In this document: piece after piece, positions 1 through 59,237 of the stretch
Position numbering within the stretch: position 1 is the stretch's first letter
How the letters are laid out: each line of letters begins with the position of its first letter
NCBI GenBank assembly: GCA_003252535.1
Contig: QKDN01000016.1
Coordinates: 1 to 59,237 of the forward strand
Reading direction: 5' to 3'
DNA: 59,237 nt
Origin: Campylobacterota bacterium
GTDB lineage: Bacteria; Campylobacterota; Campylobacteria; Campylobacterales; Sulfurovaceae
Notes under the pieces: generated by a model
The model's input: only the letters and a program-made list of their open reading frames with translations
What the model was told of the DNA's origin: nothing
Databases searched by the model: none
Program-made: the position numbers and the translations under genes

Positions 1-131
1 TGAAATTTCACGGAATGGATAAAGAGAACTTCAATTTACATCTTAAAGAGTGCGAGTTCAGGTTCAATAATAGAGGTGAAGATTTGTATAAACTGCTACT
101 CAGAATCTTCAGGAATGAACCTCTAAACTAG
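1..131 (+). CDS. IS1595-family (ISXO2-like) transposase, C-terminal end only
   Basis: The frame whose first full codon is at base 3 runs open from the window edge to TAG at 129-131, giving about 42 residues. They include the segment ECEFRFNNRGEDLYKLLL, which resembles the conserved C-terminal tail of IS1595/ISXO2-type DDE transposases, where a Glu-Cys-Glu-(F/W)-Arg-(F/Y)-Asn-Arg block closes the catalytic domain. Only the tail lies in the window, so activity and full length cannot be judged. No clear terminal inverted repeat was identified in the 350 bases that follow. It marks the left AT-rich stretch as accessory DNA. Confidence 0.65.
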   Translation, partial: KFHGMDKENFNLHLKECEFRFNNRGEDLYKLLLRIFRNEPLN

Positions 132-181
132 TCAAGCCCCATATTTCAAATCACTCAATAACTCTAAACATTGCCAAGAGC

Positions 182-278
182 CGTAGGTCGGGGTGCCCTC
201 ACCCCGACACGAACTACACAAACAGAAATATTACTGTGTGCGAAATAAATGTCGGAGTCGGGGGGACTCCGACCTACG
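182..278. repeat. Paired REP-like palindromes flanked by CGTAG/CTACG
   Basis: Two perfect 9-bp hairpins lie 42 bp apart: GTCGGGGTG/CACCCCGAC (187-195/200-208) and GTCGGAGTC/GACTCCGAC (251-259/265-273). The pair is bounded by CGTAG (182-186) and its reverse complement CTACG (274-278), so the two units face each other like a bacterial interspersed mosaic element. The same CGTAG-plus-hairpin design recurs near 1.6, 32.7, 33.5 and 40.3-40.6 kb with other stem sequences. The rest of the 132-487 interval is AT-rich and I see no gene in it. Confidence 0.75.
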
Positions 279-487
279 GATCATGTAAAAAATCTGATAT
301 AATCAAACACATCTTGCCTTATCTTCTCGTGCTCATGATAGTGTGGGCATGGATATGGAATTATTGGCTGTAAGTCCCGTAAGCATTGTGATGATATCGT
401 ACAAACGAAAAAAATAACTCTTGTTACGAAAATGAAATTATCATGATATAATCATTCGAAATAGCTTGTCCAAAAGGGGGAAAGATC

Positions 488-790
488 GTGGGATTCAGTT
501 ATAGAAAAAGAATAACCATATTTCCTGGAGTTAAATTGAACATTACCGCCAGAGGTATCAGCAGTATATCGATCGGCGGCAGGGGTATGACACTCAATAT
601 CGGGAAAAGAGGTACAAAAGCTACCGTAGGAGTACCCGGCAGTGGTTTGTTCTATTCCAAAAACCTCTCAGATATAGGGGAGAGTAATGAGAATGAAACC
701 GGATTGATGACGGATCAACCTGAAGTAGTTGAAAGAAAGGTAAGTCCGCTATTGTTGGCAGGTATTGTTCTTATGCCCTATGTTTTTTAA
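488..790 (+). CDS. DUF4236 domain protein, open part before an in-frame stop
   Basis: A GTG start at 488 follows an AGGGGG ribosome site at 474-479 with good spacing. The first 60 residues match the DUF4236 pattern: a basic FRK/YRK-type start, PGV, repeated Gly-Arg-Gly, IGKRGTKATVGVPGSGL and a closing Tyr-Ser. The function of DUF4236 is not known; it is often found at the N-terminus of small membrane-associated proteins. The frame closes at TAA 788-790 in the middle of a hydrophobic stretch (residues about 86-100). The same frame continues beyond the stop with sensible sequence, so this is probably a gene cut by a nonsense mutation (see the next entry) rather than a natural 100-residue protein. 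Confidence 0.6.
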   Translation: MGFSYRKRITIFPGVKLNITARGISSISIGGRGMTLNIGKRGTKATVGVPGSGLFYSKNLSDIGESNENETGLMTDQPEVVERKVSPLLLAGIVLMPYVF

Positions 791-904
791 TGGTTCTTGC
801 TCAAAAAGGGATACAGTACAACATCAAAGCTATTGGGTTTCATATGGTTGGTTCTGTTTCTCCTGGTGATTTTCTCAGATGCCGGAAAATATTTGAAATA
901 TTGA
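791..904 (+). pseudogene. C-terminal remnant of the DUF4236 gene, downstream of the nonsense codon
   Basis: Immediately after TAA 788-790, in the same frame, 37 codons read through WFLLKKGYSTTSKLLGF and a strongly hydrophobic IWLVLFLLVIF segment before ending in SDAGKYLKY and TGA at 902-904. This completes the interrupted first membrane segment and adds a second, giving a protein of about 138 residues with a soluble DUF4236 head and a two-helix tail. The next gene starts 2 bp after this second stop, the tight spacing expected if TGA 902 were the real gene end. A single base change (for example TAA from TTA or CAA) would explain the break. Confidence 0.6.
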
Positions 905-906
905 AA

Positions 907-1254
907 ATGAAGATCGATCACATCAGTACATTGACACAGGAAGAAGCAGACAGAATGCTCTTGTGTATTCATCATCCGATAACCTTTCATGGACATATTA
1001 TAAAAAATCTTGATTTTGGTGGCAGGGATTTAAAAGATATTTTCTTTGCCGGTATATGGATTGAAGATACATCATTTAGAAGTACCTGTTGTGATAATAC
1101 AAGCTTCTATGGGACATTTTTAGTTGATGTTGATTTTAGCGGGGCAGATTTACACAATGCTATTTTTGAAGATGCTCTATTGTCAGGTTGTAATCTTAGA
1201 GGTATAAAAGCTCCACTATGGAAAAAAGTTTATCTCTGGTTGAAGAATTTTTGA
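907..1254 (+). CDS. Pentapeptide-repeat protein
   Basis: This gene gives 115 residues from ATG 907; the frame is open further upstream, but that part overlaps the DUF4236 remnant in another frame and looks non-coding. From about residue 38 the protein shows consecutive A(D/N)LXX-like pentapeptides (NLDFG, DLKDI, TSFRS, TSFYG, DVDFS, GADLH, NAIFE, CNLRG), the pattern of a right-handed quadrilateral beta-helix. Such proteins have varied roles (DNA mimicry, scaffolding, unknown). There is no signal peptide. The ribosome site is weak, so translation may be coupled to the upstream DUF4236 gene. Its role here is unknown. Confidence 0.6.
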   Translation: MKIDHISTLTQEEADRMLLCIHHPITFHGHIIKNLDFGGRDLKDIFFAGIWIEDTSFRSTCCDNTSFYGTFLVDVDFSGADLHNAIFEDALLSGCNLRGIKAPLWKKVYLWLKNF

Positions 1255-1293
1255 TCCTTTCAACTAAAAGTTTCACTCGTTTGAATATCTGCA

Positions 1294-1314
1294 TTACGAA
1301 GCTGGACTTCGTAA
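1294..1314. repeat. Perfect 8-bp inverted repeat (TTACGAAG/CTTCGTAA)
   Basis: TTACGAAG and CTTCGTAA are separated by CTGGA and followed on the plus strand by CGAAAAAAAA. The A-run is on the wrong side for a plus-strand intrinsic terminator. It lies 40 bp after the pentapeptide gene and may be another member of the palindrome family, or a weak transcription end. Confidence 0.45.
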
Positions 1315-1352
1315 CGAAAAAAAAGAAGCGAATATGCCGAGACAGGCAACCA

Positions 1353-1541
1353 TCACGAGAACATTTTGATCAAATGAACAACAAAATCCCATATCGCTTT
1401 GCAGACAGAGATGACAACAGACCAGATGAACTGGATCTCGGTCCAGATATACGGACTCATATAATACAGGACAATGATCAAAATAATGAGGAATGTCAGC
1501 CTGATAAGAAAGCTACCGAAATGTTTGATACTTTCGAACAT
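1353..1541 (-). CDS. Small membrane protein, 62 residues, unknown function
   Basis: The ATG at 1539-1541 is preceded on the minus strand by AAGGAG with a 7-bp spacer, one of the better ribosome sites in the region. The product is mostly hydrophobic: helix one around residues 10-28 (LIRLTFLIILIIVLYYM), helix two around 36-58, short charged ends and a C-terminal MFS. No family was recognised. It stands alone between the pentapeptide gene and sdhE. The strong ribosome site and membrane-like composition argue that it is real rather than a chance frame. Confidence 0.5.
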   Translation of the reverse strand: MFESIKHFGSFLIRLTFLIILIIVLYYMSPYIWTEIQFIWSVVISVCKAIWDFVVHLIKMFS

Positions 1542-1587
1542 ATGTCAGCTCCTTGCGATCATGCTGTAGTGATCAGCGATGAGAATA

Positions 1588-1613
1588 TAGGGTAGGTTGA
1601 GAAACCCACCCTA
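1588..1613. repeat. GGGTRGG-type palindrome downstream of sdhE
   Basis: TAGGGTAGGTT (1588-1598) pairs with AACCCACCCTA (1603-1613) around a GAGA loop, with one mismatch. It belongs to the same dispersed hairpin family as those at 33.5 and 40.4-40.5 kb. It sits about 30 bp past the sdhE stop on the minus strand, so it could also act as the 3' end of the sdh transcript. Confidence 0.6.
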
Positions 1614-1641
1614 CAGGGAGGGTGTGAAGTAAAAGCAGGTC

Positions 1642-2517
1642 TTAAAGAGCTACTTTTGTCACATGGTGCTTGAGACCGAGCTCTGCTTCGGTGCAGCCGA
1701 GCGCGAGTCCTACCATCTGCGGCATGTGGAGGATAGGAAGCTCTACATCTCTTCCCATAGTCTTGGCAGCGTGGTGCTGCTTGACATCCATATTGAGGTG
1801 GCAGAGAGGGCATGGCGTGACGACCATATCGGCGTTGTTGTCGATAGCGTCCACGAGCGCTGTACCCGTGAGCCTGTTCGATGTCTCAGGAGCCTGGAGA
1901 TCGACATGGAAACCGCAGCACTTGTTCTTGCTCTCGTAGTCTACACTGTTACCCTCGAGGGCTTCGATGAGTCTGTCGAGAGATGTAGGGACATACGGGT
2001 TCTCGCCGCCGTTGCTCTCGTTCTGGAGCTCGCTCGGGCGGATGTTGTGGCATCCGTAGAACGGAGCGATATTGTATTTGCTCAGCGGCGTAGTGACCTT
2101 GTCGCTGATCGCTTCGAGGCCGTAGTCGTCGACGAGGGCGTAGAGGAAGTGTTTGACCTCGCTCGTACCCTTGTACTCGAGACCTACCTCTGCGAGCTTC
2201 TCATTGACCCTCGCTCTGAGCTCTGCATCATGGTCGAGCTTGTGCTTGGTCATCGCGGTATTGATCTGGCAGGTGTTGCAGATCGTCACCATCGTGAGGC
2301 CATGTTTCTCTGCGTAGCAGATGTTCCTGGCATTGAGGACATACGCGAGGAACTCGTCGAAGTCCTGGAGGTGGCTCGCGCCGCAGCAGCTTGCCTCGTC
2401 GAGTAGGACAAGCTCGATGCCGAGTTTTTTGGCTACTGCCAAAGTAGATGAGAGAAGTTCAGGCGTAGACTCTCTGGCTGTACAACCTGTATATAGTGCA
2501 TATTTCAATTGGCTCAT
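1642..2517 (-). CDS. sdhE: Type-E succinate dehydrogenase/fumarate reductase membrane-associated subunit (HdrB-like, two CCG domains)
   Basis: This 291-residue protein has two cysteine-rich CCG domains of the heterodisulfide-reductase-B type. The first comprises CTARES, SCCGASH and CNTC; the second comprises GCHNIRP, KCCGFH and CPLCH. In type-E complexes this subunit replaces the classical haem b anchor and passes electrons between the iron-sulfur subunit and the quinone at the membrane face. It has no transmembrane helices and is expected to attach by amphipathic segments. It is the last gene of sdhA-sdhB-sdhE, 9 bp after sdhB. Homologues in Wolinella and Campylobacter are called SdhE or MfrE. 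The direction of the reaction in vivo cannot be read from the sequence. Confidence 0.88.
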   Translation of the reverse strand: MSQLKYALYTGCTARESTPELLSSTLAVAKKLGIELVLLDEASCCGASHLQDFDEFLAYVLNARNICYAEKHGLTMVTICNTCQINTAMTKHKLDHDAELRARVNEKLAEVGLEYKGTSEVKHFLYALVDDYGLEAISDKVTTPLSKYNIAPFYGCHNIRPSELQNESNGGENPYVPTSLDRLIEALEGNSVDYESKNKCCGFHVDLQAPETSNRLTGTALVDAIDNNADMVVTPCPLCHLNMDVKQHHAAKTMGRDVELPILHMPQMVGLALGCTEAELGLKHHVTKVAL

Positions 2518-2526
2518 CGCTTCTCC

Positions 2527-3504
2527 TTACAGTTTATTCGTTTGTGAAATTTCGACGAGTTTCTGGATCTCGTCGAGGTTTTTCGATTTTGGCATGTTCC
2601 ACGGCATGACGATCTTGCCTTTCTTGAACATCGCGAGGGCTTCAGGGATGTGCTTGACTACCGCCGCTCTCTCCGAGTAGGCTACGAGGTGACCCTCGTC
2701 GAGGATACCGTGCTTTTTGATCGAGTGGACGAAACCTTCCGCGTGGCGTGTCGCTACATTGCTTCTGGCCACTTTCTGCTCGAACTGGAGGTTGTGGAGC
2801 TTGGTGATCTTCTCGATAGGGTTGATCTCTTTCGGACATGCCTGCGCACACTCGAAGCACTTGACACAGTCCCAGACACCGCTGCCCATCTGTGCAGTGA
2901 GCTCAAGTCTCTCCATACCTGCCTCATCTCTCGGATCGACAGTGAATCGGTATGCAGCCGTGAGGGCGGCAGGCCCGAGGTAGTCTTCGTTGACCTCGAG
3001 GGCAGGACAGGCGTAGTGGCAGCTGCCGCACTGGATACAGTAGTCTGCATCGAGGATGTTCTCGACCTGTGCGATAGACATGGCAGTCTCGTGCTCAGGG
3101 TGCTCTTCGATATCTGCGACGACGAACGGTTGGACCGCTTCGTGTTTGTCCCAGAAGTCTTTTTTGTCGATGATCATGTCTTTCATCGCTCTCTTCTTGC
3201 TCTGAGGCTCGAATACGAGCTCGTTGTTGAAGAGTTCGAGGAGTTCCATCGCGTTCTGCTTACAGGCTAGGACCGGCTTGCCGTTGACCTTGATACCGCA
3301 CGCGCCGCAGATACCGTGGCGGCATGAACGGCGGTATGAGAAGGAGCCGTCGTGTTCCCACTTGATCTGGTTGAGCAGGTCGAGGACGAGATCGTCAGCA
3401 CCTACCTCGAGCTCGTACTGCTTGTAGTATGGAAGATAATCAGTCTCAGCGTTGAATCTAAAAGCCTTGACGGTTACTTTTTTGTGAGTCTCTTTTCTAC
3501 TCAT
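2527..3504 (-). CDS. sdhB: Succinate dehydrogenase/fumarate reductase iron-sulfur subunit
   Basis: This 325-residue protein carries the three expected cluster sites: the plant-type [2Fe-2S] motif CRHGICGACG...C in the N-terminal third, CIQCGSCHYACP (near residue 155) and CVKCFECAQACPKEINP (near residue 215) for the [4Fe-4S] and third clusters. It is about 80 residues longer than classical SdhB; the extra C-terminal tail is usual for type-E enzymes, where it contacts the HdrB-like subunit. It passes electrons from the FAD in SdhA to SdhE. It lies between sdhA (11-bp gap) and sdhE (9-bp gap), so all three are probably co-transcribed. Confidence 0.92.
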   Translation of the reverse strand: MSRKETHKKVTVKAFRFNAETDYLPYYKQYELEVGADDLVLDLLNQIKWEHDGSFSYRRSCRHGICGACGIKVNGKPVLACKQNAMELLELFNNELVFEPQSKKRAMKDMIIDKKDFWDKHEAVQPFVVADIEEHPEHETAMSIAQVENILDADYCIQCGSCHYACPALEVNEDYLGPAALTAAYRFTVDPRDEAGMERLELTAQMGSGVWDCVKCFECAQACPKEINPIEKITKLHNLQFEQKVARSNVATRHAEGFVHSIKKHGILDEGHLVAYSERAAVVKHIPEALAMFKKGKIVMPWNMPKSKNLDEIQKLVEISQTNKL

Positions 3505-3515
3505 GACGGGGCTCC

Positions 3516-5228
3516 TTAGTATGTTCTTTCTTTGACTTCGAACTTACCAAGGACAACATCGGCATATTCGTGGGTCATGTTGTAGTTCTCATCCATATAC
3601 GCATAGGTATGTTTGAGGAACTTCTCGTCGTCTCTGGTCGGGAAGTCGTCACGGTGGTGAGCGCCGCGGCTCTCTTCACGCGCAAGGGCGCCTTCGACGA
3701 TGAAGAGCGAATACTCGAGCATGTGCCCAAGCTCGATCGCTTCCTGGAGCTCTGTGTTGAAGGTATTGGACTTGTCGTCGATACGGATGTTCTTGTATCG
3801 TGCGAGAAGCTCTCTGATCTTCTCACCCTGTTTGATGAGCGATGATGCCGTTCTGAAGACGCCGGCATTGTCGGTCATGCTCTGCTGGAGCTCTTCTCTG
3901 AGTGCCGGAACTCTCTCGTTGCCGTTGTTCGTTTTGATATGCTCAAGCTCTGCAAGCATCGTCTGTGCGTCTTCCTGTGTCGCAGGTCTGAGCTCGATAG
4001 AATCGATCACCTCGAGGATGCTCTCACCCGCATGGCGGCCGAAGAAGAGCGCTTCGAGTACCGAGTTGGCGCCGAGTCTGTTGGCACCGTGGACGCTCAC
4101 ACAGCTGCACTCACCGGCTGCGAAGAACCCTTCTACCAGTTCGGTCGGACTCTTTCTCACCTGGCAGTTGATATTGACAGGGATACCACCCATAGAGTAG
4201 TGTGCGGTAGCGGCGATAGAGATAGGCTCTTTGAGCATATCCTGACCGAGGAAGGTCATCGCAAGCTCTCTGAGCTCGGGAAGCTTCGTTGTGATGATCG
4301 AAGGATCGAGGTGGGTAAGGTCGATATGAACCGCATCTTTGTGTGGTCCTACGCCGCGACCCTCAAGGATCTCCTGAGTGATCGCACGGCTAACAACATC
4401 GCGTGAAGCAAGCTCCATAGCGTTGGGAGCGTACCTGGACATAAACCTCTCACCCTCGCTGTTGTAGAGTCTGCCACCCTCGCCGCGCGCTGCTTCGGAG
4501 ATGAGGATACCCGATCCGCCGAGACCGCTCGGGTGGAACTGGACGAACTCCATATCCTCGAGCGGAAGACCTTTTCTCGCTACGATAGAGAGGGCGTCAC
4601 CTGTGTTGGCATGGGCGTTGGAGTTGATTTTGTAGGCTCTGCCGTAACCGCCTGTGGCGAACATTGTTACTTTGGCGTTGAAGATAGCAGGTTTGGATGT
4701 GCGGATATCATAGGCAACCACACCCGATACTTTGCCGTCTTTATAGATAAGGTCGGCCATGTACCATTCGTCGAACACTTCGATACCTTCTCTATGTGCC
4801 TGTTCATAAATAGTCTGAAGAAGCGTAAGACCTGTTCTGTCCTTGGCGTAGCAAGCTCTCGGCTTGGACTGTCCGCCGAACGGTCTGATCGCGATGTCAC
4901 CTTTCTCGTCTCTTGAGAAGACTGCACCCATTCTCTCAGCCCATCGGATCGTCTCGGGCGCTCTTGTACACATAAGCTCGACACAGTCCTGGTCTGCAAG
5001 ATAGTCGCTGCCCTTGACAGTGTCGAACTCGTGTAGTTCTACGCTGTCGTCGGCGCCGAGAGCAGCATTGATGCCTCCCTGTGCTGCGCCCGAGTGACTT
5101 CTTAGCGGGTGAAGTTTGGTGATGACTGCCGTTTTCTTGCCTGCGACGGTGAGTTCTCTGGCAGCTGCTAAACCTGCCAGACCCGCTCCGACAATAACAG
5201 CATCGTATTGATAGATTTGAACATCCAT
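3516..5228 (-). CDS. sdhA: Succinate dehydrogenase/fumarate reductase flavoprotein subunit
   Basis: This 570-residue flavoprotein starts with [20 protein letters not shown], so the FAD-binding dinucleotide fold begins directly at the N-terminus. His45 in [10 protein letters not shown] is at the position that carries covalent FAD in this family. The capping domain and catalytic region with [12 protein letters not shown], and the C-terminal helical domain, are all present. There is no twin-arginine signal peptide, unlike the periplasmic MfrA of Wolinella and Campylobacter, which argues for a cytoplasmic succinate:quinone oxidoreductase. First gene of sdhABE, divergent from thiL with about 200 bp between. 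Confidence 0.92.
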
Positions 5229-5428
5229 GGTTGCTCTGTCCTTTACACTGAATTTGGCTTGATTATAACCACACTTAAGTTTTAGTAGGTTTAACTCCCT
5301 CTTCGTAATCAGATAATAAAAAAGTGTGTTACAATTTTGCCAATTTATTTCGGATATATCCTCCCGACTGCCACGATCGGTTCAGATTATGATATATTTG
5401 TTTTGCAGAGTTTATGAAGGATCAATAG

Positions 5429-6259
5429 ATGGATAAAGAGTCATACCTGATAAGCACGCTCCGTTCATCCCATATCGGGGATGACGGTGCAGTAATAGGA
5501 GAGAGTGTCTACAGCGCAGATATATTCTGTGAGGACATCCACTTCAAAAGAGAGTGGATGAGCATGGCACAGATCGGACGCAAGGCAATGATCGTTAATA
5601 TATCCGATGCGATCGCCATGAACGCCAGACCGCAGTTCGCCCTCGTCTCCCTCGTGCTTCCGAAAGATATTGCGAAGAGTGAGATCGACGAGCTCATCGC
5701 TTCTCTCGAAGAGAGTGCGCGGGAGTACGGCTGTGAGATCGTCGGCGGCGATACGGTAGGGGGAGAGAAGCTGACCATTGCCATCACGATCATCTCGTTC
5801 AGCCGTGAACCTCTCCTGAGAAAAGGGCTCAGGGAAGGTGACCTGCTCGCATATACCGGAGTGCTGGGCGGGAGCAAGCGGGACCTGGAGAGACTTTTCG
5901 CCGGTGAGCCAATAGAAGAGGATTCGCGTTTTATCATCCCGAAACTGAGAAAAGATTTTATCTACCGTTCGAGTCATTACCTGCGCTGCGGTATGGATAT
6001 CTCGGACGGCCTCTTCTGCGATACGAACAAGATGCTCGAGTACAACGATATGGGCTATGAAGAGCTGATCCCTGTCCCTGATGAGATCGGGCTGAGCGGG
6101 GAGGAGTACGAGATGCTGATAGGGTTCGATCCCGAGATGCTGCCGCTGATCATGCAGATAGCCAGGGAGACAGATACACCGCTGAGCATTTTTGCCAAAG
6201 CAGCGGAAAACAGCAACAGGTATCTGTGCCACAGCCACCATTTCAAGGATGAGATGTAA
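5429..6259 (+). CDS. thiL: Thiamine-monophosphate kinase
   Basis: ThiL phosphorylates thiamine monophosphate to the active cofactor thiamine pyrophosphate. The 276 residues show the family signatures: GDDGAV near residue 17, a metal-binding segment ADIFCEDIHF, SDAIAMNARP (nucleotide-contacting), GGDTVGG, and CGMDISDGL. It is shorter than E. coli ThiL (325), as is usual in Campylobacterota. GAAGGA precedes the ATG with good spacing. No other thiamine genes lie nearby. It ends 13 bp from the convergent LOG-family gene. Confidence 0.85.
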   Translation: MDKESYLISTLRSSHIGDDGAVIGESVYSADIFCEDIHFKREWMSMAQIGRKAMIVNISDAIAMNARPQFALVSLVLPKDIAKSEIDELIASLEESAREYGCEIVGGDTVGGEKLTIAITIISFSREPLLRKGLREGDLLAYTGVLGGSKRDLERLFAGEPIEEDSRFIIPKLRKDFIYRSSHYLRCGMDISDGLFCDTNKMLEYNDMGYEELIPVPDEIGLSGEEYEMLIGFDPEMLPLIMQIARETDTPLSIFAKAAENSNRYLCHSHHFKDEM

Positions 6260-6272
6260 TCGGGTATCTCTT

Positions 6273-7082
6273 TCAGTTCAAAGGATAGCCACACTGCCTG
6301 TAGTAGCGGCTGATCTCTTCATACGCCTCTTCCGCACTCTCGACGATACGTATGAGCTTCGTATCGTGTGTGCCGATCATCCCTTCCTCGGATAAAATGC
6401 TGAAATCAAACAGTTTGCTCCAGAACTCTTTGCCCACCAGTACGATGGGGATCTTCGGGTGTCTGCCGGTCTGTACCAGTACCATGATCTCAAAGAGCTC
6501 ATCGAGGGTACCGAAGCCTCCCGGGAAGATAATGAACGATCTGGTACGCATCACGAAATGGAGTTTGCGTATCGCGAAGTAACGTACCTCGATAAGCAGT
6601 TCCGGGGTGATGTAGGGATTGGGGCGCTGCTCATGGGGGAGCCTGATATTGAGCCCGATCGATTTGGCACCTACCTCGTATGCACCCCTGTTGGCTGCTT
6701 CCATGACGCCGCCCCCGCCTCCGCTCATCAGCGTCGTGCTACAGTCACCGGGGCCTTTGCCGCTCCGGCCGATCATCGACCCCAGCTTCCTCGCCTCTTC
6801 ATAATAGTAGCTTTGCTTGAGCAGTTTCTGCGCCTTCTTCACTTCGGACAGGTTCCCCCCGCTGGGGTCCTCTTCATAAGCTGACTGTGTGATCTGGAGA
6901 TTTTCAAGCGCGCTCTCATAGTCGACCGTCCTGGCGCTGCCGAATATCACTATGGTATGCTTGATACCGTATTTGCGAAGTTTGTATTCAACTTTGAAGT
7001 AATCCACAAGGAGACGGAAAGCTCTCATGAAAGAAGAACTTTCACTCTCTGTCTCATGTATATGGTCTCTGTCCTCTTTCAT
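6273..7082 (-). CDS. LOG-family (TIGR00730-like) nucleotide phosphoribohydrolase
   Basis: This 269-residue Rossmann-fold protein has the two LOG hallmarks: a glycine-rich SGGGGGVMEAANRGA segment (near residue 118) and PGGFGTLDELFE (near residue 188), the PGGxGTxxE motif that binds the nucleotide and cleaves the N-glycosidic bond of nucleoside 5'-monophosphates. An extra N-terminal helical part (residues 1-90, charged) makes it longer than the 180-residue short LOG type. GGAAGG precedes the ATG. The actual substrate in bacteria (cytokinin-like or ordinary nucleotides) cannot be told from the sequence. Convergent with thiL. Confidence 0.8.
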   Translation of the reverse strand: MKEDRDHIHETESESSSFMRAFRLLVDYFKVEYKLRKYGIKHTIVIFGSARTVDYESALENLQITQSAYEEDPSGGNLSEVKKAQKLLKQSYYYEEARKLGSMIGRSGKGPGDCSTTLMSGGGGGVMEAANRGAYEVGAKSIGLNIRLPHEQRPNPYITPELLIEVRYFAIRKLHFVMRTRSFIIFPGGFGTLDELFEIMVLVQTGRHPKIPIVLVGKEFWSKLFDFSILSEEGMIGTHDTKLIRIVESAEEAYEEISRYYRQCGYPLN

Positions 7083-7145
7083 AGCCTTCCGTTTATTGGT
7101 TTGGTTATGTTATGATAGCCTAAATATCTAAAACAGGGAGTCGGG

Positions 7146-7865
7146 ATGCGATATATCATCATGCTGTCGGTACTTGTGATCCTTTCATCATGCGGCGCGG
7201 AAAATGAGCACAAGATCGCTGTAGTACCCGAAGCGTCCGGGATAGACTACTGTGTCTCCACGGGTACGCTGGCGGTCGCGAATGACGAAGGAGTACTCTA
7301 CGAGATCAGCCGCGAGGGGGAGATACTCAAAGAGGTCAAGATAGGCAAATACGATCTCGAAGGTGTCGTGTGTACCGGTGAGGATTTCCTGCTGGCTGTC
7401 GAGGATCGTGGAGTGCTCAGGGTCTCCAGGGATTTCGGCAAAACAGAGTTCCTCTCCATCGAAGGGCTGCCAAAAGGGCTCAGCCTCTTCGAGAAGAAAC
7501 ACGGTGTCGAAGCGATCGCGAAGAACGGTTCGGCCATCTATCTCTCCAAACAGAACAAGAAGTCAAAGAACAATATTATCGTCGAACTGGAGCTGAAGCA
7601 GAAGAGACTCGTGTACCGCCGGAGCATCGTACACGATATACCCGACGTAGCAGGATTGGTGTACAGGAAAGGCAGGCTCTACATGGTCAGTGACAAAAAA
7701 GACACCCTTGCCATCTACGATCTGAAAAAATCAAAAATTGTCAGGAGGATAGAACTCTCAAAGTTCGCCCAGGAGGGGATCACGTTCGATGAACAGGGCT
7801 TTGTCTATTTCGCAGATGATGACGGGTTCGTCCGGAGAGCCAAAGAATCGGAATTTGATTTCTAA
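7146..7865 (+). CDS. SdiA-regulated-like beta-propeller lipoprotein
   Basis: This 239-residue protein starts with a lipoprotein signal (MRYIIMLSVLVILSSCGAE; acylated Cys16). The mature part reads as repeated beta-propeller blades with phrases such as SGIDYCVSTGTLAVANDEG, YDLEGVVCTGEDFLLAVEDRG, DVAGLVYRKGRLYMVSDK and FAQEGITFDEQGFVYFADD, the pattern of the SdiA-regulated (YjiK-like) family. It should sit in the periplasm anchored to a membrane. Its biochemical role is not established. An AGGGAG ribosome site precedes the ATG. It is divergent from the LOG gene (63-bp gap). Confidence 0.7.
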   Translation: MRYIIMLSVLVILSSCGAENEHKIAVVPEASGIDYCVSTGTLAVANDEGVLYEISREGEILKEVKIGKYDLEGVVCTGEDFLLAVEDRGVLRVSRDFGKTEFLSIEGLPKGLSLFEKKHGVEAIAKNGSAIYLSKQNKKSKNNIIVELELKQKRLVYRRSIVHDIPDVAGLVYRKGRLYMVSDKKDTLAIYDLKKSKIVRRIELSKFAQEGITFDEQGFVYFADDDGFVRRAKESEFDF

Positions 7866-8040
7866 AATATTTCTCAAAAATATGATCGAAAATCAAACTT
7901 AAGTGTTCGTTGTCTCAAGTTATCTATGTTACAATCTACAAGGTATGAAATAGAAATGATCTGTAGGGCAGGATGACCTTTTTTTGGGTCTGTTCTGATT
8001 TGCGGGTCGGAGTATCATTGCTTATTTGGAGGGAATTTTT

Positions 8041-10212
8041 ATGAAGAGTCGTTTTGGGTTTGGTTTACTCTTTTTGGCATCGGCGCTGTATGGGGCTGAG
8101 GGTGACAATACTACGCTGATCGTGACGATAATCGTATTGGCTGTCGTAGGGGTTGGTATACTTGTTTATTCTCAGTACCAGATCAAGCGTATGAAGAAGA
8201 TGCATGAAGAGATAGAGAAAAAGCAGATGGAGATGCAAAGAACTCAGAATGAACTCATCACCAATATGAGTGAGAACATTTATGATATTGCAAAAGAGGC
8301 TATCAAGAACAGGAACAGCGTTACCGAAGAGCCCAACGAAAGATCGCTGGAGAAAGTTCTGGCCAAGGCCATCAATGCCGAGAACGCCTTGCTCGATATG
8401 ACCAACGACCTGATCAGCTTCCTGAAGATCCGTTCAAAGAAGGTCGAGATCATCAACGAGAGATTCAACATCAACAACGTCCTCAACGAACTCGCCGGTA
8501 TGCTCGGCATCTACTTCAAAGAGAGCAAGGTCGAGGTGATCTTCGATATCAACCACAATATTCCCCGATACCTTATCGGTGATTCGCTCCACCTCGGACA
8601 GATACTTAACAATCTTCTTGAATATTCTATGCTTCATACCAACGCATACGAGGTCAAGCTCGAGATATCCCTTGTCAAGGATGAGGACGGATCGCCGCTG
8701 ATAGAGTTCGCATTCTTCGACAAAGGGATGAACATTCCCAAGCAGAAACTCGAAAAGCTCTTCGAGCCATACTACAATGAAGAGGCAAAAGAGTATGTAG
8801 GTCTCGGTCTCTTCGTCGCCAAGGAACTTGCTGCTCTCATGGGCGGGACACTGAACGTCAAAGCGCAGGAGGGGCGTGGTATCGTCTTCACGCTCCTGCT
8901 TCCGATGGGCATCGAGAGATCGAAAGGGAAGGATTACGAACTGTGCGACAAGACAGCCAAAGCCAAAAAGGTCCTTATCGTCGACAATCACTATACGACT
9001 GCCCTTGCGGTACGCAAGCTCTTTGTCTACTTTGACTATGATGTCAACGCAATGCCTATCGATGACTTCACGAGCACTATGCCGGCATTTACCGAGTATG
9101 ATATCGTTGTGCTCGATGAGAAGCTCTTCACCCCGAATACCATCAAGTATCTTGAAAAAACGGTCGACTATCTTGAGAGTATTGACAAAGAACACGGCCT
9201 GAAGATCATCTCGATGGGTTCACTGATGGACGAACCGGCTGAAATACCTGCCGGTGTCTTTGACCTGCGCCTTGAAAAGCCTTTTGGTCAGGAGAGGATA
9301 TTCGAAGCGCTAACCGAGCTTTTCAGATCGGATATCCCGCTCAACCTTCCTATCGTCGGCGACTTCAAGAACGAAGTGGCTTTCGTCCACAAAGAACCGC
9401 TGGTCGAAGCGGAGAACGTCACCAGGGAGTCTTTCGCCGACTTCGATGGCTCGAGACTGCTTCTGGTCGAAGACAACCTTATCAATCAGAAGGTACTTAT
9501 CAATATCCTCGGAAAATCCGGCATCGATATCACTGTCGCCAACAACGGTCTCGAAGCGGTCAATATCGTCACTGTAGAGAAGCAGGAGTTCGATCTGGTA
9601 CTGATGGACATCAACATGCCTATCATGGACGGGTATACCGCTACCGATAAGATCAGGAAAACAGGCGAATTCGACCATCTTCCTATCGTGGCATTCACCG
9701 CCCTCGTGCTTGACAACGAAGTGCAGAAGATGTACAACAGCGGTATGAACGCCTTCCTCTCCAAGCCTATCAATATGGGGAAACTCTACAGCGTCTTCGA
9801 ACTCTTCCTTGACATCAAGATGAACAGCAGCCGTATCCAGCCGCCGGTCGAGAAACCTGTCAAGGTCTACTACGGTCTCGACGTCGACGACGGTATCAAG
9901 TATGCCAACGGTGACGATGCGGTCTATATGGAAGTACTCAACGAGTTCCTCGAAGCGTACGGCGAAAGCGCAGAGTCTTTCGAGAAGCTTGTACGGGAGA
10001 ACAGGGTAGAGCAGATCAAGATGCTCTGCCTCGATATGAAAGGGCTTACCTCGGCGATCGGGGCGTACAAGATGTTCAAGCTCGTCGACGAGATCCACAA
10101 GCTCTTCATCTACAACAACCAGCATCTGCTGCACAAATATGTCGAGAGCTACACGACCGAGCTTACCAAGCTCAAGACCTCGATCGACGACTATATGCAT
10201 TCAGATCATTAA
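8041..10212 (+). CDS. Hybrid sensor kinase-like protein (degenerate HisKA/HATPase, two REC domains, Hpt-like end)
   Basis: I start it at ATG 8041, which has a GGAGGG ribosome site; an in-frame TTG 15 bp upstream lies inside that site. The 723 residues contain a signal-like N-terminus, one membrane helix (about 29-47), a coiled coil, a HisKA-like dimer region, a HATPase_c domain (about 135-290), receiver 1 (about 310-420, Asp359), receiver 2 (about 474-590, LLLVEDN, Asp523, FTAL, SKP) and a helical Hpt-like end (about 610-715). Key residues are missing: the H-box position reads NMSENIYDIA (Glu78 instead of His), the HATPase N-box Asn is Tyr195, and the Hpt HxLKG box reads LDMKG (Leu664). The G boxes DKG and GLGLF remain. 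It may sense or scaffold rather than phosphorylate. Confidence 0.8.
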   Translation: MKSRFGFGLLFLASALYGAEGDNTTLIVTIIVLAVVGVGILVYSQYQIKRMKKMHEEIEKKQMEMQRTQNELITNMSENIYDIAKEAIKNRNSVTEEPNERSLEKVLAKAINAENALLDMTNDLISFLKIRSKKVEIINERFNINNVLNELAGMLGIYFKESKVEVIFDINHNIPRYLIGDSLHLGQILNNLLEYSMLHTNAYEVKLEISLVKDEDGSPLIEFAFFDKGMNIPKQKLEKLFEPYYNEEAKEYVGLGLFVAKELAALMGGTLNVKAQEGRGIVFTLLLPMGIERSKGKDYELCDKTAKAKKVLIVDNHYTTALAVRKLFVYFDYDVNAMPIDDFTSTMPAFTEYDIVVLDEKLFTPNTIKYLEKTVDYLESIDKEHGLKIISMGSLMDEPAEIPAGVFDLRLEKPFGQERIFEALTELFRSDIPLNLPIVGDFKNEVAFVHKEPLVEAENVTRESFADFDGSRLLLVEDNLINQKVLINILGKSGIDITVANNGLEAVNIVTVEKQEFDLVLMDINMPIMDGYTATDKIRKTGEFDHLPIVAFTALVLDNEVQKMYNSGMNAFLSKPINMGKLYSVFELFLDIKMNSSRIQPPVEKPVKVYYGLDVDDGIKYANGDDAVYMEVLNEFLEAYGESAESFEKLVRENRVEQIKMLCLDMKGLTSAIGAYKMFKLVDEIHKLFIYNNQHLLHKYVESYTTELTKLKTSIDDYMHSDH

Positions 10213-10223
10213 TCCTTTCTCTC

Positions 10224-10245
10224 GAAGCGGGGGACATCCCGCTTC
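10224..10245 (+). terminator. Hairpin after the hybrid kinase gene
   Basis: GAAGCGGG pairs perfectly with CCCGCTTC around a 6-base loop, 12 bp past the kinase stop codon. Only a loose T-rich stretch (ACACTTTTCC) follows, so termination would be weak. Confidence 0.45.
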
Positions 10246-10336
10246 ATACACTTTTCCCACATACCCCTCTATACCCCATACAAAATATCACGAAATCTGC
10301 GACAGGTGAAAGCAATGAAGCAGTGCTGAAAGTTTT

Positions 10337-10400
10337 AGCTTCCTTGTAGTGGGTTCGGGGCTGAAGCCTCCGGCTTCCGAAGTCCCCACAAGCAAAAGCT
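10337..10400. terminator. Long imperfect hairpin between the kinase gene and ftsY
   Basis: AGCTT-CTTGT-GTGGG on the left pairs with CCCCAC-ACAAG-AAGCT on the right, with GAAGCC/GGCTTC near the tip. A TTTTT run follows on the plus strand and an A-run lies on the ftsY side, so it could end transcripts from both convergent genes. It is also GC-rich and palindromic enough to be a REP-like element. Confidence 0.5.
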
Positions 10401-10426
10401 TTTTGATGAAAAAAAGATATGAAGAA

Positions 10427-11293
10427 TTAGATGAATATCTCGTCAAGGATCGTATTGACGAACTCGTTGGCTTTGAAGCTGATCAGGTCATCGGGCTGTT
10501 CACCCGTACCGATATAGAGGATAGGGAGTTTCATCTCATCGGCTATCGTGAGGATGGAGCCGCCTTTGGCTGTGCCGTCGAGCTTGGTGATGATGATGCC
10601 GTCTATACCGATCATCTCGTTGAAGGCTTTGGCCTGGTTGATCGATGAACTCCCCTGTGTACCGTCGAGGATCAGGAGTTTTCTGTGTGGTGCACCTTCG
10701 AATGCTTTGTTGGCGGTACGCACCATCTTTTTGAGCTCTTCACCGAGGTTGACCTGGGTGTGGAGACGCCCGGCTGTATCGATGATGACACGCTTGATCC
10801 CTTTCGCTTTGGCTGAGAGGATGGTATCGTAGACCACAGCGGAGGGATCATGCCCCTGGCGGGTGCTGACAATCGGTACGTCAAGCCTGTCGGCCCAGCG
10901 GGTGAGCTGCTCAATCGCTGCGGCCCTGAAGGTATCGCCCGCACCGAGGATAACACTGCCGTAAGTCTCTTTGTAACGTCTTGCGAGCTTGGAGATGGTG
11001 GTGGTCTTGCCCGCGCCGTTGACGCCGATGATCATCTCTACATAAGGCAGTGCATCGCTCTCCTTGAAGTCTGCCTTGTATTGGAAGACACTGATGAGGG
11101 AGTTGAACGCCTGGAGGCGGTTGATCGTATCGGGGAGCGACTCAAGGAGTCTTTCGATCAGGTCGTAGTTGACATCAGCTTCGAGGAGGATGTCCTCGAA
11201 TTCCTCTCTGGTGATCTTTTTCTTTTTTTCGGGGGTGACCTCATGGATCGCTTCGGTGGTCTTGCCGAAAGCTTTTTTAAGAAAATTGAACAT
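10427..11293 (-). CDS. ftsY: Signal recognition particle receptor FtsY
   Basis: FtsY is the GTPase receptor that delivers SRP-bound ribosomes to the Sec translocon. I start it at the ATG of MFNFLKKAFGK, which has a GGAACC ribosome-like site, giving 288 residues; the frame is open further upstream. The NG domain is complete: GVNGAGKTTT (G1), GDTFRAAA (G2), DTAGR (G3), TKLDGTAKGG (G4/G5). The N-terminal acidic A domain of E. coli FtsY is absent, as in most Campylobacterota; the start MFNFLKKAF may form the lipid-binding helix. Divergent from fau. Confidence 0.93.
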   Translation of the reverse strand: MFNFLKKAFGKTTEAIHEVTPEKKKKITREEFEDILLEADVNYDLIERLLESLPDTINRLQAFNSLISVFQYKADFKESDALPYVEMIIGVNGAGKTTTISKLARRYKETYGSVILGAGDTFRAAAIEQLTRWADRLDVPIVSTRQGHDPSAVVYDTILSAKAKGIKRVIIDTAGRLHTQVNLGEELKKMVRTANKAFEGAPHRKLLILDGTQGSSSINQAKAFNEMIGIDGIIITKLDGTAKGGSILTIADEMKLPILYIGTGEQPDDLISFKANEFVNTILDEIFI

Positions 11294-11382
11294 ACGTGGT
11301 TCCTTGTATAAGTCTAAATATCTCTTTAAGGTTAAATTGGTGATTATACCCAATCGGTACTTTGAATAGCAGGAAAGAAGAG

Positions 11383-11967
11383 ATGGAGAAAGATGTATTT
11401 CGGCGAAGATGCCTGGAACGGATGAAAGAGGGTGGAAACAACAGGAGATATATCCAGAACAAGATCGTCACCGACAGGCTCTATAAACTGATCAAAAAAG
11501 AGGATCAGAAGGTGATCATGCTCTACCTGCCCATGAAGATCGAGGCGGATATCATGCCTCTCATCAAGCGTCTCCGTAGAGAGGGGAAAAGGCTCTATGT
11601 TCCTTTTATGGAAGATGAAAGTTTTAGGTTGGTACAATATAGATTACCTCTGATCAAGCGTAAATTCGGGATCAGGGAGCCAAAAAACTCAAACAAACCC
11701 ATTGATAAAAAAATAGACCTTTCCATTGTCCCGGTCGTCGGTATCGATGCGGCTCTGAAACGGGTCGGATTCGGCAAAGGGATGTACGACAGGTTTTTTG
11801 AAAAAAAGAAGAAAACGATAGAGAAGATACTTTTCGTCTCCCGTATCTGCTGCTGTACCCGCGATTATGTGGGTGATCACTACGATGTGGCAGGAGACGG
11901 TTTCATAAGTGCGGAAAAGTGCCTCTTTAAGAGAAATAACAGAGCAAAGAAGCAGGTGAGAATTTAA
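11383..11967 (+). CDS. 5-formyltetrahydrofolate cyclo-ligase family protein
   Basis: The family converts 5-formyl-THF to 5,10-methenyl-THF using ATP. I start it at ATG 11383 behind AGGAAAGAAG (194 residues); a TTG 21 bp upstream is possible. The diagnostic C-terminal signature is present: PVVGIDAALKRVGFGKGMYDRFF, with the Gly-x-Gly-Lys-Gly-x-Tyr-Asp loop that binds ATP. Usual length is 180-200. It lies directly upstream of rny, an order seen in other Campylobacterota. The C-terminus is unusually basic. Confidence 0.85.
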   Translation: MEKDVFRRRCLERMKEGGNNRRYIQNKIVTDRLYKLIKKEDQKVIMLYLPMKIEADIMPLIKRLRREGKRLYVPFMEDESFRLVQYRLPLIKRKFGIREPKNSNKPIDKKIDLSIVPVVGIDAALKRVGFGKGMYDRFFEKKKKTIEKILFVSRICCCTRDYVGDHYDVAGDGFISAEKCLFKRNNRAKKQVRI

Positions 11968-12116
11968 TAGTGCAGGCGGCGATTCAGGTGCACATTGAAG
12001 TGTGTTATCGTCAATAGATTTCTATATCCCTGGGGCAGTCAGTGCCGCCGGGGGTAATCATGCCGGAAGTCTCATTGACCATACTCTATTCTCTTCTCGC
12101 GAAACAAGGAGAAGAT

Positions 12117-13640
12117 ATGTTGACGGAAATAACGGTGGGCCTGTGCAGTGCATGCATAGGTGCAGGGGTGAGCTATCTGTGGCTTCGCAGCAGCAGTATC
12201 AAAAGATTCTCATACCTCGAGCTTGAGGCCAAAGCCAAGGCCAAAGCCCTGGAGCATGAATCACAGAGGATGCTCCAGGAAGCCAAGCTCAAGATAAAAG
12301 AGGAAGAGCTCGTACTGGAGAACAAATACCAGAAACGGTTTGAAGACGTGGAGCAGCGCAACCGCGATCTGATCTACGAATCCAAAATGCTTAAAAAAGA
12401 AGAGGCGAACATCCTCAAGCTCCAGAACAGGGCACAGGAGATCAACAGTGCCCTTGAAAAAATGGAAGAGAAGAAGCAGGCGAGGATAGACGACCTGATC
12501 GGACTGATCGAAAATGTCGCATCGATGACGCAGAGCGAAGCCCGGGCAAAGATACTGGAGCTCGTTGAAGAGAAGAGCAAAGCCTCTGTCGCGGCAATAG
12601 TGCGCAAGTATGAGCAGCAGGCCAGGGAAGAAGGGGAGAAAAAGGCCAACTATATCCTCGCCCAGGCGACCACGCGCTATGCCGGCGATTTCGCAGGCGA
12701 GCGGCTGATCAATCTCATCACACTCCCAAGCGATGAGCACAAGGGGAGGATCATCGGGAAAGAGGGGCGCAATATCAAGACCCTCGAAATGCTCCTCGGG
12801 GTCGATATCATCATCGATGAAACCCCTGGTGTGATCATTGTCAGCTCTTTCAATCTCTACCGCAGGGCGATCGCCACAAGGGTGATCGAGCTCCTGGTCG
12901 AGGATGGCAGGATACACCCTGGCCGCATCGAAGAGATACACGAGAAGGTCGAAGCGGAGTTCGAGCAAAAGACCTATGAAGAGGGGGAGAACATCCTGAT
13001 CGATCTCGGGATATTCCCGATGGAGAGCGAACTGGTCAAGCTCATCGGCCGTCTCAAGTACCGTGCCAGCTACGGTCAGAACGCTCTTGCCCATACCCTC
13101 GAGGTCGCAAGGCTTGCTTCGGTAATGGCAGCGGAGATGGGGGGCGACGAGAAACTGGCGATGCGTGCGGGTCTCCTCCACGACATCGGCAAGGCGCTTA
13201 CGCAGGAGTACGGCGGCAGCCATGTCGATATTGGCGTGGAGCTCTGCAAGAAGTACGGGGAGCACCCGACTGTGATCAATGCCATCCTTGCCCATCATGG
13301 CCATGAAGAGCCGGGCAGCGTGGAGAGTGCTGCGGTCTGTTCGGCGGATGTCCTCTCTGCCGCAAGACCGGGGGCCAGACGGGAAGTGCTCGAGAGCTTC
13401 ACCAAGAGGGTCAAGGAGATAGAAGCGATCGCGCTGAGCCATGAAGGTGTCGACCGTGCCTATGCGATCAATGCAGGCCGTGAAGTGCGCGTGTGTGTAA
13501 ATGCGAATCAACTCAGCGATAACGAGTCTGCTTTGCTCAGTCTCACCATAGCAAACGAAATAAAAGATAGGGTACAATATCCGGGTGAGATCAAAGTGAA
13601 TGTCATCCGGGAATCTCGTTCAATCAATTATGCAAGGTAG
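12117..13640 (+). CDS. rny: Ribonuclease Y
   Basis: RNase Y is the membrane-anchored endoribonuclease that starts mRNA decay. I start it at ATG 12117, which has AAGGAGAAGAT before it; the open frame upstream has no ribosome site. The 507 residues comprise an N-terminal membrane helix (about 5-22), a long coiled coil (30-190), a KH domain with GRIIGKEGRNIK, and an HD domain with HTLEVARLASVMA and LLHDIGKA, which supplies the metal site. Length fits the family (500-520). 150 bp separate it from fau; I see no gene in that gap. Confidence 0.93.
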   Translation: MLTEITVGLCSACIGAGVSYLWLRSSSIKRFSYLELEAKAKAKALEHESQRMLQEAKLKIKEEELVLENKYQKRFEDVEQRNRDLIYESKMLKKEEANILKLQNRAQEINSALEKMEEKKQARIDDLIGLIENVASMTQSEARAKILELVEEKSKASVAAIVRKYEQQAREEGEKKANYILAQATTRYAGDFAGERLINLITLPSDEHKGRIIGKEGRNIKTLEMLLGVDIIIDETPGVIIVSSFNLYRRAIATRVIELLVEDGRIHPGRIEEIHEKVEAEFEQKTYEEGENILIDLGIFPMESELVKLIGRLKYRASYGQNALAHTLEVARLASVMAAEMGGDEKLAMRAGLLHDIGKALTQEYGGSHVDIGVELCKKYGEHPTVINAILAHHGHEEPGSVESAAVCSADVLSAARPGARREVLESFTKRVKEIEAIALSHEGVDRAYAINAGREVRVCVNANQLSDNESALLSLTIANEIKDRVQYPGEIKVNVIRESRSINYAR

Positions 13641-13646
13641 TAACAG

Positions 13647-13943
13647 ATGAGCAAATGTAAAGACATCAGGGCGTATGTACGCATGGAAGAGCGATATGAA
13701 GGGTTGAACATGATCTTCGGTGATTGTCCCGAACTGAAAAAGGATATCCTCTGCGCGATCGACAAGGTCAAGCAGGAGACCGGGCAAACACCATTTATCT
13801 ATGACAAGATATCCAATGACCGCCCCGATCTACAGGCGATCTATGTAGAATTCCACGACGACGTACACCGTGAAGGGGGAGACTTCTTCGAAAGACTGCT
13901 CAAAGAGCTTGAAATTGACCACTGTGAGGATGGACTATGCTAA
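13647..13943 (+). CDS. Conserved small protein, unknown function (98 residues)
   Basis: The start is 6 bp after rny and the end overlaps the cyclophilin gene by 7 bp, so it is part of the same transcript. The 98 residues are soluble and acidic, with four cysteines (KCKDIR, GDCPEL, DILCAID, and a C-terminal HCEDGLC). Cys in the pattern near both ends could bind a metal or form a disulfide. I do not recognise a family. The tight packing between rny and a cyclophilin supports it being a real gene. Confidence 0.7.
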
Positions 13944-14467
13944 AGAGAATATTCGGACTGATTTCAATACTGGCCCTGTCGGCTCAGCTCAATGCTGCCG
14001 ATCCTGTCGTGACGCTCCATACCAACCAGGGTGATATCGAGCTGAAGCTCTTCCCGAAGATCGCTCCCAAGGCGGTGGAGAACTTTGTCACCCATGCGAA
14101 GAACGGCTACTACAACGGCATTACATTCCACCGTGTCATCAAAGGCTTTATGATCCAGGGCGGCGACCCTGAAGGTACCGGAATGGGCGGAGAGTCTATC
14201 TGGAAAAAAGAGTTCGAGGATGAGTTCGCCCCCAATGTCGTTTTCGACAGACCCTACCTCCTTGCGATGGCTAACCGTGGCCCCAACACCAACGGAAGTC
14301 AGTTCTTTATCACGACCGTACCGACACCGTTCCTCAACGGCGGCTATACGATCTTCGGTGAAGTGACCAAAGGGCAGAAAGTCGTTCAAAAGATCGAGAA
14401 CATCTCGACCGGGGCGAACGATATGCCACTTTTCAAACAAGTGATCAAAAGCGTAAGCGTTAAATAG
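13937..14467 (+). CDS. Periplasmic peptidyl-prolyl cis-trans isomerase (cyclophilin)
   Basis: This 176-residue protein starts with a signal peptide ([20 protein letters not shown]) followed by a full cyclophilin core. Conserved active-site segments include [15 protein letters not shown] (catalytic Arg and the FxxxxxxFMxQGGD block), [15 protein letters not shown] and GYTIFGEV. It should catalyse proline isomerisation of exported proteins. The start overlaps the preceding gene by 7 bp, and the stop codon shares one base with the GTG of cmoB, so translation is probably coupled. Confidence 0.9.
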
Positions 14468-15390
14468 TGGGCAGAGAAGACCTTACCCAGATACGCCAGG
14501 AGCGCCGCACATGGCTCTCCTGGAAGAATATAGCCCCATTGCAGGAGGCCATCGCTTCACTCCCCCTGATAGAACCTTCCCATATTATATTCGGAGATAC
14601 GGTAGAGATCGGTTTCGATCATTTGAGTACTGAGCAAAAAGAGCAGTTCGAATCGGTCGCAAAAATGCTCAAGCCCTGGAGAAAAGGGCCGTTCAGGATC
14701 GCTGATCTTTTCATCGACAGCGAGTGGCAGAGCTTCATCAAGTACAACCTCCTCGAACCCCATTTCGACCTCGAAGGAAAGATAGTCGGAGATATCGGCT
14801 GCAACAACGGCTATTACCTTTTCAGAATGCTCTCCCAAAAGCCGAAGAAGCTCGTAGGATTCGACCCCTCGGCACTGACATACTCCCAGTTCATGTTCCT
14901 CGATCGCTACATCCAAAGCGGTATCGTCTACGAATTGCTGGGTGTAGAACATGTCGACTCATACGAGCACAGATTCGATCTCCTTTTCTGCCTGGGGGTA
15001 CTCTATCACAGAAGCGACCCGGTAGCTACACTCAAATCCCTCTACAACGGGCTCAATGACGGGGGTGAGCTGATCCTTGATACCTTTATGATTGAAGGGG
15101 AGGATGAGATAGCGCTCACTCCGGCAGGTAGATATTCCAAGATACCCAATATCTATTTCATCCCCACGTTCAATGCGCTCAGGAACTGGTGCATGAGGGT
15201 AGGCTTCAGCGAAGTGGAGCTCCTGGAGATCAGGAAGACCGACCATGAAGAGCAGCGAAAAACGGAGTGGATCGACACCCAGAGTCTCTCCGATTTCCTT
15301 GACAGTGAAGACGAGAACAAAACCGTCGAAGGATACCCGGCACCTATCAGGGTCTATATCAAGGCAAAGAAGATTAAAAAGGAAAAGTGA
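14467..15390 (+). CDS. cmoB: tRNA U34 carboxymethyltransferase CmoB
   Basis: CmoB uses carboxy-S-adenosylmethionine to convert 5-hydroxyuridine at tRNA position 34 to cmo5U. The GTG start at 14467 overlaps the cyclophilin stop by one base. The 307 residues show LTQIRQERRTWLSWKNIAP near the start, PWRKGPF, the SAM-binding motif DIGCNNGYYLFRML (near residue 115), VEH and FCLGVLYHRSDPV, all typical of CmoB. It is slightly shorter than the E. coli protein (323). No cmoA is present in the window. Confidence 0.9.
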   Translation: MGREDLTQIRQERRTWLSWKNIAPLQEAIASLPLIEPSHIIFGDTVEIGFDHLSTEQKEQFESVAKMLKPWRKGPFRIADLFIDSEWQSFIKYNLLEPHFDLEGKIVGDIGCNNGYYLFRMLSQKPKKLVGFDPSALTYSQFMFLDRYIQSGIVYELLGVEHVDSYEHRFDLLFCLGVLYHRSDPVATLKSLYNGLNDGGELILDTFMIEGEDEIALTPAGRYSKIPNIYFIPTFNALRNWCMRVGFSEVELLEIRKTDHEEQRKTEWIDTQSLSDFLDSEDENKTVEGYPAPIRVYIKAKKIKKEK

Positions 15391-15576
15391 TAAAAAAGTT
15401 TTTTTGAGAAAATAATTATCATCTTTTTTCCGGTACAAAAAAGGTCGGGGAGACAAGTTCGGCCGCACTTTGTGAAGCTAAAAGAATTAATATACCAAAA
15501 TAACCTAAAAGTTACTTTTATTTTATAATAAGCATATTTTCGATATAAAACTACTTACAAAAGTCGAAATGGAATT

Positions 15577-15586
15577 TTGGCGCCAA
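15577..15586. promoter_or_regulatory. Palindrome TTGGCGCCAA upstream of the HsrA-like gene
   Basis: A perfect 10-bp palindrome lies 47 bp before the regulator's start codon in an otherwise AT-rich 243-bp gap. Its place suggests an operator, perhaps for autoregulation, but no matching consensus is known to me. No gene was found in 15391-15633. Confidence 0.35.
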
Positions 15587-15633
15587 ATTTTGTCCGGGAA
15601 TGAGCCGGACATAGATGAGAGTGAGCTTGCCGG

Positions 15634-16293
15634 ATGAGGATATTAACGATAGGGTTTGATGACGAGTACGTCAAAAAACTCTCGGAAGAGTTAAAAAAAT
15701 ATTTTATTTGTATCGTAGATAATGCCAAGAATCTTTACGATGCGACAAATTTTACTGATTTCAGACACTACGAGCTGGTCATAGTGGTCGATGAGGGTGT
15801 CAAATTCTCCCTTGAAAGATATGTCAACGAGGTGAAGCGTAAAAAGAGCGAGACCAAGATCATCATCCTGACCTCGAATCCGAAAAGCCAGATAGTCCAT
15901 TTTTCACTGGGTGTCGACGATGTGATCCATAATCACACCGATGAGCCCGATCTCCTCGCAGCAAGAGTCCTTGCCAACATGAGACAGCTTTTCGGTACGA
16001 AAGTGGACATCGGCAAACTGGTCATCGATATCACGAACAAAAAGATCGAATACGATCAGAAGATCGTCTCGCTCAATGGCAAGACATTCGATATCCTTGC
16101 CTACCTTGCCCTGAGAAAGCAAAGGGTCTTTTCAAAGGACGAGATCATCAACGCACTCTGGGAAGAGCCGGAGTATGTCAGTGACAATACCGTGGAGGTT
16201 GCTATCAACCAGATACGGAAAAGACTCAAAAGTATCCTGGGATTCCAGGTGATCCATACCGTACGAAGAAGAGGCTACAAGTTTTCCTACTAG
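15634..16293 (+). CDS. Orphan OmpR-family regulator of the HsrA/CosR type
   Basis: This 219-residue protein has an N-terminal receiver-like domain (1-115) and a C-terminal winged helix (about 125-219). The effector domain ends ALWEEPEYVSDNTVEVAINQIRKRLKS...VIHTVRRRGYKFSY, closely like HP1043/HsrA of Helicobacter and CosR of Campylobacter, essential orphan regulators of redox and central metabolism. The receiver is atypical: it lacks the acidic pair near residue 8 (IGFDDEY), and the conserved Lys loop reads IHNHTDE rather than xKPx, so phosphorylation is unlikely to be the switch. No partner kinase adjoins it. The assignment to HsrA/CosR is by remembered sequence similarity. Confidence 0.75.
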   Translation: MRILTIGFDDEYVKKLSEELKKYFICIVDNAKNLYDATNFTDFRHYELVIVVDEGVKFSLERYVNEVKRKKSETKIIILTSNPKSQIVHFSLGVDDVIHNHTDEPDLLAARVLANMRQLFGTKVDIGKLVIDITNKKIEYDQKIVSLNGKTFDILAYLALRKQRVFSKDEIINALWEEPEYVSDNTVEVAINQIRKRLKSILGFQVIHTVRRRGYKFSY

Positions 16294-16329
16294 CCTTTCT
16301 TTTTTCTCCACTTCGATTCAAATCCTTTA

Positions 16330-16542
16330 TTATTTTCTGAATATTTTCAACACCCAGTCGGGCAGCATACAGAAACTGTCACATTTACCATCCCTTTCAC
16401 ATCGTGTCATGGCTATATTGCGCAGGAGAAGTCCCAGGAAGAGCAGTGCGATGATCAGTTGTATTGCACCTGCAAGGATATGACCAAGCCAGAGATTCTG
16501 TATAGCCAGAAAGAGCATGATAAAGGTGATGATCAGGCACAT
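16330..16542 (-). CDS. Small two-helix membrane protein, unknown function (70 residues)
   Basis: Two hydrophobic helices (about 1-17 and 22-42: IIALLFLGLLLRNIAM) are followed by a cytoplasm-like tail with three cysteines (CERDGKCDSFCMLPDWV). No strong ribosome site is seen before the ATG at 16542. It is convergent with the HsrA-like gene. The Cys-x6-Cys-x3-Cys spacing may bind a metal or be chance. No family recognised. Confidence 0.4.
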   Translation of the reverse strand: MCLIITFIMLFLAIQNLWLGHILAGAIQLIIALLFLGLLLRNIAMTRCERDGKCDSFCMLPDWVLKIFRK

Positions 16543-16605
16543 GGAGAGACTCGCTTTTTTTGAATGATTGTACTGTAATAATTCTCAAGGAAACTTTCGA
16601 AAAAT

Positions 16606-16636
16606 TTGACAAAAATCTACAAAATCATGCTATCAT
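16606..16636 (+). promoter_or_regulatory. Candidate promoter of the beta-propeller gene
   Basis: TTGACA (16606-16611) and TATCAT (16631-16636) are 19 bp apart and lie about 75 bp upstream of the start codon at 16710. The spacing is longer than optimal, so activity may need an activator. Confidence 0.4.
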
Positions 16637-16709
16637 TATTATGTAGTGGAATGTAAGAAGTGGTGGCAGGTGTATACCTTCCTGATGTTTCAGATGATTG
16701 GAGATGATC

Positions 16710-19085
16710 ATGAAAAAGTTTGTGGTGTGGTGGCTGGTATTGAGCTCACTGATGTGGGGAGATATCATTGTCAAAAGTGGTTGGCAGCTGGTGGGACTCG
16801 ATCGTGATATCGAGGATATGAGTATTTTTAACAATGGCAGTGTAGAGCAGGTGTGGGTCTATAACGCTGCTTCCCAGTCCTGGAGCGGTTACTCGCCCGA
16901 TGCAGCTATAGCGGCCAAGATCGCCGCTTCGTATTCTACGATAGGTTCGATCAAAAGCTGGCAGGGGATGTGGATCAAGAGTACCAAGGAGTGGTATCTC
17001 ACGGCAGCAGTGGGAACACACACGTCCCCGGTGAATAAACTGGAACTTCAAAAAGGGTGGAACCTTATCTCCGTACCTGTCAACTCCACGATCTCTCCGG
17101 AGATATTCAAGGATGCCCTCGCATGGAGATACAACGGAGAGTCCTGGCAGGTGTACGGCGGTGAAGTGAACGGGTTCGGTGCTATCAGCGGGATACGAAG
17201 CAGTGACGGTATCTGGATCAAACTATCCGAAGCCAAAAGCATCGATATATCGCAGGAGAGTGCAGAGCTCAGGACCTTCGCAAGCAAAGTAAGAATGGAA
17301 GCCTATATCAAGAACATGGTCCAGTATAACAGTATGCCTTACTACGCATACTATTACACCGATGGTATAGCAGTAAGTGAGACTTCAAATACAGCGACAG
17401 TAGATGACACGAGTGGTGGTGATACCGGCAGCAATGAAGCAACCGATACGACCACGACCAACCTTCAGGAAGAGGGAGTACTCGAAGCCGATGCCCTCAT
17501 GAACGATACCGTATACACTTATTATCTGAACAAAGCAGCACACACAGTCGATATCAGAGAACTTTCCAGGCTTGCGATCGGAGATACGTCTCTCTACGCT
17601 CAGATAGAGCTTGATCATGACTATCCCGGGGCTTTTTATCTCTATTCCGGCAAACTGATCGTCCTTTCAAGTTTCTATAACAACACAGGCTATGGTACGC
17701 AGGTAGCCGTCGACATCTATGATGTCGCCGATCCTGCCAATCCCTCCAAGATCGAGAGCTTTGTATTCGACGGATCTCTGAGCAGTTCGAGGGTCGTTGA
17801 TGGCAAGCTCTATACCGTGAGTACCTTCTATCCCTATGCACAGGTGGAGTATCCCGTGCTCGAAGTGGAAGGGAATGTCGAGGGGTATCCCGGCACCTGT
17901 AGTACCGGTACGGCAACGGTGAGTTCAGATGGAACCTCTACGGTCACAGAGGCCGACTGTACTTATGACACGGGTTATTACGGGTACTATTATACCTATG
18001 ACTATGAGCATCCTACCGTCACGGCTACATACCTTGTGCCCCAGATAAGCTCCACGGGATACAGCGGTGACCTGGTCACATACGATACGTTCTATGCTCC
18101 CTACAAGCTCAATCAGACACCGACTATCACGACGATCGCTTCTTTTGACCTGGGTACAGCCAAATATCTCAAAAGCATCTCGGTCGTCGGCGACAGCTCC
18201 ATTGTCTACGCTTCGACCAAGGCGCTCTATGTCGTATCGACACAGTATCCGATCTATTATGATTTCTACAATTACCAGGAGAGAAGTGCTGTCTATAAGT
18301 TCGCACTTGGCGACCCGCTGCAATTCGAGGGGATGGGATTTGTCAACGGCAGGGGGCTCAACCAGTTCAGCCTCAGCGAATACGAGGATATCCTCAGGAT
18401 AGCTGTGACGGAGGGTGATACATGGCAGGGCAAGACGGCTAACGCCCTCTATACACTGGAGTCCAACGGTTCTGCGCTCAATCTGAAAGGGTATCTCGGT
18501 TCACTCGGCGAAGAGCTTGAGACTATCCGGGCAGTGAGACTGATCGGCGAGAGGGGTTATGTAGTGACCTTCGTGCAGACCGATCCACTCTATACCCTTG
18601 ACCTGAGCGATCCGGCCAATCCCAAAAAAGTAGGAGAGCTCAAGGTGGATGGCTTCTCGGAATATATCCACCCCATAGACAGCAACAGGCTGCTGACAAT
18701 AGGCAGGGATGCCGACAGCAACGGCGTGACGCAGGGGGTATCGATCCAACTCTTCGATGTGAGCGACTTTGCCAATCCCAAGCTGGCTTCAAAGATCAGC
18801 ATCGGAGACAATACATATTATTCGCAGGCAGAGTATGATCACAAGGCATTCATCTATCGCCAGAGCGATCAGCTCTTTTCGGTCCCCTATACCACATGGT
18901 ATGGCGGTCAGATGTACTATCCTCTCTACCAGATCAACGGTCTGAGCATCAGTAAACTGGGTGAGGTGAACATCTACAATGATTATTCATGCGATCCGAG
19001 ATCGGTCATCTATGACTTTGGCGGCAGCAGCCATATGGCATCGTTCTGCAGTGCGGAAGCTGTCACGCTTGATATTGTAAAATAG
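16710..19085 (+). CDS. Secreted protein with C-terminal beta-propeller domain (PF09826-like)
   Basis: I start it at ATG 16710, 6 bp after TTGGAG; it encodes 791 residues. A signal peptide (MKKFVVWWLVLSSLMWG) is followed by two similar N-terminal modules, one starting SGWQLVGLDRD (near residue 23) and one starting KGWNLISVPVN (near residue 115). Each runs to a tryptophan-rich block (GMWIKS, DGIWIK). After a Ser/Thr/Asp linker (about 220-248), TNLQEEGVLEADAL opens the propeller domain, which carries YDVADPANPSKI and LDLSDPANPKKVGEL blades to the end. The family is secreted and of unknown function. A 47-residue lipoprotein gene follows after 9 bp. Confidence 0.8.
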   Translation: MKKFVVWWLVLSSLMWGDIIVKSGWQLVGLDRDIEDMSIFNNGSVEQVWVYNAASQSWSGYSPDAAIAAKIAASYSTIGSIKSWQGMWIKSTKEWYLTAAVGTHTSPVNKLELQKGWNLISVPVNSTISPEIFKDALAWRYNGESWQVYGGEVNGFGAISGIRSSDGIWIKLSEAKSIDISQESAELRTFASKVRMEAYIKNMVQYNSMPYYAYYYTDGIAVSETSNTATVDDTSGGDTGSNEATDTTTTNLQEEGVLEADALMNDTVYTYYLNKAAHTVDIRELSRLAIGDTSLYAQIELDHDYPGAFYLYSGKLIVLSSFYNNTGYGTQVAVDIYDVADPANPSKIESFVFDGSLSSSRVVDGKLYTVSTFYPYAQVEYPVLEVEGNVEGYPGTCSTGTATVSSDGTSTVTEADCTYDTGYYGYYYTYDYEHPTVTATYLVPQISSTGYSGDLVTYDTFYAPYKLNQTPTITTIASFDLGTAKYLKSISVVGDSSIVYASTKALYVVSTQYPIYYDFYNYQERSAVYKFALGDPLQFEGMGFVNGRGLNQFSLSEYEDILRIAVTEGDTWQGKTANALYTLESNGSALNLKGYLGSLGEELETIRAVRLIGERGYVVTFVQTDPLYTLDLSDPANPKKVGELKVDGFSEYIHPIDSNRLLTIGRDADSNGVTQGVSIQLFDVSDFANPKLASKISIGDNTYYSQAEYDHKAFIYRQSDQLFSVPYTTWYGGQMYYPLYQINGLSISKLGEVNIYNDYSCDPRSVIYDFGGSSHMASFCSAEAVTLDIVK

Positions 19086-19094
19086 GAGAAAACA

Positions 19095-19238
19095 ATGAGA
19101 ATATTACTGATCGCAGTTGTTGCAGTATTGCTTGCCGGGTGCGGCGGAGGGGGAAGCTCATCGGGGATTCCTGCCGCCGCCCCTTCCCCTGAACTCAACG
19201 ACACGGCCAAAGTACCCCCAGCAGTGCCTGTCGTCTGA
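19095..19238 (+). CDS. Tiny Gly/Pro-rich lipoprotein (47 residues)
   Basis: ATAGGAG precedes ATG 19095 with a 6-bp spacer. The signal MRILLIAVVAVLLAGC gives a clear lipobox (LAGC, acylated Cys16), so the mature peptide is 32 residues: GGGGSSSG followed by IPAAAPSPEL and a Pro-rich end. It lies 9 bp behind the beta-propeller gene and is surely co-transcribed. A lysis-type or spacer lipoprotein, or a partner that tethers the propeller protein to the membrane, are possible; none is shown by the sequence. The 155 bp between it and secA hold no gene that I can see. Confidence 0.6.
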   Translation: MRILLIAVVAVLLAGCGGGGSSSGIPAAAPSPELNDTAKVPPAVPVV

Positions 19239-19402
19239 TCCTTCTTCCCCGACCTCTTCATGGGAGAGGGAGAGGATAAATTTTCAAACTCTTACAACAC
19301 TCTAATCAACTTCTATACAAGATTTGGGTAATATAAGTCCACAATTTTATTGTATGATTTTCGGATTTGATCGTCACAATACTACTTTAGGATATGAACT
19401 GC

Positions 19403-22030
19403 ATGATAAAAATGATAACTTCCATTTTTGGTTCGGCCAATGACAGGCTGGTCAAAAAATACCTCAAGAGAGTCAAAAACATCAACAAACTGGAAGCAGA
19501 GTACGAAAAGCTCAGCGACAGCGAGCTCCAGGAAGCGTTTGCTGCCCTGAGAAGTGCGGTCAACAGCGGCGAGAAAAGTCTCGATGATGTGCTCAATGAC
19601 TCTTTTGCCATCACCAGGGAAGCTGCGAAAAGGGTGCTTGGTATGCGCCACTATGATGTACAGCTGGTGGGCGGTATGGTACTGCATGACGGTAATATCG
19701 CCGAGATGAAGACGGGTGAGGGTAAAACGCTGGTAGCGACCCTCGCTGTCGTCCTCAATGCTATGAGCGGTAAAGGGGTGCATGTTGTCACGGTCAACGA
19801 CTATCTTGCCAAAAGGGATGCCACCGAGATGGGTGAGCTCTACAAGTTCCTTGGCTACAGCGTAGGATGCATCACCGGCGAGCTCCACAGGGATGCGACA
19901 CGCAAGGCGGAATACGATGCCGATATCACCTACGGTACCAATAACGAGTACGGCTTCGACTACCTTCGTGACAATATGAAGGTCAGGGCAGATGAGAAGG
20001 TACAGAGAGAACACCATTTTGCCATCGTGGATGAGGTCGACTCGATCCTGATCGATGAAGCAAGAACACCGCTCATCATATCCGGTCCGACGCAGAGGGA
20101 TATGAACCACTACCCGAGAGCCAATGCCATCGCATTGCAGATGGAGAAAGGGACGAAAGAAGATACCAAACCGGGAGAGCCGGATATCACCACCGGAGAC
20201 TTCGTCGTCGATGAGAAGAACAGGGTCATCATCATGACCGAGCAGGGGCTCCAGAAGGCCCAGGACCTCTTCGAAGTGGACAACCTTTACAGCCTCGAGA
20301 ATGCCGTCCTTGCCCACCATCTCGACCAGGCGCTCAAAGCGCACTACCTCTTCGAAAAAGATGTCGACTATATCGTCAGGAATGACGAGATCATCATCGT
20401 AGACGAGTTCACCGGAAGACTCTCCGAAGGACGAAGATACAGCGAGGGGCTCCACCAGGCGCTCGAGGCCAAAGAGGGGGTAGAGATCAAGGAGGAGTCA
20501 CAGACCCTCGCAGAGATCACCTACCAGAACTACTTCAGACTCTATGACAAGCTTGCAGGTATGACCGGTACGGCACAGACCGAAGCGACAGAGTTCTCCC
20601 AGATATACGGCCTCGATGTCGTCTCCATCCCTACCAATGTCCCGGTAGCAAGGATAGACAGGAACGACCTTATCTACAATACCGAGCGTGAGAAGCTCGA
20701 TGCGGTCGTCAAGAAGATCAGGGAGGTCAACCAGCTGGGGCAGCCTGTCCTTATCGGTACTGCCTCGATAGAGAAGAGTGAGATGATCTCGGCCAGGCTC
20801 AAAAAAGAGAAGATTCCCCACAATATGCTCAATGCCAAAAACCATGAGCAGGAAGCACAGATCATCATGGACGCAGGGCAGAAAGGCGCCGTAACGGTCG
20901 CCACCAATATGGCAGGGCGCGGGGTCGATATCAAGATCAACGACGAGGTGAGAGGACTCGGCGGTCTCTGCATCGTCGGTACCGAAAGACACGAGAGCCG
21001 AAGGATCGACAACCAGCTGCGGGGCCGTAGCGGTCGTCAGGGTGATCCGGGTGAGAGCCAGTTCTACCTGAGCCTCGATGACAACCTCCTGCGTATCTTT
21101 GGCGGTGAGAAGATCAGGAACATCATGAACAGACTCGGTGTCGAAGAGGGTGAGTTCATCGATTCGAAGATCGTCACCAAGAGCGTCGAGAAGGCCCAGA
21201 AGAAGGTCGAGAACATGCACTATGAGTCGAGAAAGCATATCCTCGAGTACGATGACGTCGCCAACCACCAGAGAAGGGCGATCTATACCTTCCGTAACCA
21301 GTTGCTTGATCCGCAGTTCGATATCGCATCCAAGATCAAAGAGAACAGGGTAGAGTATATCAACCATCAGCTCTTCGAAGCCAATATCATGAACGGCGTA
21401 CCCAAAGAGGACTTTAACCTCGACAAACTTACGGGTACCATCAAAGAGGAGCTGAGAGTCGAAATAGCCGGAACGCTACTCGAGGACAAGGAGAGCGACG
21501 AGATATTCGAGATCGTCCAGGATGCCCTCGAGAAGACATACGAGCTCAAGATGTCGGTGCTCGACCCGCGCCAGAGACAGGAGATCGAGAGCGTTCTCTA
21601 CCTCAGGGTTCTCGATCCGGAGTGGAGAGACCACCTCTACGAGATGGATGTGCTCAAGACAGGTATCGGCCTGCGGGGCTACAATCAGAAAGACCCGCTC
21701 ACAGAGTACAAGCAGGACAGCTACAAGCTCTTCCAGGAGCTTATCGCACGGATCAAGTTCGAAGCGGTCAAACTGCTCCATATCGTACAGTTCGACTTCG
21801 GTTCTCCGCAGGAAGAGCAGGAAGCGGTCGAAGAGATCAAGAACGAGCTTGAGAGCAGCGTAGCCAATGCCACTACCAACAGTGCGCAGGAGCAGGAGAG
21901 CCTGAGCAGGAACACCCCTGTCACCGGTACGAAAAAACCGAAGAGGAATGACCCCTGCCCATGCGGCAGCGGCAAGAAGTACAAGAACTGCTGCGGGCAG
22001 AGCGGTCCGAAAAAAGGACTCTTCGCCTGA
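19403..22030 (+). CDS. secA: Preprotein translocase ATPase SecA
   Basis: SecA drives proteins through SecYEG. About 875 residues; I choose ATG 19403, since AGGAT at 19389-19393 leaves no room for the ATG at 19394 (19412 is also possible). Motifs: [11 protein letters not shown] (Walker A, near residue 100), [12 protein letters not shown] (DEAD box), [12 protein letters not shown] and [12 protein letters not shown] (helicase motif VI), a C-terminal linker and the zinc-binding end [13 protein letters not shown] that contacts SecB and ribosomes. All domains are intact. The stop overlaps the start of lolC by one base. Confidence 0.96.
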
Positions 22031-23253
22031 TGGCATCGAAACACTCTTCCGCCAAGGACGGGCTTTTTATCCGCAGGATAATCGGCCACTACCTCAAATA
22101 CGATAAAGACAACCCTTTCATTTTCATCTCCGCGCTGCTTGCCTTCCTCGGCATCGCAGCGGGGGTCATGGTGCTCATGATCGCCATGGGTATCATGAAC
22201 GGTACCCAGAAAGAGTTCAAAGAGAAGCTCTTTGTGATGAACTACCCCCTTACGATCATCCCTACAGACCGTGAATCGCTGAGTGACGACTTCATCAAAG
22301 AACTCGGAAGCAAGTTCCCCGATCTCAAGTTCAGCCCTTATTACTCTACGCAGGTGATCACTAAGAACGAAGGGTTCGTACAGGGGAGCATGCTCTACGG
22401 TATAGACTTTGCCAGGGAGGCGGCCATCAACCCCGTCTTTGCCAGGGCCAAGGGCGAGGACAAAGGCAAATACACTGCCATAGTGGGCGACGGACTTGCA
22501 GCCGAGATGAACAGCTACAAGGACAGCAAGGTCACCCTCTACTTCTCGGAGCAGGATGCTATCGGTTTCGCGACAATGCCGCTGCAAAAGCGCTTCGTGA
22601 TCGGAGGCGTCTTCGACTCGGGGCTCCAGGCCTACGACAAGGCGATCATCTATACCAGTCATGAAGCTCTGGAGACGCTCCTCAAACGTCCCAAAGGGAT
22701 ATATGACGGTCTGCATATCTACAGCCAGAACCCTATGGATGATATCAAGAAGATCAGGGAGATACTCCCGGAGACCCTCCTGATCGAGGGGTGGTGGCAG
22801 CAGAACGGCAGCTTCTTCTCGGCGATGGAAATGGAGAAAAAGGCTCTCTTCCTTGTACTGTTGCTGATCATCCTCGTCGCATCGCTCAATATCATCTCAT
22901 CGCTGCTGATGACCGTCATGAGCCGCCGGAGCGAGATAGCGCTACTCCGTACCCTTGGGGCTACCAAGGCAGAGATCCGCTCGATATTCTTCCGCCTCGG
23001 TGTCATCATCGGTGCGGGCGGGATAGCGGCCGGTACGATACTCGGCGCGATTGGGATATGGGCCCTCAAGACCTTCGATATCATCTCTCTCCCCGAAGAT
23101 GTCTACGGTACCAGCAAGCTCCCCGTAGAGCTGTTGCCGACCGACTTCGGGATGATCCTGCTCGGTACGACGATCATCATCCTCATCTCTTCCCTCTATC
23201 CTGCCAAAAAAGCAGCACAGACCGATCCTCTCACGGTACTCAGGAACGAGTAG
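22030..23253 (+). CDS. lolC: Lipoprotein-releasing ABC transporter permease (LolC/LolE family)
   Basis: ATG 22030 shares one base with the secA stop, giving 407 residues. It has an N-terminal membrane helix (FIFISALLAFLGIAAGVMVLMIAMGI), a large periplasmic domain (about 50-260), and three C-terminal helices with the FtsX-type core (IILVASLNIISSLLMTVMSRRSEIALLRTLGATKAEI). This is the LolC/E fold that extracts lipoproteins from the inner membrane for LolA. Many Campylobacterota have a single such subunit. No LolD ATPase is nearby, but lolA occurs at 29.5 kb. Coupling with secA suggests co-expression of export functions. Confidence 0.88.
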   Translation: MASKHSSAKDGLFIRRIIGHYLKYDKDNPFIFISALLAFLGIAAGVMVLMIAMGIMNGTQKEFKEKLFVMNYPLTIIPTDRESLSDDFIKELGSKFPDLKFSPYYSTQVITKNEGFVQGSMLYGIDFAREAAINPVFARAKGEDKGKYTAIVGDGLAAEMNSYKDSKVTLYFSEQDAIGFATMPLQKRFVIGGVFDSGLQAYDKAIIYTSHEALETLLKRPKGIYDGLHIYSQNPMDDIKKIREILPETLLIEGWWQQNGSFFSAMEMEKKALFLVLLLIILVASLNIISSLLMTVMSRRSEIALLRTLGATKAEIRSIFFRLGVIIGAGGIAAGTILGAIGIWALKTFDIISLPEDVYGTSKLPVELLPTDFGMILLGTTIIILISSLYPAKKAAQTDPLTVLRNE

Positions 23254-23944
23254 GTTCCAGATACCTTTTGATTACTTCGATGCACTCCAACGGTTTTGAT
23301 TGAAGTATGAAGTGAGGAGCCCGGAGCTCTATGATCTCGATATGGGGTATGCTTGACCGAAATTCATCGATATGATTCCGTGAGATAAGTTTGTCTTCTG
23401 TTGCAAAGATATAGGCACAAGGGAGATTGATGATCTGTACATCCCTGATCCTGAGTTGTGACATAAGAGTAATACGAGAGGCAAGCAAATCGCCTGGCAG
23501 GTATCTCAATACTTTTTGAAAAAGTGCAATGAGGTTATCATCTGCATCGGTTCCCAGAAGAAAATGCCTGATCAACACTCCGGGAACAGGTAATCTGAAC
23601 AGCCATTTCAGTGGTAGCTTTATGAGATAGTGTATCAGTCGATTCGGCGGTGATAGAAATGTTGCCACGAAGACTATACTTCGAAGATTCTTTGGCGGAT
23701 CACAGGCTATTGTATAAGCTAAAAAACCTGAAAAAGATTCTGCAACAAGAATAAAAGGTTCCCGAACGGGGAGTCTGGACCTGATATAGGCTTCAAGCTG
23801 TGTATAGTCCAAGTTTTTATCCACCGGATAATCAATGACTTTCACTTGTGAGCCTTCACTGAATAGACCGATGAGTGGAGCAAACAATTTCCCGGTTCCA
23901 TCCATTCCCGGAAGCAGGACTATTTGTGGTGTTGATGGGTCCAA
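23240..23944 (-). CDS. Alpha/beta hydrolase
   Basis: The frame opens at TTG 23944 directly after an in-frame stop; the first ATG is 13 codons later, so TTG is the likely start (234 residues). LLPGMDGTGKLFAPL forms the oxyanion region, AESFSG (near residue 79) is a G/AxSxG-type nucleophile elbow, ATEDKL supplies the acid and APHFIL the catalytic His. All three triad residues are in place. The substrate is unknown. Its 3' end overlaps the convergent lolC by 14 bp. The lower GC content than its neighbours hints at separate origin. Confidence 0.65.
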   Translation of the reverse strand: MDPSTPQIVLLPGMDGTGKLFAPLIGLFSEGSQVKVIDYPVDKNLDYTQLEAYIRSRLPVREPFILVAESFSGFLAYTIACDPPKNLRSIVFVATFLSPPNRLIHYLIKLPLKWLFRLPVPGVLIRHFLLGTDADDNLIALFQKVLRYLPGDLLASRITLMSQLRIRDVQIINLPCAYIFATEDKLISRNHIDEFRSSIPHIEIIELRAPHFILQSKPLECIEVIKRYLEPTRS

Positions 23945-24009
23945 TTATCTATCCATTGGTAAAACTTTTTTCATGAGAGCCCTTCAGAGTTCTTCCACAA
24001 CGGAGCAAC

Positions 24010-24843
24010 TTACATTATCCAACTCATTCCTGCCGCTACGAATGCCCCTGCTGCCAAAGCGATCGCTACGGTCTTCTGAAGCTTCTCTTCGATAAAGAGC
24101 GCTTTGACAAGGTCGCTCGGGACTGCGATCTCTTTGCCCTCCTGTGCCGGAGCGAGCTTGAGAGCCAGGGCTGCGGAGAACGCTTCGATGGGTGATGCAA
24201 GCTTCGTGAGAGAGCCTTTCTTCTCAAAAAGCATCGACACGACCATCGCACTGATACGCGAGGGGACGAACTGCACCGTATTGTAGAGTAGGGTGATTGT
24301 TTTGGTGTATTCGTTCCCTTTTTTGTTGTTCTCATGGAGCAATACAACGCTCATATAGAACATCAGTGCAGGGAGTCCCAGGAGAGCGAGGTAGAAGAGT
24401 GGGGCGATGAGATCGGTATTGATACTACGGGCGTATTTGGTGATAGCGGTCTTGTAGAGATCACTCTCGCTCATCTGCCCCGTTTCCTCACCTGTGAGAT
24501 CAGAAAGGACGGCTTTTTTGTCCCCGCCGTCGATGAGTGAGCGGAGTGCAGTGTAGACTGATCCATAGGAGAGAAAAAGAGATGCGATGAGAGATGAGAT
24601 AAGGATATTGAAGAACGGGTGCATGATAGAGAGGTATTCGTAGATCGATATGCCTACCACCAGGACGAAGGCAGTGACGAAGAGGATCAGCATCAGCCCC
24701 CTCAGCCAGGTGTCCCTGTAGAACTTTTCATTATAGAACTCAGAGACATCGCCGATCAGGTCGAGTGGATGTTTGGCGAGCTTGAACTCTCCGAGATATT
24801 TGTGGATAAGATAGGTGACGAGGGCGATTACAGGGCTTGTCAT
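24010..24843 (-). CDS. CobD/CbiB-like membrane protein (adenosylcobinamide-phosphate synthase family)
   Basis: This 277-residue protein has four to five membrane helices. HPLDLIGDVSEF near the start, and the segment from ARSINTDLIAPLFYLALLGLPALMFYM to YNTVQFVPSRISAM, follow the CbiB pattern (ND-x-IAPLF-Y-GLPG..Y, then a VPARL-like motif). CbiB joins aminopropanol phosphate to adenosylcobyric acid. The match is partial (for example the usual NTLDSMVGY reads VVLLHENNKKG), and no other cobalamin genes are in the window, so it may be a divergent member. AAGGA precedes the ATG. Confidence 0.6.
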   Translation of the reverse strand: MTSPVIALVTYLIHKYLGEFKLAKHPLDLIGDVSEFYNEKFYRDTWLRGLMLILFVTAFVLVVGISIYEYLSIMHPFFNILISSLIASLFLSYGSVYTALRSLIDGGDKKAVLSDLTGEETGQMSESDLYKTAITKYARSINTDLIAPLFYLALLGLPALMFYMSVVLLHENNKKGNEYTKTITLLYNTVQFVPSRISAMVVSMLFEKKGSLTKLASPIEAFSAALALKLAPAQEGKEIAVPSDLVKALFIEEKLQKTVAIALAAGAFVAAGMSWIM

Positions 24844-25045
24844 AAAGATTCCTTGATATATTTCAGATTTTTTCAGCAGGAAAGATAATCTATTATAACC
24901 AACTTTTGGTATAGGTCACTTGTGATGTCGGCACTTGAATCGTACAAAAAAAGAATTTTGTTCAAATCAGATAATTTTTATCCTAATTGCGATTTTTTTA
25001 TGCTACAATATGTGTACAAACCAAAATTCAAACAAAGGATTTATG

Positions 25046-25441
25046 ATGCCAACTATCAATAAATACGTAGATATCGATACCGTAGAGAGAGAAGCCAAAA
25101 AAGATTACATCGACAGACACTCTCCATTCATCCACTGCGAAGAGAAAGTAGAAGCAGGCAAGATGTTTGCTGTAACTGTCAAAATGGGTGAAGAGTATTC
25201 ACACCCGGATGATTTCGACCACTATATCGCGAACATGGCGCTTTACAACGGTGAGACACTCATCGCTAGAGCTGATTTCGTAGCGGGTATGCTTGGCGGT
25301 CAGGATCACAAAGGCAATGCAACCGTAACTTTCAACGTGTTTGCAAAAGGCAAGAAGATGAACCTTGTAGCGCAGGCATACTGCACCAAGCACGGTATCT
25401 GGGAAAGCACTCCGGTAGTCGTAACGGTAGAAGAGGAGTAA
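25046..25441 (+). CDS. Class II superoxide reductase (neelaredoxin/desulfoferrodoxin-like)
   Basis: Two tandem ATGs lie at 25043 and 25046; the second has better spacing from AAAGGA, giving 131 residues. Fe(His4Cys) ligands are recognisable: RHSPFIH near residue 20, SHPDDFDHYIA near 53 (two His), and CTKHGIW near 113 (Cys and His). The catalytic EKHVP loop of typical enzymes reads DRHSP, with Lys replaced by Arg. There is no rubredoxin-like N-terminal centre, so it is the one-iron class. It reduces superoxide to peroxide without making oxygen, as suits a microaerophile. A TACAAT box at 25004-25009 may be its -10 element. The 200-bp upstream gap holds no gene. Confidence 0.85.
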   Translation: MPTINKYVDIDTVEREAKKDYIDRHSPFIHCEEKVEAGKMFAVTVKMGEEYSHPDDFDHYIANMALYNGETLIARADFVAGMLGGQDHKGNATVTFNVFAKGKKMNLVAQAYCTKHGIWESTPVVVTVEEE

Positions 25442-25454
25442 GCCTCTCTCCCGA

Positions 25455-25478
25455 GTATCTATCCTCCCGGATGGATAC
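25455..25478 (+). terminator. Terminator-like hairpin after the superoxide reductase gene
   Basis: GTATCTATCC pairs with GGATGGATAC (one G-T pair) around a TCCC loop, 13 bp past the stop. A broken T-rich stretch follows. The position right after an isolated gene supports a terminator. Confidence 0.65.
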
Positions 25479-25626
25479 GCTTTCATTCTGCGTTTTAATA
25501 TCTTCTTTTATTTTATCTTTGCCTCCTTTCGTAGCATTGGCAAAAAAATTATATGTATCTAAATACTATCACTTTCGTTTTTGACTTTATTCTGTCATGC
25601 TGATACTGTATATAAAAAGGTGTAGC

Positions 25627-26055
25627 ATGAAAGCTGTTTTGGTATTGATTGTACTTACGACTGTAGGTTGGGGCATTGACGGTGGCGGGGGCATGATATA
25701 TGCACTATTATTTCTTATTATTATGTTCTTTGGTGCATTAGCATTTTCGATTGGTACAGATGTGATTTTGTCACTCAATTTCAGAGAAACTATCCGTTAC
25801 TATGAAATGATTGCTTTATATTTTGTTATATTGATTGTCACCTTTATATTTTCATTAAAACTTGGTAAAGAAATATTGCATCAGAATAATCCTATAATAT
25901 TCACTTTGATAATGTGTGGTGTATTAGTACCTTTTGTTGCATTGCTCGTAAGAGACAATAATAATGAGAGAGTTGGATTTCTGAATGCATTTTTGATTGT
26001 GTTATTGAGTAGTATGATAATTGCGATTTTTGGTGGTTTGCCGTTTATATTGTGA
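25627..26055 (+). CDS. Small integral membrane protein, unknown function (142 residues)
   Basis: I start it at ATG 25627 (after AAAAGGTG); an open frame 30 bp upstream is less likely. A signal-like first helix (MKAVLVLIVLTTVGWGIDGGGG) is followed by four hydrophobic helices with few charged residues. Composition is far more AT-rich than the flanking genes, suggesting acquisition. No family recognised. It is convergent with apt. Confidence 0.55.
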   Translation: MKAVLVLIVLTTVGWGIDGGGGMIYALLFLIIMFFGALAFSIGTDVILSLNFRETIRYYEMIALYFVILIVTFIFSLKLGKEILHQNNPIIFTLIMCGVLVPFVALLVRDNNNERVGFLNAFLIVLLSSMIIAIFGGLPFIL

Positions 26056-26057
26056 TT

Positions 26058-26086
26058 TGCCATTCCCCATATAGTTGGGAATAGCA
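26058..26086. terminator. Bidirectional hairpin between convergent genes
   Basis: TGCcATTCCC pairs with GGGAATaGCA (one mismatch) around a 9-base loop. It fills the gap between the small membrane protein gene (+) and apt (-), where a shared transcription end is expected. Confidence 0.6.
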
Positions 26087-26092
26087 ATGTCT

Positions 26093-26653
26093 CTAAATCT
26101 CTATCACAGAGTAGACATTCTGGGAGAACTTCTCTCTTCCGTTTAAAAATCCGAGTTCCATCACGAAACAGCACTCGACACACTCAGCCCCGACCCTGTT
26201 GATGAGTTCTGCTGCCGCCTGAGCCGTACCGCCTGTGGCGATGAGGTCGTCGATGAGGAGTACACGCGAACGTTTGCCGTCTTCTCTTTTCCCCTCATGT
26301 CCGAAAGCATCGATATGTATCTCCACCTCGTCGTAGCCGTATTCGAGCGAATATTTCTGCGCTACAGTGGTGTAGGGGAGTTTTCCTTTTTTGCGGACAG
26401 GGACGAAGCCGAGCCCCAGCCTGTCAGCCAGTGTCGCACCGAATACGAACCCTCTCGCATCGATCCCGGCGATATAGTCGAGCTCGTAGTTCCCGTAGCG
26501 GGTATGGAGATGGTCCATCAGGGTTTTGAAGGCTTTCGGGTTGTTCAGCAGCGTCGTGATATCCTTGAAAAGGATCCCCGGCTTCGGGAAGTCGGGGATA
26601 TCGCGGATGGAGCTGAGGATGATCTCTCTTTCGTGTTCGGATAGTGTGCTCAT
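26093..26653 (-). CDS. apt: Adenine phosphoribosyltransferase
   Basis: Apt salvages adenine to AMP with PRPP. I start it at the ATG of MSTLSEHER, which follows GGAG by 8 bp (186 residues); the frame is open further up but overlaps rpi[18 protein letters not shown] is the characteristic N-terminal APRT block, [14 protein letters not shown] follows, and [14 protein letters not shown] is the PRPP-binding loop. Length fits the family. Last gene of the folD-lepB-rpiB-apt cluster. Confidence 0.92.
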
Positions 26654-26666
26654 GGTTCGTCTCCTG

Positions 26667-27116
26667 TTAGATATCGGCACCGAAGGCACAGCCCTCGATC
26701 TTCTCGACACGTCCTGCGTGTCTTCCACCTTCGAATTCTGTCTCGCAGAAGGCGTCGATCATGCTCTCGATGACACCCTTGCCGACGACTCTCTCGCCGA
26801 AGCAGAGGATATTGGCATCGTTGTGTGCCCTTGTCATCGCGGCCGTGTAGGCGTCATGACAGAGGGCAGCGCGGATACCTGCTACCTTGTTGGCCGCTAT
26901 CGAGATACCAATCCCTGTACCGCAGATCAGGATGCCGAAGCTCCCTTTATCCTCGACGACCATACCGGCGCATTTCTTCGCATAGTCGGGATAGTCTACC
27001 CTCTCGTCAGTGTGGGGACCGAGATCGATGATCTCGTGACCTTTCGAGGTGACATAATCCTTGACAAAATCTTTGATCACGAATCCGGCGTGATCGGTAG
27101 CTATATAGAATTTCAT
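26667..27116 (-). CDS. rpiB: Ribose 5-phosphate isomerase B
   Basis: RpiB interconverts ribose 5-phosphate and ribulose 5-phosphate. The 149 residues begin [15 protein letters not shown] with the DHAG motif, and carry the active-site loop [23 protein letters not shown] (nucleophile Cys in CGTG) and [11 protein letters not shown]. Length is typical. It lies between lepB (12 bp) and apt (13 bp). Placing pentose supply next to apt makes sense, because PRPP comes from ribose 5-phosphate. Confidence 0.93.
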
Positions 27117-27128
27117 TGTTGACTCTCC

Positions 27129-28109
27129 TTATTGAATCGGTTCTTCGAACTGCATATCGCTGATGACCTTGCCTATGCGGCCCCAACGAACCTTGTATCT
27201 CTCTTTTGACCAGAGAGCCTCACACTCTTTCGATGCGACGGGGACATCGCCGCAGATACGTCTCAGACCTGCGTGATCCTGTCCGGAACCGAACTGGTCG
27301 TCGCCGTTGAGCATTTTGTCATAGCTTCTGTGTTCGATACTGAAATAGATCACCCACGGCTTGCCGACGATCAGCGAGTAGGGGACAGAGCCCCAGAAAC
27401 GGCTGTCGTTGGAGTTGTCACGGTTGTCGCCGATCATGTAGAAATGATCCTCTTCGACCTTCTTATAGAGGGCATTGACAGGGCGCGTCTTGTCCATGGT
27501 ATAGACCGGCGCATCAAGTCCTTCGACGAATACGGGCTGCATATCGATCCCTTTTTCATAGATGTAGTAGTTGAGCAGTGATTCGAAAATATTGTTCTGC
27601 CCCTCAGGTACATACTGGATGCCGGGGTACTTGTCCTTGTATGGGTTGAGCACCCAGAGCTTGCCACGGAGCCCTACGATCTTCTCGGCAGCGTAGTTCT
27701 TGCGGATGTACTCGTCCCCCTCGTGGAAGTGGATCAGCAGCTTTTTGTCGGCGTAGATGATCTCGTCGCCACCTACGGCTACGCATCGTTTGACATAGTG
27801 TACTTTTGTGTTCTTGGGATACCTAAAGATGACGATATCTTCTCTCTGGGGTTTGGGCCCCTCTATAAGATGGCCGTTGCCCGCAAAATCAGGAAGGACC
27901 GGTACCTCAAGCCAGGGGAGGTGCGGGGTGGGGATACCGTAGCTGTACTTCTTGGCGAAGAGGAAGTCGCCGATGAGAAGTGTCCGTTTCATCGATCCGC
28001 TGGGGATGACGAACGACTGTGCGACGAAGAATATCAGCATGAGGACGATGATCACCGTCCCTGTCCATGTCCCAGAGAAATGGTAGAGTTTTGTAAAGAA
28101 GTTTTTCAT
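27129..28109 (-). CDS. lepB: Signal peptidase I
   Basis: LepB removes signal peptides of Sec- and Tat-exported proteins at the periplasmic membrane face. The 326 residues have an N-terminal membrane helix (about 16-34), the catalytic Ser in IPSGSMKRTLLIGD (near residue 38), the catalytic Lys in VHYVKRCVAVGGD (near residue 105), and the C-terminal box GDNRDNSNDSRFWG. An insertion of about 90 residues between the Lys box and the GDNRDNS box makes it longer than minimal enzymes. It lies 3 bp after folD. Confidence 0.93.
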   Translation of the reverse strand: MKNFFTKLYHFSGTWTGTVIIVLMLIFFVAQSFVIPSGSMKRTLLIGDFLFAKKYSYGIPTPHLPWLEVPVLPDFAGNGHLIEGPKPQREDIVIFRYPKNTKVHYVKRCVAVGGDEIIYADKKLLIHFHEGDEYIRKNYAAEKIVGLRGKLWVLNPYKDKYPGIQYVPEGQNNIFESLLNYYIYEKGIDMQPVFVEGLDAPVYTMDKTRPVNALYKKVEEDHFYMIGDNRDNSNDSRFWGSVPYSLIVGKPWVIYFSIEHRSYDKMLNGDDQFGSGQDHAGLRRICGDVPVASKECEALWSKERYKVRWGRIGKVISDMQFEEPIQ

Positions 28110-28112
28110 AAT

Positions 28113-28955
28113 TTATCTCTTTTTGGCAGACTTGAGGGTATTGTCGAGGAGCATGGCAATGGTCATAGGGCCTACGCCTCCCGGCACCGGGGTGATGTAG
28201 CTGCACTTTTTGGAGACATTGGCGAAGTCAACATCCCCTACGAGTGCACCGCTTTCGAGGCGGTTGATACCGATATCGATCACTATCGCCCCCTCTTTGA
28301 CCATATCCTCTTTGATCAGCCCTGGCACGCCGACGCCGACGATCACCATGTCGGCCTTGCTGGTATGGGCTTTGAGGTCTTTGGTGAAGATATGGGTGAT
28401 AGTGACGGTGGCATTGGCATTGAGCAGGAGGCTCGCCATCGGTTTGCCGACGATGTTGCTGGCACCTACGACGCAGACGTCCATCCCTTTGGGATCGATA
28501 CCGTAAGCTTCGAGCATATGCATGACACCCAGCGGTGTACAGGGGACGAACCCGTCAAGACCCGCCGTGAGCTTGCCGACATTGAAGGGGTGGAAGCCGT
28601 CGACATCCTTGCGCGGGTCGATCACCTCGAGTATCCTGTTGGCATCGATGTGTCTGGGGAGGGGAAGCTGTACGAGGATACCGTCGATGCGGGGGTTGTT
28701 GTTCATCATCTCGATGGTGGCGATGATCTCGTCCTGGCTGATGGTATCGGGCATACTGTGGGTGATGGAGTAGAAGCCTACCTTTTCGCACGCTTTGGCT
28801 TTCATCTTGACATAGGCATGGCTGGCAGGGTCGTCGCCTACGAGGATCACGGCGAGTCCGGGGACGATATTCCTGACCTGCTTGAGTTCGTCTACCTCTT
28901 TCCCTACCTTCTCATGGATCCTGTTGGCCAAAGCTTTACCGTCGATTAGTTGCAT
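28113..28955 (-). CDS. folD: Bifunctional methylenetetrahydrofolate dehydrogenase/cyclohydrolase
   Basis: FolD oxidises 5,10-methylene-THF and hydrolyses methenyl-THF to 10-formyl-THF. I start it at the ATG of MQLIDGKALA behind AGGAAG (280 residues). Signatures: VKMKAKACEKVGFYS with the catalytic Lys, VQLPLPRHID, and PGGVGPMTIAMLL at the C-terminus; the NADP site is VVGASNIVGKPMA. First gene of the folD-lepB-rpiB-apt group. The fau homologue at 11.4 kb acts on the same folate pool. Confidence 0.95.
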   Translation of the reverse strand: MQLIDGKALANRIHEKVGKEVDELKQVRNIVPGLAVILVGDDPASHAYVKMKAKACEKVGFYSITHSMPDTISQDEIIATIEMMNNNPRIDGILVQLPLPRHIDANRILEVIDPRKDVDGFHPFNVGKLTAGLDGFVPCTPLGVMHMLEAYGIDPKGMDVCVVGASNIVGKPMASLLLNANATVTITHIFTKDLKAHTSKADMVIVGVGVPGLIKEDMVKEGAIVIDIGINRLESGALVGDVDFANVSKKCSYITPVPGGVGPMTIAMLLDNTLKSAKKR

Positions 28956-29100
28956 GGAGCTTCCTTTTGAGATCAACCTCTCAATGCAGCCTCATCGACG
29001 GGGAATGCAACGCTGCTGCATAGTTGGTTGAATAATTTTCTGGTATTATATCGTAAATAGTTAAGGGCGATGTTTCCCAGCCCCGGCGATGGAGTGATGT

Positions 29101-29523
29101 ATGCGGAAAATATGGTGGTTTGTGCTGGTCGGTGTGGCTGCCAGAGGGGATTTCATCTCCGAATTCGAGTATGGGCAGATGCTCTACAACAACCCGCGGG
29201 GGATCAGCTGCGCCATCTGCCACGGCGGTCGCGGCGAAGGGCGGTCGATCGTCAGCTACAGGGACGGCAACGAGACGAGGACGATCTACGGTACCGACAT
29301 CAGGAGCGCTTCCCTCGAGACGATGGAGAAGGTCGTAGCGCGCAACCACCCCGTCATGCCCAAGTACTACCTGACGCACGAAGAGGTCTCGGCGATCTAC
29401 AGGTTCATCCGTCTCAAGAACAGACCCAAAAAACAGTCGGGTGAAAAAGATGACAGCGATGATTTCCTCCCGACTATCGATGAGTTCAATACGACAGCGG
29501 GGAGCGATATCGCAGTCGAATGA
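29101..29523 (+). CDS. Periplasmic monohaem c-type cytochrome
   Basis: This 140-residue protein has a short signal peptide (MRKIWWFVLVGVAARG) and one haem-attachment site, SCAICHGG (CxxCH, near residue 39), followed by GRGEGRSI. A Met in VARNHPVMPKYYLTHEEVSAIYRFIR is the likely sixth haem ligand; this arrangement is typical of cytochrome c553/c6-like carriers. The last 30 residues are charged and probably disordered. It is divergent from folD and overlaps the upstream frame of lolA, so the two are likely co-transcribed. The electron partner is unknown. Confidence 0.75.
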   Translation: MRKIWWFVLVGVAARGDFISEFEYGQMLYNNPRGISCAICHGGRGEGRSIVSYRDGNETRTIYGTDIRSASLETMEKVVARNHPVMPKYYLTHEEVSAIYRFIRLKNRPKKQSGEKDDSDDFLPTIDEFNTTAGSDIAVE

Positions 29524-29546
29524 TTATACGGAAAGGATTATCGGAT

Positions 29547-30074
29547 ATGTCAAAAAAGATTATTATAGTCATGCTCCTCTCACTCGGCCTCTGGGGTGAC
29601 GAGATCAAGCTCCCGGTGAGTTTTGCAGGTGCGTTCAAGCAGACCGTGACCAACGAGAAGAAAAAGCAGATCACCTATGCAGGGACGATCAAGTTCTCCA
29701 ATCCTGCGAGTTTCAAGTGGGTCTATACCTACCCGACCAAGAAAGATGTCTGCACCGATGGAGAGGAGATACTCGTGGTAGACCATGATCTCGAACAGAT
29801 ATCGGCCTATGTCATCGACAAAGGGCTCGACCTCACAGCAGTGCTCAAAAAGGCAAAACCACACAGAAAAGGGGTCTATGTAGCGAAGTTCCAGGACAAA
29901 TACTACACCATTCAGGTCAACACCAAAGGGGAGCTTGCGAGGGTAGCCTATAAGGATGACCTCGACAACACGGTACTGATCATCTTCTCCGACCTGATCT
30001 ACAGCGACAAGGCGATCCCGGCATCGAAGCTCAAGTGCAACTATCCGGCGACCTATGACGAGATCAGGAACTAG
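29547..30074 (+). CDS. lolA: Outer-membrane lipoprotein carrier protein LolA
   Basis: I start it at ATG 29547 (AAAGGA upstream), 175 residues. A signal peptide (MSKKIIIVMLLSLGLWG) is followed by the LolA barrel, with FKQTVTNEKKKQITYAGTIKF, FKWVYTYPTKKDVCTDGEE and LVVDHDLEQ, the block that normally reads W-x-Y..P..Q.vi.DG..lw.yd. LolA shuttles lipoproteins released by LolC across the periplasm; the permease gene is at 22.0 kb. It lies 9 bp before rmuC. Confidence 0.85.
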   Translation: MSKKIIIVMLLSLGLWGDEIKLPVSFAGAFKQTVTNEKKKQITYAGTIKFSNPASFKWVYTYPTKKDVCTDGEEILVVDHDLEQISAYVIDKGLDLTAVLKKAKPHRKGVYVAKFQDKYYTIQVNTKGELARVAYKDDLDNTVLIIFSDLIYSDKAIPASKLKCNYPATYDEIRN

Positions 30075-30082
30075 GAACTTCA

Positions 30083-31477
30083 TTGTTTGAATCGGCGGCA
30101 TCCTACCAGACCTTTGTGACCTTTCTCTCCTTTTTTCTGGGACTGCTCCTGATAATATCACTCTTCTGGGGCTACCACCTGCTACGGGAACTCTCCGGAA
30201 AAGACGGACTCATCGCCGAAAAAGAGAAGGAGAACGCGGAGCTGAGCGCACAGTCCATCGAACTGCAGCTCGAGAACGCTTCGATCACCCAGGAGCTCGT
30301 CCATTACGAGGAGTCCAAAAAGCTGATCAAAAGCTATATCGACAAGGTCGAAGCGCTCCACGGGGAGAAGAGCCTTCTCTATGCCAGGAACGAAGCGCTC
30401 GAGATGAAACTCATGGAGCAGGAGAAGCACGCCCTCGAGCGCCTCGAGCTCATGCGCGAGAACAAGGATGAGATCAAGAACGAGTTCGAGAGGCTCGCCT
30501 CCAGAGTGCTCGAGTCCAACAGCCGGAAGTTCGCCGACTTCTCCAAAGAGGGGATCGGCAGCATCCTCTCTCCTCTGGGGAGGGAGATCGAATCGTTCCG
30601 CAAGCAGGTGAACGAAACCTACGAGAAGGAGAGCCGCGACCGTATCCTCCTCCAGAACGAGATCACCCTCCTCAAAGAGCTCAATACCCGGATGAGCGTC
30701 GAAGCGGTCAACCTCACCAAAGCACTCAAAGGGGAGAGCAAACGGCAGGGAGTATGGGGCGAGATGGTACTTGAGAAGGTGCTCGAGGTATCGGGTCTGC
30801 GCAAAGGGATCGAGTATGAGCGCGAAGTCCACTACAGGGATGACGAGAGCCGCGCCTACCGCCCCGATGTGATCGTGAAGCTCCCCGAGAACCGCGATAT
30901 GATCATCGACTCCAAGAGTTCGCTCGTCGCCTACGAGCACTATATGAGCAGCGACGACGAAGCCCACAGGAATATGAGCCTCAGGCAGCACATCGCGTCG
31001 CTCAAAAAGCATATCGATGGGCTTTCCGAAAAGAACTACGACAGGCTCCGCGGAGCGAACGCCCTCGACTTCGTCCTGATGTTCGTCCCCATCGAGGGGG
31101 CGTTCTCGCTGGCTATCGAGCATGAGCCCGCCCTTTACGAATATGCCCTGCGCAAGAAGGTCCTCGTCGTCACCCCCGCCACCCTCCTGATCGCCCTGCG
31201 AGCAGTGGAGAGTGTCTGGCGCAACGAAAGGCAGCACCAGAACGCCAAAGAGATCGCAAGGCTCGCCGGGAGCATGGTCGACAAGTTCGTCCTGCTGGGC
31301 GAAGATATGCTCAAGGTATCCAAACAGCTCGACGGACTCCAGAACAGTTTCCTCGGCGTCCAGAACAAGCTCACGACCGGCAAGGGGAACCTCGTACGCC
31401 AGGCGCTGCGCCTCAGGGAGCTCGGAGCACAGTCGACCAAAGAGATACCCGGTGAGCTCAACAACGAACAGATTTGA
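30083..31477 (+). CDS. rmuC: DNA recombination protein RmuC homologue
   Basis: The start is a TTG at 30083, 5 bp after TAGGAA; 464 residues. It has an N-terminal membrane helix (about 10-31: FVTFLSFFLGLLLIISLFWG), a long coiled coil (40-165), and the RmuC nuclease-like core with KRQGVWGEMVLEKVLEVSGL, YRPDVIVKLPENRDMIIDSKSS (PD-(D/E)xK-like Asp and Asp-Ser-Lys) and FVLMFVPIEGAF. RmuC limits DNA inversion at short inverted repeats in E. coli, which is of note in a genome with many palindromes. Confidence 0.9.
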   Translation: MFESAASYQTFVTFLSFFLGLLLIISLFWGYHLLRELSGKDGLIAEKEKENAELSAQSIELQLENASITQELVHYEESKKLIKSYIDKVEALHGEKSLLYARNEALEMKLMEQEKHALERLELMRENKDEIKNEFERLASRVLESNSRKFADFSKEGIGSILSPLGREIESFRKQVNETYEKESRDRILLQNEITLLKELNTRMSVEAVNLTKALKGESKRQGVWGEMVLEKVLEVSGLRKGIEYEREVHYRDDESRAYRPDVIVKLPENRDMIIDSKSSLVAYEHYMSSDDEAHRNMSLRQHIASLKKHIDGLSEKNYDRLRGANALDFVLMFVPIEGAFSLAIEHEPALYEYALRKKVLVVTPATLLIALRAVESVWRNERQHQNAKEIARLAGSMVDKFVLLGEDMLKVSKQLDGLQNSFLGVQNKLTTGKGNLVRQALRLRELGAQSTKEIPGELNNEQI

Positions 31478-31566
31478 CGGAAGCCTATTAGCGAAATGCT
31501 CAGACCAACGGGAGGATTTGCCATTGAGTCTATAGGTTTCTGTCAAATCTATTTTAGGAGAACAAT

Positions 31567-31920
31567 ATGGCAGATATCAAAATATGGCACAACCCAAGAT
31601 GCAGCAAATCAAGGAACGGAGTCGCACTCCTCGAGAGCGAGGGGGTAGAATACGATACCTTCAAGTACCTCGATGAAAGTGTCACCGCAGACGAAATAAG
31701 GGAGGTATTGGCCAAGCTCGGCATCGCTCCGCGTGAGCTCATGCGTACCAAAGAGGATATCTACAAAGAACTCGGTCTGAAAAACGAGCAGGATGACGAA
31801 AAGCTCATCGAAGCGATGGCAGCTCACCCCAGGCTCATCGAACGCCCCATTGTCATCAAAGGGGACAAAGCGGTCATCGGCAGACCCGAGGAGAAGATAG
31901 TGGAGCTTATCAAGGGGTAG
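31567..31920 (+). CDS. ArsC-family (glutaredoxin-type) arsenate reductase-like protein
   Basis: This 117-residue protein with a thioredoxin-like fold has HNPRCSKSRNG with the single catalytic Cys12, LGIAPRELMRTKEDIY, and HPRLIERPIVIKGDKAVIGRP near the end. These match the ArsC group that reduces arsenate with glutathione or glutaredoxin. Related proteins (YffB, Spx) share the fold, and no ars operon is nearby, so another thiol-redox role is possible. An AGGAG site precedes the ATG. Confidence 0.8.
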   Translation: MADIKIWHNPRCSKSRNGVALLESEGVEYDTFKYLDESVTADEIREVLAKLGIAPRELMRTKEDIYKELGLKNEQDDEKLIEAMAAHPRLIERPIVIKGDKAVIGRPEEKIVELIKG

Positions 31921-31944
31921 GGCTTTCTCCTGTCCTTGCTAGTT

Positions 31945-32352
31945 TTATAGAAAAGGGTTTATTATTGTCAATGTATCATTGATCTTCATTTGGTGCTGCA
32001 TATCTTCACTGTAAAGAGTAGTCGCGTTTGCTACGAGTGCTGCGGAAACAATGAGAGAATCGTAGTATGAGAAGTAATATTTTTCCCTCAATTCACAGCC
32101 CAAAACAAATAACTCTTCACTCAGGTTGACTATAGAGTAGCGTCCATAACAGCTTGTAACGAAGTCTTTGATTTCGTTATTGGTAAAGTTCATTTTTTTG
32201 AGCATATTATTGCTGACTTCGTTGATAACCTGTGTACTGATGCTTGCATTTCCGAGGAGGATTTTGGCAGCAAGAGTTTGCTTGCGGTTATCTCTGTCAC
32301 TGAATGCATAGAGAAAAATATTGGAATCTACGAAGATACTGTTATCGCTCAT
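31945..32352 (-). CDS. PIN-domain toxin (VapC-like ribonuclease)
   Basis: I start it at the ATG of MSDNSIFVDSNIFLYAFS (135 residues), which overlaps the antitoxin stop by 11 bp, as is common in VapBC loci. Acidic residues of the PIN active site are visible: Asp9 in FVDSNIF, Glu in the middle helix (INEVSNN), and a C-terminal YYDSLIVSAA ... YSEDMQH pair. These proteins cleave RNA, often tRNA, when freed from the antitoxin. AT-rich sequence and adjacent repeats point to horizontal gain. Confidence 0.8.
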   Translation of the reverse strand: MSDNSIFVDSNIFLYAFSDRDNRKQTLAAKILLGNASISTQVINEVSNNMLKKMNFTNNEIKDFVTSCYGRYSIVNLSEELFVLGCELREKYYFSYYDSLIVSAALVANATTLYSEDMQHQMKINDTLTIINPFL

Positions 32353-32566
32353 TCGCTTCATCTCTTGATAAGAAAACGGTTTCAGGTGCGATGTGTCTGG
32401 GGGTATGTACCATTTTGCTGATGAAATCATCGTTTATGCTCTCTTCAGCATGTACTGTTGCCATCTCCAATATGATGATCCTTACTTCACGATTTTTGAA
32501 TTTCTCATATTCAGGTATTTGGATATAAGGGTCTTTGACAATCGTCTGAAATTCAGTTGCGTACAT
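32342..32566 (-). CDS. Antitoxin of the PIN-domain toxin
   Basis: This 74-residue acidic protein is encoded just upstream of, and overlapping, the PIN gene. It begins MYATEFQTIVKDPYIQIPEYEKFKNREVR, the layout of short antitoxins with an N-terminal beta/ribbon DNA-binding part (IQIPEYEKF-x-REVRIIIL), followed by a flexible tail that would wrap the toxin. It probably represses its own promoter together with the toxin. Confidence 0.7.
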   Translation of the reverse strand: MYATEFQTIVKDPYIQIPEYEKFKNREVRIIILEMATVHAEESINDDFISKMVHTPRHIAPETVFLSRDEANER

Positions 32567-32702
32567 CGCTTCCTCCTCACTTTTCTATTATTCTAACTGA
32601 AAAAATCTTATTTGGCAACGCCGTAGTCATGGGTGTATGCTATCCACCATCTGTTTCAAATATCATTATGAATTTTGATATGTTCTATTGACCGGAGCAA
32701 AT

Positions 32703-32935
32703 GGTGGGATTCTCCCACCTACGACTGTCAAAGATCCCCGGGTCAAGCCCAATGCCAATGAATTAAGCTCATATCAGTGATCCGTAGATTCTGTCTTAAT
32801 GCCTGTGCTTTGTCATTCCCGTGAAAACGGGAATCTCAAACGGTGTGGGAGTGATAGATCCCCGCATTCGCGAGGATGACGAACCCGTAGATTATCACTA
32901 ATTCATTGGCATTGGGGTCAAGCCCGAGGATGACG
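32703..32935. repeat. Repeat island: three kinds of palindrome between the TA pair and the barstar-like gene
   Basis: The 382-bp gap 32567-32948 has no gene I can support. It holds: GGTGGGA/TCCCACC at 32703-32719 (CGTAG family; CTACG follows); ATTCCCGT/ACGGGAAT at 32815-32834; ATCCCCGC/GCGAGGAT at 32858-32878 (one mismatch); and a perfect 17-bp inverted repeat, CCCAATGCCAATGAATT at 32748-32764 against AATTCATTGGCATTGGG at 32900-32916, enclosing 135 bp. The CGGGTCAAGCCC-type blocks beside the 17-bp arms resemble widespread extragenic palindromes. The same two element types appear in a different order at 40.6 kb. Confidence 0.75.
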
Positions 32936-32948
32936 GAATCTACGACTA

Positions 32949-33374
32949 TTAACTATTAATATGAATTTCAAGATTCAACCACTCTTTTGGATCATAAAAT
33001 CTTCCTGTTTTCGACCTTTCTTTCGCGAAAATAGTGCATTCCAGAAATTTCATAGCCAGCAATCTATGCTTCCAAAAGAATGGATAGAAATTGACAAATG
33101 TCAACTCCAGATCATCGCGTATGCCGTTCTCGTTTTTCAGTCCGATCGCTTTATCGTTGGTGATGAAGTCAACATACTCCTGGTAGCTCATCCACCCATC
33201 CTCTTCTTTGTAGCCGTCCTGATCCTCTTTGTAGAGTAGTTCACCAAATAAATCGATATAGGCATCCCAACTTCTTATTTCTGTTATCCTAGAGAATTTC
33301 AATTCCGTACTGATATATATGCCCAGGTCACCTTGTGAATCGATATCTTTGAAATCCAATGTTTTTTTTATCAT
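32949..33374 (-). CDS. Barstar-like orphan protein (tentative)
   Basis: I start it at the ATG of MIKKTLDFKDID after GGAG (141 residues). The first 50 residues follow the barstar layout: a strand-like LDFKDIDSQGDLGIYIS, a helix, then TEIRSWDAYIDLFGELL, resembling the N/SWDALxDxLxG block by which barstar-type inhibitors bind secreted nucleases. The rest (VNFYPFFWKHRLLAMKF and so on) matches nothing I recognise. No nuclease gene adjoins it, so it would be an orphan immunity protein. It is AT-rich and flanked on both sides by palindromes. Confidence 0.45.
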   Translation of the reverse strand: MIKKTLDFKDIDSQGDLGIYISTELKFSRITEIRSWDAYIDLFGELLYKEDQDGYKEEDGWMSYQEYVDFITNDKAIGLKNENGIRDDLELTFVNFYPFFWKHRLLAMKFLECTIFAKERSKTGRFYDPKEWLNLEIHINS

Positions 33375-33502
33375 GACTACTCCACCCAAAAAAAATAGTT
33401 GTGCTGCTGTTCCGGAGTCAACTACCCACCATAATAGAACGGTTGTCCGGTAGTAGGTGTGGGTACGCAATCCACCACAAAGAAATATTCAAATACCCCG
33501 AT

Positions 33503-33522
33503 GGTGGGCTAGGAAGCCCACC
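33503..33522. repeat. CGTAG-family palindrome upstream of the barstar-like gene
   Basis: GGTGGGCT (33503-33510) and AGCCCACC (33515-33522) form a perfect 8-bp stem around AGGA, followed by CTACG. It ends 6 bp from the RND permease stop codon, so it may also serve as that transcript's 3' hairpin. Confidence 0.65.
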
Positions 33523-33528
33523 CTACGA

Positions 33529-36500
33529 CTATCTCCTCAACCGTCCCACAAGACCGACGACCTTCCTCCAAAGCACCTCTCTTCTCGTAATATCCTGATC
33601 CTCTTCGCCTACCTTGTAGATCACTGCATACATCAGCGGTACGTAGTAGAGGTTGAGGACTGTCGCCCATGCGATACCGAATCCCAGTGATATCGCCATC
33701 GGCTGGATGATGAGCGCCTGGCCGCTGGCGAAGAACATCAGGGTGAAGAGCCCCAGGATCGTAGTGATAGAGGTTAGCATGATGGGGCGGAGGCGGTCGC
33801 CGGCGTTCTTGATGAGGTCGCCGTAGTTCCTTGCCCCCTTGATAAAGTCGAGCATGATGATCCCGTCGTTGACGACGACCCCTGCCAGCCCTATGATCCC
33901 CATGACGCCCGGCATCGTGAGGTTGAGCCCCAGGAGCTTGGCTCCGATGAGCGCGCCCACGATCGAGAGGGGGATCGTCGAGACGATGATGAGGGGCATG
34001 ATGAGTGAGTTGAACATCCATACCAGCGAGATGAAGATCAGGAAGATCGCGATCATCGCCGCCTGTGACATCTCCTTCTTGGTCTTCTGGTTCTCTTTCT
34101 CCTCACCTTTGATGATGACCCGTGTGCCGTTGCTCTCGATAGATTCGAGGAGCGGGCGTATCTGCTCCATGACATCGGTAGCGAGTATTTTTTTGCTGTC
34201 TACGCTGGCGAAGACCGAGCGGACACGCTCCCCGTCCTCCTTGAATATCTTCACATAGCTCTTTTCGTAGATGAAGTCGCATATCTCGCTGAGCCTCACC
34301 CTTCTGATACCGTCGGGCGTGGTGACCTGCAATGCGGCGATATCGAGGTCCGTATCCTTGCTGCTCTCCTCGATACGCACCCTCACGAGTCCCGTGGTAT
34401 TGAACGCCTTGGCATATTCGGCCTTCAGCAGCTGGCCGCGCAGCTCTGCGGCTATGTACCCCTCGCTGAAGCCAAGCTGCTGCCCGTAGCCGTTGACACG
34501 GAGCTTGAGCTCCCTTATCCCCTCTTTTGCATTGTCCCCCACATCGTGGACGCCGTCGATACTACTGAGCTTTGCCGAGAGTGTATCGAGATGGGTTTGC
34601 AGTATTTTTTTATCTGCGTTGATAAGTCCGATCTCGATCTCATGCCCCACGATCCCCGTCTGCTGGACGAAGACGTTGATCTCCTGGAACATCGGGGCGC
34701 CTCCGGGGAGTTTCTTCTCCTCATACCTGTCGATGATGCTCTTCTGGATGATGGCGGCGAGCTCCTGGGCCTTGTGCTCCCGGATCATATCGCTGTCGTC
34801 GTACTCGAGAGAGAAGATAGGGTTGATGTACTTGTCAAAGATATTCTGCGGCGCCCTCTCGTGGAGGTTGACGAATATCTGGAAGAGATTCTTGCCCGTC
34901 TCGAAGCTTTGGTCAGGGTTCATCTTGAACCCTATCACCGAGGTGACCGAGGACATCTCGCTCTCTTCGAGTGACCCGAGGAGCTCCTTTTCTATCTGGG
35001 TGATGATCTCTTCGGTATCTTCGAGCCTGGAGTTGATATCGACCTTGCCGTTGATGAATATCTGCGTGGTGTCGAACTCCGGGAAGAGCTGGAACTTCGT
35101 GACCGAGAACATCCCTACCGTAAGAATGAGGATGAAAGAGACGAGGATCGCCAGGGCGCGCCGCTTGCGCTCCATGAGGTAGAGGAGTATCCGGTCGTAG
35201 AGCCCCACGGTCCTGTCCCAGAATTCGCTCCTCTGGTGGGTCTCCTCCTCGATATCCCCGATAGAAAAGAGCTCCTTGGAGTGAAGCGGGAGGAAGAAGA
35301 ACGCCTCGAAGAGCGAGCTCAGCAGCAGAACGCTGATCATCACAGGGAGCATCTTCATGAAGACCCCCATCTGCCCGGTCATGATCAGCAGCGGGAGGAA
35401 GGCGAAGACGGTCGTCATCGTCGCGGTGAGGACGGCGGGGAACATCTCGGATGCGCCGTCTATGGCCGCTTCACGCGGCGATTTGCCCATCTCCATATGG
35501 CGGAAGATATTCTCTGCCACGACGATCGCCTCGTCGACGAGCATCCCCAGTGCGATGAGGGCGCCGAGGAGGGTCAGCATATTGAGGCTGTAGTCGATCA
35601 GGTCGGCGGCGACGAGGGTGATCATGAAGCTTGTCGGAATCCCCAGGGCGACGACCATACCGATACGGAAATTGACGCTCAGGAAGAGTGCCATGAAGAC
35701 GAGCAGGAGCCCGAAGAGGATGTTGGAGGAGACGAGGTTGAGACGGTTCTTGATCCAGATGGAGGTGTCGGTGTAGGCTTCGATATCGATCCCGGGATAC
35801 TCTTTGGCGAACTCTTTGAGCATGTTCTTGATCTGGCGGCTGAGCGCGATGGCGTTCCCCTCTTTGGTCTTGTTGATATTGATCGAGATGTTCTTCTTGC
35901 CGTTGAAGTGGGAGAGTTCTTTAGCATCGCTGAGCTCGAACGAGACCGATGCGATATCGCCCAGTCTCACCCGCTTCTCGCCGATGGAGATGAGGGTGTC
36001 CTCAAAGGCTCTGATATTCTTCTCGCCGTTATAGGTGGAGATATAGAGGTGCGCCCCGCGCTGCTCTATCGCACCCACGGGGAAGATGGAGCTCAGAGAC
36101 GCGATAGCGCTGTAGACAGCGTTCTTGGAGAGTTCGTAGGCCTGGAGCTTCCGTTCGTCTATCCGTACGACGATCTCGTCGTCGGCATCGCCCCGGATCG
36201 TGATACCGCTGAGGTCTTTGTAGCTGCTGAGCTTGGTCTTGAGCTTTTCGGCGATATCGAGAAGTTCTCCTGTCGGTTTGTCTGCCGAGATCGCCAGCAG
36301 CAGCAGCGGGATATCGTGCACGGTGATCTTCGCGGTAGGTTCGTCCATGTCTGCGGGGAGGTCGCGTCTGGTATTGGAGATGATATCCTTGACATCGCCG
36401 AGGACGAGCTGGTTGTTGCTGCCGGGTTTGATATCGGCGGTGAGGATGAACGAACCGTTCTGGATCGTCGTCTTGATGTTCTCGAGCTCCGAGATGCTCT

Positions 36501-36720
36501 TGATCTCGTCCTCTATCGTCTTGACGACCATTTTGTCGAGCACATCGGCGCTCGCACCCGCATAGGCGCCGCTGACGGTGATCTGGTCGAGCTCGGCAGG
36601 GGGGAATATCTCTTTGGGTATGTTCTGGTAGGAGAAGATCGAGAGCATCAGCATGAAGACCAGGAGGATATGGTTGATGATGGGTCTGTCGATCGAAAAG
36701 GTGATGAAGCTTTTAATCAT
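33529..36720 (-). CDS. RND-family (HAE1/AcrB-like) efflux permease
   Basis: This 1063-residue protein has the RND layout: a first helix (about 13-31), a large periplasmic loop (about 33-335), helices 2-6, a central linker, helix 7, a second periplasmic loop and helices 8-12. The proton-relay region is present as LGMLVDEAIVVAENIFRHME (usual VDDAIVV; the second Asp is Glu). PGVMGIIGLAGVVVNDGII marks helix 10-11. No membrane-fusion or outer-membrane channel gene adjoins it. The start overlaps the ftsL-like gene by 8 bp, so it shares a transcript with rsmH and ftsL. The exported compound is unknown. Confidence 0.88.
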   Translation of the reverse strand: MIKSFITFSIDRPIINHILLVFMLMLSIFSYQNIPKEIFPPAELDQITVSGAYAGASADVLDKMVVKTIEDEIKSISELENIKTTIQNGSFILTADIKPGSNNQLVLGDVKDIISNTRRDLPADMDEPTAKITVHDIPLLLLAISADKPTGELLDIAEKLKTKLSSYKDLSGITIRGDADDEIVVRIDERKLQAYELSKNAVYSAIASLSSIFPVGAIEQRGAHLYISTYNGEKNIRAFEDTLISIGEKRVRLGDIASVSFELSDAKELSHFNGKKNISININKTKEGNAIALSRQIKNMLKEFAKEYPGIDIEAYTDTSIWIKNRLNLVSSNILFGLLLVFMALFLSVNFRIGMVVALGIPTSFMITLVAADLIDYSLNMLTLLGALIALGMLVDEAIVVAENIFRHMEMGKSPREAAIDGASEMFPAVLTATMTTVFAFLPLLIMTGQMGVFMKMLPVMISVLLLSSLFEAFFFLPLHSKELFSIGDIEEETHQRSEFWDRTVGLYDRILLYLMERKRRALAILVSFILILTVGMFSVTKFQLFPEFDTTQIFINGKVDINSRLEDTEEIITQIEKELLGSLEESEMSSVTSVIGFKMNPDQSFETGKNLFQIFVNLHERAPQNIFDKYINPIFSLEYDDSDMIREHKAQELAAIIQKSIIDRYEEKKLPGGAPMFQEINVFVQQTGIVGHEIEIGLINADKKILQTHLDTLSAKLSSIDGVHDVGDNAKEGIRELKLRVNGYGQQLGFSEGYIAAELRGQLLKAEYAKAFNTTGLVRVRIEESSKDTDLDIAALQVTTPDGIRRVRLSEICDFIYEKSYVKIFKEDGERVRSVFASVDSKKILATDVMEQIRPLLESIESNGTRVIIKGEEKENQKTKKEMSQAAMIAIFLIFISLVWMFNSLIMPLIIVSTIPLSIVGALIGAKLLGLNLTMPGVMGIIGLAGVVVNDGIIMLDFIKGARNYGDLIKNAGDRLRPIMLTSITTILGLFTLMFFASGQALIIQPMAISLGFGIAWATVLNLYYVPLMYAVIYKVGEEDQDITRREVLWRKVVGLVGRLRR

Positions 36721-37021
36721 TTTTCCCTCCCTGCTTGAGGATCGCAGGATCAGGCGGAGTGTCGATGATGAAGGTGGTGTCGTTGATCCTGTTCTTGTAC
36801 TTCTGCTGCTCGAGCTGCGCTTCGAGGAGAAGCTTCTCCTCTCGAAGCGATACTACCTCGCGCTCGATGTAGTTCACACGCCTGCTTTCATAGTATATCT
36901 GGTTGGCGATATATATCTTGATCCCTGCAAGCAAAATGATGACCGAGGCGACAAAGACAGTCTTGAGAAAGAATCCGAACCCGATGCCGTTGGGTTCGGT
37001 CTTTTTGTCCTTCTTGTTCAT
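36713..37021 (-). CDS. ftsL: FtsL-like cell-division protein
   Basis: This 102-residue protein has a charged N-terminus, one membrane helix (about 20-38: TVFVASVIILLAGIKIYIA) and a coiled coil (44-76, RRVNYIEREVVSLREEKLLLEAQLEQQ) ending in DTTFIIDTPPDP. This size and topology, directly after rsmH with an ATGA overlap, is the classical rsmH-ftsL pair, where FtsL joins FtsB and FtsQ in the divisome. Sequence identity in this family is always low, so the call rests on topology and context. Confidence 0.7.
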   Translation of the reverse strand: MNKKDKKTEPNGIGFGFFLKTVFVASVIILLAGIKIYIANQIYYESRRVNYIEREVVSLREEKLLLEAQLEQQKYKNRINDTTFIIDTPPDPAILKQGGKND

Positions 37022-37956
37022 GAGCCGAACCTGAAGACCCTCAGTTTTGCGCTGCGGCTTCGCGGGTTGCGCTTGAGCTCTTTTGGCGACGCAGTGAGGG
37101 GTTTTTTGGCGATCACTTTGCCTATGGCATGGTTCTTGCCGCATGTACAGCGGATCGCTTCAGGGGGACAGATGCACGCTTTGGCCCAGTCTCGGAAGCG
37201 GTTCTTGACCAGCCTGTCCTCGAGCGAATGGAAGGTGATGAGCGCTATCATGGCCCCTCTGGGACGCATTTTTTCGAGGGCATCGAGAAGCGCTTCTATC
37301 TGCTCAAGCTCTCCGTTGACCTCGATACGGACAGCCTGGAAGAGGAGGGTGGCGGGGTGTTTCTTGCCGTCTTTGGGGAGTACCTGTGCGGCGATCCGGC
37401 TCAGCTCCTTTGCGCTCTCGACAGGAGCTTTGGAGCGTGCTTCGATGATAGCCCCGGCGAGGCGTTTGTAGGAGCGTATCTCGCCGTAGTTGTCGAGGAT
37501 ATATTCCAGGCGCTCCCTGGAATAGTGGTTGACCACTTCGTAGGCATCGAGGGGCGCGCTGTTGTCCATACGCATATCGAGCCTGTCGCTCTCGAACCCG
37601 AATCCCCGATCCTCTTTGTCAAGCTGCAGGGAGGAGACGCCGAAATCGGCCAGCAGCGCAGTGATGGGGTACTCCGAGAGGGTAGGGACGACATCGGCGA
37701 AGGTCCCCTTGACCAGGGTGCTCCTCTCCGCAAAGGGTGCAAGTCTTTTCCCCGAGAACTCCAGCGCCTCGTCGTCCCTGTCGATACCGATATGCCTGAG
37801 CCGTGGGTGGGCTTCGAGGACCGCATAGCTGTGTCCCGCATATCCGAGGGTACAGTCGACGAAGTACCCCTCGTCACAATCTTTGAAACTCTCAAGTACC
37901 TCTTCAAGTAATACGGGAATGTGTGGAGATTGCACGCGCAGCCTTTCGTCAACCAT
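37018..37956 (-). CDS. rsmH: 16S rRNA m4C1402 methyltransferase RsmH
   Basis: RsmH (MraW) methylates N4 of C1402 in 16S rRNA. I start it at ATG 37956 (MVDERLRVQSPHIPVLLEEV), giving 312 residues; a GTG 15 bp upstream is possible. Motifs: PHIPVLLEEVL, the SAM-binding DCTLGYAGHSYAVLEAHP, LADFGVSSLQLD, RGFGFESDRLDMRMD, and ALITFHSLEDRLVKNRF near the end. It is complete and of normal length. First gene of rsmH-ftsL-RND. Confidence 0.95.
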   Translation of the reverse strand: MVDERLRVQSPHIPVLLEEVLESFKDCDEGYFVDCTLGYAGHSYAVLEAHPRLRHIGIDRDDEALEFSGKRLAPFAERSTLVKGTFADVVPTLSEYPITALLADFGVSSLQLDKEDRGFGFESDRLDMRMDNSAPLDAYEVVNHYSRERLEYILDNYGEIRSYKRLAGAIIEARSKAPVESAKELSRIAAQVLPKDGKKHPATLLFQAVRIEVNGELEQIEALLDALEKMRPRGAMIALITFHSLEDRLVKNRFRDWAKACICPPEAIRCTCGKNHAIGKVIAKKPLTASPKELKRNPRSRSAKLRVFRFGS

Positions 37957-37999
37957 CCCGATACAGAGCACACTTTGGGATGATAAAAATTTTAAATGC

Positions 38000-38005
38000 T
38001 ATAAT
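38000..38005 (+). promoter_or_regulatory. TATAAT -10 box for the aldolase-like gene
   Basis: A perfect TATAAT lies 28 bp before the GTG start at 38034, in the 77-bp divergent gap with rsmH. No good -35 is seen; an AT-rich upstream tract instead fits promoters of this phylum. Confidence 0.55.
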
Positions 38006-38033
38006 ACCAAAATTCAAATCAAAAGGTTCACAG

Positions 38034-38612
38034 GTGGATATCGATTCGTACCATATACGGGAGATGAAGCAGATCTCACTGTCTCTTTTCAACAAGAACT
38101 ATTTCGGTGTCTACCATGGCTCCATCTCTACCAAGGTTGATACGAACAGCTTTATCATCAATAAAAAAATAGCAATGTTCAACGAGCTCGACGAGGCATC
38201 TATCGTACGGCTCGACTGTTACAAACGGGATTACCGATGGAAGAGCGCATCGATTGACGTCGAGATACACAAGCATATCTATGAGAACGTCACAAGCGCC
38301 AAGAGCGTGTGCTTCAGTATGCCCCCGTACGCCACTGCATACGGGCTCAAGCACAGCAAGGTCTCTCCGCAGGACTACTTCGGGCAGCAGGCGCTCGGGG
38401 AAGTAATGGTGTACGATCCCAAGAGCTTCCATGACTGGTACGAGAGGGCGCCATACGAGATATCGAGGTTTTTCCAGAAGAGCGATGCACACCTGCTCCT
38501 GATCAAAGGGTATGGGCTCTATGCGTATGACCGTAACCTCACCGAAATGGCGAAGAAAATATCGATCCTGGAGAACAGCTGCAGACTTCTGGTGCTGAGC
38601 GCCTCACTTTGA
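38034..38612 (+). CDS. Class II aldolase/adducin-like protein
   Basis: The GTG start at 38034 is 7 bp after AAAAGG; 192 residues. The pattern LSLFNKNYFGVYHGSISTKVDTNSFIINKK follows the class II aldolase fold start (R-x-L-x-x-G-x-x-x-x-GNiS-x-r), with later SVCFSMPPYATAYGLKH near residue 105 and a closing helix. In this family His residues hold zinc; here a clear His-x-His-Gly pair is not evident, so catalytic activity is uncertain. It stands alone on the plus strand, divergent from rsmH. Confidence 0.6.
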   Translation: MDIDSYHIREMKQISLSLFNKNYFGVYHGSISTKVDTNSFIINKKIAMFNELDEASIVRLDCYKRDYRWKSASIDVEIHKHIYENVTSAKSVCFSMPPYATAYGLKHSKVSPQDYFGQQALGEVMVYDPKSFHDWYERAPYEISRFFQKSDAHLLLIKGYGLYAYDRNLTEMAKKISILENSCRLLVLSASL

Positions 38613-38798
38613 ACTCAAAGCATCTCCAAAATTTTTCCGATACTCAAAAGCGAGCGTGACAAGCCATACGCCAAACCCATAAAATGGGCGCTTGCGTTCG
38701 CATCGCGCAGGAGCACTTGCTTTTTGAACTGGTTTTAGAGGTACCCATAATAATTATTTTGATATACTAATGACCATCAAAGTATACGGAGTGGAGCA

Positions 38799-40286
38799 AT
38801 GGCACAATTTGGGCAAGTCGGTAAGCGTCTGCAAATTATCAAGATTGCGATTTCAATTACGGATTTGGAGACGATCAGTCTGCAAAGGTCTAAATTAAGA
38901 CTTCACAAACACGACAAACTCCTGCAAAATATCCTCAATGTCCTTGACGACGAGAACTACGCCCAGGCGTCCAATCTCATCAGCAGATACCTCCACGGAC
39001 CGTACGACGACGAGGCGAGCGAAGAGAATCTCGCTGCACTCGAAGAGAAAGCATCCCTGATGGAAGAGAAGCTTGAACGGATGAAAGCCAAGATGGCGGA
39101 GGAGAAGAAGGCCAAGGAGCGCAATCTGATCAAAAGGTATCAGCATATCGAGGAAGAGGAACTGATCAACAAGTTCGGACTCTTCCGGGACAAATCAAGG
39201 GCAGAGGCCTACAACCCGATCCCAAAAGACGAAGCTGAGGCGATCGAAAAAGAGATCCGTACCCTCGAAAAAGAGAAGCAGCGTACCTTTGATATACCAT
39301 CGACCGACTCTATCATGGCAGGCTACGACAGCATCAGGGAGTATATCCCCAACAAGAGCAACCTTCTCGATACAGCCGAGAAGCGAAGATTTACGGCTGT
39401 CCATGAGGATATAGATGAGTCTGAAGCCGACGAGAGCAACACCTATGACTTCTTCAATTCTGCCGATGACCTTGCCATCCCGACCAATGCTGCCGATGAA
39501 GCACAGAGGCTAGAGGAAGAGAGCCGGGCGATGGAGGAAGACGACAATACGATCGATTTCGATATCGAAGAGCTCGGAGTACACAAAAAGGTCGAGATGG
39601 AAGAGCCTGAAGAGAGCGAAATGATGATCGGCGATGAGAGAGAAGACGAGTTTTTTGTCGAGGATGAGGAGGATGAATCGGAGAACAGCGATACTTTCGA
39701 AGCTGTCGCAGAGAAGACCTCCGAAACAACAGCTACGAAAGAGAACGAGCCGTACGAATACCCTCCGATCAGCTATGTCGACCAGAAGCTCCGCAATATG
39801 CTCAACCAGTACCGCCAGATCGAGGAGACCTCGGAGTGCTTCAAGAGCGAAGAGAGACTCCTCTATATGATCAGTCTCAGGGGCTACACCGAAGCTGATA
39901 TCGAAAAGGTTGTCGATGATATCAAGATACTGAAGGACGAAGGGAAACTTGGTGAAGCAGCACACCTTCTCCTCACTATCGCTACGACCGAGTCGCTCTA
40001 TGCACAGTTCACCCTCGCCCGCGAGCTCTACAAAGGGGAGATCCTTTACCGTGACCTCCCCGAGGCCTTCACCCAGATCAATTACCTCGCCAGCGAGAAG
40101 TACCCCGAAGCGGTCTGTGACCTGGCACAGTTCTACGAGCACGGCATCGGCATCAAGAAAGACAAGAAAAAGGCGCTCGAGCTCTACAAACAGGCCCATG
40201 ATCTCGGAGTCAGCAGGGCTGAAAGCCACCTGCAGAGACTTGAATCTGATATGAAAGGGCTCATCGGGAAACTTTTCGGCAAGTAA
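38799..40286 (+). CDS. Acidic coiled-coil protein with C-terminal Sel1 repeats
   Basis: This 495-residue cytoplasmic protein has an N-terminal segment (1-65, MAQFGQVGKRLQIIKIAISI...), a charged coiled coil (75-170), a very acidic disordered middle (about 195-320, with runs such as FFVEDEEDESENSD) and a C-terminal alpha-helical part (325-480). Two Sel1-like repeats end the latter (LYAQFTLARELYKGEI, and PEAVCDLAQFYEHGIGIKKDKKKALELYKQAHDLG). Sel1 repeats bind proteins. It could be a scaffold; no enzyme motif is seen. Its gene stands alone: 186 bp upstream hold no gene but a TATACT box at 38763, and a repeat island follows. Confidence 0.65.
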   Translation: MAQFGQVGKRLQIIKIAISITDLETISLQRSKLRLHKHDKLLQNILNVLDDENYAQASNLISRYLHGPYDDEASEENLAALEEKASLMEEKLERMKAKMAEEKKAKERNLIKRYQHIEEEELINKFGLFRDKSRAEAYNPIPKDEAEAIEKEIRTLEKEKQRTFDIPSTDSIMAGYDSIREYIPNKSNLLDTAEKRRFTAVHEDIDESEADESNTYDFFNSADDLAIPTNAADEAQRLEEESRAMEEDDNTIDFDIEELGVHKKVEMEEPEESEMMIGDEREDEFFVEDEEDESENSDTFEAVAEKTSETTATKENEPYEYPPISYVDQKLRNMLNQYRQIEETSECFKSEERLLYMISLRGYTEADIEKVVDDIKILKDEGKLGEAAHLLLTIATTESLYAQFTLARELYKGEILYRDLPEAFTQINYLASEKYPEAVCDLAQFYEHGIGIKKDKKKALELYKQAHDLGVSRAESHLQRLESDMKGLIGKLFGK

Positions 40287-40298
40287 CCCTTAATGTTA

Positions 40299-40682
40299 GG
40301 TGGATGAAATCCACCAATTGCTTCAATATTTGTATCATTTCTGTAGAGGCTGAACAAATGGTGGGATTTTCCCACTTTACGGATGGTCTGAAATATTTAT
40401 ACATGCGTAGGGTGGGCTTGCCAGCCCACCAATCACAACGCAGACATTCATTATCCGGTTGTATATTTGTTATCGATCGGAGCTAATGGTGGGTTGGGAA
40501 ACCCACCCTACGGATGATTGGTATGTTTCTTCATTCGTAGGTTCGATTTTATCGAACATTTATTCCTCATGCAGTTACCCTCCAATCTCCGTAATATTCG
40601 TTCGATAAAAGATGAAGAGGTACAGGAGGATTCCCGTTTTCACGGGAATGACGCTAATAATCATCCTTGCAAATGCGGGGAT
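40299..40682. repeat. Repeat island with five CGTAG-family hairpins and two other palindromes
   Basis: The 415-bp gap between the Sel1 gene and murJ has no supportable gene. Hairpins: GGTGGAT/ATCCACC (40299-40315), GTGGGA/TCCCAC (40361-40375), GGTGGGCT/AGCCCACC (40411-40430, preceded by CGTA), GGTGGGTT/AACCCACC (40488-40507, followed by CTACG), GTTCGAT/ATCGAAC (40541-40557, preceded by CGTAG), ATTCCCGT/ACGGGAAT (40630-40649) and an imperfect ATCC..GC/GC..GGAT (40663-40682). Several units share the lead GGAGCAAATGGTGGG or a close variant with the island at 32.7 kb. Confidence 0.8.
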
Positions 40683-40701
40683 CTCGGCAAACCCTATATC
40701 C

Positions 40702-42156
40702 CTATCGTATCCATCCTATCAGCAATCCATTGACCCATATCGAAAGCAATGTAAAGAGGGTAATGGAGACTATGAAATAGACCAGGTATTTTGAGCGGAG
40801 GATCGTCCAGAATCTCTCCATCCCGACCTCTTTGACAGTAAAGATGAAAAGTACCCATCCCCCTATACTCCCCGCCAGTGCCAGACCCGCTGCCCCCATC
40901 GGCCCCATCAGGCTCAATGATGCTATGATATTGGCTACGAGGGAGTAGGTAGCGATCTTCGCGGCCTGTTTCTGACGCTTGGTCGCGTAGAGGTAGAGGG
41001 AGAAGAGCTTGGCCAGTCCGAAGGGGAGGAGTCCTACCATATACATCGCCAGTACCATCATGGTCACCGCTGTGTCGCTTTGGGTGAAGTTGCCCCGCTC
41101 GAAGAGGAGCCAGACGATGGGCTCAGCGAGGAATATACCGCCGACCGTAGCGAAGCCGAGCGAGAAGAGGAGCAGCCAGAAGGCCTTGGAGAGGTTGGCA
41201 TAGGCTTCATCTTCCCTGCCGTTCTTGACCGCTTTGGAGACAGCCGGGAAGAGGGCGGTAGCCGTAGCGATGGCAAAGAGCGCAAGCGGGAGCTGGAAGA
41301 GACGGTTGGCATAGAAGAGATAGGAGATCGAGCCGGCAGCGAGGAACGAAGCGAGCCATGTGTCGATGAATGCATTGACCTGTGCGGTGGAGTTGCCCCA
41401 GATGGCAGGGAGGAAGAGTGAGGTGAACTTTTTCTCCTCTTCGGTGATATCTTTCTTTTTGCGATATTTCCATCCGCCGATAAAGAGCGTATGGAGGTTC
41501 GCTTTCTGGATCGTATAGATATGGGTGATGACCTGCAGCAGGCCGCCGACGAGCACACCGATGCTCACGGCATAAGCGACCGTTTTGGGGTCGTCGTGCA
41601 TCGTGATCCAGAGGGCTGCTATCATAGCCAGGTTGAGCAAGGCGGTCGAGAGGGCGGTGGTGGCAAAGTGCTCCTTGTACTGGAGGATCGTCCCGAGAAA
41701 GGTCACGATGAAGATGAAATCGAGATACCAGAAGTTGATCACTGTGAGCGGGGCGGCATCGCTGATCATCTTCTCATCCCACCCTATCGCCATCATCTTT
41801 GTCAGGAGGTCGGGGAAGAAGCTTACGAAGAGCGACAGTGCGAAGATATACCCCATAAATCTGAGGAAGATTGCCGTGGCGAAGACCCCTTTCTGGCGGG
41901 ATGAGACAAAAGAGGGGAGGAATGCCTGGGTGAAGGCCCCCTCGGCGAATATACGTCGGAAGAGATTGGGGAGTTTGAACGCGACGAAGAACATATCGCT
42001 GTAGATCGAAGCGCCAAGTGCCGAAGCCATCATCGCATCGCGCAGGAAACCGGTCACACGGGAAACGAGGATACCAAAACTGTTGACAAGTATAGATTTG
42101 ATTTTCAATTGAATTACTTTTTGGTTAGGGTTGGGGATTTGGAGAGAAGTATACAC
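40702..42156 (-). CDS. murJ: Lipid II flippase MurJ
   Basis: MurJ flips lipid II across the inner membrane for peptidoglycan synthesis. Up to 484 residues with 13-14 membrane helices. The N-terminal core SILVNSFGILVSRVTGFLRDAMMASALG and SDMFFVAFKLPNLFRRIFAEGAFTQAFLPSF, with the essential Arg residues, is highly typical. The start is uncertain: GTG 42156 gives the longest form, and a TTG at the LKIKSIL segment (about 16 codons later) is also plausible; neither has a clear ribosome site. It is divergent from hup. Confidence 0.93.
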   Translation of the reverse strand: MYTSLQIPNPNQKVIQLKIKSILVNSFGILVSRVTGFLRDAMMASALGASIYSDMFFVAFKLPNLFRRIFAEGAFTQAFLPSFVSSRQKGVFATAIFLRFMGYIFALSLFVSFFPDLLTKMMAIGWDEKMISDAAPLTVINFWYLDFIFIVTFLGTILQYKEHFATTALSTALLNLAMIAALWITMHDDPKTVAYAVSIGVLVGGLLQVITHIYTIQKANLHTLFIGGWKYRKKKDITEEEKKFTSLFLPAIWGNSTAQVNAFIDTWLASFLAAGSISYLFYANRLFQLPLALFAIATATALFPAVSKAVKNGREDEAYANLSKAFWLLLFSLGFATVGGIFLAEPIVWLLFERGNFTQSDTAVTMMVLAMYMVGLLPFGLAKLFSLYLYATKRQKQAAKIATYSLVANIIASLSLMGPMGAAGLALAGSIGGWVLFIFTVKEVGMERFWTILRSKYLVYFIVSITLFTLLSIWVNGLLIGWIR

Positions 42157-42264
42157 TATTTTTGATAGTTTTTGACAATATTAAACTAACTTTTTTTATT
42201 TAATATATATAATATATCAAAGTGGATATATATCTGCTATTTTTTTCGTCATCAAGGATGGAAC

Positions 42265-42537
42265 ATGACAAAAGCCCAACTCATAGCCAAGGTTGCACAA
42301 AAGAGCGGACTTTCTCAAAAAGATACGAATATAGTCATCGAATCGCTGATCGATACGATAAGCGATGCACTTCAGAATGACGACAGTGTCAGCTTTTTGG
42401 GATTTGGAACATTCTCTACGGTACAAAGAGCACCGAGAGAATCCAAGATACCCACCAGCGGCAAGGTCGTCCAGGTTCCTGCCAAAAGGGCTGTGAGATT
42501 CAGGGTCGGCAAACAGCTCAAAGAGTCTCTCAACTGA
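42265..42537 (+). CDS. hup: DNA-binding protein HU
   Basis: HU is the small nucleoid protein that bends DNA. The 90 residues begin MTKAQLIAKVAQKSGLSQKD and contain the family signature GFGTFSTVQRAPRESKIPTSGK in the beta-arm region, then the closing KRAVRFRVGKQLKESLN. AAGGAT precedes the ATG. The 108-bp gap from murJ is very AT-rich with TATAAT at 42208-42213, a likely -10 element. Confidence 0.95.
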   Translation: MTKAQLIAKVAQKSGLSQKDTNIVIESLIDTISDALQNDDSVSFLGFGTFSTVQRAPRESKIPTSGKVVQVPAKRAVRFRVGKQLKESLN

Positions 42538-42574
42538 TTTCCTTATATATACTATCAAAGGGTGGGATCATTTA

Positions 42575-42598
42575 ACTCGTTTTAAGCTAGAAACGAGT
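42575..42598 (+). terminator. Hairpin between hup and the tRNA genes
   Basis: ACTCGTTT and AAACGAGT form a perfect 8-bp stem around an 8-base loop. No T-run follows, so it may be an RNA-processing or pausing hairpin between hup mRNA and the tRNA pair rather than a terminator. Confidence 0.45.
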
Positions 42599-42616
42599 AA
42601 TATTCCCATCTCAAAT

Positions 42617-42701
42617 GCCACAGTGATGGAACTGGTAGACTTGGTAGACTCAAAATCTTCTGCCTTTTGGCGTGTCGGTTCGAATCCGACCTGTGGTACC
42701 A
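42617..42701 (+). tRNA. tRNA-Leu (anticodon CAA)
   Basis: The 85-nt tRNA has acceptor stem GCCACAG/CTGTGGT, discriminator A and encoded CCA at 42699-42701. The loop CTCAAAA gives anticodon CAA (reads UUG). It has the long variable arm of class II tRNAs (CTGCCTTTTGGCGT), and the T arm contains GTTCGAATC. Confidence 0.9.
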
Positions 42702-42711
42702 CTCTTATGTT

Positions 42712-42786
42712 GCGGGCGTAGCTCAGGGGTAGAGCATAACCTTGCCAAGGTTAGGGTCGAGGGTTCGAATCCCTTCGCCCGCTCCA
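42712..42786 (+). tRNA. tRNA-Gly (anticodon GCC)
   Basis: The 75-nt tRNA has acceptor GCGGGCG/CGCCCGC, a D arm with GCTCAGGGGTAGAGC, anticodon stem AACCT/AGGTT around TTGCCAA (anticodon GCC, reads GGC and GGU), T loop GTTCGAATC and encoded CCA. It starts 10 bp after tRNA-Leu, so the two are co-transcribed. A pyrimidine-rich T-tract follows. Confidence 0.95.
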
Positions 42787-42894
42787 TAACTTCTTTTCCC
42801 TTTTTCCTTTTTTTCTTCGAAAAATAAATCTAATTGTTGTTACAATGTCTTAGGTATATTCAAATATTATTTATAAGCTATCAAGGCAGCATCC

Positions 42895-44637
42895 ATGGAT
42901 TTCAAAATAGGTTTTATCAACAAAGTTTTCTGGTTCATCGTATTTACATGGACGCTCCTGGTGATCGGTATCATCGGCAACCTCATTGTGGAAAATTATG
43001 CGTTCGCAGCGCAGTCTGCATACTTTGATGCCAGGATGAGTACGAAAAAAGATATCATTTTCCGCCAATGGAACGCCTCACGGGGCGGGGTCTATGTACC
43101 GGAGAACAATCTCACCCAACCCAATCCCTACCTCGGGCATATGCCCTACAGGGATATCAGGCATCCGGACGGTACCGGACTTACCATGGTCAATCCCGCT
43201 TATATGATACGTCAGATGAGCAGACAGTATGAAGAGGTGTTCGGTATCAAGGAGAAGATCACGAGCCTCAATCTGCTCAACCCAGTCAATGCACCGGATC
43301 AGTGGGAACGTGAAGCCCTGATAGACCTTGAGAACAACAAAGAACCTTCATACGGCGTGAGAACCATCGATGGTAAAGAGTACTACAGGTATCTCGAACC
43401 GCTCTATGTGGAACAGGCATGTCTGAAATGCCATGGGTTCCAGGGGTACAAAGAGGGTGAACTGCGCGGAGGTATCTCTATCTCCATCCCGATGAACGAA
43501 TACTATGCCTATGCATGGAAGAGGACGATGATCAATATCTTCTATGGAGTTGTCCTGTGGCTGTTCGGTATCCTGATGATATATCTCGCATACAAAAAAG
43601 CAAGGGATGTACTGCTGGATAAGATCAGGGACTATGAACAGAACATCTATTCACTCGTGACCATGATCGAAAAACGCGACCGTTTTACTGCGGGGCATAC
43701 CCAGAGGGTAGCCAAATATGCCACGATGATAGCAAGGGAACAGGGGTATTCACAGGAGGCGATATCAGAACTCTATACAGCCTGTATCCTCCATGATATC
43801 GGCAAGATATCGACCCCTGACAGCATCCTGCTCAAACCCGGTCTCCTGAGCGAGGCGGAGCGCAAGATTATCGAACAGCATGTCATCATGGGGTATGAGA
43901 TGCTCAAAGATATCGATATCTACAGGAATGTCGCCGAGATCATCCGCCACCACCACGAACGCTATGACGGCAAAGGCTACCCGCAGCATCTCAAAGGCGA
44001 TGAGATACCCAAGCTCTCCCAGATTCTTGCCATTGCTGATACCTTCGATGCGATGACGACAGACCGTATATACAAAAAACACCTCAGTGTCGAAGCGGCC
44101 CTGGATCTTTTCAAAGGGATGGGAGACAACGAGTTCGACAAATACCTTGTCCAGGATGCCATCGAAGCGCTCAAGGATGTCAGGCTCGAGCATATCATGG
44201 CGCAGACACCCCAGAACGATACGGAAAAGGAGCGGTTCTCCTACTTCTACAAGGATCAGATCACATTCGCATACAATCTGGACTATCTGATCTATATCCT
44301 GGACCGCAACTTCCAGAACGGATTCCGGTACAACCATGCATGGATCATCTACCTGAGGCATTTCAACAAATTCAACAAAACACACGGCTGGCTCAGCGGG
44401 GACAGGCTGCTCAAAGAATTTTCCAAGAGTATTATCGGGATGGAAGGAAAATTCGAGCTGTTCAGAATATTCGGGGATATATTCATCATTTTGAGCACAG
44501 AGAAAATAGAAGAGCGACTTCTCCATGAGAAGATAACGGATTTCCTCGCCGAAAAAGGTGTGGGATATGAGATGAAAGAGGTTGATCTTCTGAAAGATGA
44601 GATCAAAGGGTTCAAGAAGTTCGAGGGCTATATCTGA
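42895..44637 (+). CDS. Haem-site (DUF3365-like) membrane sensor with HD-GYP phosphodiesterase and degenerate GGDEF
   Basis: This 580-residue protein has a membrane helix (about 10-33), a periplasmic DUF3365/Tll0287-like sensor (35-215) with a c-type haem motif CLKCHG (Cys176, Cys179, His180), a second helix (about 219-236), and an HD-GYP domain (250-420) with His300-Asp301 and HHHERYDGKGYP (352-363), which hydrolyses c-di-GMP. The last 150 residues look like a decayed GGDEF domain: HFNKFNKTHGWLSGDRLL matches the substrate-binding part, but the active site reads RIFGDIF. All HD-GYP metal ligands seem present. First gene of a three-gene operon; the stop overlaps the next start. Confidence 0.85.
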   Translation: MDFKIGFINKVFWFIVFTWTLLVIGIIGNLIVENYAFAAQSAYFDARMSTKKDIIFRQWNASRGGVYVPENNLTQPNPYLGHMPYRDIRHPDGTGLTMVNPAYMIRQMSRQYEEVFGIKEKITSLNLLNPVNAPDQWEREALIDLENNKEPSYGVRTIDGKEYYRYLEPLYVEQACLKCHGFQGYKEGELRGGISISIPMNEYYAYAWKRTMINIFYGVVLWLFGILMIYLAYKKARDVLLDKIRDYEQNIYSLVTMIEKRDRFTAGHTQRVAKYATMIAREQGYSQEAISELYTACILHDIGKISTPDSILLKPGLLSEAERKIIEQHVIMGYEMLKDIDIYRNVAEIIRHHHERYDGKGYPQHLKGDEIPKLSQILAIADTFDAMTTDRIYKKHLSVEAALDLFKGMGDNEFDKYLVQDAIEALKDVRLEHIMAQTPQNDTEKERFSYFYKDQITFAYNLDYLIYILDRNFQNGFRYNHAWIIYLRHFNKFNKTHGWLSGDRLLKEFSKSIIGMEGKFELFRIFGDIFIILSTEKIEERLLHEKITDFLAEKGVGYEMKEVDLLKDEIKGFKKFEGYI

Positions 44638-45947
44638 TGGCTGAGAGAGAACAGGAGGTTTTCGTCCTTTTTCATGTGGAGGAGCTCTCGATCCTTTATG
44701 TCGAGGACAATGAGCAGATCCGGGAAGGGTACTACCGTACGCTCACTCGCCTCTCCCAGAAGCTTTTTCTTGCTTCCGACGGCAAAGAGGGGCTGGAGAT
44801 ATACATAAAAGAACGCCCCGATATCGTCATCACCGATATCCGAATGCCTGTGATGGACGGACTCGAGATGGCGCGGGAGATCAAAAAGTACAATCCCCAG
44901 GTGCCGATCATCTTCACGACAGCCCATACCGAAAGCGACTATCTGCTCGAAGCGATCGATCTGCAGGTGGACGGGTATCTCGTCAAACCGGTACGCAAAA
45001 GCCAGCTCGTGACCCTGGTACAAAAGATCGCCAAGGCCCTGGCGATCGAAAAAGAGCACAGGGAACAACAGGAGATCCTGCAAAATATCGTCGATCTGAG
45101 CGACAGTCTGACCGTGATCACCAACATGACCACCATATCTTTCGCCAACCAGGCTTTGCTCCGGACGCTGGAGATAGGGAACATCGGAGAGTTCAACCGG
45201 AAGTACGAGACGTTCATAGATATATTTTCCGATGAGCCCTCCTATATCCGCCGCAAGGATATAGCTGAGGCGCTTTACAAAGGGATCAATTTCAAAGAAT
45301 ACCTCGATCGGCTTGAGGAGTCCGAGAGGATCGTCGGGATCAGGCATAACGACGGGAAATGTTATTTTTATTATATCTCGGTCTCTTCGGTAAGCTCGAA
45401 CAGTTTCCTGATCAACCTTACCGATATCACCGGCATAGAGGAGAAACGCGAAGAGACAAGGAAAAAAGCCTATCTCGATGAGCTTACAGGGGTATACAAC
45501 CGCTACAAGCTGCTCGATATCTTCCACATGGAGTCGACACGTATCGACCGCGAGAGGGGCGCCTTGGCCCTTGCCATGTTCGATATCGATCTTTTCAAAA
45601 GTTTCAACGACAGGTACGGGCATCTCGTCGGTGATGAGGTGCTGGTGATGATCGCCCAGTATATCGAGGAGCACGTCAGGGGGAGCGATCTCTTCGTGAG
45701 GTGGGGCGGAGAGGAGTTCATCCTTCTCTTTGTCGATACGCACTATGAGGATGCGCTTGAGAAGTGCGAAGAGATGCGCAAGGCCATCAGCCGTCTTTCC
45801 CATCCCCGGGCGGGTGCGGTGACGATGAGCTTCGGCGTGAGCCGCTACAGGTACGGCGAAACACTCGAAATGCTGGTATCCCGTGCAGACGATGCACTCT
45901 ACAGGGCCAAACAGAACGGAAGGAACCGGGTGGAGGGTGAGTTATAG
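44637..45947 (+). CDS. Response regulator with diguanylate cyclase output (REC-PAS-like-GGDEF)
   Basis: ATG 44637 overlaps the stop of the HD-GYP gene. 436 residues: a short lead, a receiver domain (about 14-130, YVEDNE and phosphoacceptor Asp67 in VITDIRMPVMDG), a PAS-like middle (145-265) and a GGDEF domain (about 275-435) with the active site WGGEEF (357-361) and the inhibitory RxxD site (Arg348-Asp351) five residues before it. It should make c-di-GMP when phosphorylated, with product feedback. The neighbouring kinase is the natural phosphate donor; this pairing is inferred from gene order. Confidence 0.9.
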   Translation: MAEREQEVFVLFHVEELSILYVEDNEQIREGYYRTLTRLSQKLFLASDGKEGLEIYIKERPDIVITDIRMPVMDGLEMAREIKKYNPQVPIIFTTAHTESDYLLEAIDLQVDGYLVKPVRKSQLVTLVQKIAKALAIEKEHREQQEILQNIVDLSDSLTVITNMTTISFANQALLRTLEIGNIGEFNRKYETFIDIFSDEPSYIRRKDIAEALYKGINFKEYLDRLEESERIVGIRHNDGKCYFYYISVSSVSSNSFLINLTDITGIEEKREETRKKAYLDELTGVYNRYKLLDIFHMESTRIDRERGALALAMFDIDLFKSFNDRYGHLVGDEVLVMIAQYIEEHVRGSDLFVRWGGEEFILLFVDTHYEDALEKCEEMRKAISRLSHPRAGAVTMSFGVSRYRYGETLEMLVSRADDALYRAKQNGRNRVEGEL

Positions 45948-48164
45948 ATGAGAAGGTATGAAGATCGCACGTTGCTGGTATTCTACCTTGCGGCATTCCT
46001 GCTCATATCTTCACTCTTCTGCTATTTTCACAACAGCAATCTCGACGATCAGATCAACAAAGAGCTCGAAAGAAGCCTTGAAAGACTACAGCTCAACTAC
46101 GATATGACACAGATGTACAGACAGCAGGATGTCGCTTCGGTCAAAAAGGAGTTTGACAGCTTCCAGATCATACCGGGGATCATGGATGCCGCATACGGGG
46201 CAGATATAGCGAAGCAGGCGGAACTGAGACAACAGCTCTATGAAGCGCTGCTACCGGTCTACGAATCGCTCACGATGCGGGGGTATCTGCAGGTGCAGTT
46301 TCTCTTCCCGGACAATATCTCGTTCCTGCGTGTCCACAAACCCGACCGGTACGGCGATGACCTGAGCAATACGCGGTATACATTCCGATACACCAACATG
46401 ACCCATCTGCCGATATCCGGTTTCGAGCAGGGGAGGACGGAACATGGTTTCAGGAATGTTTTCCCTATCTTTACGAAAGAGGGGAAGTATGTAGGTGCCT
46501 ATGAGCTCTCGTTTTCTTCCGAATCCCTGCAGCAGGGGCTTATCAAGGTCAACAAGATACACTCCCATTTCCTGGTCCACAAATCGGTCTTCGAGGCGAA
46601 ACAGTGGGAGAGGATGGATGTCGAGCTGAACTACCTGCCGAGTATCGAGAACAACGATTACTACTATACGACTTTCTTTGTCGACCACAAGCGTCGCGCC
46701 TATGTAGAAAAGCATATTATCGGTGAGCACAAGGCGCTGATCGGGGAGAATATGCTCCATTCGAAAAAGTTCGCAGTCTATACCAGGGTGAAAGAGAAAG
46801 TCGTGGTGATAGCCTTCATCCCGATACTTGATGCCAAAGGGAAAACGGCGGCGTACCTTGTCTCCTATGCCGAGAGTCCGGTCATTTTGCATCTGCTGAA
46901 AGATTATATTACGATCTTGTGGACGAGTATCCTGACACTGGGTGTGTTCATGGTCTTTCTCTTCAGGCTGTCGGTCTACAAAAGGTCACTGGAGCGGCAG
47001 ACCAAGGAGCAGAATGAGCTTCTGAGTCTTTTCGACAAAGGGGATACGACGATCTTCAAATGGCGGCTTGATCCCAGAATGAGCGTTTCGTATGTCTCCT
47101 CGAACGTCAGGATGCTCACAGGATATACCAGGGAGGAGTTCGAGACGAAGCAGATAGACTTCTTCTCCATCGTCCACGAGGAGGAGGTGGAGCATCTCAG
47201 GGGACTTCTTGAGCAGATCAGCAAGGACCATGTCAATGTATTCAAGCAGGTATCGTACAGGATCGTGACCCGGGACGGGAAACACAAATGGCTTCTGAGC
47301 ACCTCGCAGGTGATCGACGACCAAAAAGGCAGACCGACACATCTTCTCGGATATGCGACCGATATCACCCAGATCAAGGACCAGGAGCTTTCTCTCAAGG
47401 AGTCCCGCTCTGCCCTCGAGGAGCTTACGCAGAACCTCCAGAAACGTATCGAAGAGGAGCTTTTCAAAGGAAGGGAAAAGGACCGGCTGCTCCAGGAACA
47501 GAGTAAGCTGGCATCGATGGGGGAGATGGTCGGTGCGATCGCCCACCAGTGGCGACAGCCGCTCAATGCACTGAGCATCAATATCCAGAATCTCGAAGAT
47601 GACTTCTATGACGGCCTGATCGACAAGAAGTTCGTCGGAGAGTTTATCGACAAACAGATATCGATCATCGACTTTATGAGCCAGACGATAGATGATTTCA
47701 GGAACTTTTTCAAGGTCAACAAACAAAAGATCCGCTTTAGTGTCAGAGAGGCGATCGAAACGACCGTCTCGATGCAGAAGGAACAGCTGGCAAACCACAA
47801 TATCCAGCTGACGATCTCCGGTGAGGATTTCAGTATCTTCAGTCTCAAAAGCGAGCTGCAGCAGGTGATCCTCAACCTGATCTCAAACGCAAAAGATGCC
47901 ATCGGCGAGAAAAAGATACGCAACGGACATATCGACATCAGGCTCGGAGACAAAAGTATCATTGTCAGCGACAACGGCGGCGGGATTGACGAAAAGGTCG
48001 CAGGGAGGATATTCGAGCCCTATTTCACGACCAAAGAAGAGGGGAAAGGGGTCGGTATAGGGCTTTATATGTCCAGGATGATCGTAGAGCAGAACATCGG
48101 CGGCATACTTGAGTTCAGCAACGGTGACGAAGGGGCGGTCTTTACGATCAGGTTCACCGTTTGA
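45948..48164 (+). CDS. Membrane sensor histidine kinase (PAS, HisKA-type HQWRQP box, HATPase)
   Basis: ATG 45948 follows the stop of the cyclase gene directly. 738 residues: helix one (about 10-27), a periplasmic sensor domain (30-310) with YLQVQFLFPDNISFLRVHKPDRYGDD, a pattern of cache-like sensors, helix two (about 316-338), a PAS domain (350-475, FFSIVHEEE and GYATDITQIKD), a coiled coil, and the kinase core with MGEMVGAIAHQWRQPLN (His533), N box NLISNAKDAI, and G boxes DNGGG and GVGIGLYMS. All kinase motifs are intact. It probably phosphorylates the adjacent REC-GGDEF protein. Confidence 0.88.
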   Translation: MRRYEDRTLLVFYLAAFLLISSLFCYFHNSNLDDQINKELERSLERLQLNYDMTQMYRQQDVASVKKEFDSFQIIPGIMDAAYGADIAKQAELRQQLYEALLPVYESLTMRGYLQVQFLFPDNISFLRVHKPDRYGDDLSNTRYTFRYTNMTHLPISGFEQGRTEHGFRNVFPIFTKEGKYVGAYELSFSSESLQQGLIKVNKIHSHFLVHKSVFEAKQWERMDVELNYLPSIENNDYYYTTFFVDHKRRAYVEKHIIGEHKALIGENMLHSKKFAVYTRVKEKVVVIAFIPILDAKGKTAAYLVSYAESPVILHLLKDYITILWTSILTLGVFMVFLFRLSVYKRSLERQTKEQNELLSLFDKGDTTIFKWRLDPRMSVSYVSSNVRMLTGYTREEFETKQIDFFSIVHEEEVEHLRGLLEQISKDHVNVFKQVSYRIVTRDGKHKWLLSTSQVIDDQKGRPTHLLGYATDITQIKDQELSLKESRSALEELTQNLQKRIEEELFKGREKDRLLQEQSKLASMGEMVGAIAHQWRQPLNALSINIQNLEDDFYDGLIDKKFVGEFIDKQISIIDFMSQTIDDFRNFFKVNKQKIRFSVREAIETTVSMQKEQLANHNIQLTISGEDFSIFSLKSELQQVILNLISNAKDAIGEKKIRNGHIDIRLGDKSIIVSDNGGGIDEKVAGRIFEPYFTTKEEGKGVGIGLYMSRMIVEQNIGGILEFSNGDEGAVFTIRFTV

Positions 48165-48185
48165 CCTGTATGGGATCAGTACCGA

Positions 48186-48356
48186 TCATTTCTTGTCTAT
48201 CTTGTCCAGCAGTTGTGTCAGCGTCGTGATCTTGTTGGCGATAAGCAGCGCATCGACAAGGTCTATCTTGTCGCAGTGGTAATCTTCCAGTCTTTTCTGC
48301 AGGGTTGAAAGTTCAGCCCTGATCTCATCGACCTTGCAGGGAACATGCCTGTCCAT
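48186..48356 (-). CDS. Small helical protein, 56 residues, unknown function
   Basis: The ATG at 48354-48356 is 8 bp after AGGAG; a longer open frame upstream lacks a ribosome site. The product, MDRHVPCKVDEIRAELSTL onward, is mostly helical with leucine heptads (LSTLQKRLEDY, TLTQLLDKI) and two cysteines; it could dimerise. No family recognised. A Fur-like box lies about 90 bp upstream. It is convergent with the kinase gene. Confidence 0.55.
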   Translation of the reverse strand: MDRHVPCKVDEIRAELSTLQKRLEDYHCDKIDLVDALLIANKITTLTQLLDKIDKK

Positions 48357-48440
48357 CCCATATCTCCTTTTATATATCTGTGTAACGGTGTCTGTACGGA
48401 AGTACGCATTGAAAAGCATGATCTGAAATAATTATTATTT

Positions 48441-48460
48441 GTTATTGATAATCATATCAA
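48441..48460 (-). promoter_or_regulatory. Fur-box-like sequence upstream of the small helical protein gene
   Basis: TTGATAATCATATCAA resembles the 7-1-7 Fur core TGATAATCATTATCA with one base missing in the right arm. It lies in an AT-rich 133-bp gap between the L,D-transpeptidase stop and the small gene's start. Confidence 0.35.
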
Positions 48461-48552
48461 AAAAATATCAAAAGTCAAGGGTTCGTAATGATTTTGACCG
48501 AAAGATCAGAGAATGTTAAAAGTAAAGAGAGAAATGGGGTACCGAAGGGCTC

Positions 48553-49803
48553 TTAGAGAGAGCCCTTCATGGTCTGGCGTTTGTCGAAACTGTAGACATC
48601 GTCGAAGAAGTTCAGCTTGCCGCTGCCATCGACATAGGCAGTGAGGTATGCCGTCTGGACATTGATGTATGTCTTGAGTGTGACATAGCAGGTCTTTTTC
48701 GATTTTGCCTTTTTGTTGACAGCGTCGAAAGGGATCGAAGTGTATTTGTTCGAGACCAGGTTGAGAAGCTTTTGCGGCTGCGAGAGTCTGATACAGCCGT
48801 GGCTGTAAGCTCTGAAGCTTTTTGCGAAGAGCTTCTTGGCCTGGGTATCATGCATATAGACCGAGAACTTGTTGGGGAACATGAACTTGACCGTACCGAG
48901 GGCATTTCTGCTCGAAGAGCGTTCGATGATCTTATACGGGATACCTTTCCCTTTGTTCCCTTTGCCGATGTACTGTTTCCAGTCGACGCTTTTGGGATCG
49001 ACCGGCGTCGAGTCGGGGTTGTAGTCCCTGCGGACGATCATGTTGTTTCTCGAGAGGTAGCTCGGGTCTCTGGCGATGATCGGGATCAGCTCATCCCTGG
49101 CGATATTGTCAGGGACATTCCATGTGGGGTTGAGGACGATATATTTCATCTGTGAGCAGAATATCGGCGTCTGCCAGCTTTGCATACCGACCACTACCGG
49201 GAATTCCATGGTCTGTTTCGTACCCTCGAAAAGTCTGAACTTGAATTCGGGGACATTGACGAATACATAGGTGTCCCAGTGATTCAGTCTCATGAGCTTG
49301 GTTCTTTCGATATTGAGCTTGAGCTTGTTGATCTTGGCTTTGTCGCCTGAACCTTTCATTTGATGGTAATGGCTGAGAAGTTTGGCGAATTGCGGGTGGG
49401 TCGGGATATACGGTTTGAAGATATCTTCGATCGATTTTCCCGATTTGAGCTCCGCCTTGACCGCTTCGTCACTGACCTTCTGGATATCTACATCATAGAA
49501 GCTTTTCGGATTCGACCCGTATTTTGCCTTGAAAGCAGCGACATTGATACAGCTGTTGGCGAGGTTCTTGGTGTAGCCCATCATCAGCTGTGTCAGCACT
49601 TCATCCTTCGGGTCTTTGAGGTATGCATCATACATAGGTTCGAGTCCGCAGATCGAGGCGTATTTGTCTTCTTTGAGAATGTTTTGAAATTCCACTCTCT
49701 GGCTTTCGCTCCAGTCTCCTCCGAGCATCTGCGGAGTCCCCTGACACCCGGCGAGTATCAGGAGTGCCAGCGAAGCGAATAAGAGTCGCATCTTCATCTT
49801 CAT
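48553..49803 (-). CDS. L,D-transpeptidase lipoprotein (YkuD family)
   Basis: This 416-residue protein has a lipoprotein signal (MKMKMRLLFASLALLILAGC, acylated Cys20). An N-terminal helical part (30-150) precedes the YkuD catalytic domain (about 165-360), with WQTPIFCSQMKYIVLNPTWNVP, YMHDTQAKKLFAKSFRAYSHGCIRL containing the catalytic His-Gly-Cys, and the preceding His in the YMHDT motif. These enzymes form 3-3 cross-links in peptidoglycan or attach proteins to it, and in Campylobacterota they affect cell shape. It ends with a beta-rich tail (VQTAYLTAYVDGSGKLNFF). Monocistronic on the minus strand. Confidence 0.87.
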   Translation of the reverse strand: MKMKMRLLFASLALLILAGCQGTPQMLGGDWSESQRVEFQNILKEDKYASICGLEPMYDAYLKDPKDEVLTQLMMGYTKNLANSCINVAAFKAKYGSNPKSFYDVDIQKVSDEAVKAELKSGKSIEDIFKPYIPTHPQFAKLLSHYHQMKGSGDKAKINKLKLNIERTKLMRLNHWDTYVFVNVPEFKFRLFEGTKQTMEFPVVVGMQSWQTPIFCSQMKYIVLNPTWNVPDNIARDELIPIIARDPSYLSRNNMIVRRDYNPDSTPVDPKSVDWKQYIGKGNKGKGIPYKIIERSSSRNALGTVKFMFPNKFSVYMHDTQAKKLFAKSFRAYSHGCIRLSQPQKLLNLVSNKYTSIPFDAVNKKAKSKKTCYVTLKTYINVQTAYLTAYVDGSGKLNFFDDVYSFDKRQTMKGSL

Positions 49804-49935
49804 GTTTGCTTTCCTTTAAGTATAAAAATAATTTATTATTTTACCTGTATAACTTTAACTTAAAGGTAATTGAATATGCAAATTATGCTTATTTTTGATA
49901 CAAGCATGGAATTCCAGTCCCTTCCGGTATGATCG

Positions 49936-52900
49936 TCAGCTCCCTGTCAGTTCAAGCGCCATTTTTTTTGCCCTTTTGTAATCGTTTTTACCGCTCCCGA
50001 GCTTTGGCAGTTCCTCGACATTATATATACGACCCGGCTGCATGATAGGGGGGAGATCACTCTCTTTGATCACCGCAGTGATCTTCTCGGTCGTGATGTC
50101 TCCCCTGTAGAGCAGGACGACCTGCTCGCCCTTCCTGGCATCCTCGACAGCTGTGGTGACAAATTCCACCCCTTCACCCAGTATCGCGGCGAGCTTCTCC
50201 TCGACGCTGCCCAGGCTGATCATCTCCCCGCCGATCTTGGCGAAGCGGCTGTAGCGGTCGACGATATAGACGAAACCATCCTCGTCGAGATGCCCCTTGT
50301 CCCCGGTCCTGTAGTATCTGATACCTTCGATCTCCACGATCGCCTCGTCGGTTTGCTCTTTGTCGTCCAGATACCCCTGCATCACCTGCGAGCCGCCGAC
50401 GATGATGAGGCCGTCCTCTCCACGTGGCAGCGGCGCGAGGGTTTCAGGATCGACGATCCTGATGATCGTCCCGGGTATCCCTTGTCCCACGCTCCCCTCT
50501 TTGTTCCCGATAATCGGCTGCATGGTGTCGAGATCGAGACGGTTTGGCATATTGACCGAGATCACCGGGGAGGTCTCCGTAGCGCCGTACCCTTCGTAGA
50601 TATCGAGCCCGAACTTCTCCCTGAACGCTTTTCTCACCTCCGGTTTGAGCTTCTCTGCACCCGCTACGACCATACGGATGCTTTCGAACATCAGCGGGTG
50701 AAGCTTGCGGTTGCGCTCATAAAGCCTGAAGAAGGTCGAGGTACCGAAAAGGATCGTCGCCCGCTCCCGCGCTGCGAGCCTGCCGATAGCGACCGCATCG
50801 GTCGGATCGGGAGCCGAAGCGATCGTCACCCCTTCGCACAGCGGCAGGAGCGTCGTGACCGTGAGTCCGAACGAGTGGAAGATCGGCAGTGAGTTGAGGA
50901 TCACGTCGTCGTTCTGGAAATTGAGCAGTGAGGATACCTGTCTGATATTCGCCATCAGGTTCTTGTGGGTAAGCTCGATCCCTTTGGGTGTCCCTTCGCT
51001 GCCGCTGCTGAAGAGTATCGTCGCTGTATCGTCCAGTGTCACCTTCTCGAAGTAGAGCTTCTCGAGGAGCCACGCCGGCAGCAGGAGGGACTGGAGCAGG
51101 GCTTTGATCCTCTGCGCCTTTGTGATCTCTCCCGAGAGGGTTTCAAGGACAATGGTTCTCCCCTCAAGTGTATCCCTGAGATCGAAGCCTTTGGCAGCGA
51201 GTTTGTCAAGGAATTTCTGCGAGGTGATGACACGCTGTATACCCGCTTTTTCGATAGCTCCCAGCAGGGCTTCTTTCGAGAGGGTATAGTTGAGGTTGAC
51301 AGGGCGGCGGCCAAGGATCAGCAGGGCAAGGTTGACAATTGAGCCTGCCGCCGAGGAGGGGAGGAGTACCCCTGCATTCTTCTCACTGTCGAGGATGGTT
51401 CTGAACTTTTTGATGAAGATCAGGACACCGGTGATGAGCTTGAGGTTATTGAGATTTGCCCCCGTTGTATCGACGATGGCTTTTCTGAAAAGCTGCGACC
51501 GTGCTCTGCGTATCCATGAGTACTGGAGTGGCCGCTGCGCGTCTATCTCCTCTTCCCAGACGCTTCTCGAGAGCTCGACGACCGCCTCCTTGACCTCTTC
51601 GCTGCTGCTCGATCCCTTCATTGGTTCGCCGAACGCCACGACAAGCTCTCTCTTGGAGCCGTTGTCGGTGATCGATTGGTAGTAGTCGTTGGCACGGGAG
51701 AATGTTGAACCCCACAGGCCGTGGAGGTAGAACGGCACGATAGGGTGGTCAAGCTCCCGCATCGCCATCTCGAACCCTTTTTTGAACTCGTTGAGCTGGC
51801 CGTTGTAGCTGATACGTCCCTCGGGGAAGAGGGCGACCACCTCGCCGTTGTTCAGTCTTTCGCGTATCTTCGTGATCGAATCTTTGCCCGATGCGCTTGA
51901 GATCGGGATGATCCTGAAGTACTGGAGGAACCACCGCAGGTACCATTTGTTGTAGATACTTTTTTCCATGACGAACTTGATCGCCCGGGGCGAAGCGATC
52001 TGGAGGATCAGCCAGTCGATCCAGCTGATGTGGTTGCCCAGCAGCAGCACGCCGCCACTCTGGGGGAGGTTGGAGAGCCCTTTGATACGGAGCTTGTAGC
52101 GGGTGTGGAGTATAGGGATGAGGAGGATGCGTACGAAAAGGTTGGGCAACTCCCTCGCGGCATAGAGCGAGCCGATCAGAGTGATGGCAGCCGCGAAGCC
52201 GAATATCGTCTCCGTATCGAACCCGACCTCGACCAGAACGATAGAGAGTACCAGGAAGAGGACCATGATGATGTTCTGGATGAAGTTGTTGCCAGCAAGG
52301 ATCGTCCCCAGCTGTGCAGGGGCGGCGAAGAATTGTATCGTGGCATTGAGCGGGACGATGAAAAGACCGCCGAAGAACCCGAAAAGGAGGCTGGCGACAT
52401 ACATCGTCTCTGTCTGCGTCGTATAGCCAAACAGCAGCAGTGAGCCGAACAGTCCTGTCGCACCGAGCGGGATGATGCCATGTTCGATATGCTCCCTCGA
52501 AGCACGACCGGCCAGCAGCGAGCCGACCATGACACCGATGGCGCTCACCGCGAGGATGCTCTGGATCACAATGGCGTTGTCGTCACCCATGATCGCTTTG
52601 TAGTGGGCAGGGAAGGCGGCAACCACGATCTGCCCGATCCCCCAGAATATCCCCAGGGCAAAGATGCTCAGCCAGATATCACGGTTCGATCGGAGCAGCA
52701 TGACATTCTTCCGCAGGTAGGAGAGACGGAGGTAGTCACGGATCGAGAAGTGTTCGGCACTGCTGCCCGGTTCGAAGACCGGGAGCTTGTATGCGAGGTA
52801 GCTCTCGAGGGAGGTCAGGGCGATCAGGAGCCACCCGATGAGGGTAAGGTTGGGGAGTATCTCGCCCGCGCTCTTCGCCCCGCCATAGATCGACTCGAAG

Positions 52901-53382
52901 ATCACCGAGAAGAGGATGGAGCTCGCAAGGATGGCGACGATGGTGATCGCCTGCACCAGACCGTTGGCGCTTCCCAGATGCTCGACGCCGACGAGCTCCT
53001 TGATGAGACCGTACTTGGCGGGAGAGTAGATGGCGCTCTGCACCGCCAGCAGGAATGTCATCCCGAAGGCGATCCAGAACCACCCCAGAGCGTAGCTGAC
53101 GAGGATCATCACCGCCAGGGCTATACTGCTCAGAGCGGCATACCGGACGACCCTGGTCTTGGCATACTTATCCGAGAGGTAGCCCGAGGGTGAGAAGAGG
53201 AGGATGAATGGGAGGAGGATCAGCGCGTTGATCACCGCCGAGAGGATCACGAGGGTCTCGCCCGAATAGCTCTTGAGGAGGACATTCTGGATTGTGATCT
53301 TGTGGGCGATATCGACCGTGGCGTTGATCAGCAGGATTATGATATAGGGGAGGAATCCCCTGATGGCAAAAAGCGTTCTCAC
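49936..53382 (-). CDS. Three-domain Aas-type protein: MFS transporter, lysophospholipid acyltransferase and acyl-ACP synthetase
   Basis: The GTG start overlaps the merR stop (GTGA) behind AAAGGAG; 1148 residues. Residues 1-410 form a 12-helix MFS module like LplT (GYLSDKYAKTRVVRYAALS), which flips lysophospholipids inward. Residues about 420-620 are a PlsC-type acyltransferase (GNHISWIDWLIL, the HX4D box; VALFPEGRIS). Residues about 640-1140 are an AMP-binding acyl ligase (ATILFSSGSEGTPKGIELTHKN, GYGATETSPVIS, YYRTGDKGHLDEDGFV). No acyl-carrier domain is seen. In E. coli LplT and Aas are separate neighbours; here all three are fused, giving import, activation and re-acylation in one chain. 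Confidence 0.88.
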   Translation of the reverse strand: MRTLFAIRGFLPYIIILLINATVDIAHKITIQNVLLKSYSGETLVILSAVINALILLPFILLFSPSGYLSDKYAKTRVVRYAALSSIALAVMILVSYALGWFWIAFGMTFLLAVQSAIYSPAKYGLIKELVGVEHLGSANGLVQAITIVAILASSILFSVIFESIYGGAKSAGEILPNLTLIGWLLIALTSLESYLAYKLPVFEPGSSAEHFSIRDYLRLSYLRKNVMLLRSNRDIWLSIFALGIFWGIGQIVVAAFPAHYKAIMGDDNAIVIQSILAVSAIGVMVGSLLAGRASREHIEHGIIPLGATGLFGSLLLFGYTTQTETMYVASLLFGFFGGLFIVPLNATIQFFAAPAQLGTILAGNNFIQNIIMVLFLVLSIVLVEVGFDTETIFGFAAAITLIGSLYAARELPNLFVRILLIPILHTRYKLRIKGLSNLPQSGGVLLLGNHISWIDWLILQIASPRAIKFVMEKSIYNKWYLRWFLQYFRIIPISSASGKDSITKIRERLNNGEVVALFPEGRISYNGQLNEFKKGFEMAMRELDHPIVPFYLHGLWGSTFSRANDYYQSITDNGSKRELVVAFGEPMKGSSSSEEVKEAVVELSRSVWEEEIDAQRPLQYSWIRRARSQLFRKAIVDTTGANLNNLKLITGVLIFIKKFRTILDSEKNAGVLLPSSAAGSIVNLALLILGRRPVNLNYTLSKEALLGAIEKAGIQRVITSQKFLDKLAAKGFDLRDTLEGRTIVLETLSGEITKAQRIKALLQSLLLPAWLLEKLYFEKVTLDDTATILFSSGSEGTPKGIELTHKNLMANIRQVSSLLNFQNDDVILNSLPIFHSFGLTVTTLLPLCEGVTIASAPDPTDAVAIGRLAARERATILFGTSTFFRLYERNRKLHPLMFESIRMVVAGAEKLKPEVRKAFREKFGLDIYEGYGATETSPVISVNMPNRLDLDTMQPIIGNKEGSVGQGIPGTIIRIVDPETLAPLPRGEDGLIIVGGSQVMQGYLDDKEQTDEAIVEIEGIRYYRTGDKGHLDEDGFVYIVDRYSRFAKIGGEMISLGSVEEKLAAILGEGVEFVTTAVEDARKGEQVVLLYRGDITTEKITAVIKESDLPPIMQPGRIYNVEELPKLGSGKNDYKRAKKMALELTGS

Positions 53383-54035
53383 TTGGTCTCCTTTTGTTCC
53401 TGGTATCGGCGCAGGGTATGCATATTGTAAAGATAGGGTTTGAGGATCAGGGTGGTGTCGAGCAGCGCTTTGATCGTCTCGGTATCGCTGTTCTTGTCCC
53501 GGGTGAAGCGTCGGGCTGTCTCCACCTCGAGCCCGGCAAGTTCCCTCGCCTGTGCCGTGTAGGCGAGCAGTATCTCCTCGCCGATCCCGACCCTCTCGAG
53601 CTCCGTGAGTATCTCAATGATCTCGAGCTCCTTGCCGCTGAGTTTCCCGTCGCGGGGGAAGAGCAGACCTTTCGAGATATACTCCTCGATCTTCGCTTCT
53701 GCTATACCGAAATACGCGGCGGCTTCGTCATTTTCCATGACACTCTGAGTCCCGGTTCCCATGATGGCATCGAGCGATTCGAGGATAGCCTCGAAGCCTT
53801 TGGAGAAGTCGAACTTCCCTTCGTTGATGATCTTCTTCAGCTCGGTGATCGAGGTGTTGAAGTGCTTCTGGAGGTACTTGATGAGCTTGATGATCTCTAT
53901 GGAGCTCTCATCGTAGAGGTGGACATTGGGTTTGGGCTTGAGTGGCTCTGGGAGCAGCCCCTCCCTGATGTAGTAGAGGATCGTCGATTTGGGTGTGTCG
54001 GTGAGAGCGGTGAGCTCTTTCATCTTGAGCGCCAT
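53379..54035 (-). CDS. MerR-family transcriptional regulator
   Basis: This 218-residue protein has an N-terminal MerR helix-turn-helix (5-75: MKELTALTDTPKSTILYYIREGLLPEP...VHLYDESSIEIIKLIKYLQK) with the usual YYxxxGLL core. The C-terminal 140 residues are helical and lack the cysteines of metal sensors; they may bind a lipid-like or other small ligand. AGGAG precedes the ATG, and its stop overlaps the aas start, so it is very likely a local regulator of its own operon. A strong promoter lies just upstream (54063-54091). Confidence 0.85.
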   Translation of the reverse strand: MALKMKELTALTDTPKSTILYYIREGLLPEPLKPKPNVHLYDESSIEIIKLIKYLQKHFNTSITELKKIINEGKFDFSKGFEAILESLDAIMGTGTQSVMENDEAAAYFGIAEAKIEEYISKGLLFPRDGKLSGKELEIIEILTELERVGIGEEILLAYTAQARELAGLEVETARRFTRDKNSDTETIKALLDTTLILKPYLYNMHTLRRYQEQKETK

Positions 54036-54062
54036 AGGTGACTCCTGTGTTGAACTTCTGAA

Positions 54063-54091
54063 AGTGTAGCATATAAATTATAAAGTGTCAA
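54063..54091 (-). promoter_or_regulatory. Strong sigma-70-like promoter of the merR-aas operon
   Basis: On the minus strand TTGACA (54086-54091) is 17 bp from TACACT (54063-54068), close to the ideal. The start codon of merR is 28 bp downstream of the -10 box, leaving a short leader. Confidence 0.7.
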
Positions 54092-54137
54092 GTAATACTA
54101 TGCAATTTAGTAATCTTGATATATGTCTATTAAGGAC

Positions 54138-54167
54138 TTGACATATAACACAAAGTTTGTGTATAAT
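54138..54167 (+). promoter_or_regulatory. Divergent promoter with a perfect dyad in its 18-bp spacer (MerR-type operator candidate)
   Basis: TTGACA (54138-54143) and a perfect TATAAT (54162-54167) are separated by 18 bp. The spacer contains the perfect dyad ACACAAA-G-TTTGTGT (54148-54162). A dyad inside an over-long spacer is the hallmark of MerR-activated promoters. It points toward relB, 170 bp away. The gap 54168-54336 holds no gene that I can see, only ATTCATCT as a direct repeat (54183 region and about 28 bp later). Confidence 0.6.
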
Positions 54168-54336
54168 TAGGATGTATTTTTGAATTCATCTCAATTAAAT
54201 ATAGAAAAGATTCATCTACAAATTTCAGTGTAAAGGTATTCTTGATGAGACATTAGTGAATAATTATGCTATCAAAATATTTTGGATTTAGAAAGCGTTA
54301 AATCTGGAATCAAATAAATATTATAAAGAATCAATT

Positions 54337-54612
54337 ATGAAAAATTTAAAGAAAAAAATAAGAACTAATGTATACTTGGATCAGGATACAAAAATAAAAG
54401 CGCAGGAGTTATTTAACAACTATCATATAAGTCTCAGTGATGCTATCAATCTGTTTTTGTCACAATCGGTATTGATCCAAGGACTACCTTTTGAAATGAA
54501 AATTCCTAATAAGGATACCATCAAAGCAATAGAAGATATTGAGAACAATAGAGATATAGAAGAGATAACACTTGATGAATTAAAAAGTAACTTGAAAAGG
54601 CGTATAGTTTAG
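54337..54612 (+). CDS. RelB/DinJ-family antitoxin
   Basis: This 91-residue protein begins MKNLKKKIRTNVYLDQDTKIKAQELFNNYHISLSDAINLFLSQ, the ribbon-helix-helix pattern of RelB/DinJ antitoxins (R-x-N-V-x-L-D...A...f...G-l-s-s-A-i-n-l-f). PFEMKIPNKDTIKAIEDIE is the toxin-neutralising tail. It starts an operon with a YafQ-like toxin 19 bp downstream. AT-rich, so probably acquired. Confidence 0.8.
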   Translation: MKNLKKKIRTNVYLDQDTKIKAQELFNNYHISLSDAINLFLSQSVLIQGLPFEMKIPNKDTIKAIEDIENNRDIEEITLDELKSNLKRRIV

Positions 54613-54631
54613 TTCCAATAAGGGAACAATC

Positions 54632-54901
54632 TTGAAAATGTTGAAGCAGACTAAACTGTTTGAAAAGGATATACAAAAACTCAAACTCAGTGATAAGCAC
54701 TATACAAAGTTTATTGTGTATCTGGGAAAATTGGCAGAAGGTGAGGGATTGCCTCCGGAAGCGAAAGACCATTTATTGTTAGGTGAGTGGCAAGGTTATA
54801 GAGAGTTTCATGTGAGTGGAGATATATTGGTCATCTATAAGGACGACGGTGAGTCAATATCGCTTGCAAGAGTTGGCTCTCATTCGCAACTCTTTGAATA
54901 A
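54632..54901 (+). CDS. YafQ-family mRNA interferase toxin
   Basis: A TTG at 54632 has the best spacing from AAGGGA; an ATG two codons later is the alternative. 89 residues: LKQTKLFEKDIQKLKL, LPPEAKDHLLLGEWQGYREFHVSGDILVIYKD and LARVGSHSQLF. The DH-L-GxW-GYReFH and GSHSxLF boxes are the YafQ signature and contain the catalytic His residues. YafQ-type toxins cut mRNA on the ribosome at in-frame AAA codons in E. coli. Confidence 0.88.
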   Translation: MKMLKQTKLFEKDIQKLKLSDKHYTKFIVYLGKLAEGEGLPPEAKDHLLLGEWQGYREFHVSGDILVIYKDDGESISLARVGSHSQLFE

Positions 54902-54944
54902 CGACTTCATACCTGCAAAACTTGCAGGTATACTTCTTTGAAGG

Positions 54945-56021
54945 TTAATACACCTTCAACTCATTATAAAGACTATCCCTCTCGACAGGTTCGAACCCGC
55001 TGTTCCTGATGAGCCCTACGAATTCTTCGAGGTTCATACCGTGGGAGCTTGCCGCTCCTGCTGCCGACTGGATCGACTCTTTCTCTATCGTGCCGTCGAG
55101 GTCGTCGGCGCCGAACTCCTGGGCGATGAGGGCGAGACCGATCGAAGCGGTGACCCAGTAGGCTTTGATATGGGGGATGTTGTCGAGGATGATACGGCTG
55201 ATGGCGTAGGTCTTGAGTATCTCCTGCCCGGTGGGGTAGTTCTCGACCTTGAGGTAGTTGTTGTCGCGCTGGTAGACGAGGGGAATGAAGGCATTGAACC
55301 CGCCCGTCTCATCCTGTACATCACGCAGGCGAATCATGTGGTCGATGCGGTGGGCGCGGCTCTCGATATGGCCAAAAAGCATCGTGGCGTTGCTCATGCG
55401 CCCTCTCTGGTGCCATTTGCGGTGGATATCGAGCCACTGCTGCGAGGTGACCTTCCCCTTGCAGATGATATCGCGGATACCCTCGTCGAATATCTCCGCA
55501 CCGCCTCCGGGCATAGAATCGACGCCGCTCTCGATCATCATATCGAGCACTTCGTCGTAGCTGAGGCCGTATTCGCGCGCGAGGAAGTCCACTTCGGCTG
55601 CTGTGAGCGCCTTGACATGGAGGTCGGGGAGCTCCTTCTTGATCTTGGCGAAGATACCCATGTACCACTCAAGCCCCGCCTTGTCATTGTGTGCCGAGAC
55701 GATATGCACCTCTTTTGCACCCTTGGCGTGGGAGTTGCGGGCGATCTCCAGTATCTCTTCGTGGGTCATGGTATAGGGATTTGGGTTCTTGCGCGTGGCG
55801 GAGTAGGCGCAGAACTTGCAAATATCCTTGCAGATATTGGTGGGGTTGATGTGACGGTTGATATTGAAATAGCTCTTGCGGCCGTACTTCTCCCTGCGGA
55901 TCGTATCGGCGAGTTCTCCCAGTGTGAAAAGGTCGAGATCGTAGAGGGCTTCCCCCTCGGCCTGGGTGAGTCGTTGCTTGGTCTTGACCTTGTTGATAAG
56001 TTCGTTTTGGTCGATATTCAT
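54945..56021 (-). CDS. mqnE: Aminofutalosine synthase (radical SAM)
   Basis: MqnE joins 3-(1-carboxyvinyloxy)benzoate to S-adenosylmethionine, an early step in the futalosine route to menaquinone. I start it at the ATG of MNIDQNELI after GAGGATGG (358 residues). The radical-SAM cluster motif is ICKDICKFCAYSA (CX3CX2C near residue 68); VHIVSAHNDK, MPGGGAEIFDE and DDLDGTIEKESIQSAAGA follow. MqnC, the related cyclase, normally has a different C-terminal box, so mqnE is the better call. It makes the quinone pool used by sdhABE at 1.6-5.2 kb. Confidence 0.88.
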   Translation of the reverse strand: MNIDQNELINKVKTKQRLTQAEGEALYDLDLFTLGELADTIRREKYGRKSYFNINRHINPTNICKDICKFCAYSATRKNPNPYTMTHEEILEIARNSHAKGAKEVHIVSAHNDKAGLEWYMGIFAKIKKELPDLHVKALTAAEVDFLAREYGLSYDEVLDMMIESGVDSMPGGGAEIFDEGIRDIICKGKVTSQQWLDIHRKWHQRGRMSNATMLFGHIESRAHRIDHMIRLRDVQDETGGFNAFIPLVYQRDNNYLKVENYPTGQEILKTYAISRIILDNIPHIKAYWVTASIGLALIAQEFGADDLDGTIEKESIQSAAGAASSHGMNLEEFVGLIRNSGFEPVERDSLYNELKVY

Positions 56022-56091
56022 CTGTCCATCCTCATGTCTCAAAAGTGCGCTATTATAGCGAGTTTAGGTTATATATTCTGATTGAGTGCAC

Positions 56092-56961
56092 CTATAAACG
56101 GATCGGGATATAGTAGCTGACGATAAACCGTTCGTCCTCTTCGAGGAAGTGGTTCTTCTCATAGACGGCGTAGGAGGGGTTGGGGGTGGTCTCGTAGCCG
56201 CTGCCGGGGAGCCACTCGAAATAGACCCAGTTCATGAAGTGGAGGATATCCCCGTAGACCCCGTCGAAATCGAACCGGGCGAAGACCCCCTCCTGGATCA
56301 TCAGTGTCGGGAGCGAGGCATCCGCGATCTCATCTTCGATCATGACGCAGGCGTTGTAGCGGCAGGCGTCCAGCGGCGTGATGGTGGGGTTGTCATGGTG
56401 GATACCGATCTGCCGGTAATGGGTGATGTTATTGGAAAATATCCATGTCTGGAGCTTCTGCCATGTGCTCTTGATCCCCCGACCGTACCCTTTGTGGCGT
56501 ATGTAGTAGACTTTGAGCGGTGGCATTTTGACGATCCTGGGGACGAGGTGGGAGTACTCTGCCCTCGCTTTCCCCGCGGTGCTCGACTGTGTGAGGATGG
56601 CGTTGGTGAACTGCTTGTAGCCCCCTTTGCGCCACTCTTTTGGGGTCATGTCGAACTTTTGCCTGAATACCCGGATGAAGGCTCCCTGCGAGCTATAGCC
56701 GCACATCTTTGCGATACTGGTGATGGTCGAGTGGGGGTTGGTGAGCAGGAGGCTCGAGGCCTTCTGGAGGCGGATCGACTGGATCGACGCGTAGATGTTC
56801 TCGCCGAACTCCTCCTTGAAGATACGATGCATATGGAACTTGCTGACACCCAGATCGCGGCTGAGCTCGTCGAGATTGATGTCGGTATCGATATACTTGT
56901 AGATATAGTACATGATATCGTTGGCTATCCGGGTGTGTTTTTCGATCGTCTCTTTTTTCAT
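56092..56961 (-). CDS. AraC-family regulator with GyrI-like effector domain
   Basis: This 289-residue protein has an N-terminal AraC DNA-binding domain (10-110) with two helix-turn-helix motifs (LDELSRDLGVSKFHMHRIFKEEFG and SIAKMCGYSSQGAFIRVFRQKFDMTPKEWR), then a GyrI-like small-molecule-binding domain (about 130-289, MPPLKVYYIRHKGYGRGI...TWQKL, YDACVMIEDE-like and WLPGSGYE). This order (HTH first) is that of Rob/SoxS-GyrI fusions sensing drugs or metabolites. It is divergent from the aminotransferase gene across 120 bp, a natural target. Confidence 0.82.
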   Translation of the reverse strand: MKKETIEKHTRIANDIMYYIYKYIDTDINLDELSRDLGVSKFHMHRIFKEEFGENIYASIQSIRLQKASSLLLTNPHSTITSIAKMCGYSSQGAFIRVFRQKFDMTPKEWRKGGYKQFTNAILTQSSTAGKARAEYSHLVPRIVKMPPLKVYYIRHKGYGRGIKSTWQKLQTWIFSNNITHYRQIGIHHDNPTITPLDACRYNACVMIEDEIADASLPTLMIQEGVFARFDFDGVYGDILHFMNWVYFEWLPGSGYETTPNPSYAVYEKNHFLEEDERFIVSYYIPIRL

Positions 56962-57081
56962 AGGGAAATTATAGCAATAATTCTACTATTTTTGAGCAAT
57001 AATAGTTACTTTTTCTCACAAAAAGTGTGAAGAATCAAATCCCCGTTTCCTCTATAATACGTCCAAAAAAGGAGATGGAAT

Positions 57082-58185
57082 ATGAAGCGGTCATTTATAC
57101 GGGAGATACTCGAAGCGATAGACGAACAGACGATATCCTTCGCAGGGGGATTGCCCGACGAGTCGCTCTTCCCCGTCGATGATCTCGCCGAAGCGACCAG
57201 GCAGATCGTCACCAACCCGAAACATTTCCAGTATACGGTCAGCAACGGCATTCGCCCGCTTCGGGAGAAGATCGCCGACCTCTACAACGCAGAGGGGTTC
57301 GAGACGAAGGCGGAGAATATCCTGATCACCACCGGCAGCCAGCAGGCGCTCTATATCATCGCCAAGTATTTCGCCGGCCGTACCATCACGATAGAGAAGC
57401 CCTCCTACCTCGGTGCGGTCAATATCTTCAAGATGAACAACCTCAGGATGGAGAGTGTCGCGCTGGAGTATGACGGTATCGATATCGACGGTTTCAGGGA
57501 TTCGTTCGGGGGTACCGGGCTGGCCTATCTGATACCCGACTTCCAGAATCCGAAGGGCTCGCTCTACAGCGTGGAAAAACGCGAATCCATCGCCGCTATC
57601 GTCAAAAAGTGCTGTGGGTATATCATCGAGGATGCCCCCTACAGCGAGCTCTATTTCGGCTCGAAAGCCCCATCGATCAGCCGGAGCATCCCCGACCAGT
57701 CGCTCCATCTGGGTTCGTTCTCCAAGACCCTCTCGCCGAGCCTCCGTATCGGGTGGGTTAGGGCGAACGAGAAGATGATCGCGCGGCTGACGATGATCAA
57801 GGAGACGATCGATCTCCACAGCAGCGGCATCACCCAGCATATCCTCAATGCCTACCTGGAGGACGGGGCAAGATACCGCGACCACCTTGAAAAACTGCGC
57901 CACGCGTACCGTGACAAAATGGAGTATTTCGCCGCGCAGCTGCGGAGGATCATCCCAGAATTCGAGTTCGAGGAGCCAAAGGGCGGGATGTTCATCTACG
58001 GACGGCTCCCCGGTGCCGATACGAAGGAGCTCGTTTACAGGGCGCTGGAGCAGAAGGTGGTCTATGTCCCCGGCAGCGAGTTCCATCTCGGCGATGGTGT
58101 CTGCAACGAGATCCGATTCAACTATACCCACTCCTCGAAAGAGAACATCACCGAGGGGCTGGAGAGGCTGCGGGGTATCCTGTGA
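57082..58185 (+). CDS. PLP-dependent aminotransferase (class I/II, LysN/multi-substrate type)
   Basis: This 367-residue enzyme of fold type I starts SFAGGLPDESLFPVDDL near residue 16. It has ITTGSQQALYIIAKYF (cofactor phosphate cup), PDFQNPKGSLYSVEKR (Asn for the PLP ring), DAPYSELYF (Asp to the pyridine N) and GSFSKTLSPSLRIGW with the Schiff-base Lys near residue 216. The layout matches 2-aminoadipate, aromatic or branched-chain aminotransferases; the substrate is not certain. GGAG precedes the ATG. The stop overlaps the YitT gene by 4 bp. Confidence 0.88.
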   Translation: MKRSFIREILEAIDEQTISFAGGLPDESLFPVDDLAEATRQIVTNPKHFQYTVSNGIRPLREKIADLYNAEGFETKAENILITTGSQQALYIIAKYFAGRTITIEKPSYLGAVNIFKMNNLRMESVALEYDGIDIDGFRDSFGGTGLAYLIPDFQNPKGSLYSVEKRESIAAIVKKCCGYIIEDAPYSELYFGSKAPSISRSIPDQSLHLGSFSKTLSPSLRIGWVRANEKMIARLTMIKETIDLHSSGITQHILNAYLEDGARYRDHLEKLRHAYRDKMEYFAAQLRRIIPEFEFEEPKGGMFIYGRLPGADTKELVYRALEQKVVYVPGSEFHLGDGVCNEIRFNYTHSSKENITEGLERLRGIL

Positions 58186-59012
58186 GAGAGGTCAGGAATA
58201 TCTTCTCCGTGACGGTCGGGTCGTTCTTCATCGCGTATGCCACGGTCGCCTTTCTCGCACCCAATACGATGGTCACGGGCGGAGGGGTGGGGATCGCCCA
58301 GCTCTTTTACGCCCTTTTCCCCGTGGTGACTCTGGGGAGCTGGATCGCCCTCGTGGCTGTCCCGCTGATCGCCATTGGATACTTCTATTTTGGCAAGGGG
58401 TATGTGGCCAAGACACTGCTGAGCATCACGCTCATCTCTGCATTTACCGATCTCCTCAGAGAGGTGCTGCGTGTATCGCCGCTCACCGATGAGACGATAC
58501 TCGCTTCGGTATTCGGCGGTATCGGCGTGGGGCTCGGGGTAGGGCTCGTGATCCTCGGCCGCTCCTCCACCGGAGGCACGACCGTGGTGGGCGAGATCAT
58601 CGCGATGAAAAGCGGGTACAAGACCTCCGAGGTGCTCCTCTTCATCGACGGGCTCATCATGTTCGCCTCGATCTTCGTCTACGGCGATATCGAGCGGTCG
58701 CTCTACAGCATCATCGGCGTCTATGTGACATCCCGTATCATCGACCTCCTCATCTCCGGGAAACCCTCCCAAAAGGCGGTCAGTATCGTGGCCAACAATG
58801 TCGAGGCACTCGCGGCCCATATCCTGGAGCATCTGGGTGAGCACGGTACCATCCTGCAAGGTGTGAGTCTCAATCGCACGGACAGCCGGACGCTCATCCT
58901 CGTCATCGTCGATATTTCCAGACTCCAGCTCCTCAAAGAGATCATCAACGAACACGATCCCGATGCCTTTCTGGTGATCCAGGAGGCTTCGGAGCTGTAT
59001 GGGAGGGATTAG
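58182..59012 (+). CDS. YitT-family membrane protein (DUF161 plus DUF2179)
   Basis: The GTG start at 58182 overlaps the aminotransferase stop (GTGA). 276 residues: five or six membrane helices (about 8-185) with FIAYATVAFLAPNTMVTGGGVGIAQLFY and GRSSTGGTTVVGEIIA, the repeated DUF161 pattern, then a soluble DUF2179 domain (195-276; ILEHLGEHGTILQG, DSRTLILVIVDISRLQLLKEII, DPDAFLVIQEASELYGRD). The family is thought to be transport-related but its role is unknown. Translational coupling suggests that it handles a substrate or product of the aminotransferase. Confidence 0.85.
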   Translation: MREVRNIFSVTVGSFFIAYATVAFLAPNTMVTGGGVGIAQLFYALFPVVTLGSWIALVAVPLIAIGYFYFGKGYVAKTLLSITLISAFTDLLREVLRVSPLTDETILASVFGGIGVGLGVGLVILGRSSTGGTTVVGEIIAMKSGYKTSEVLLFIDGLIMFASIFVYGDIERSLYSIIGVYVTSRIIDLLISGKPSQKAVSIVANNVEALAAHILEHLGEHGTILQGVSLNRTDSRTLILVIVDISRLQLLKEIINEHDPDAFLVIQEASELYGRD

Positions 59013-59124
59013 GAGGAGTCTCCTGAAGTTATCAGTTGCGGTTTAGCCAAAAATGACAAGTTCGTAGTATAATCGAATCAAAAAGTAGAAAAATGGGATC
59101 TAATGAAAAATCTGTGAGGCTGCA

Positions 59125-59237
59125 TTATTCTTTTTTGTTATAGTTTACTAGATAATAATCTATTAATTTGACCTTCAAACTCTTACTCATTCCCTGATGT
59201 AATTTCATAAGTTTTTTGAGTTGTGAGAAGACGCCAC
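59125..59237 (-). CDS. C-terminal end of a gene entering from the right edge
   Basis: On the minus strand one frame is open from the window edge to TAA at 59125-59127, reading GVFSQLKKLMKLHQGMSKS and continuing LKVKLIDYYLVNYNKKE. It is very Lys-rich, from AT-rich DNA, and resembles transposase or other mobile-element tails in composition, but I cannot name a family from 36 residues. The gap 59013-59124 between it and the YitT gene holds nothing that I can support. Confidence 0.35.
   Translation of the reverse strand, partial: GVFSQLKKLMKLHQGMSKSLKVKLIDYYLVNYNKKE

Follow-up and report, generated by a model that had tools for sequence, protein, structure and literature searches.

Work from 2026 showed that Cache domains of the sCache_heme family bind NO when they are joined to signalling modules (PMC12889525). 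The signalling-type protein bound NO, released it slowly (koff 6.25e-4 per s) and gave no stable O2 complex; a stand-alone member with an axial Cys showed redox-like behaviour (PMC12889525). CO binding and redox switching are reported for haem Cache domains of Geobacter; GSU0582 and GSU0935 have midpoint potentials of -156 and -251 mV, and their spin state switches with redox (PMC8396549). HD-GYP is unmentioned in the main text of the sCache_heme preprint (PMC12889525). The combination of haem c and HD-GYP is not new in itself, because GSU2622, a haem-c HAMP/GAF/HD-GYP protein, had already been noted (PMC8396549).

Two other types of system come close to the locus described here. In the E. coli DosC/DosP (DgcO/PdeO) operon, a cyclase is likewise encoded together with a c-di-GMP phosphodiesterase that senses through haem (PMC8846402). 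There the haem is cytoplasmic, both enzymes use it to sense O2, and the phosphodiesterase is of the EAL type, whereas our locus is predicted to use periplasmic haem c, an HD-GYP domain and a cyclase controlled by a kinase that is a separate protein. In NosR-family HD-GYP response regulators (NF053512) and in H-NOX pathways, NO feeds into c-di-GMP breakdown, as proposed here. However, the HD-GYP domain studied here scores 140 bits with the NF053512 model, far under the family cut-off of 400, and its protein differs from that family in having no receiver domain and in carrying the sensor within the same polypeptide.

Gene layout and the predicted haem sensor

The window, a stretch of 59,237 nucleotides from a Sulfurovum-like bacterium, contains three intact consecutive open reading frames, head to tail on one strand, at positions 42895-48164. 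From the reading frames, Pfam matches and motifs, the first (42895..44637, + strand) encodes protein 1, 580 aa with 34 relatives in our tree, which has a membrane-anchored sCache_heme sensor, an HD-GYP domain and a C-terminal degenerate GGDEF domain. The same three lines of evidence give protein 2 (44637..45947, + strand; 436 aa) as a receiver (REC) domain with Asp67, a PAS-like linker and a GGDEF domain with an I-site, whose gene is also paired in order with a kinase gene in L192, L234 and L198-L200, and protein 3 (45948..48164, + strand; 738 aa) as a dCache_3 periplasmic sensor, PAS_3 and a histidine kinase (His533). The G+C content of the three frames is 0.63-0.70 at third positions versus 0.30-0.31 at second positions, which is typical of real genes. 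The original description of a three-gene operon, with Cys176/Cys179, Asp67 and His533 as key residues, agrees with the translations at every position. Its description as an overlapping operon applies to the first junction, where stop and start share one base in TGATG at 44637, but the second junction only abuts, with the stop at 45947 and the start at 45948. Judged from this spacing alone, the three genes would probably be read as a single transcript; promoter and terminator scans at the locus gave scores not clearly above those of shuffled sequences. A pair of tRNA genes, tRNA-Leu(caa) and tRNA-Gly(gcc) (42617..42786, + strand), ends 108 bases 5' of the protein 1 gene. The G+C content gives no sign of an island origin at this pair, having no break beyond a dip over the tRNA and intergenic region.

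The sensor of protein 1 (42895..43602, + strand; residues 1-236, including two flanking membrane helices) belongs to the named sCache_heme family, the Tll0287-like PF11845 (DUF3365), scoring 84.2 bits against a curated cut-off of 24.1. In an AlphaFold2 model of the haem domain (pLDDT 92.5), the haem c attachment motif CLKCH (Cys176/Cys179/His180; 43420..43434, + strand), located by motif search and conservation, sits at residues 176-180, flanked by two long helices (2-63 and 201-239). This model matches Tll0287 (5b82) with a VIA Z of 15.5, at 2.9 A over 134 residues, the next chains reaching Z <=12.5, and GSU0935 (3b42) with a Foldseek E of 0.00098; a profile of 31 relatives retrieves Tll0287 from the PDB with an E of 0.00025. 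A scan of genome contigs with protein 1 alone gave no relatives, and an alignment query was used instead. Conservation of CxxCH was counted only in the 18 relatives found by a whole-protein search without the motif (L044-L058, L060-L062), given that the alignment-query set partly selects CxxCH by construction, and all 18 have it. Pfam match, predicted fold and motif thus all agree with the periplasmic c-type haem site that had been predicted, and the genome encodes cytochrome c assembly machinery (a 1039-aa frame with PF01578). Position 63 is His in 84-92% of relatives and Arg in protein 1, a point against our preferred explanation. Known sCache_heme sensors (Tll0287, GSU0582, GSU0935 and the P. 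azotoformans protein; PMC12889525) share PF11845, the place of CxxCH and the predicted fold, and like protein 1 are fused to a signalling module and have no axial Cys; protein 1 differs in its output, HD-GYP plus a degenerate GGDEF.

Cysteine content bears on the ligand. Residues 1-240 of protein 1 have no Cys besides CxxCH, and the same is true of the sensor regions of all four signalling sCache_heme members of this genome, protein 1 included; the stand-alone member (L004, 187 aa) has an extra Cys61. Because protein 1 does not have the axial Cys of redox-type members, NO would be a better guess for its ligand than O2 or CO. It is not the sole candidate, since Geobacter haem Cache domains bind CO and switch with redox. 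Perhaps the domain responds to no gas at all and reports periplasmic redox through a change of the sixth haem ligand, which would drive the phosphodiesterase. The potentials and spin switching of GSU0582 and GSU0935, members of the same family (PMC8396549), favour this, as does the host genome, which has an oxidase and no NirS. The 99.95%-complete assembly contains no cytochrome cd1 nitrite reductase (NirS), and its only COX1-family gene adjoins a CcoO-like gene, which makes a cbb3 oxidase a better reading of it than NorB, so that the organism's own denitrification is no obvious source of NO. Against redox sensing stand the missing axial Cys of the stand-alone redox-type members and the NO binding of the tested signalling-type member (PMC12889525), and we regard it as less likely than not. 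From the "redox or gas ligand" first proposed, the gas part gains from a signalling-type family that includes NO binders, NO being favoured over O2 and CO, and the redox part loses by the absent cysteine.

Phosphodiesterase and degenerate GGDEF domain of protein 1

The HD-GYP domain (approximately residues 241-430; 43615..44184, + strand) was identified by Pfam (HD_5, 143.3 bits, over the curated cut-off), conservation and Foldseek matches to 4mcw, 9rbz and 4r8z. It contains HDIGK at 300 and HHERYDGKGYP at 353, and residues E259, H268, H300, D301, H329, H353, H354 and D382 are invariant in 19/19 sequences. With the metal ligands and HHExxDGxGYP thus invariant, the active site is intact, in support of the breakdown enzyme first proposed, and hydrolysis of c-di-GMP is predicted.

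The tail GGDEF domain (approximately residues 436-575; 44200..44619, + strand), with RIFGDIF at 524-530, was recognised by a weak Pfam match (26.7 versus a cut-off of 23.8), conservation and a Foldseek match to 4urs. It had been called decayed, a description that does not fit the alignment. Because all 19 sequences keep Asn494, Arg524 and GDxF, and all 19 are without the first Gly of GGDEF and the metal-binding Asp of DxD expected in an active cyclase, the domain is, on this conservation, best described as fixed and repurposed. Tentatively, with a somewhat less than even chance, it may be a nucleotide sensor in which GTP bound without turnover activates the adjacent phosphodiesterase, as in FimX. 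FimX likewise has an inactive GGDEF beside a phosphodiesterase domain, with GTP activation reported (PMC8846402), although its output is EAL and its degenerate motif GDSIF. Consistent with nucleotide binding, Asn494 matches PleD Asn335, and Asp503, matching PleD Asp344, is Asp in 15 sequences and Asn in 4; however, with one metal ligand gone the domain may only dimerise. This reading concerns the tail domain alone and is compatible with our preferred explanation of the whole locus.

Kinase, cyclase and conservation of gene order

Protein 2 matches Response_reg (98.7 bits) and GGDEF (141.1 bits) over curated cut-offs. Asp67 lies in VITDIRMP, which starts at 64, and the GGEEF motif at 357-361 is preceded by RGSD at 348-351, an RxxD I-site whose Asp is five residues ahead of GGEEF. 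The cyclase is therefore intact and I-site-bearing, as had been stated. A PAS-like linker of about 128 residues had been missed. PleD/CbrR-type cyclases resemble protein 2 in combining REC with a GGDEF that has an I-site, but protein 2 has one receiver plus the linker, not two receivers, and scores 187 bits with the PleD model (cut-off 474). Protein 3 matches dCache_3 (32.4), PAS_3 (60.2, also missed earlier) and HATPase_c (64.0) over curated cut-offs. HisKA scored 23.2, under its cut-off of 26.9, but inspection by eye shows intact H-, N- and G-boxes, with His533 in AIAHQWRQPL (at 530), and the kinase can be considered intact as described.

The regulator-kinase order also occurs in G266 and G475, with 4-base overlaps, where the kinase cores are 62-64% and the REC domains 54-56% identical to ours; G354, G431 and G184 have the same order with a different sensor. 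As the same gene pair recurs elsewhere, proteins 2 and 3 are, by their sequences, a conserved two-component system in their own right.

The three-gene order was found in 0/34 relatives of protein 1 in the tree set, and in G266 some ~153 kb separate the gene for the HD-GYP protein from the pair for kinase and cyclase; a self-contained three-gene switch is thus not conserved among these relatives. Among close species, the order was sought in 10 genomes of the genus, and in one (G068) the protein 1 copy runs off the contig. These results are what would be expected if a stand-alone sCache_heme-HD-GYP gene simply lay upstream of an independent cyclase operon, compactly packed, responding to different cues and not coupled. 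Most of the 34 relatives have the protein 1 homologue among unrelated genes, the kinase/cyclase pair of G266 and G475 has no protein 1 beside it, and with ~40 GGDEF domains in the genome a common output alone means little. However, the one-base overlap makes co-translation likely, and a GGDEF-only cyclase gene adjoins the homologue in seven relatives from at least three lineages, against a rough expectation of less than 1 in 34 (~40 of ~2,900 genes); L051 was left out of this tally, its neighbour being a GGDEF-EAL protein. In six of the seven (L060, L061, L054, L077, L079, L081) the cyclase is dCache_3-driven, as a fused dCache_3-GGDEF protein, and L083 encodes a REC-HD-GYP-GGDEF protein, an sCache_heme-kinase, a REC protein and a dCache_3-kinase side by side. 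The HD-GYP gene is thus a repeated neighbour of dCache_3-driven cyclases, in other wiring than here, and we consider a chance neighbourhood unlikely.

The fused proteins might be the sensor of protein 3 joined to the cyclase of protein 2. The trees give no support to a simple fusion or fission, because the cyclase domains group together, seven of them forming a set with moderate support (94/85), and the dCache domains do not: that of protein 3 groups with G266/G475 (SH-aLRT 94) and not with those of the fused neighbours.

A two-input model and its meaning

On balance we lean slightly towards the locus being, as a whole, a two-input c-di-GMP control module. Haem loading, NO binding, the way in which each input acts, phosphotransfer and a single transcript are the parts of this model that we infer. 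For the first input, the periplasmic haem-c Cache of protein 1 would most likely bind NO, or shift its ligation with redox, and the signal would reach the HD-GYP domain by way of the protein's second membrane helix and the unbroken helix 201-261; that domain would then degrade c-di-GMP. The tail GGDEF, presumably unable to cyclise GTP, probably tunes this phosphodiesterase by binding guanine nucleotide or by dimerising. For the second input, the dCache_3-PAS kinase would sense some periplasmic ligand and phosphorylate Asp67 of protein 2, whose GGEEF domain would make c-di-GMP under I-site feedback. Co-expression would allow a single c-di-GMP level to be set by two cues from the periplasm.

All the parts belong to known kinds, and the three-gene arrangement was found only here among the relatives examined; the locus is a plausible variant of known c-di-GMP control. 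A broader possibility, to which we give a little under even chances, is that sCache_heme-HD-GYP-degenerate GGDEF proteins are an undescribed one-protein periplasmic haem sensor in Campylobacterota and some Gammaproteobacteria, repeatedly paired with a dCache_3-driven cyclase, either fused or as kinase and regulator, and balancing two inputs, NO or redox on one side and another periplasmic cue on the other, on one c-di-GMP pool. Our literature searches gave little on c-di-GMP inputs in sulfur-cycle Campylobacterota, and in these bacteria such a module would give the recently recognised Cache domains with haem c a clear output, namely HD-GYP. It would also offer a genetically compact test of how the making and breaking of c-di-GMP are balanced from two periplasmic signals, and, with similar modules joined covalently in one relative and linked through phosphotransfer in another, one- and two-component designs could be compared as they occur in nature.

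Gene layout and neighbourhoods of protein 1 relatives

The three genes follow one another head to tail at positions 42895-48164 of the 59,237-base window, the first starting 108 bases past two tRNA genes. Genes 1 and 2 have one base in common and genes 2 and 3 abut, and every residue named by the original prediction was found in the encoded proteins where it had been placed. Convergent with the kinase gene, a small minus-strand ORF (48186-48419; 77 aa, or 57 aa from an inner ATG) sits between the operon and the minus-strand gene 48553-49803. Further on, a minus-strand gene (49936-53382) encodes a 1148-aa protein that by eye joins an MFS-like transporter, an acyltransferase and an AMP ligase in one frame.

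Conservation of the three-gene order had been put forward as a check, and a comparison of the neighbourhoods of 34 protein 1 relatives from Campylobacterota and Gammaproteobacteria did not show it: the window's arrangement occurred in none of them, and in most the protein 1 homologue had unrelated neighbours. A GGDEF-only cyclase gene directly adjoined it on the same strand in 7 of the 34. This neighbour was a dCache_3-GGDEF protein in six of the seven. In two genomes of the window's family its gene precedes the protein 1 homologue; in four Sulfurimonas-type genomes it lies downstream and overlaps the homologue by 23 bases. Fewer than one cyclase neighbour would be expected by chance, a rough figure based on the approximately 40 GGDEF domains of the window's genome and an estimated 2,900 genes or so. 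On the tree, the trait requires at least three changes on starred branches and six on the best tree; these counts include locus L051, which was scored as trait-bearing although a GGDEF-EAL protein is encoded beside it. One run on a Sulfurimonas contig (L083, 6515-11837) encodes a REC-HD-GYP-degenerate GGDEF protein, an sCache_heme-kinase, a lone REC and a dCache_3-kinase, which, judged by predicted domain content, shows the window's modules in another wiring. The window's exact order of the three genes may have arisen recently and locally.

The kinase and cyclase pair

Protein 2 (44637-45947) has an intact receiver (E23, D24, D67, T94, K117) and a PAS-like linker leading to an intact GGEEF with an I-site, in agreement with its proposed role as a cyclase. 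Protein 3 (45948-48164) consists of a dCache_3 sensor, PAS_3 and a kinase core that is complete by sequence, as had also been proposed. The closest relatives of both are same-order pairs with four-base overlaps in two genomes, G266 (L192) and G475 (L234), with 62-64% identity in the kinase core and 54-56% in the receiver; three more genomes (L198-L200) have the regulator-kinase order with a different sensor. None of these five pairs adjoins the HD-GYP gene. Because the same pairs recur elsewhere without it, the predicted kinase-cyclase partnership has good support that does not depend on gene 1. In module trees, the window cyclase domain grouped with fused and two-component cyclases alike (94/85) and the dCache domain with the G266 and G475 kinases (SH-aLRT 94). 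Exchange of modules seems to have taken place, as opposed to simple fusion or fission.

Genome G159 encodes at least five proteins of the same dCache_3 subfamily (L232, L233, L244, L245), mostly kinases, one of which adjoins a REC-HD-GYP gene; this set is a marked lineage-specific expansion.

Sensor and output domains of protein 1

Pfam places a Tll0287-like domain at residues 46-199 of protein 1 (42895-44637). Residues 1-240 were modelled with AF2 from 31 relatives (mean pLDDT 92.5); the model matched Tll0287 (5b82) with a VIA Z of 15.5 and 2.9 Å over 134 residues, exceeding the next chains, and Foldseek also matched it to GSU0935 (3b42). The family was given the new name sCache_heme in a 2026 preprint, in which the member tested as a fusion to a signalling architecture has no axial Cys and bound NO with slow release, while a stand-alone member retains this Cys and looks redox-like (PMC12889525). 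The only cysteines in the protein 1 sensor domain are 176 and 179. The window's genome has five sCache_heme domains (one stand-alone, two GGDEF-fused, one kinase-fused and the HD-GYP protein), and, as an internal control, only the stand-alone member has an extra Cys (Cys61) in the sensor region. That the protein 1 haem domain senses redox instead of NO is a serious rival explanation; NO is the most likely cue. Residue 63 (43081-43083) is Arg, a position at which 84-92% of haem Cache relatives have His. The genome's haem Cache proteins outside the window are on contigs C11, C54, C49 and C19 (L001, L005, L003, L004).

The output region comprises HD_5 (residues 255-416) and a weak GGDEF match (residues 453-545) in Pfam. 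The expected metal ligands and GYP motif of the HD-GYP domain were kept in all 19 aligned sequences; by fold the domain matches 4mcw and also 9rbz, which has c-di-GMP bound. The tail has a GGDEF fold (match 4urs) in which Asn494, Arg524, Gly527, Asp528 and Phe530 are invariant across the 19 sequences. None has Asp at the position equivalent to the metal-binding Asp327 of PleD, and in all of them Tyr, Phe, His or Glu stands in place of the first GGDEF Gly. Since these residues are fixed while the metal Asp and first Gly are always absent, the tail is, by its sequence, a conserved non-cyclase domain. It is probably regulatory by analogy with FimX, in which GTP raises phosphodiesterase activity (PMC8846402). 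Other relatives (L232, L247, L248, L249, L251) have the same HD-GYP-degenerate GGDEF cassette preceded by a receiver domain, which makes it a portable output unit.

A probable two-input c-di-GMP module

All parts of the locus fall in known families. Geobacter GSU2622, which combines haem c with HD-GYP, was noted earlier (PMC8396549), and an operon of a cyclase and a haem phosphodiesterase is already known in DosCP (PMC8846402). In the open-licence papers searched, we found no description of the sCache_heme-HD-GYP-degenerate GGDEF family and none of its recurring link to dCache_3-driven cyclases. The locus is most likely a two-input c-di-GMP module, in which a periplasmic haem cue would act on c-di-GMP breakdown and a dCache_3 ligand would act, through phosphorylation, on synthesis. 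The genome encodes cytochrome c assembly and one COX1-family oxidase gene with an adjoining CcoO-like gene. A search of the genome for cd1 nitrite reductase found none, and NO would therefore be mainly of outside origin. Because the haem Cache sits on GGDEF and HD-GYP proteins alike, one type of haem Cache sensor may drive c-di-GMP synthesis as well as breakdown in this organism.
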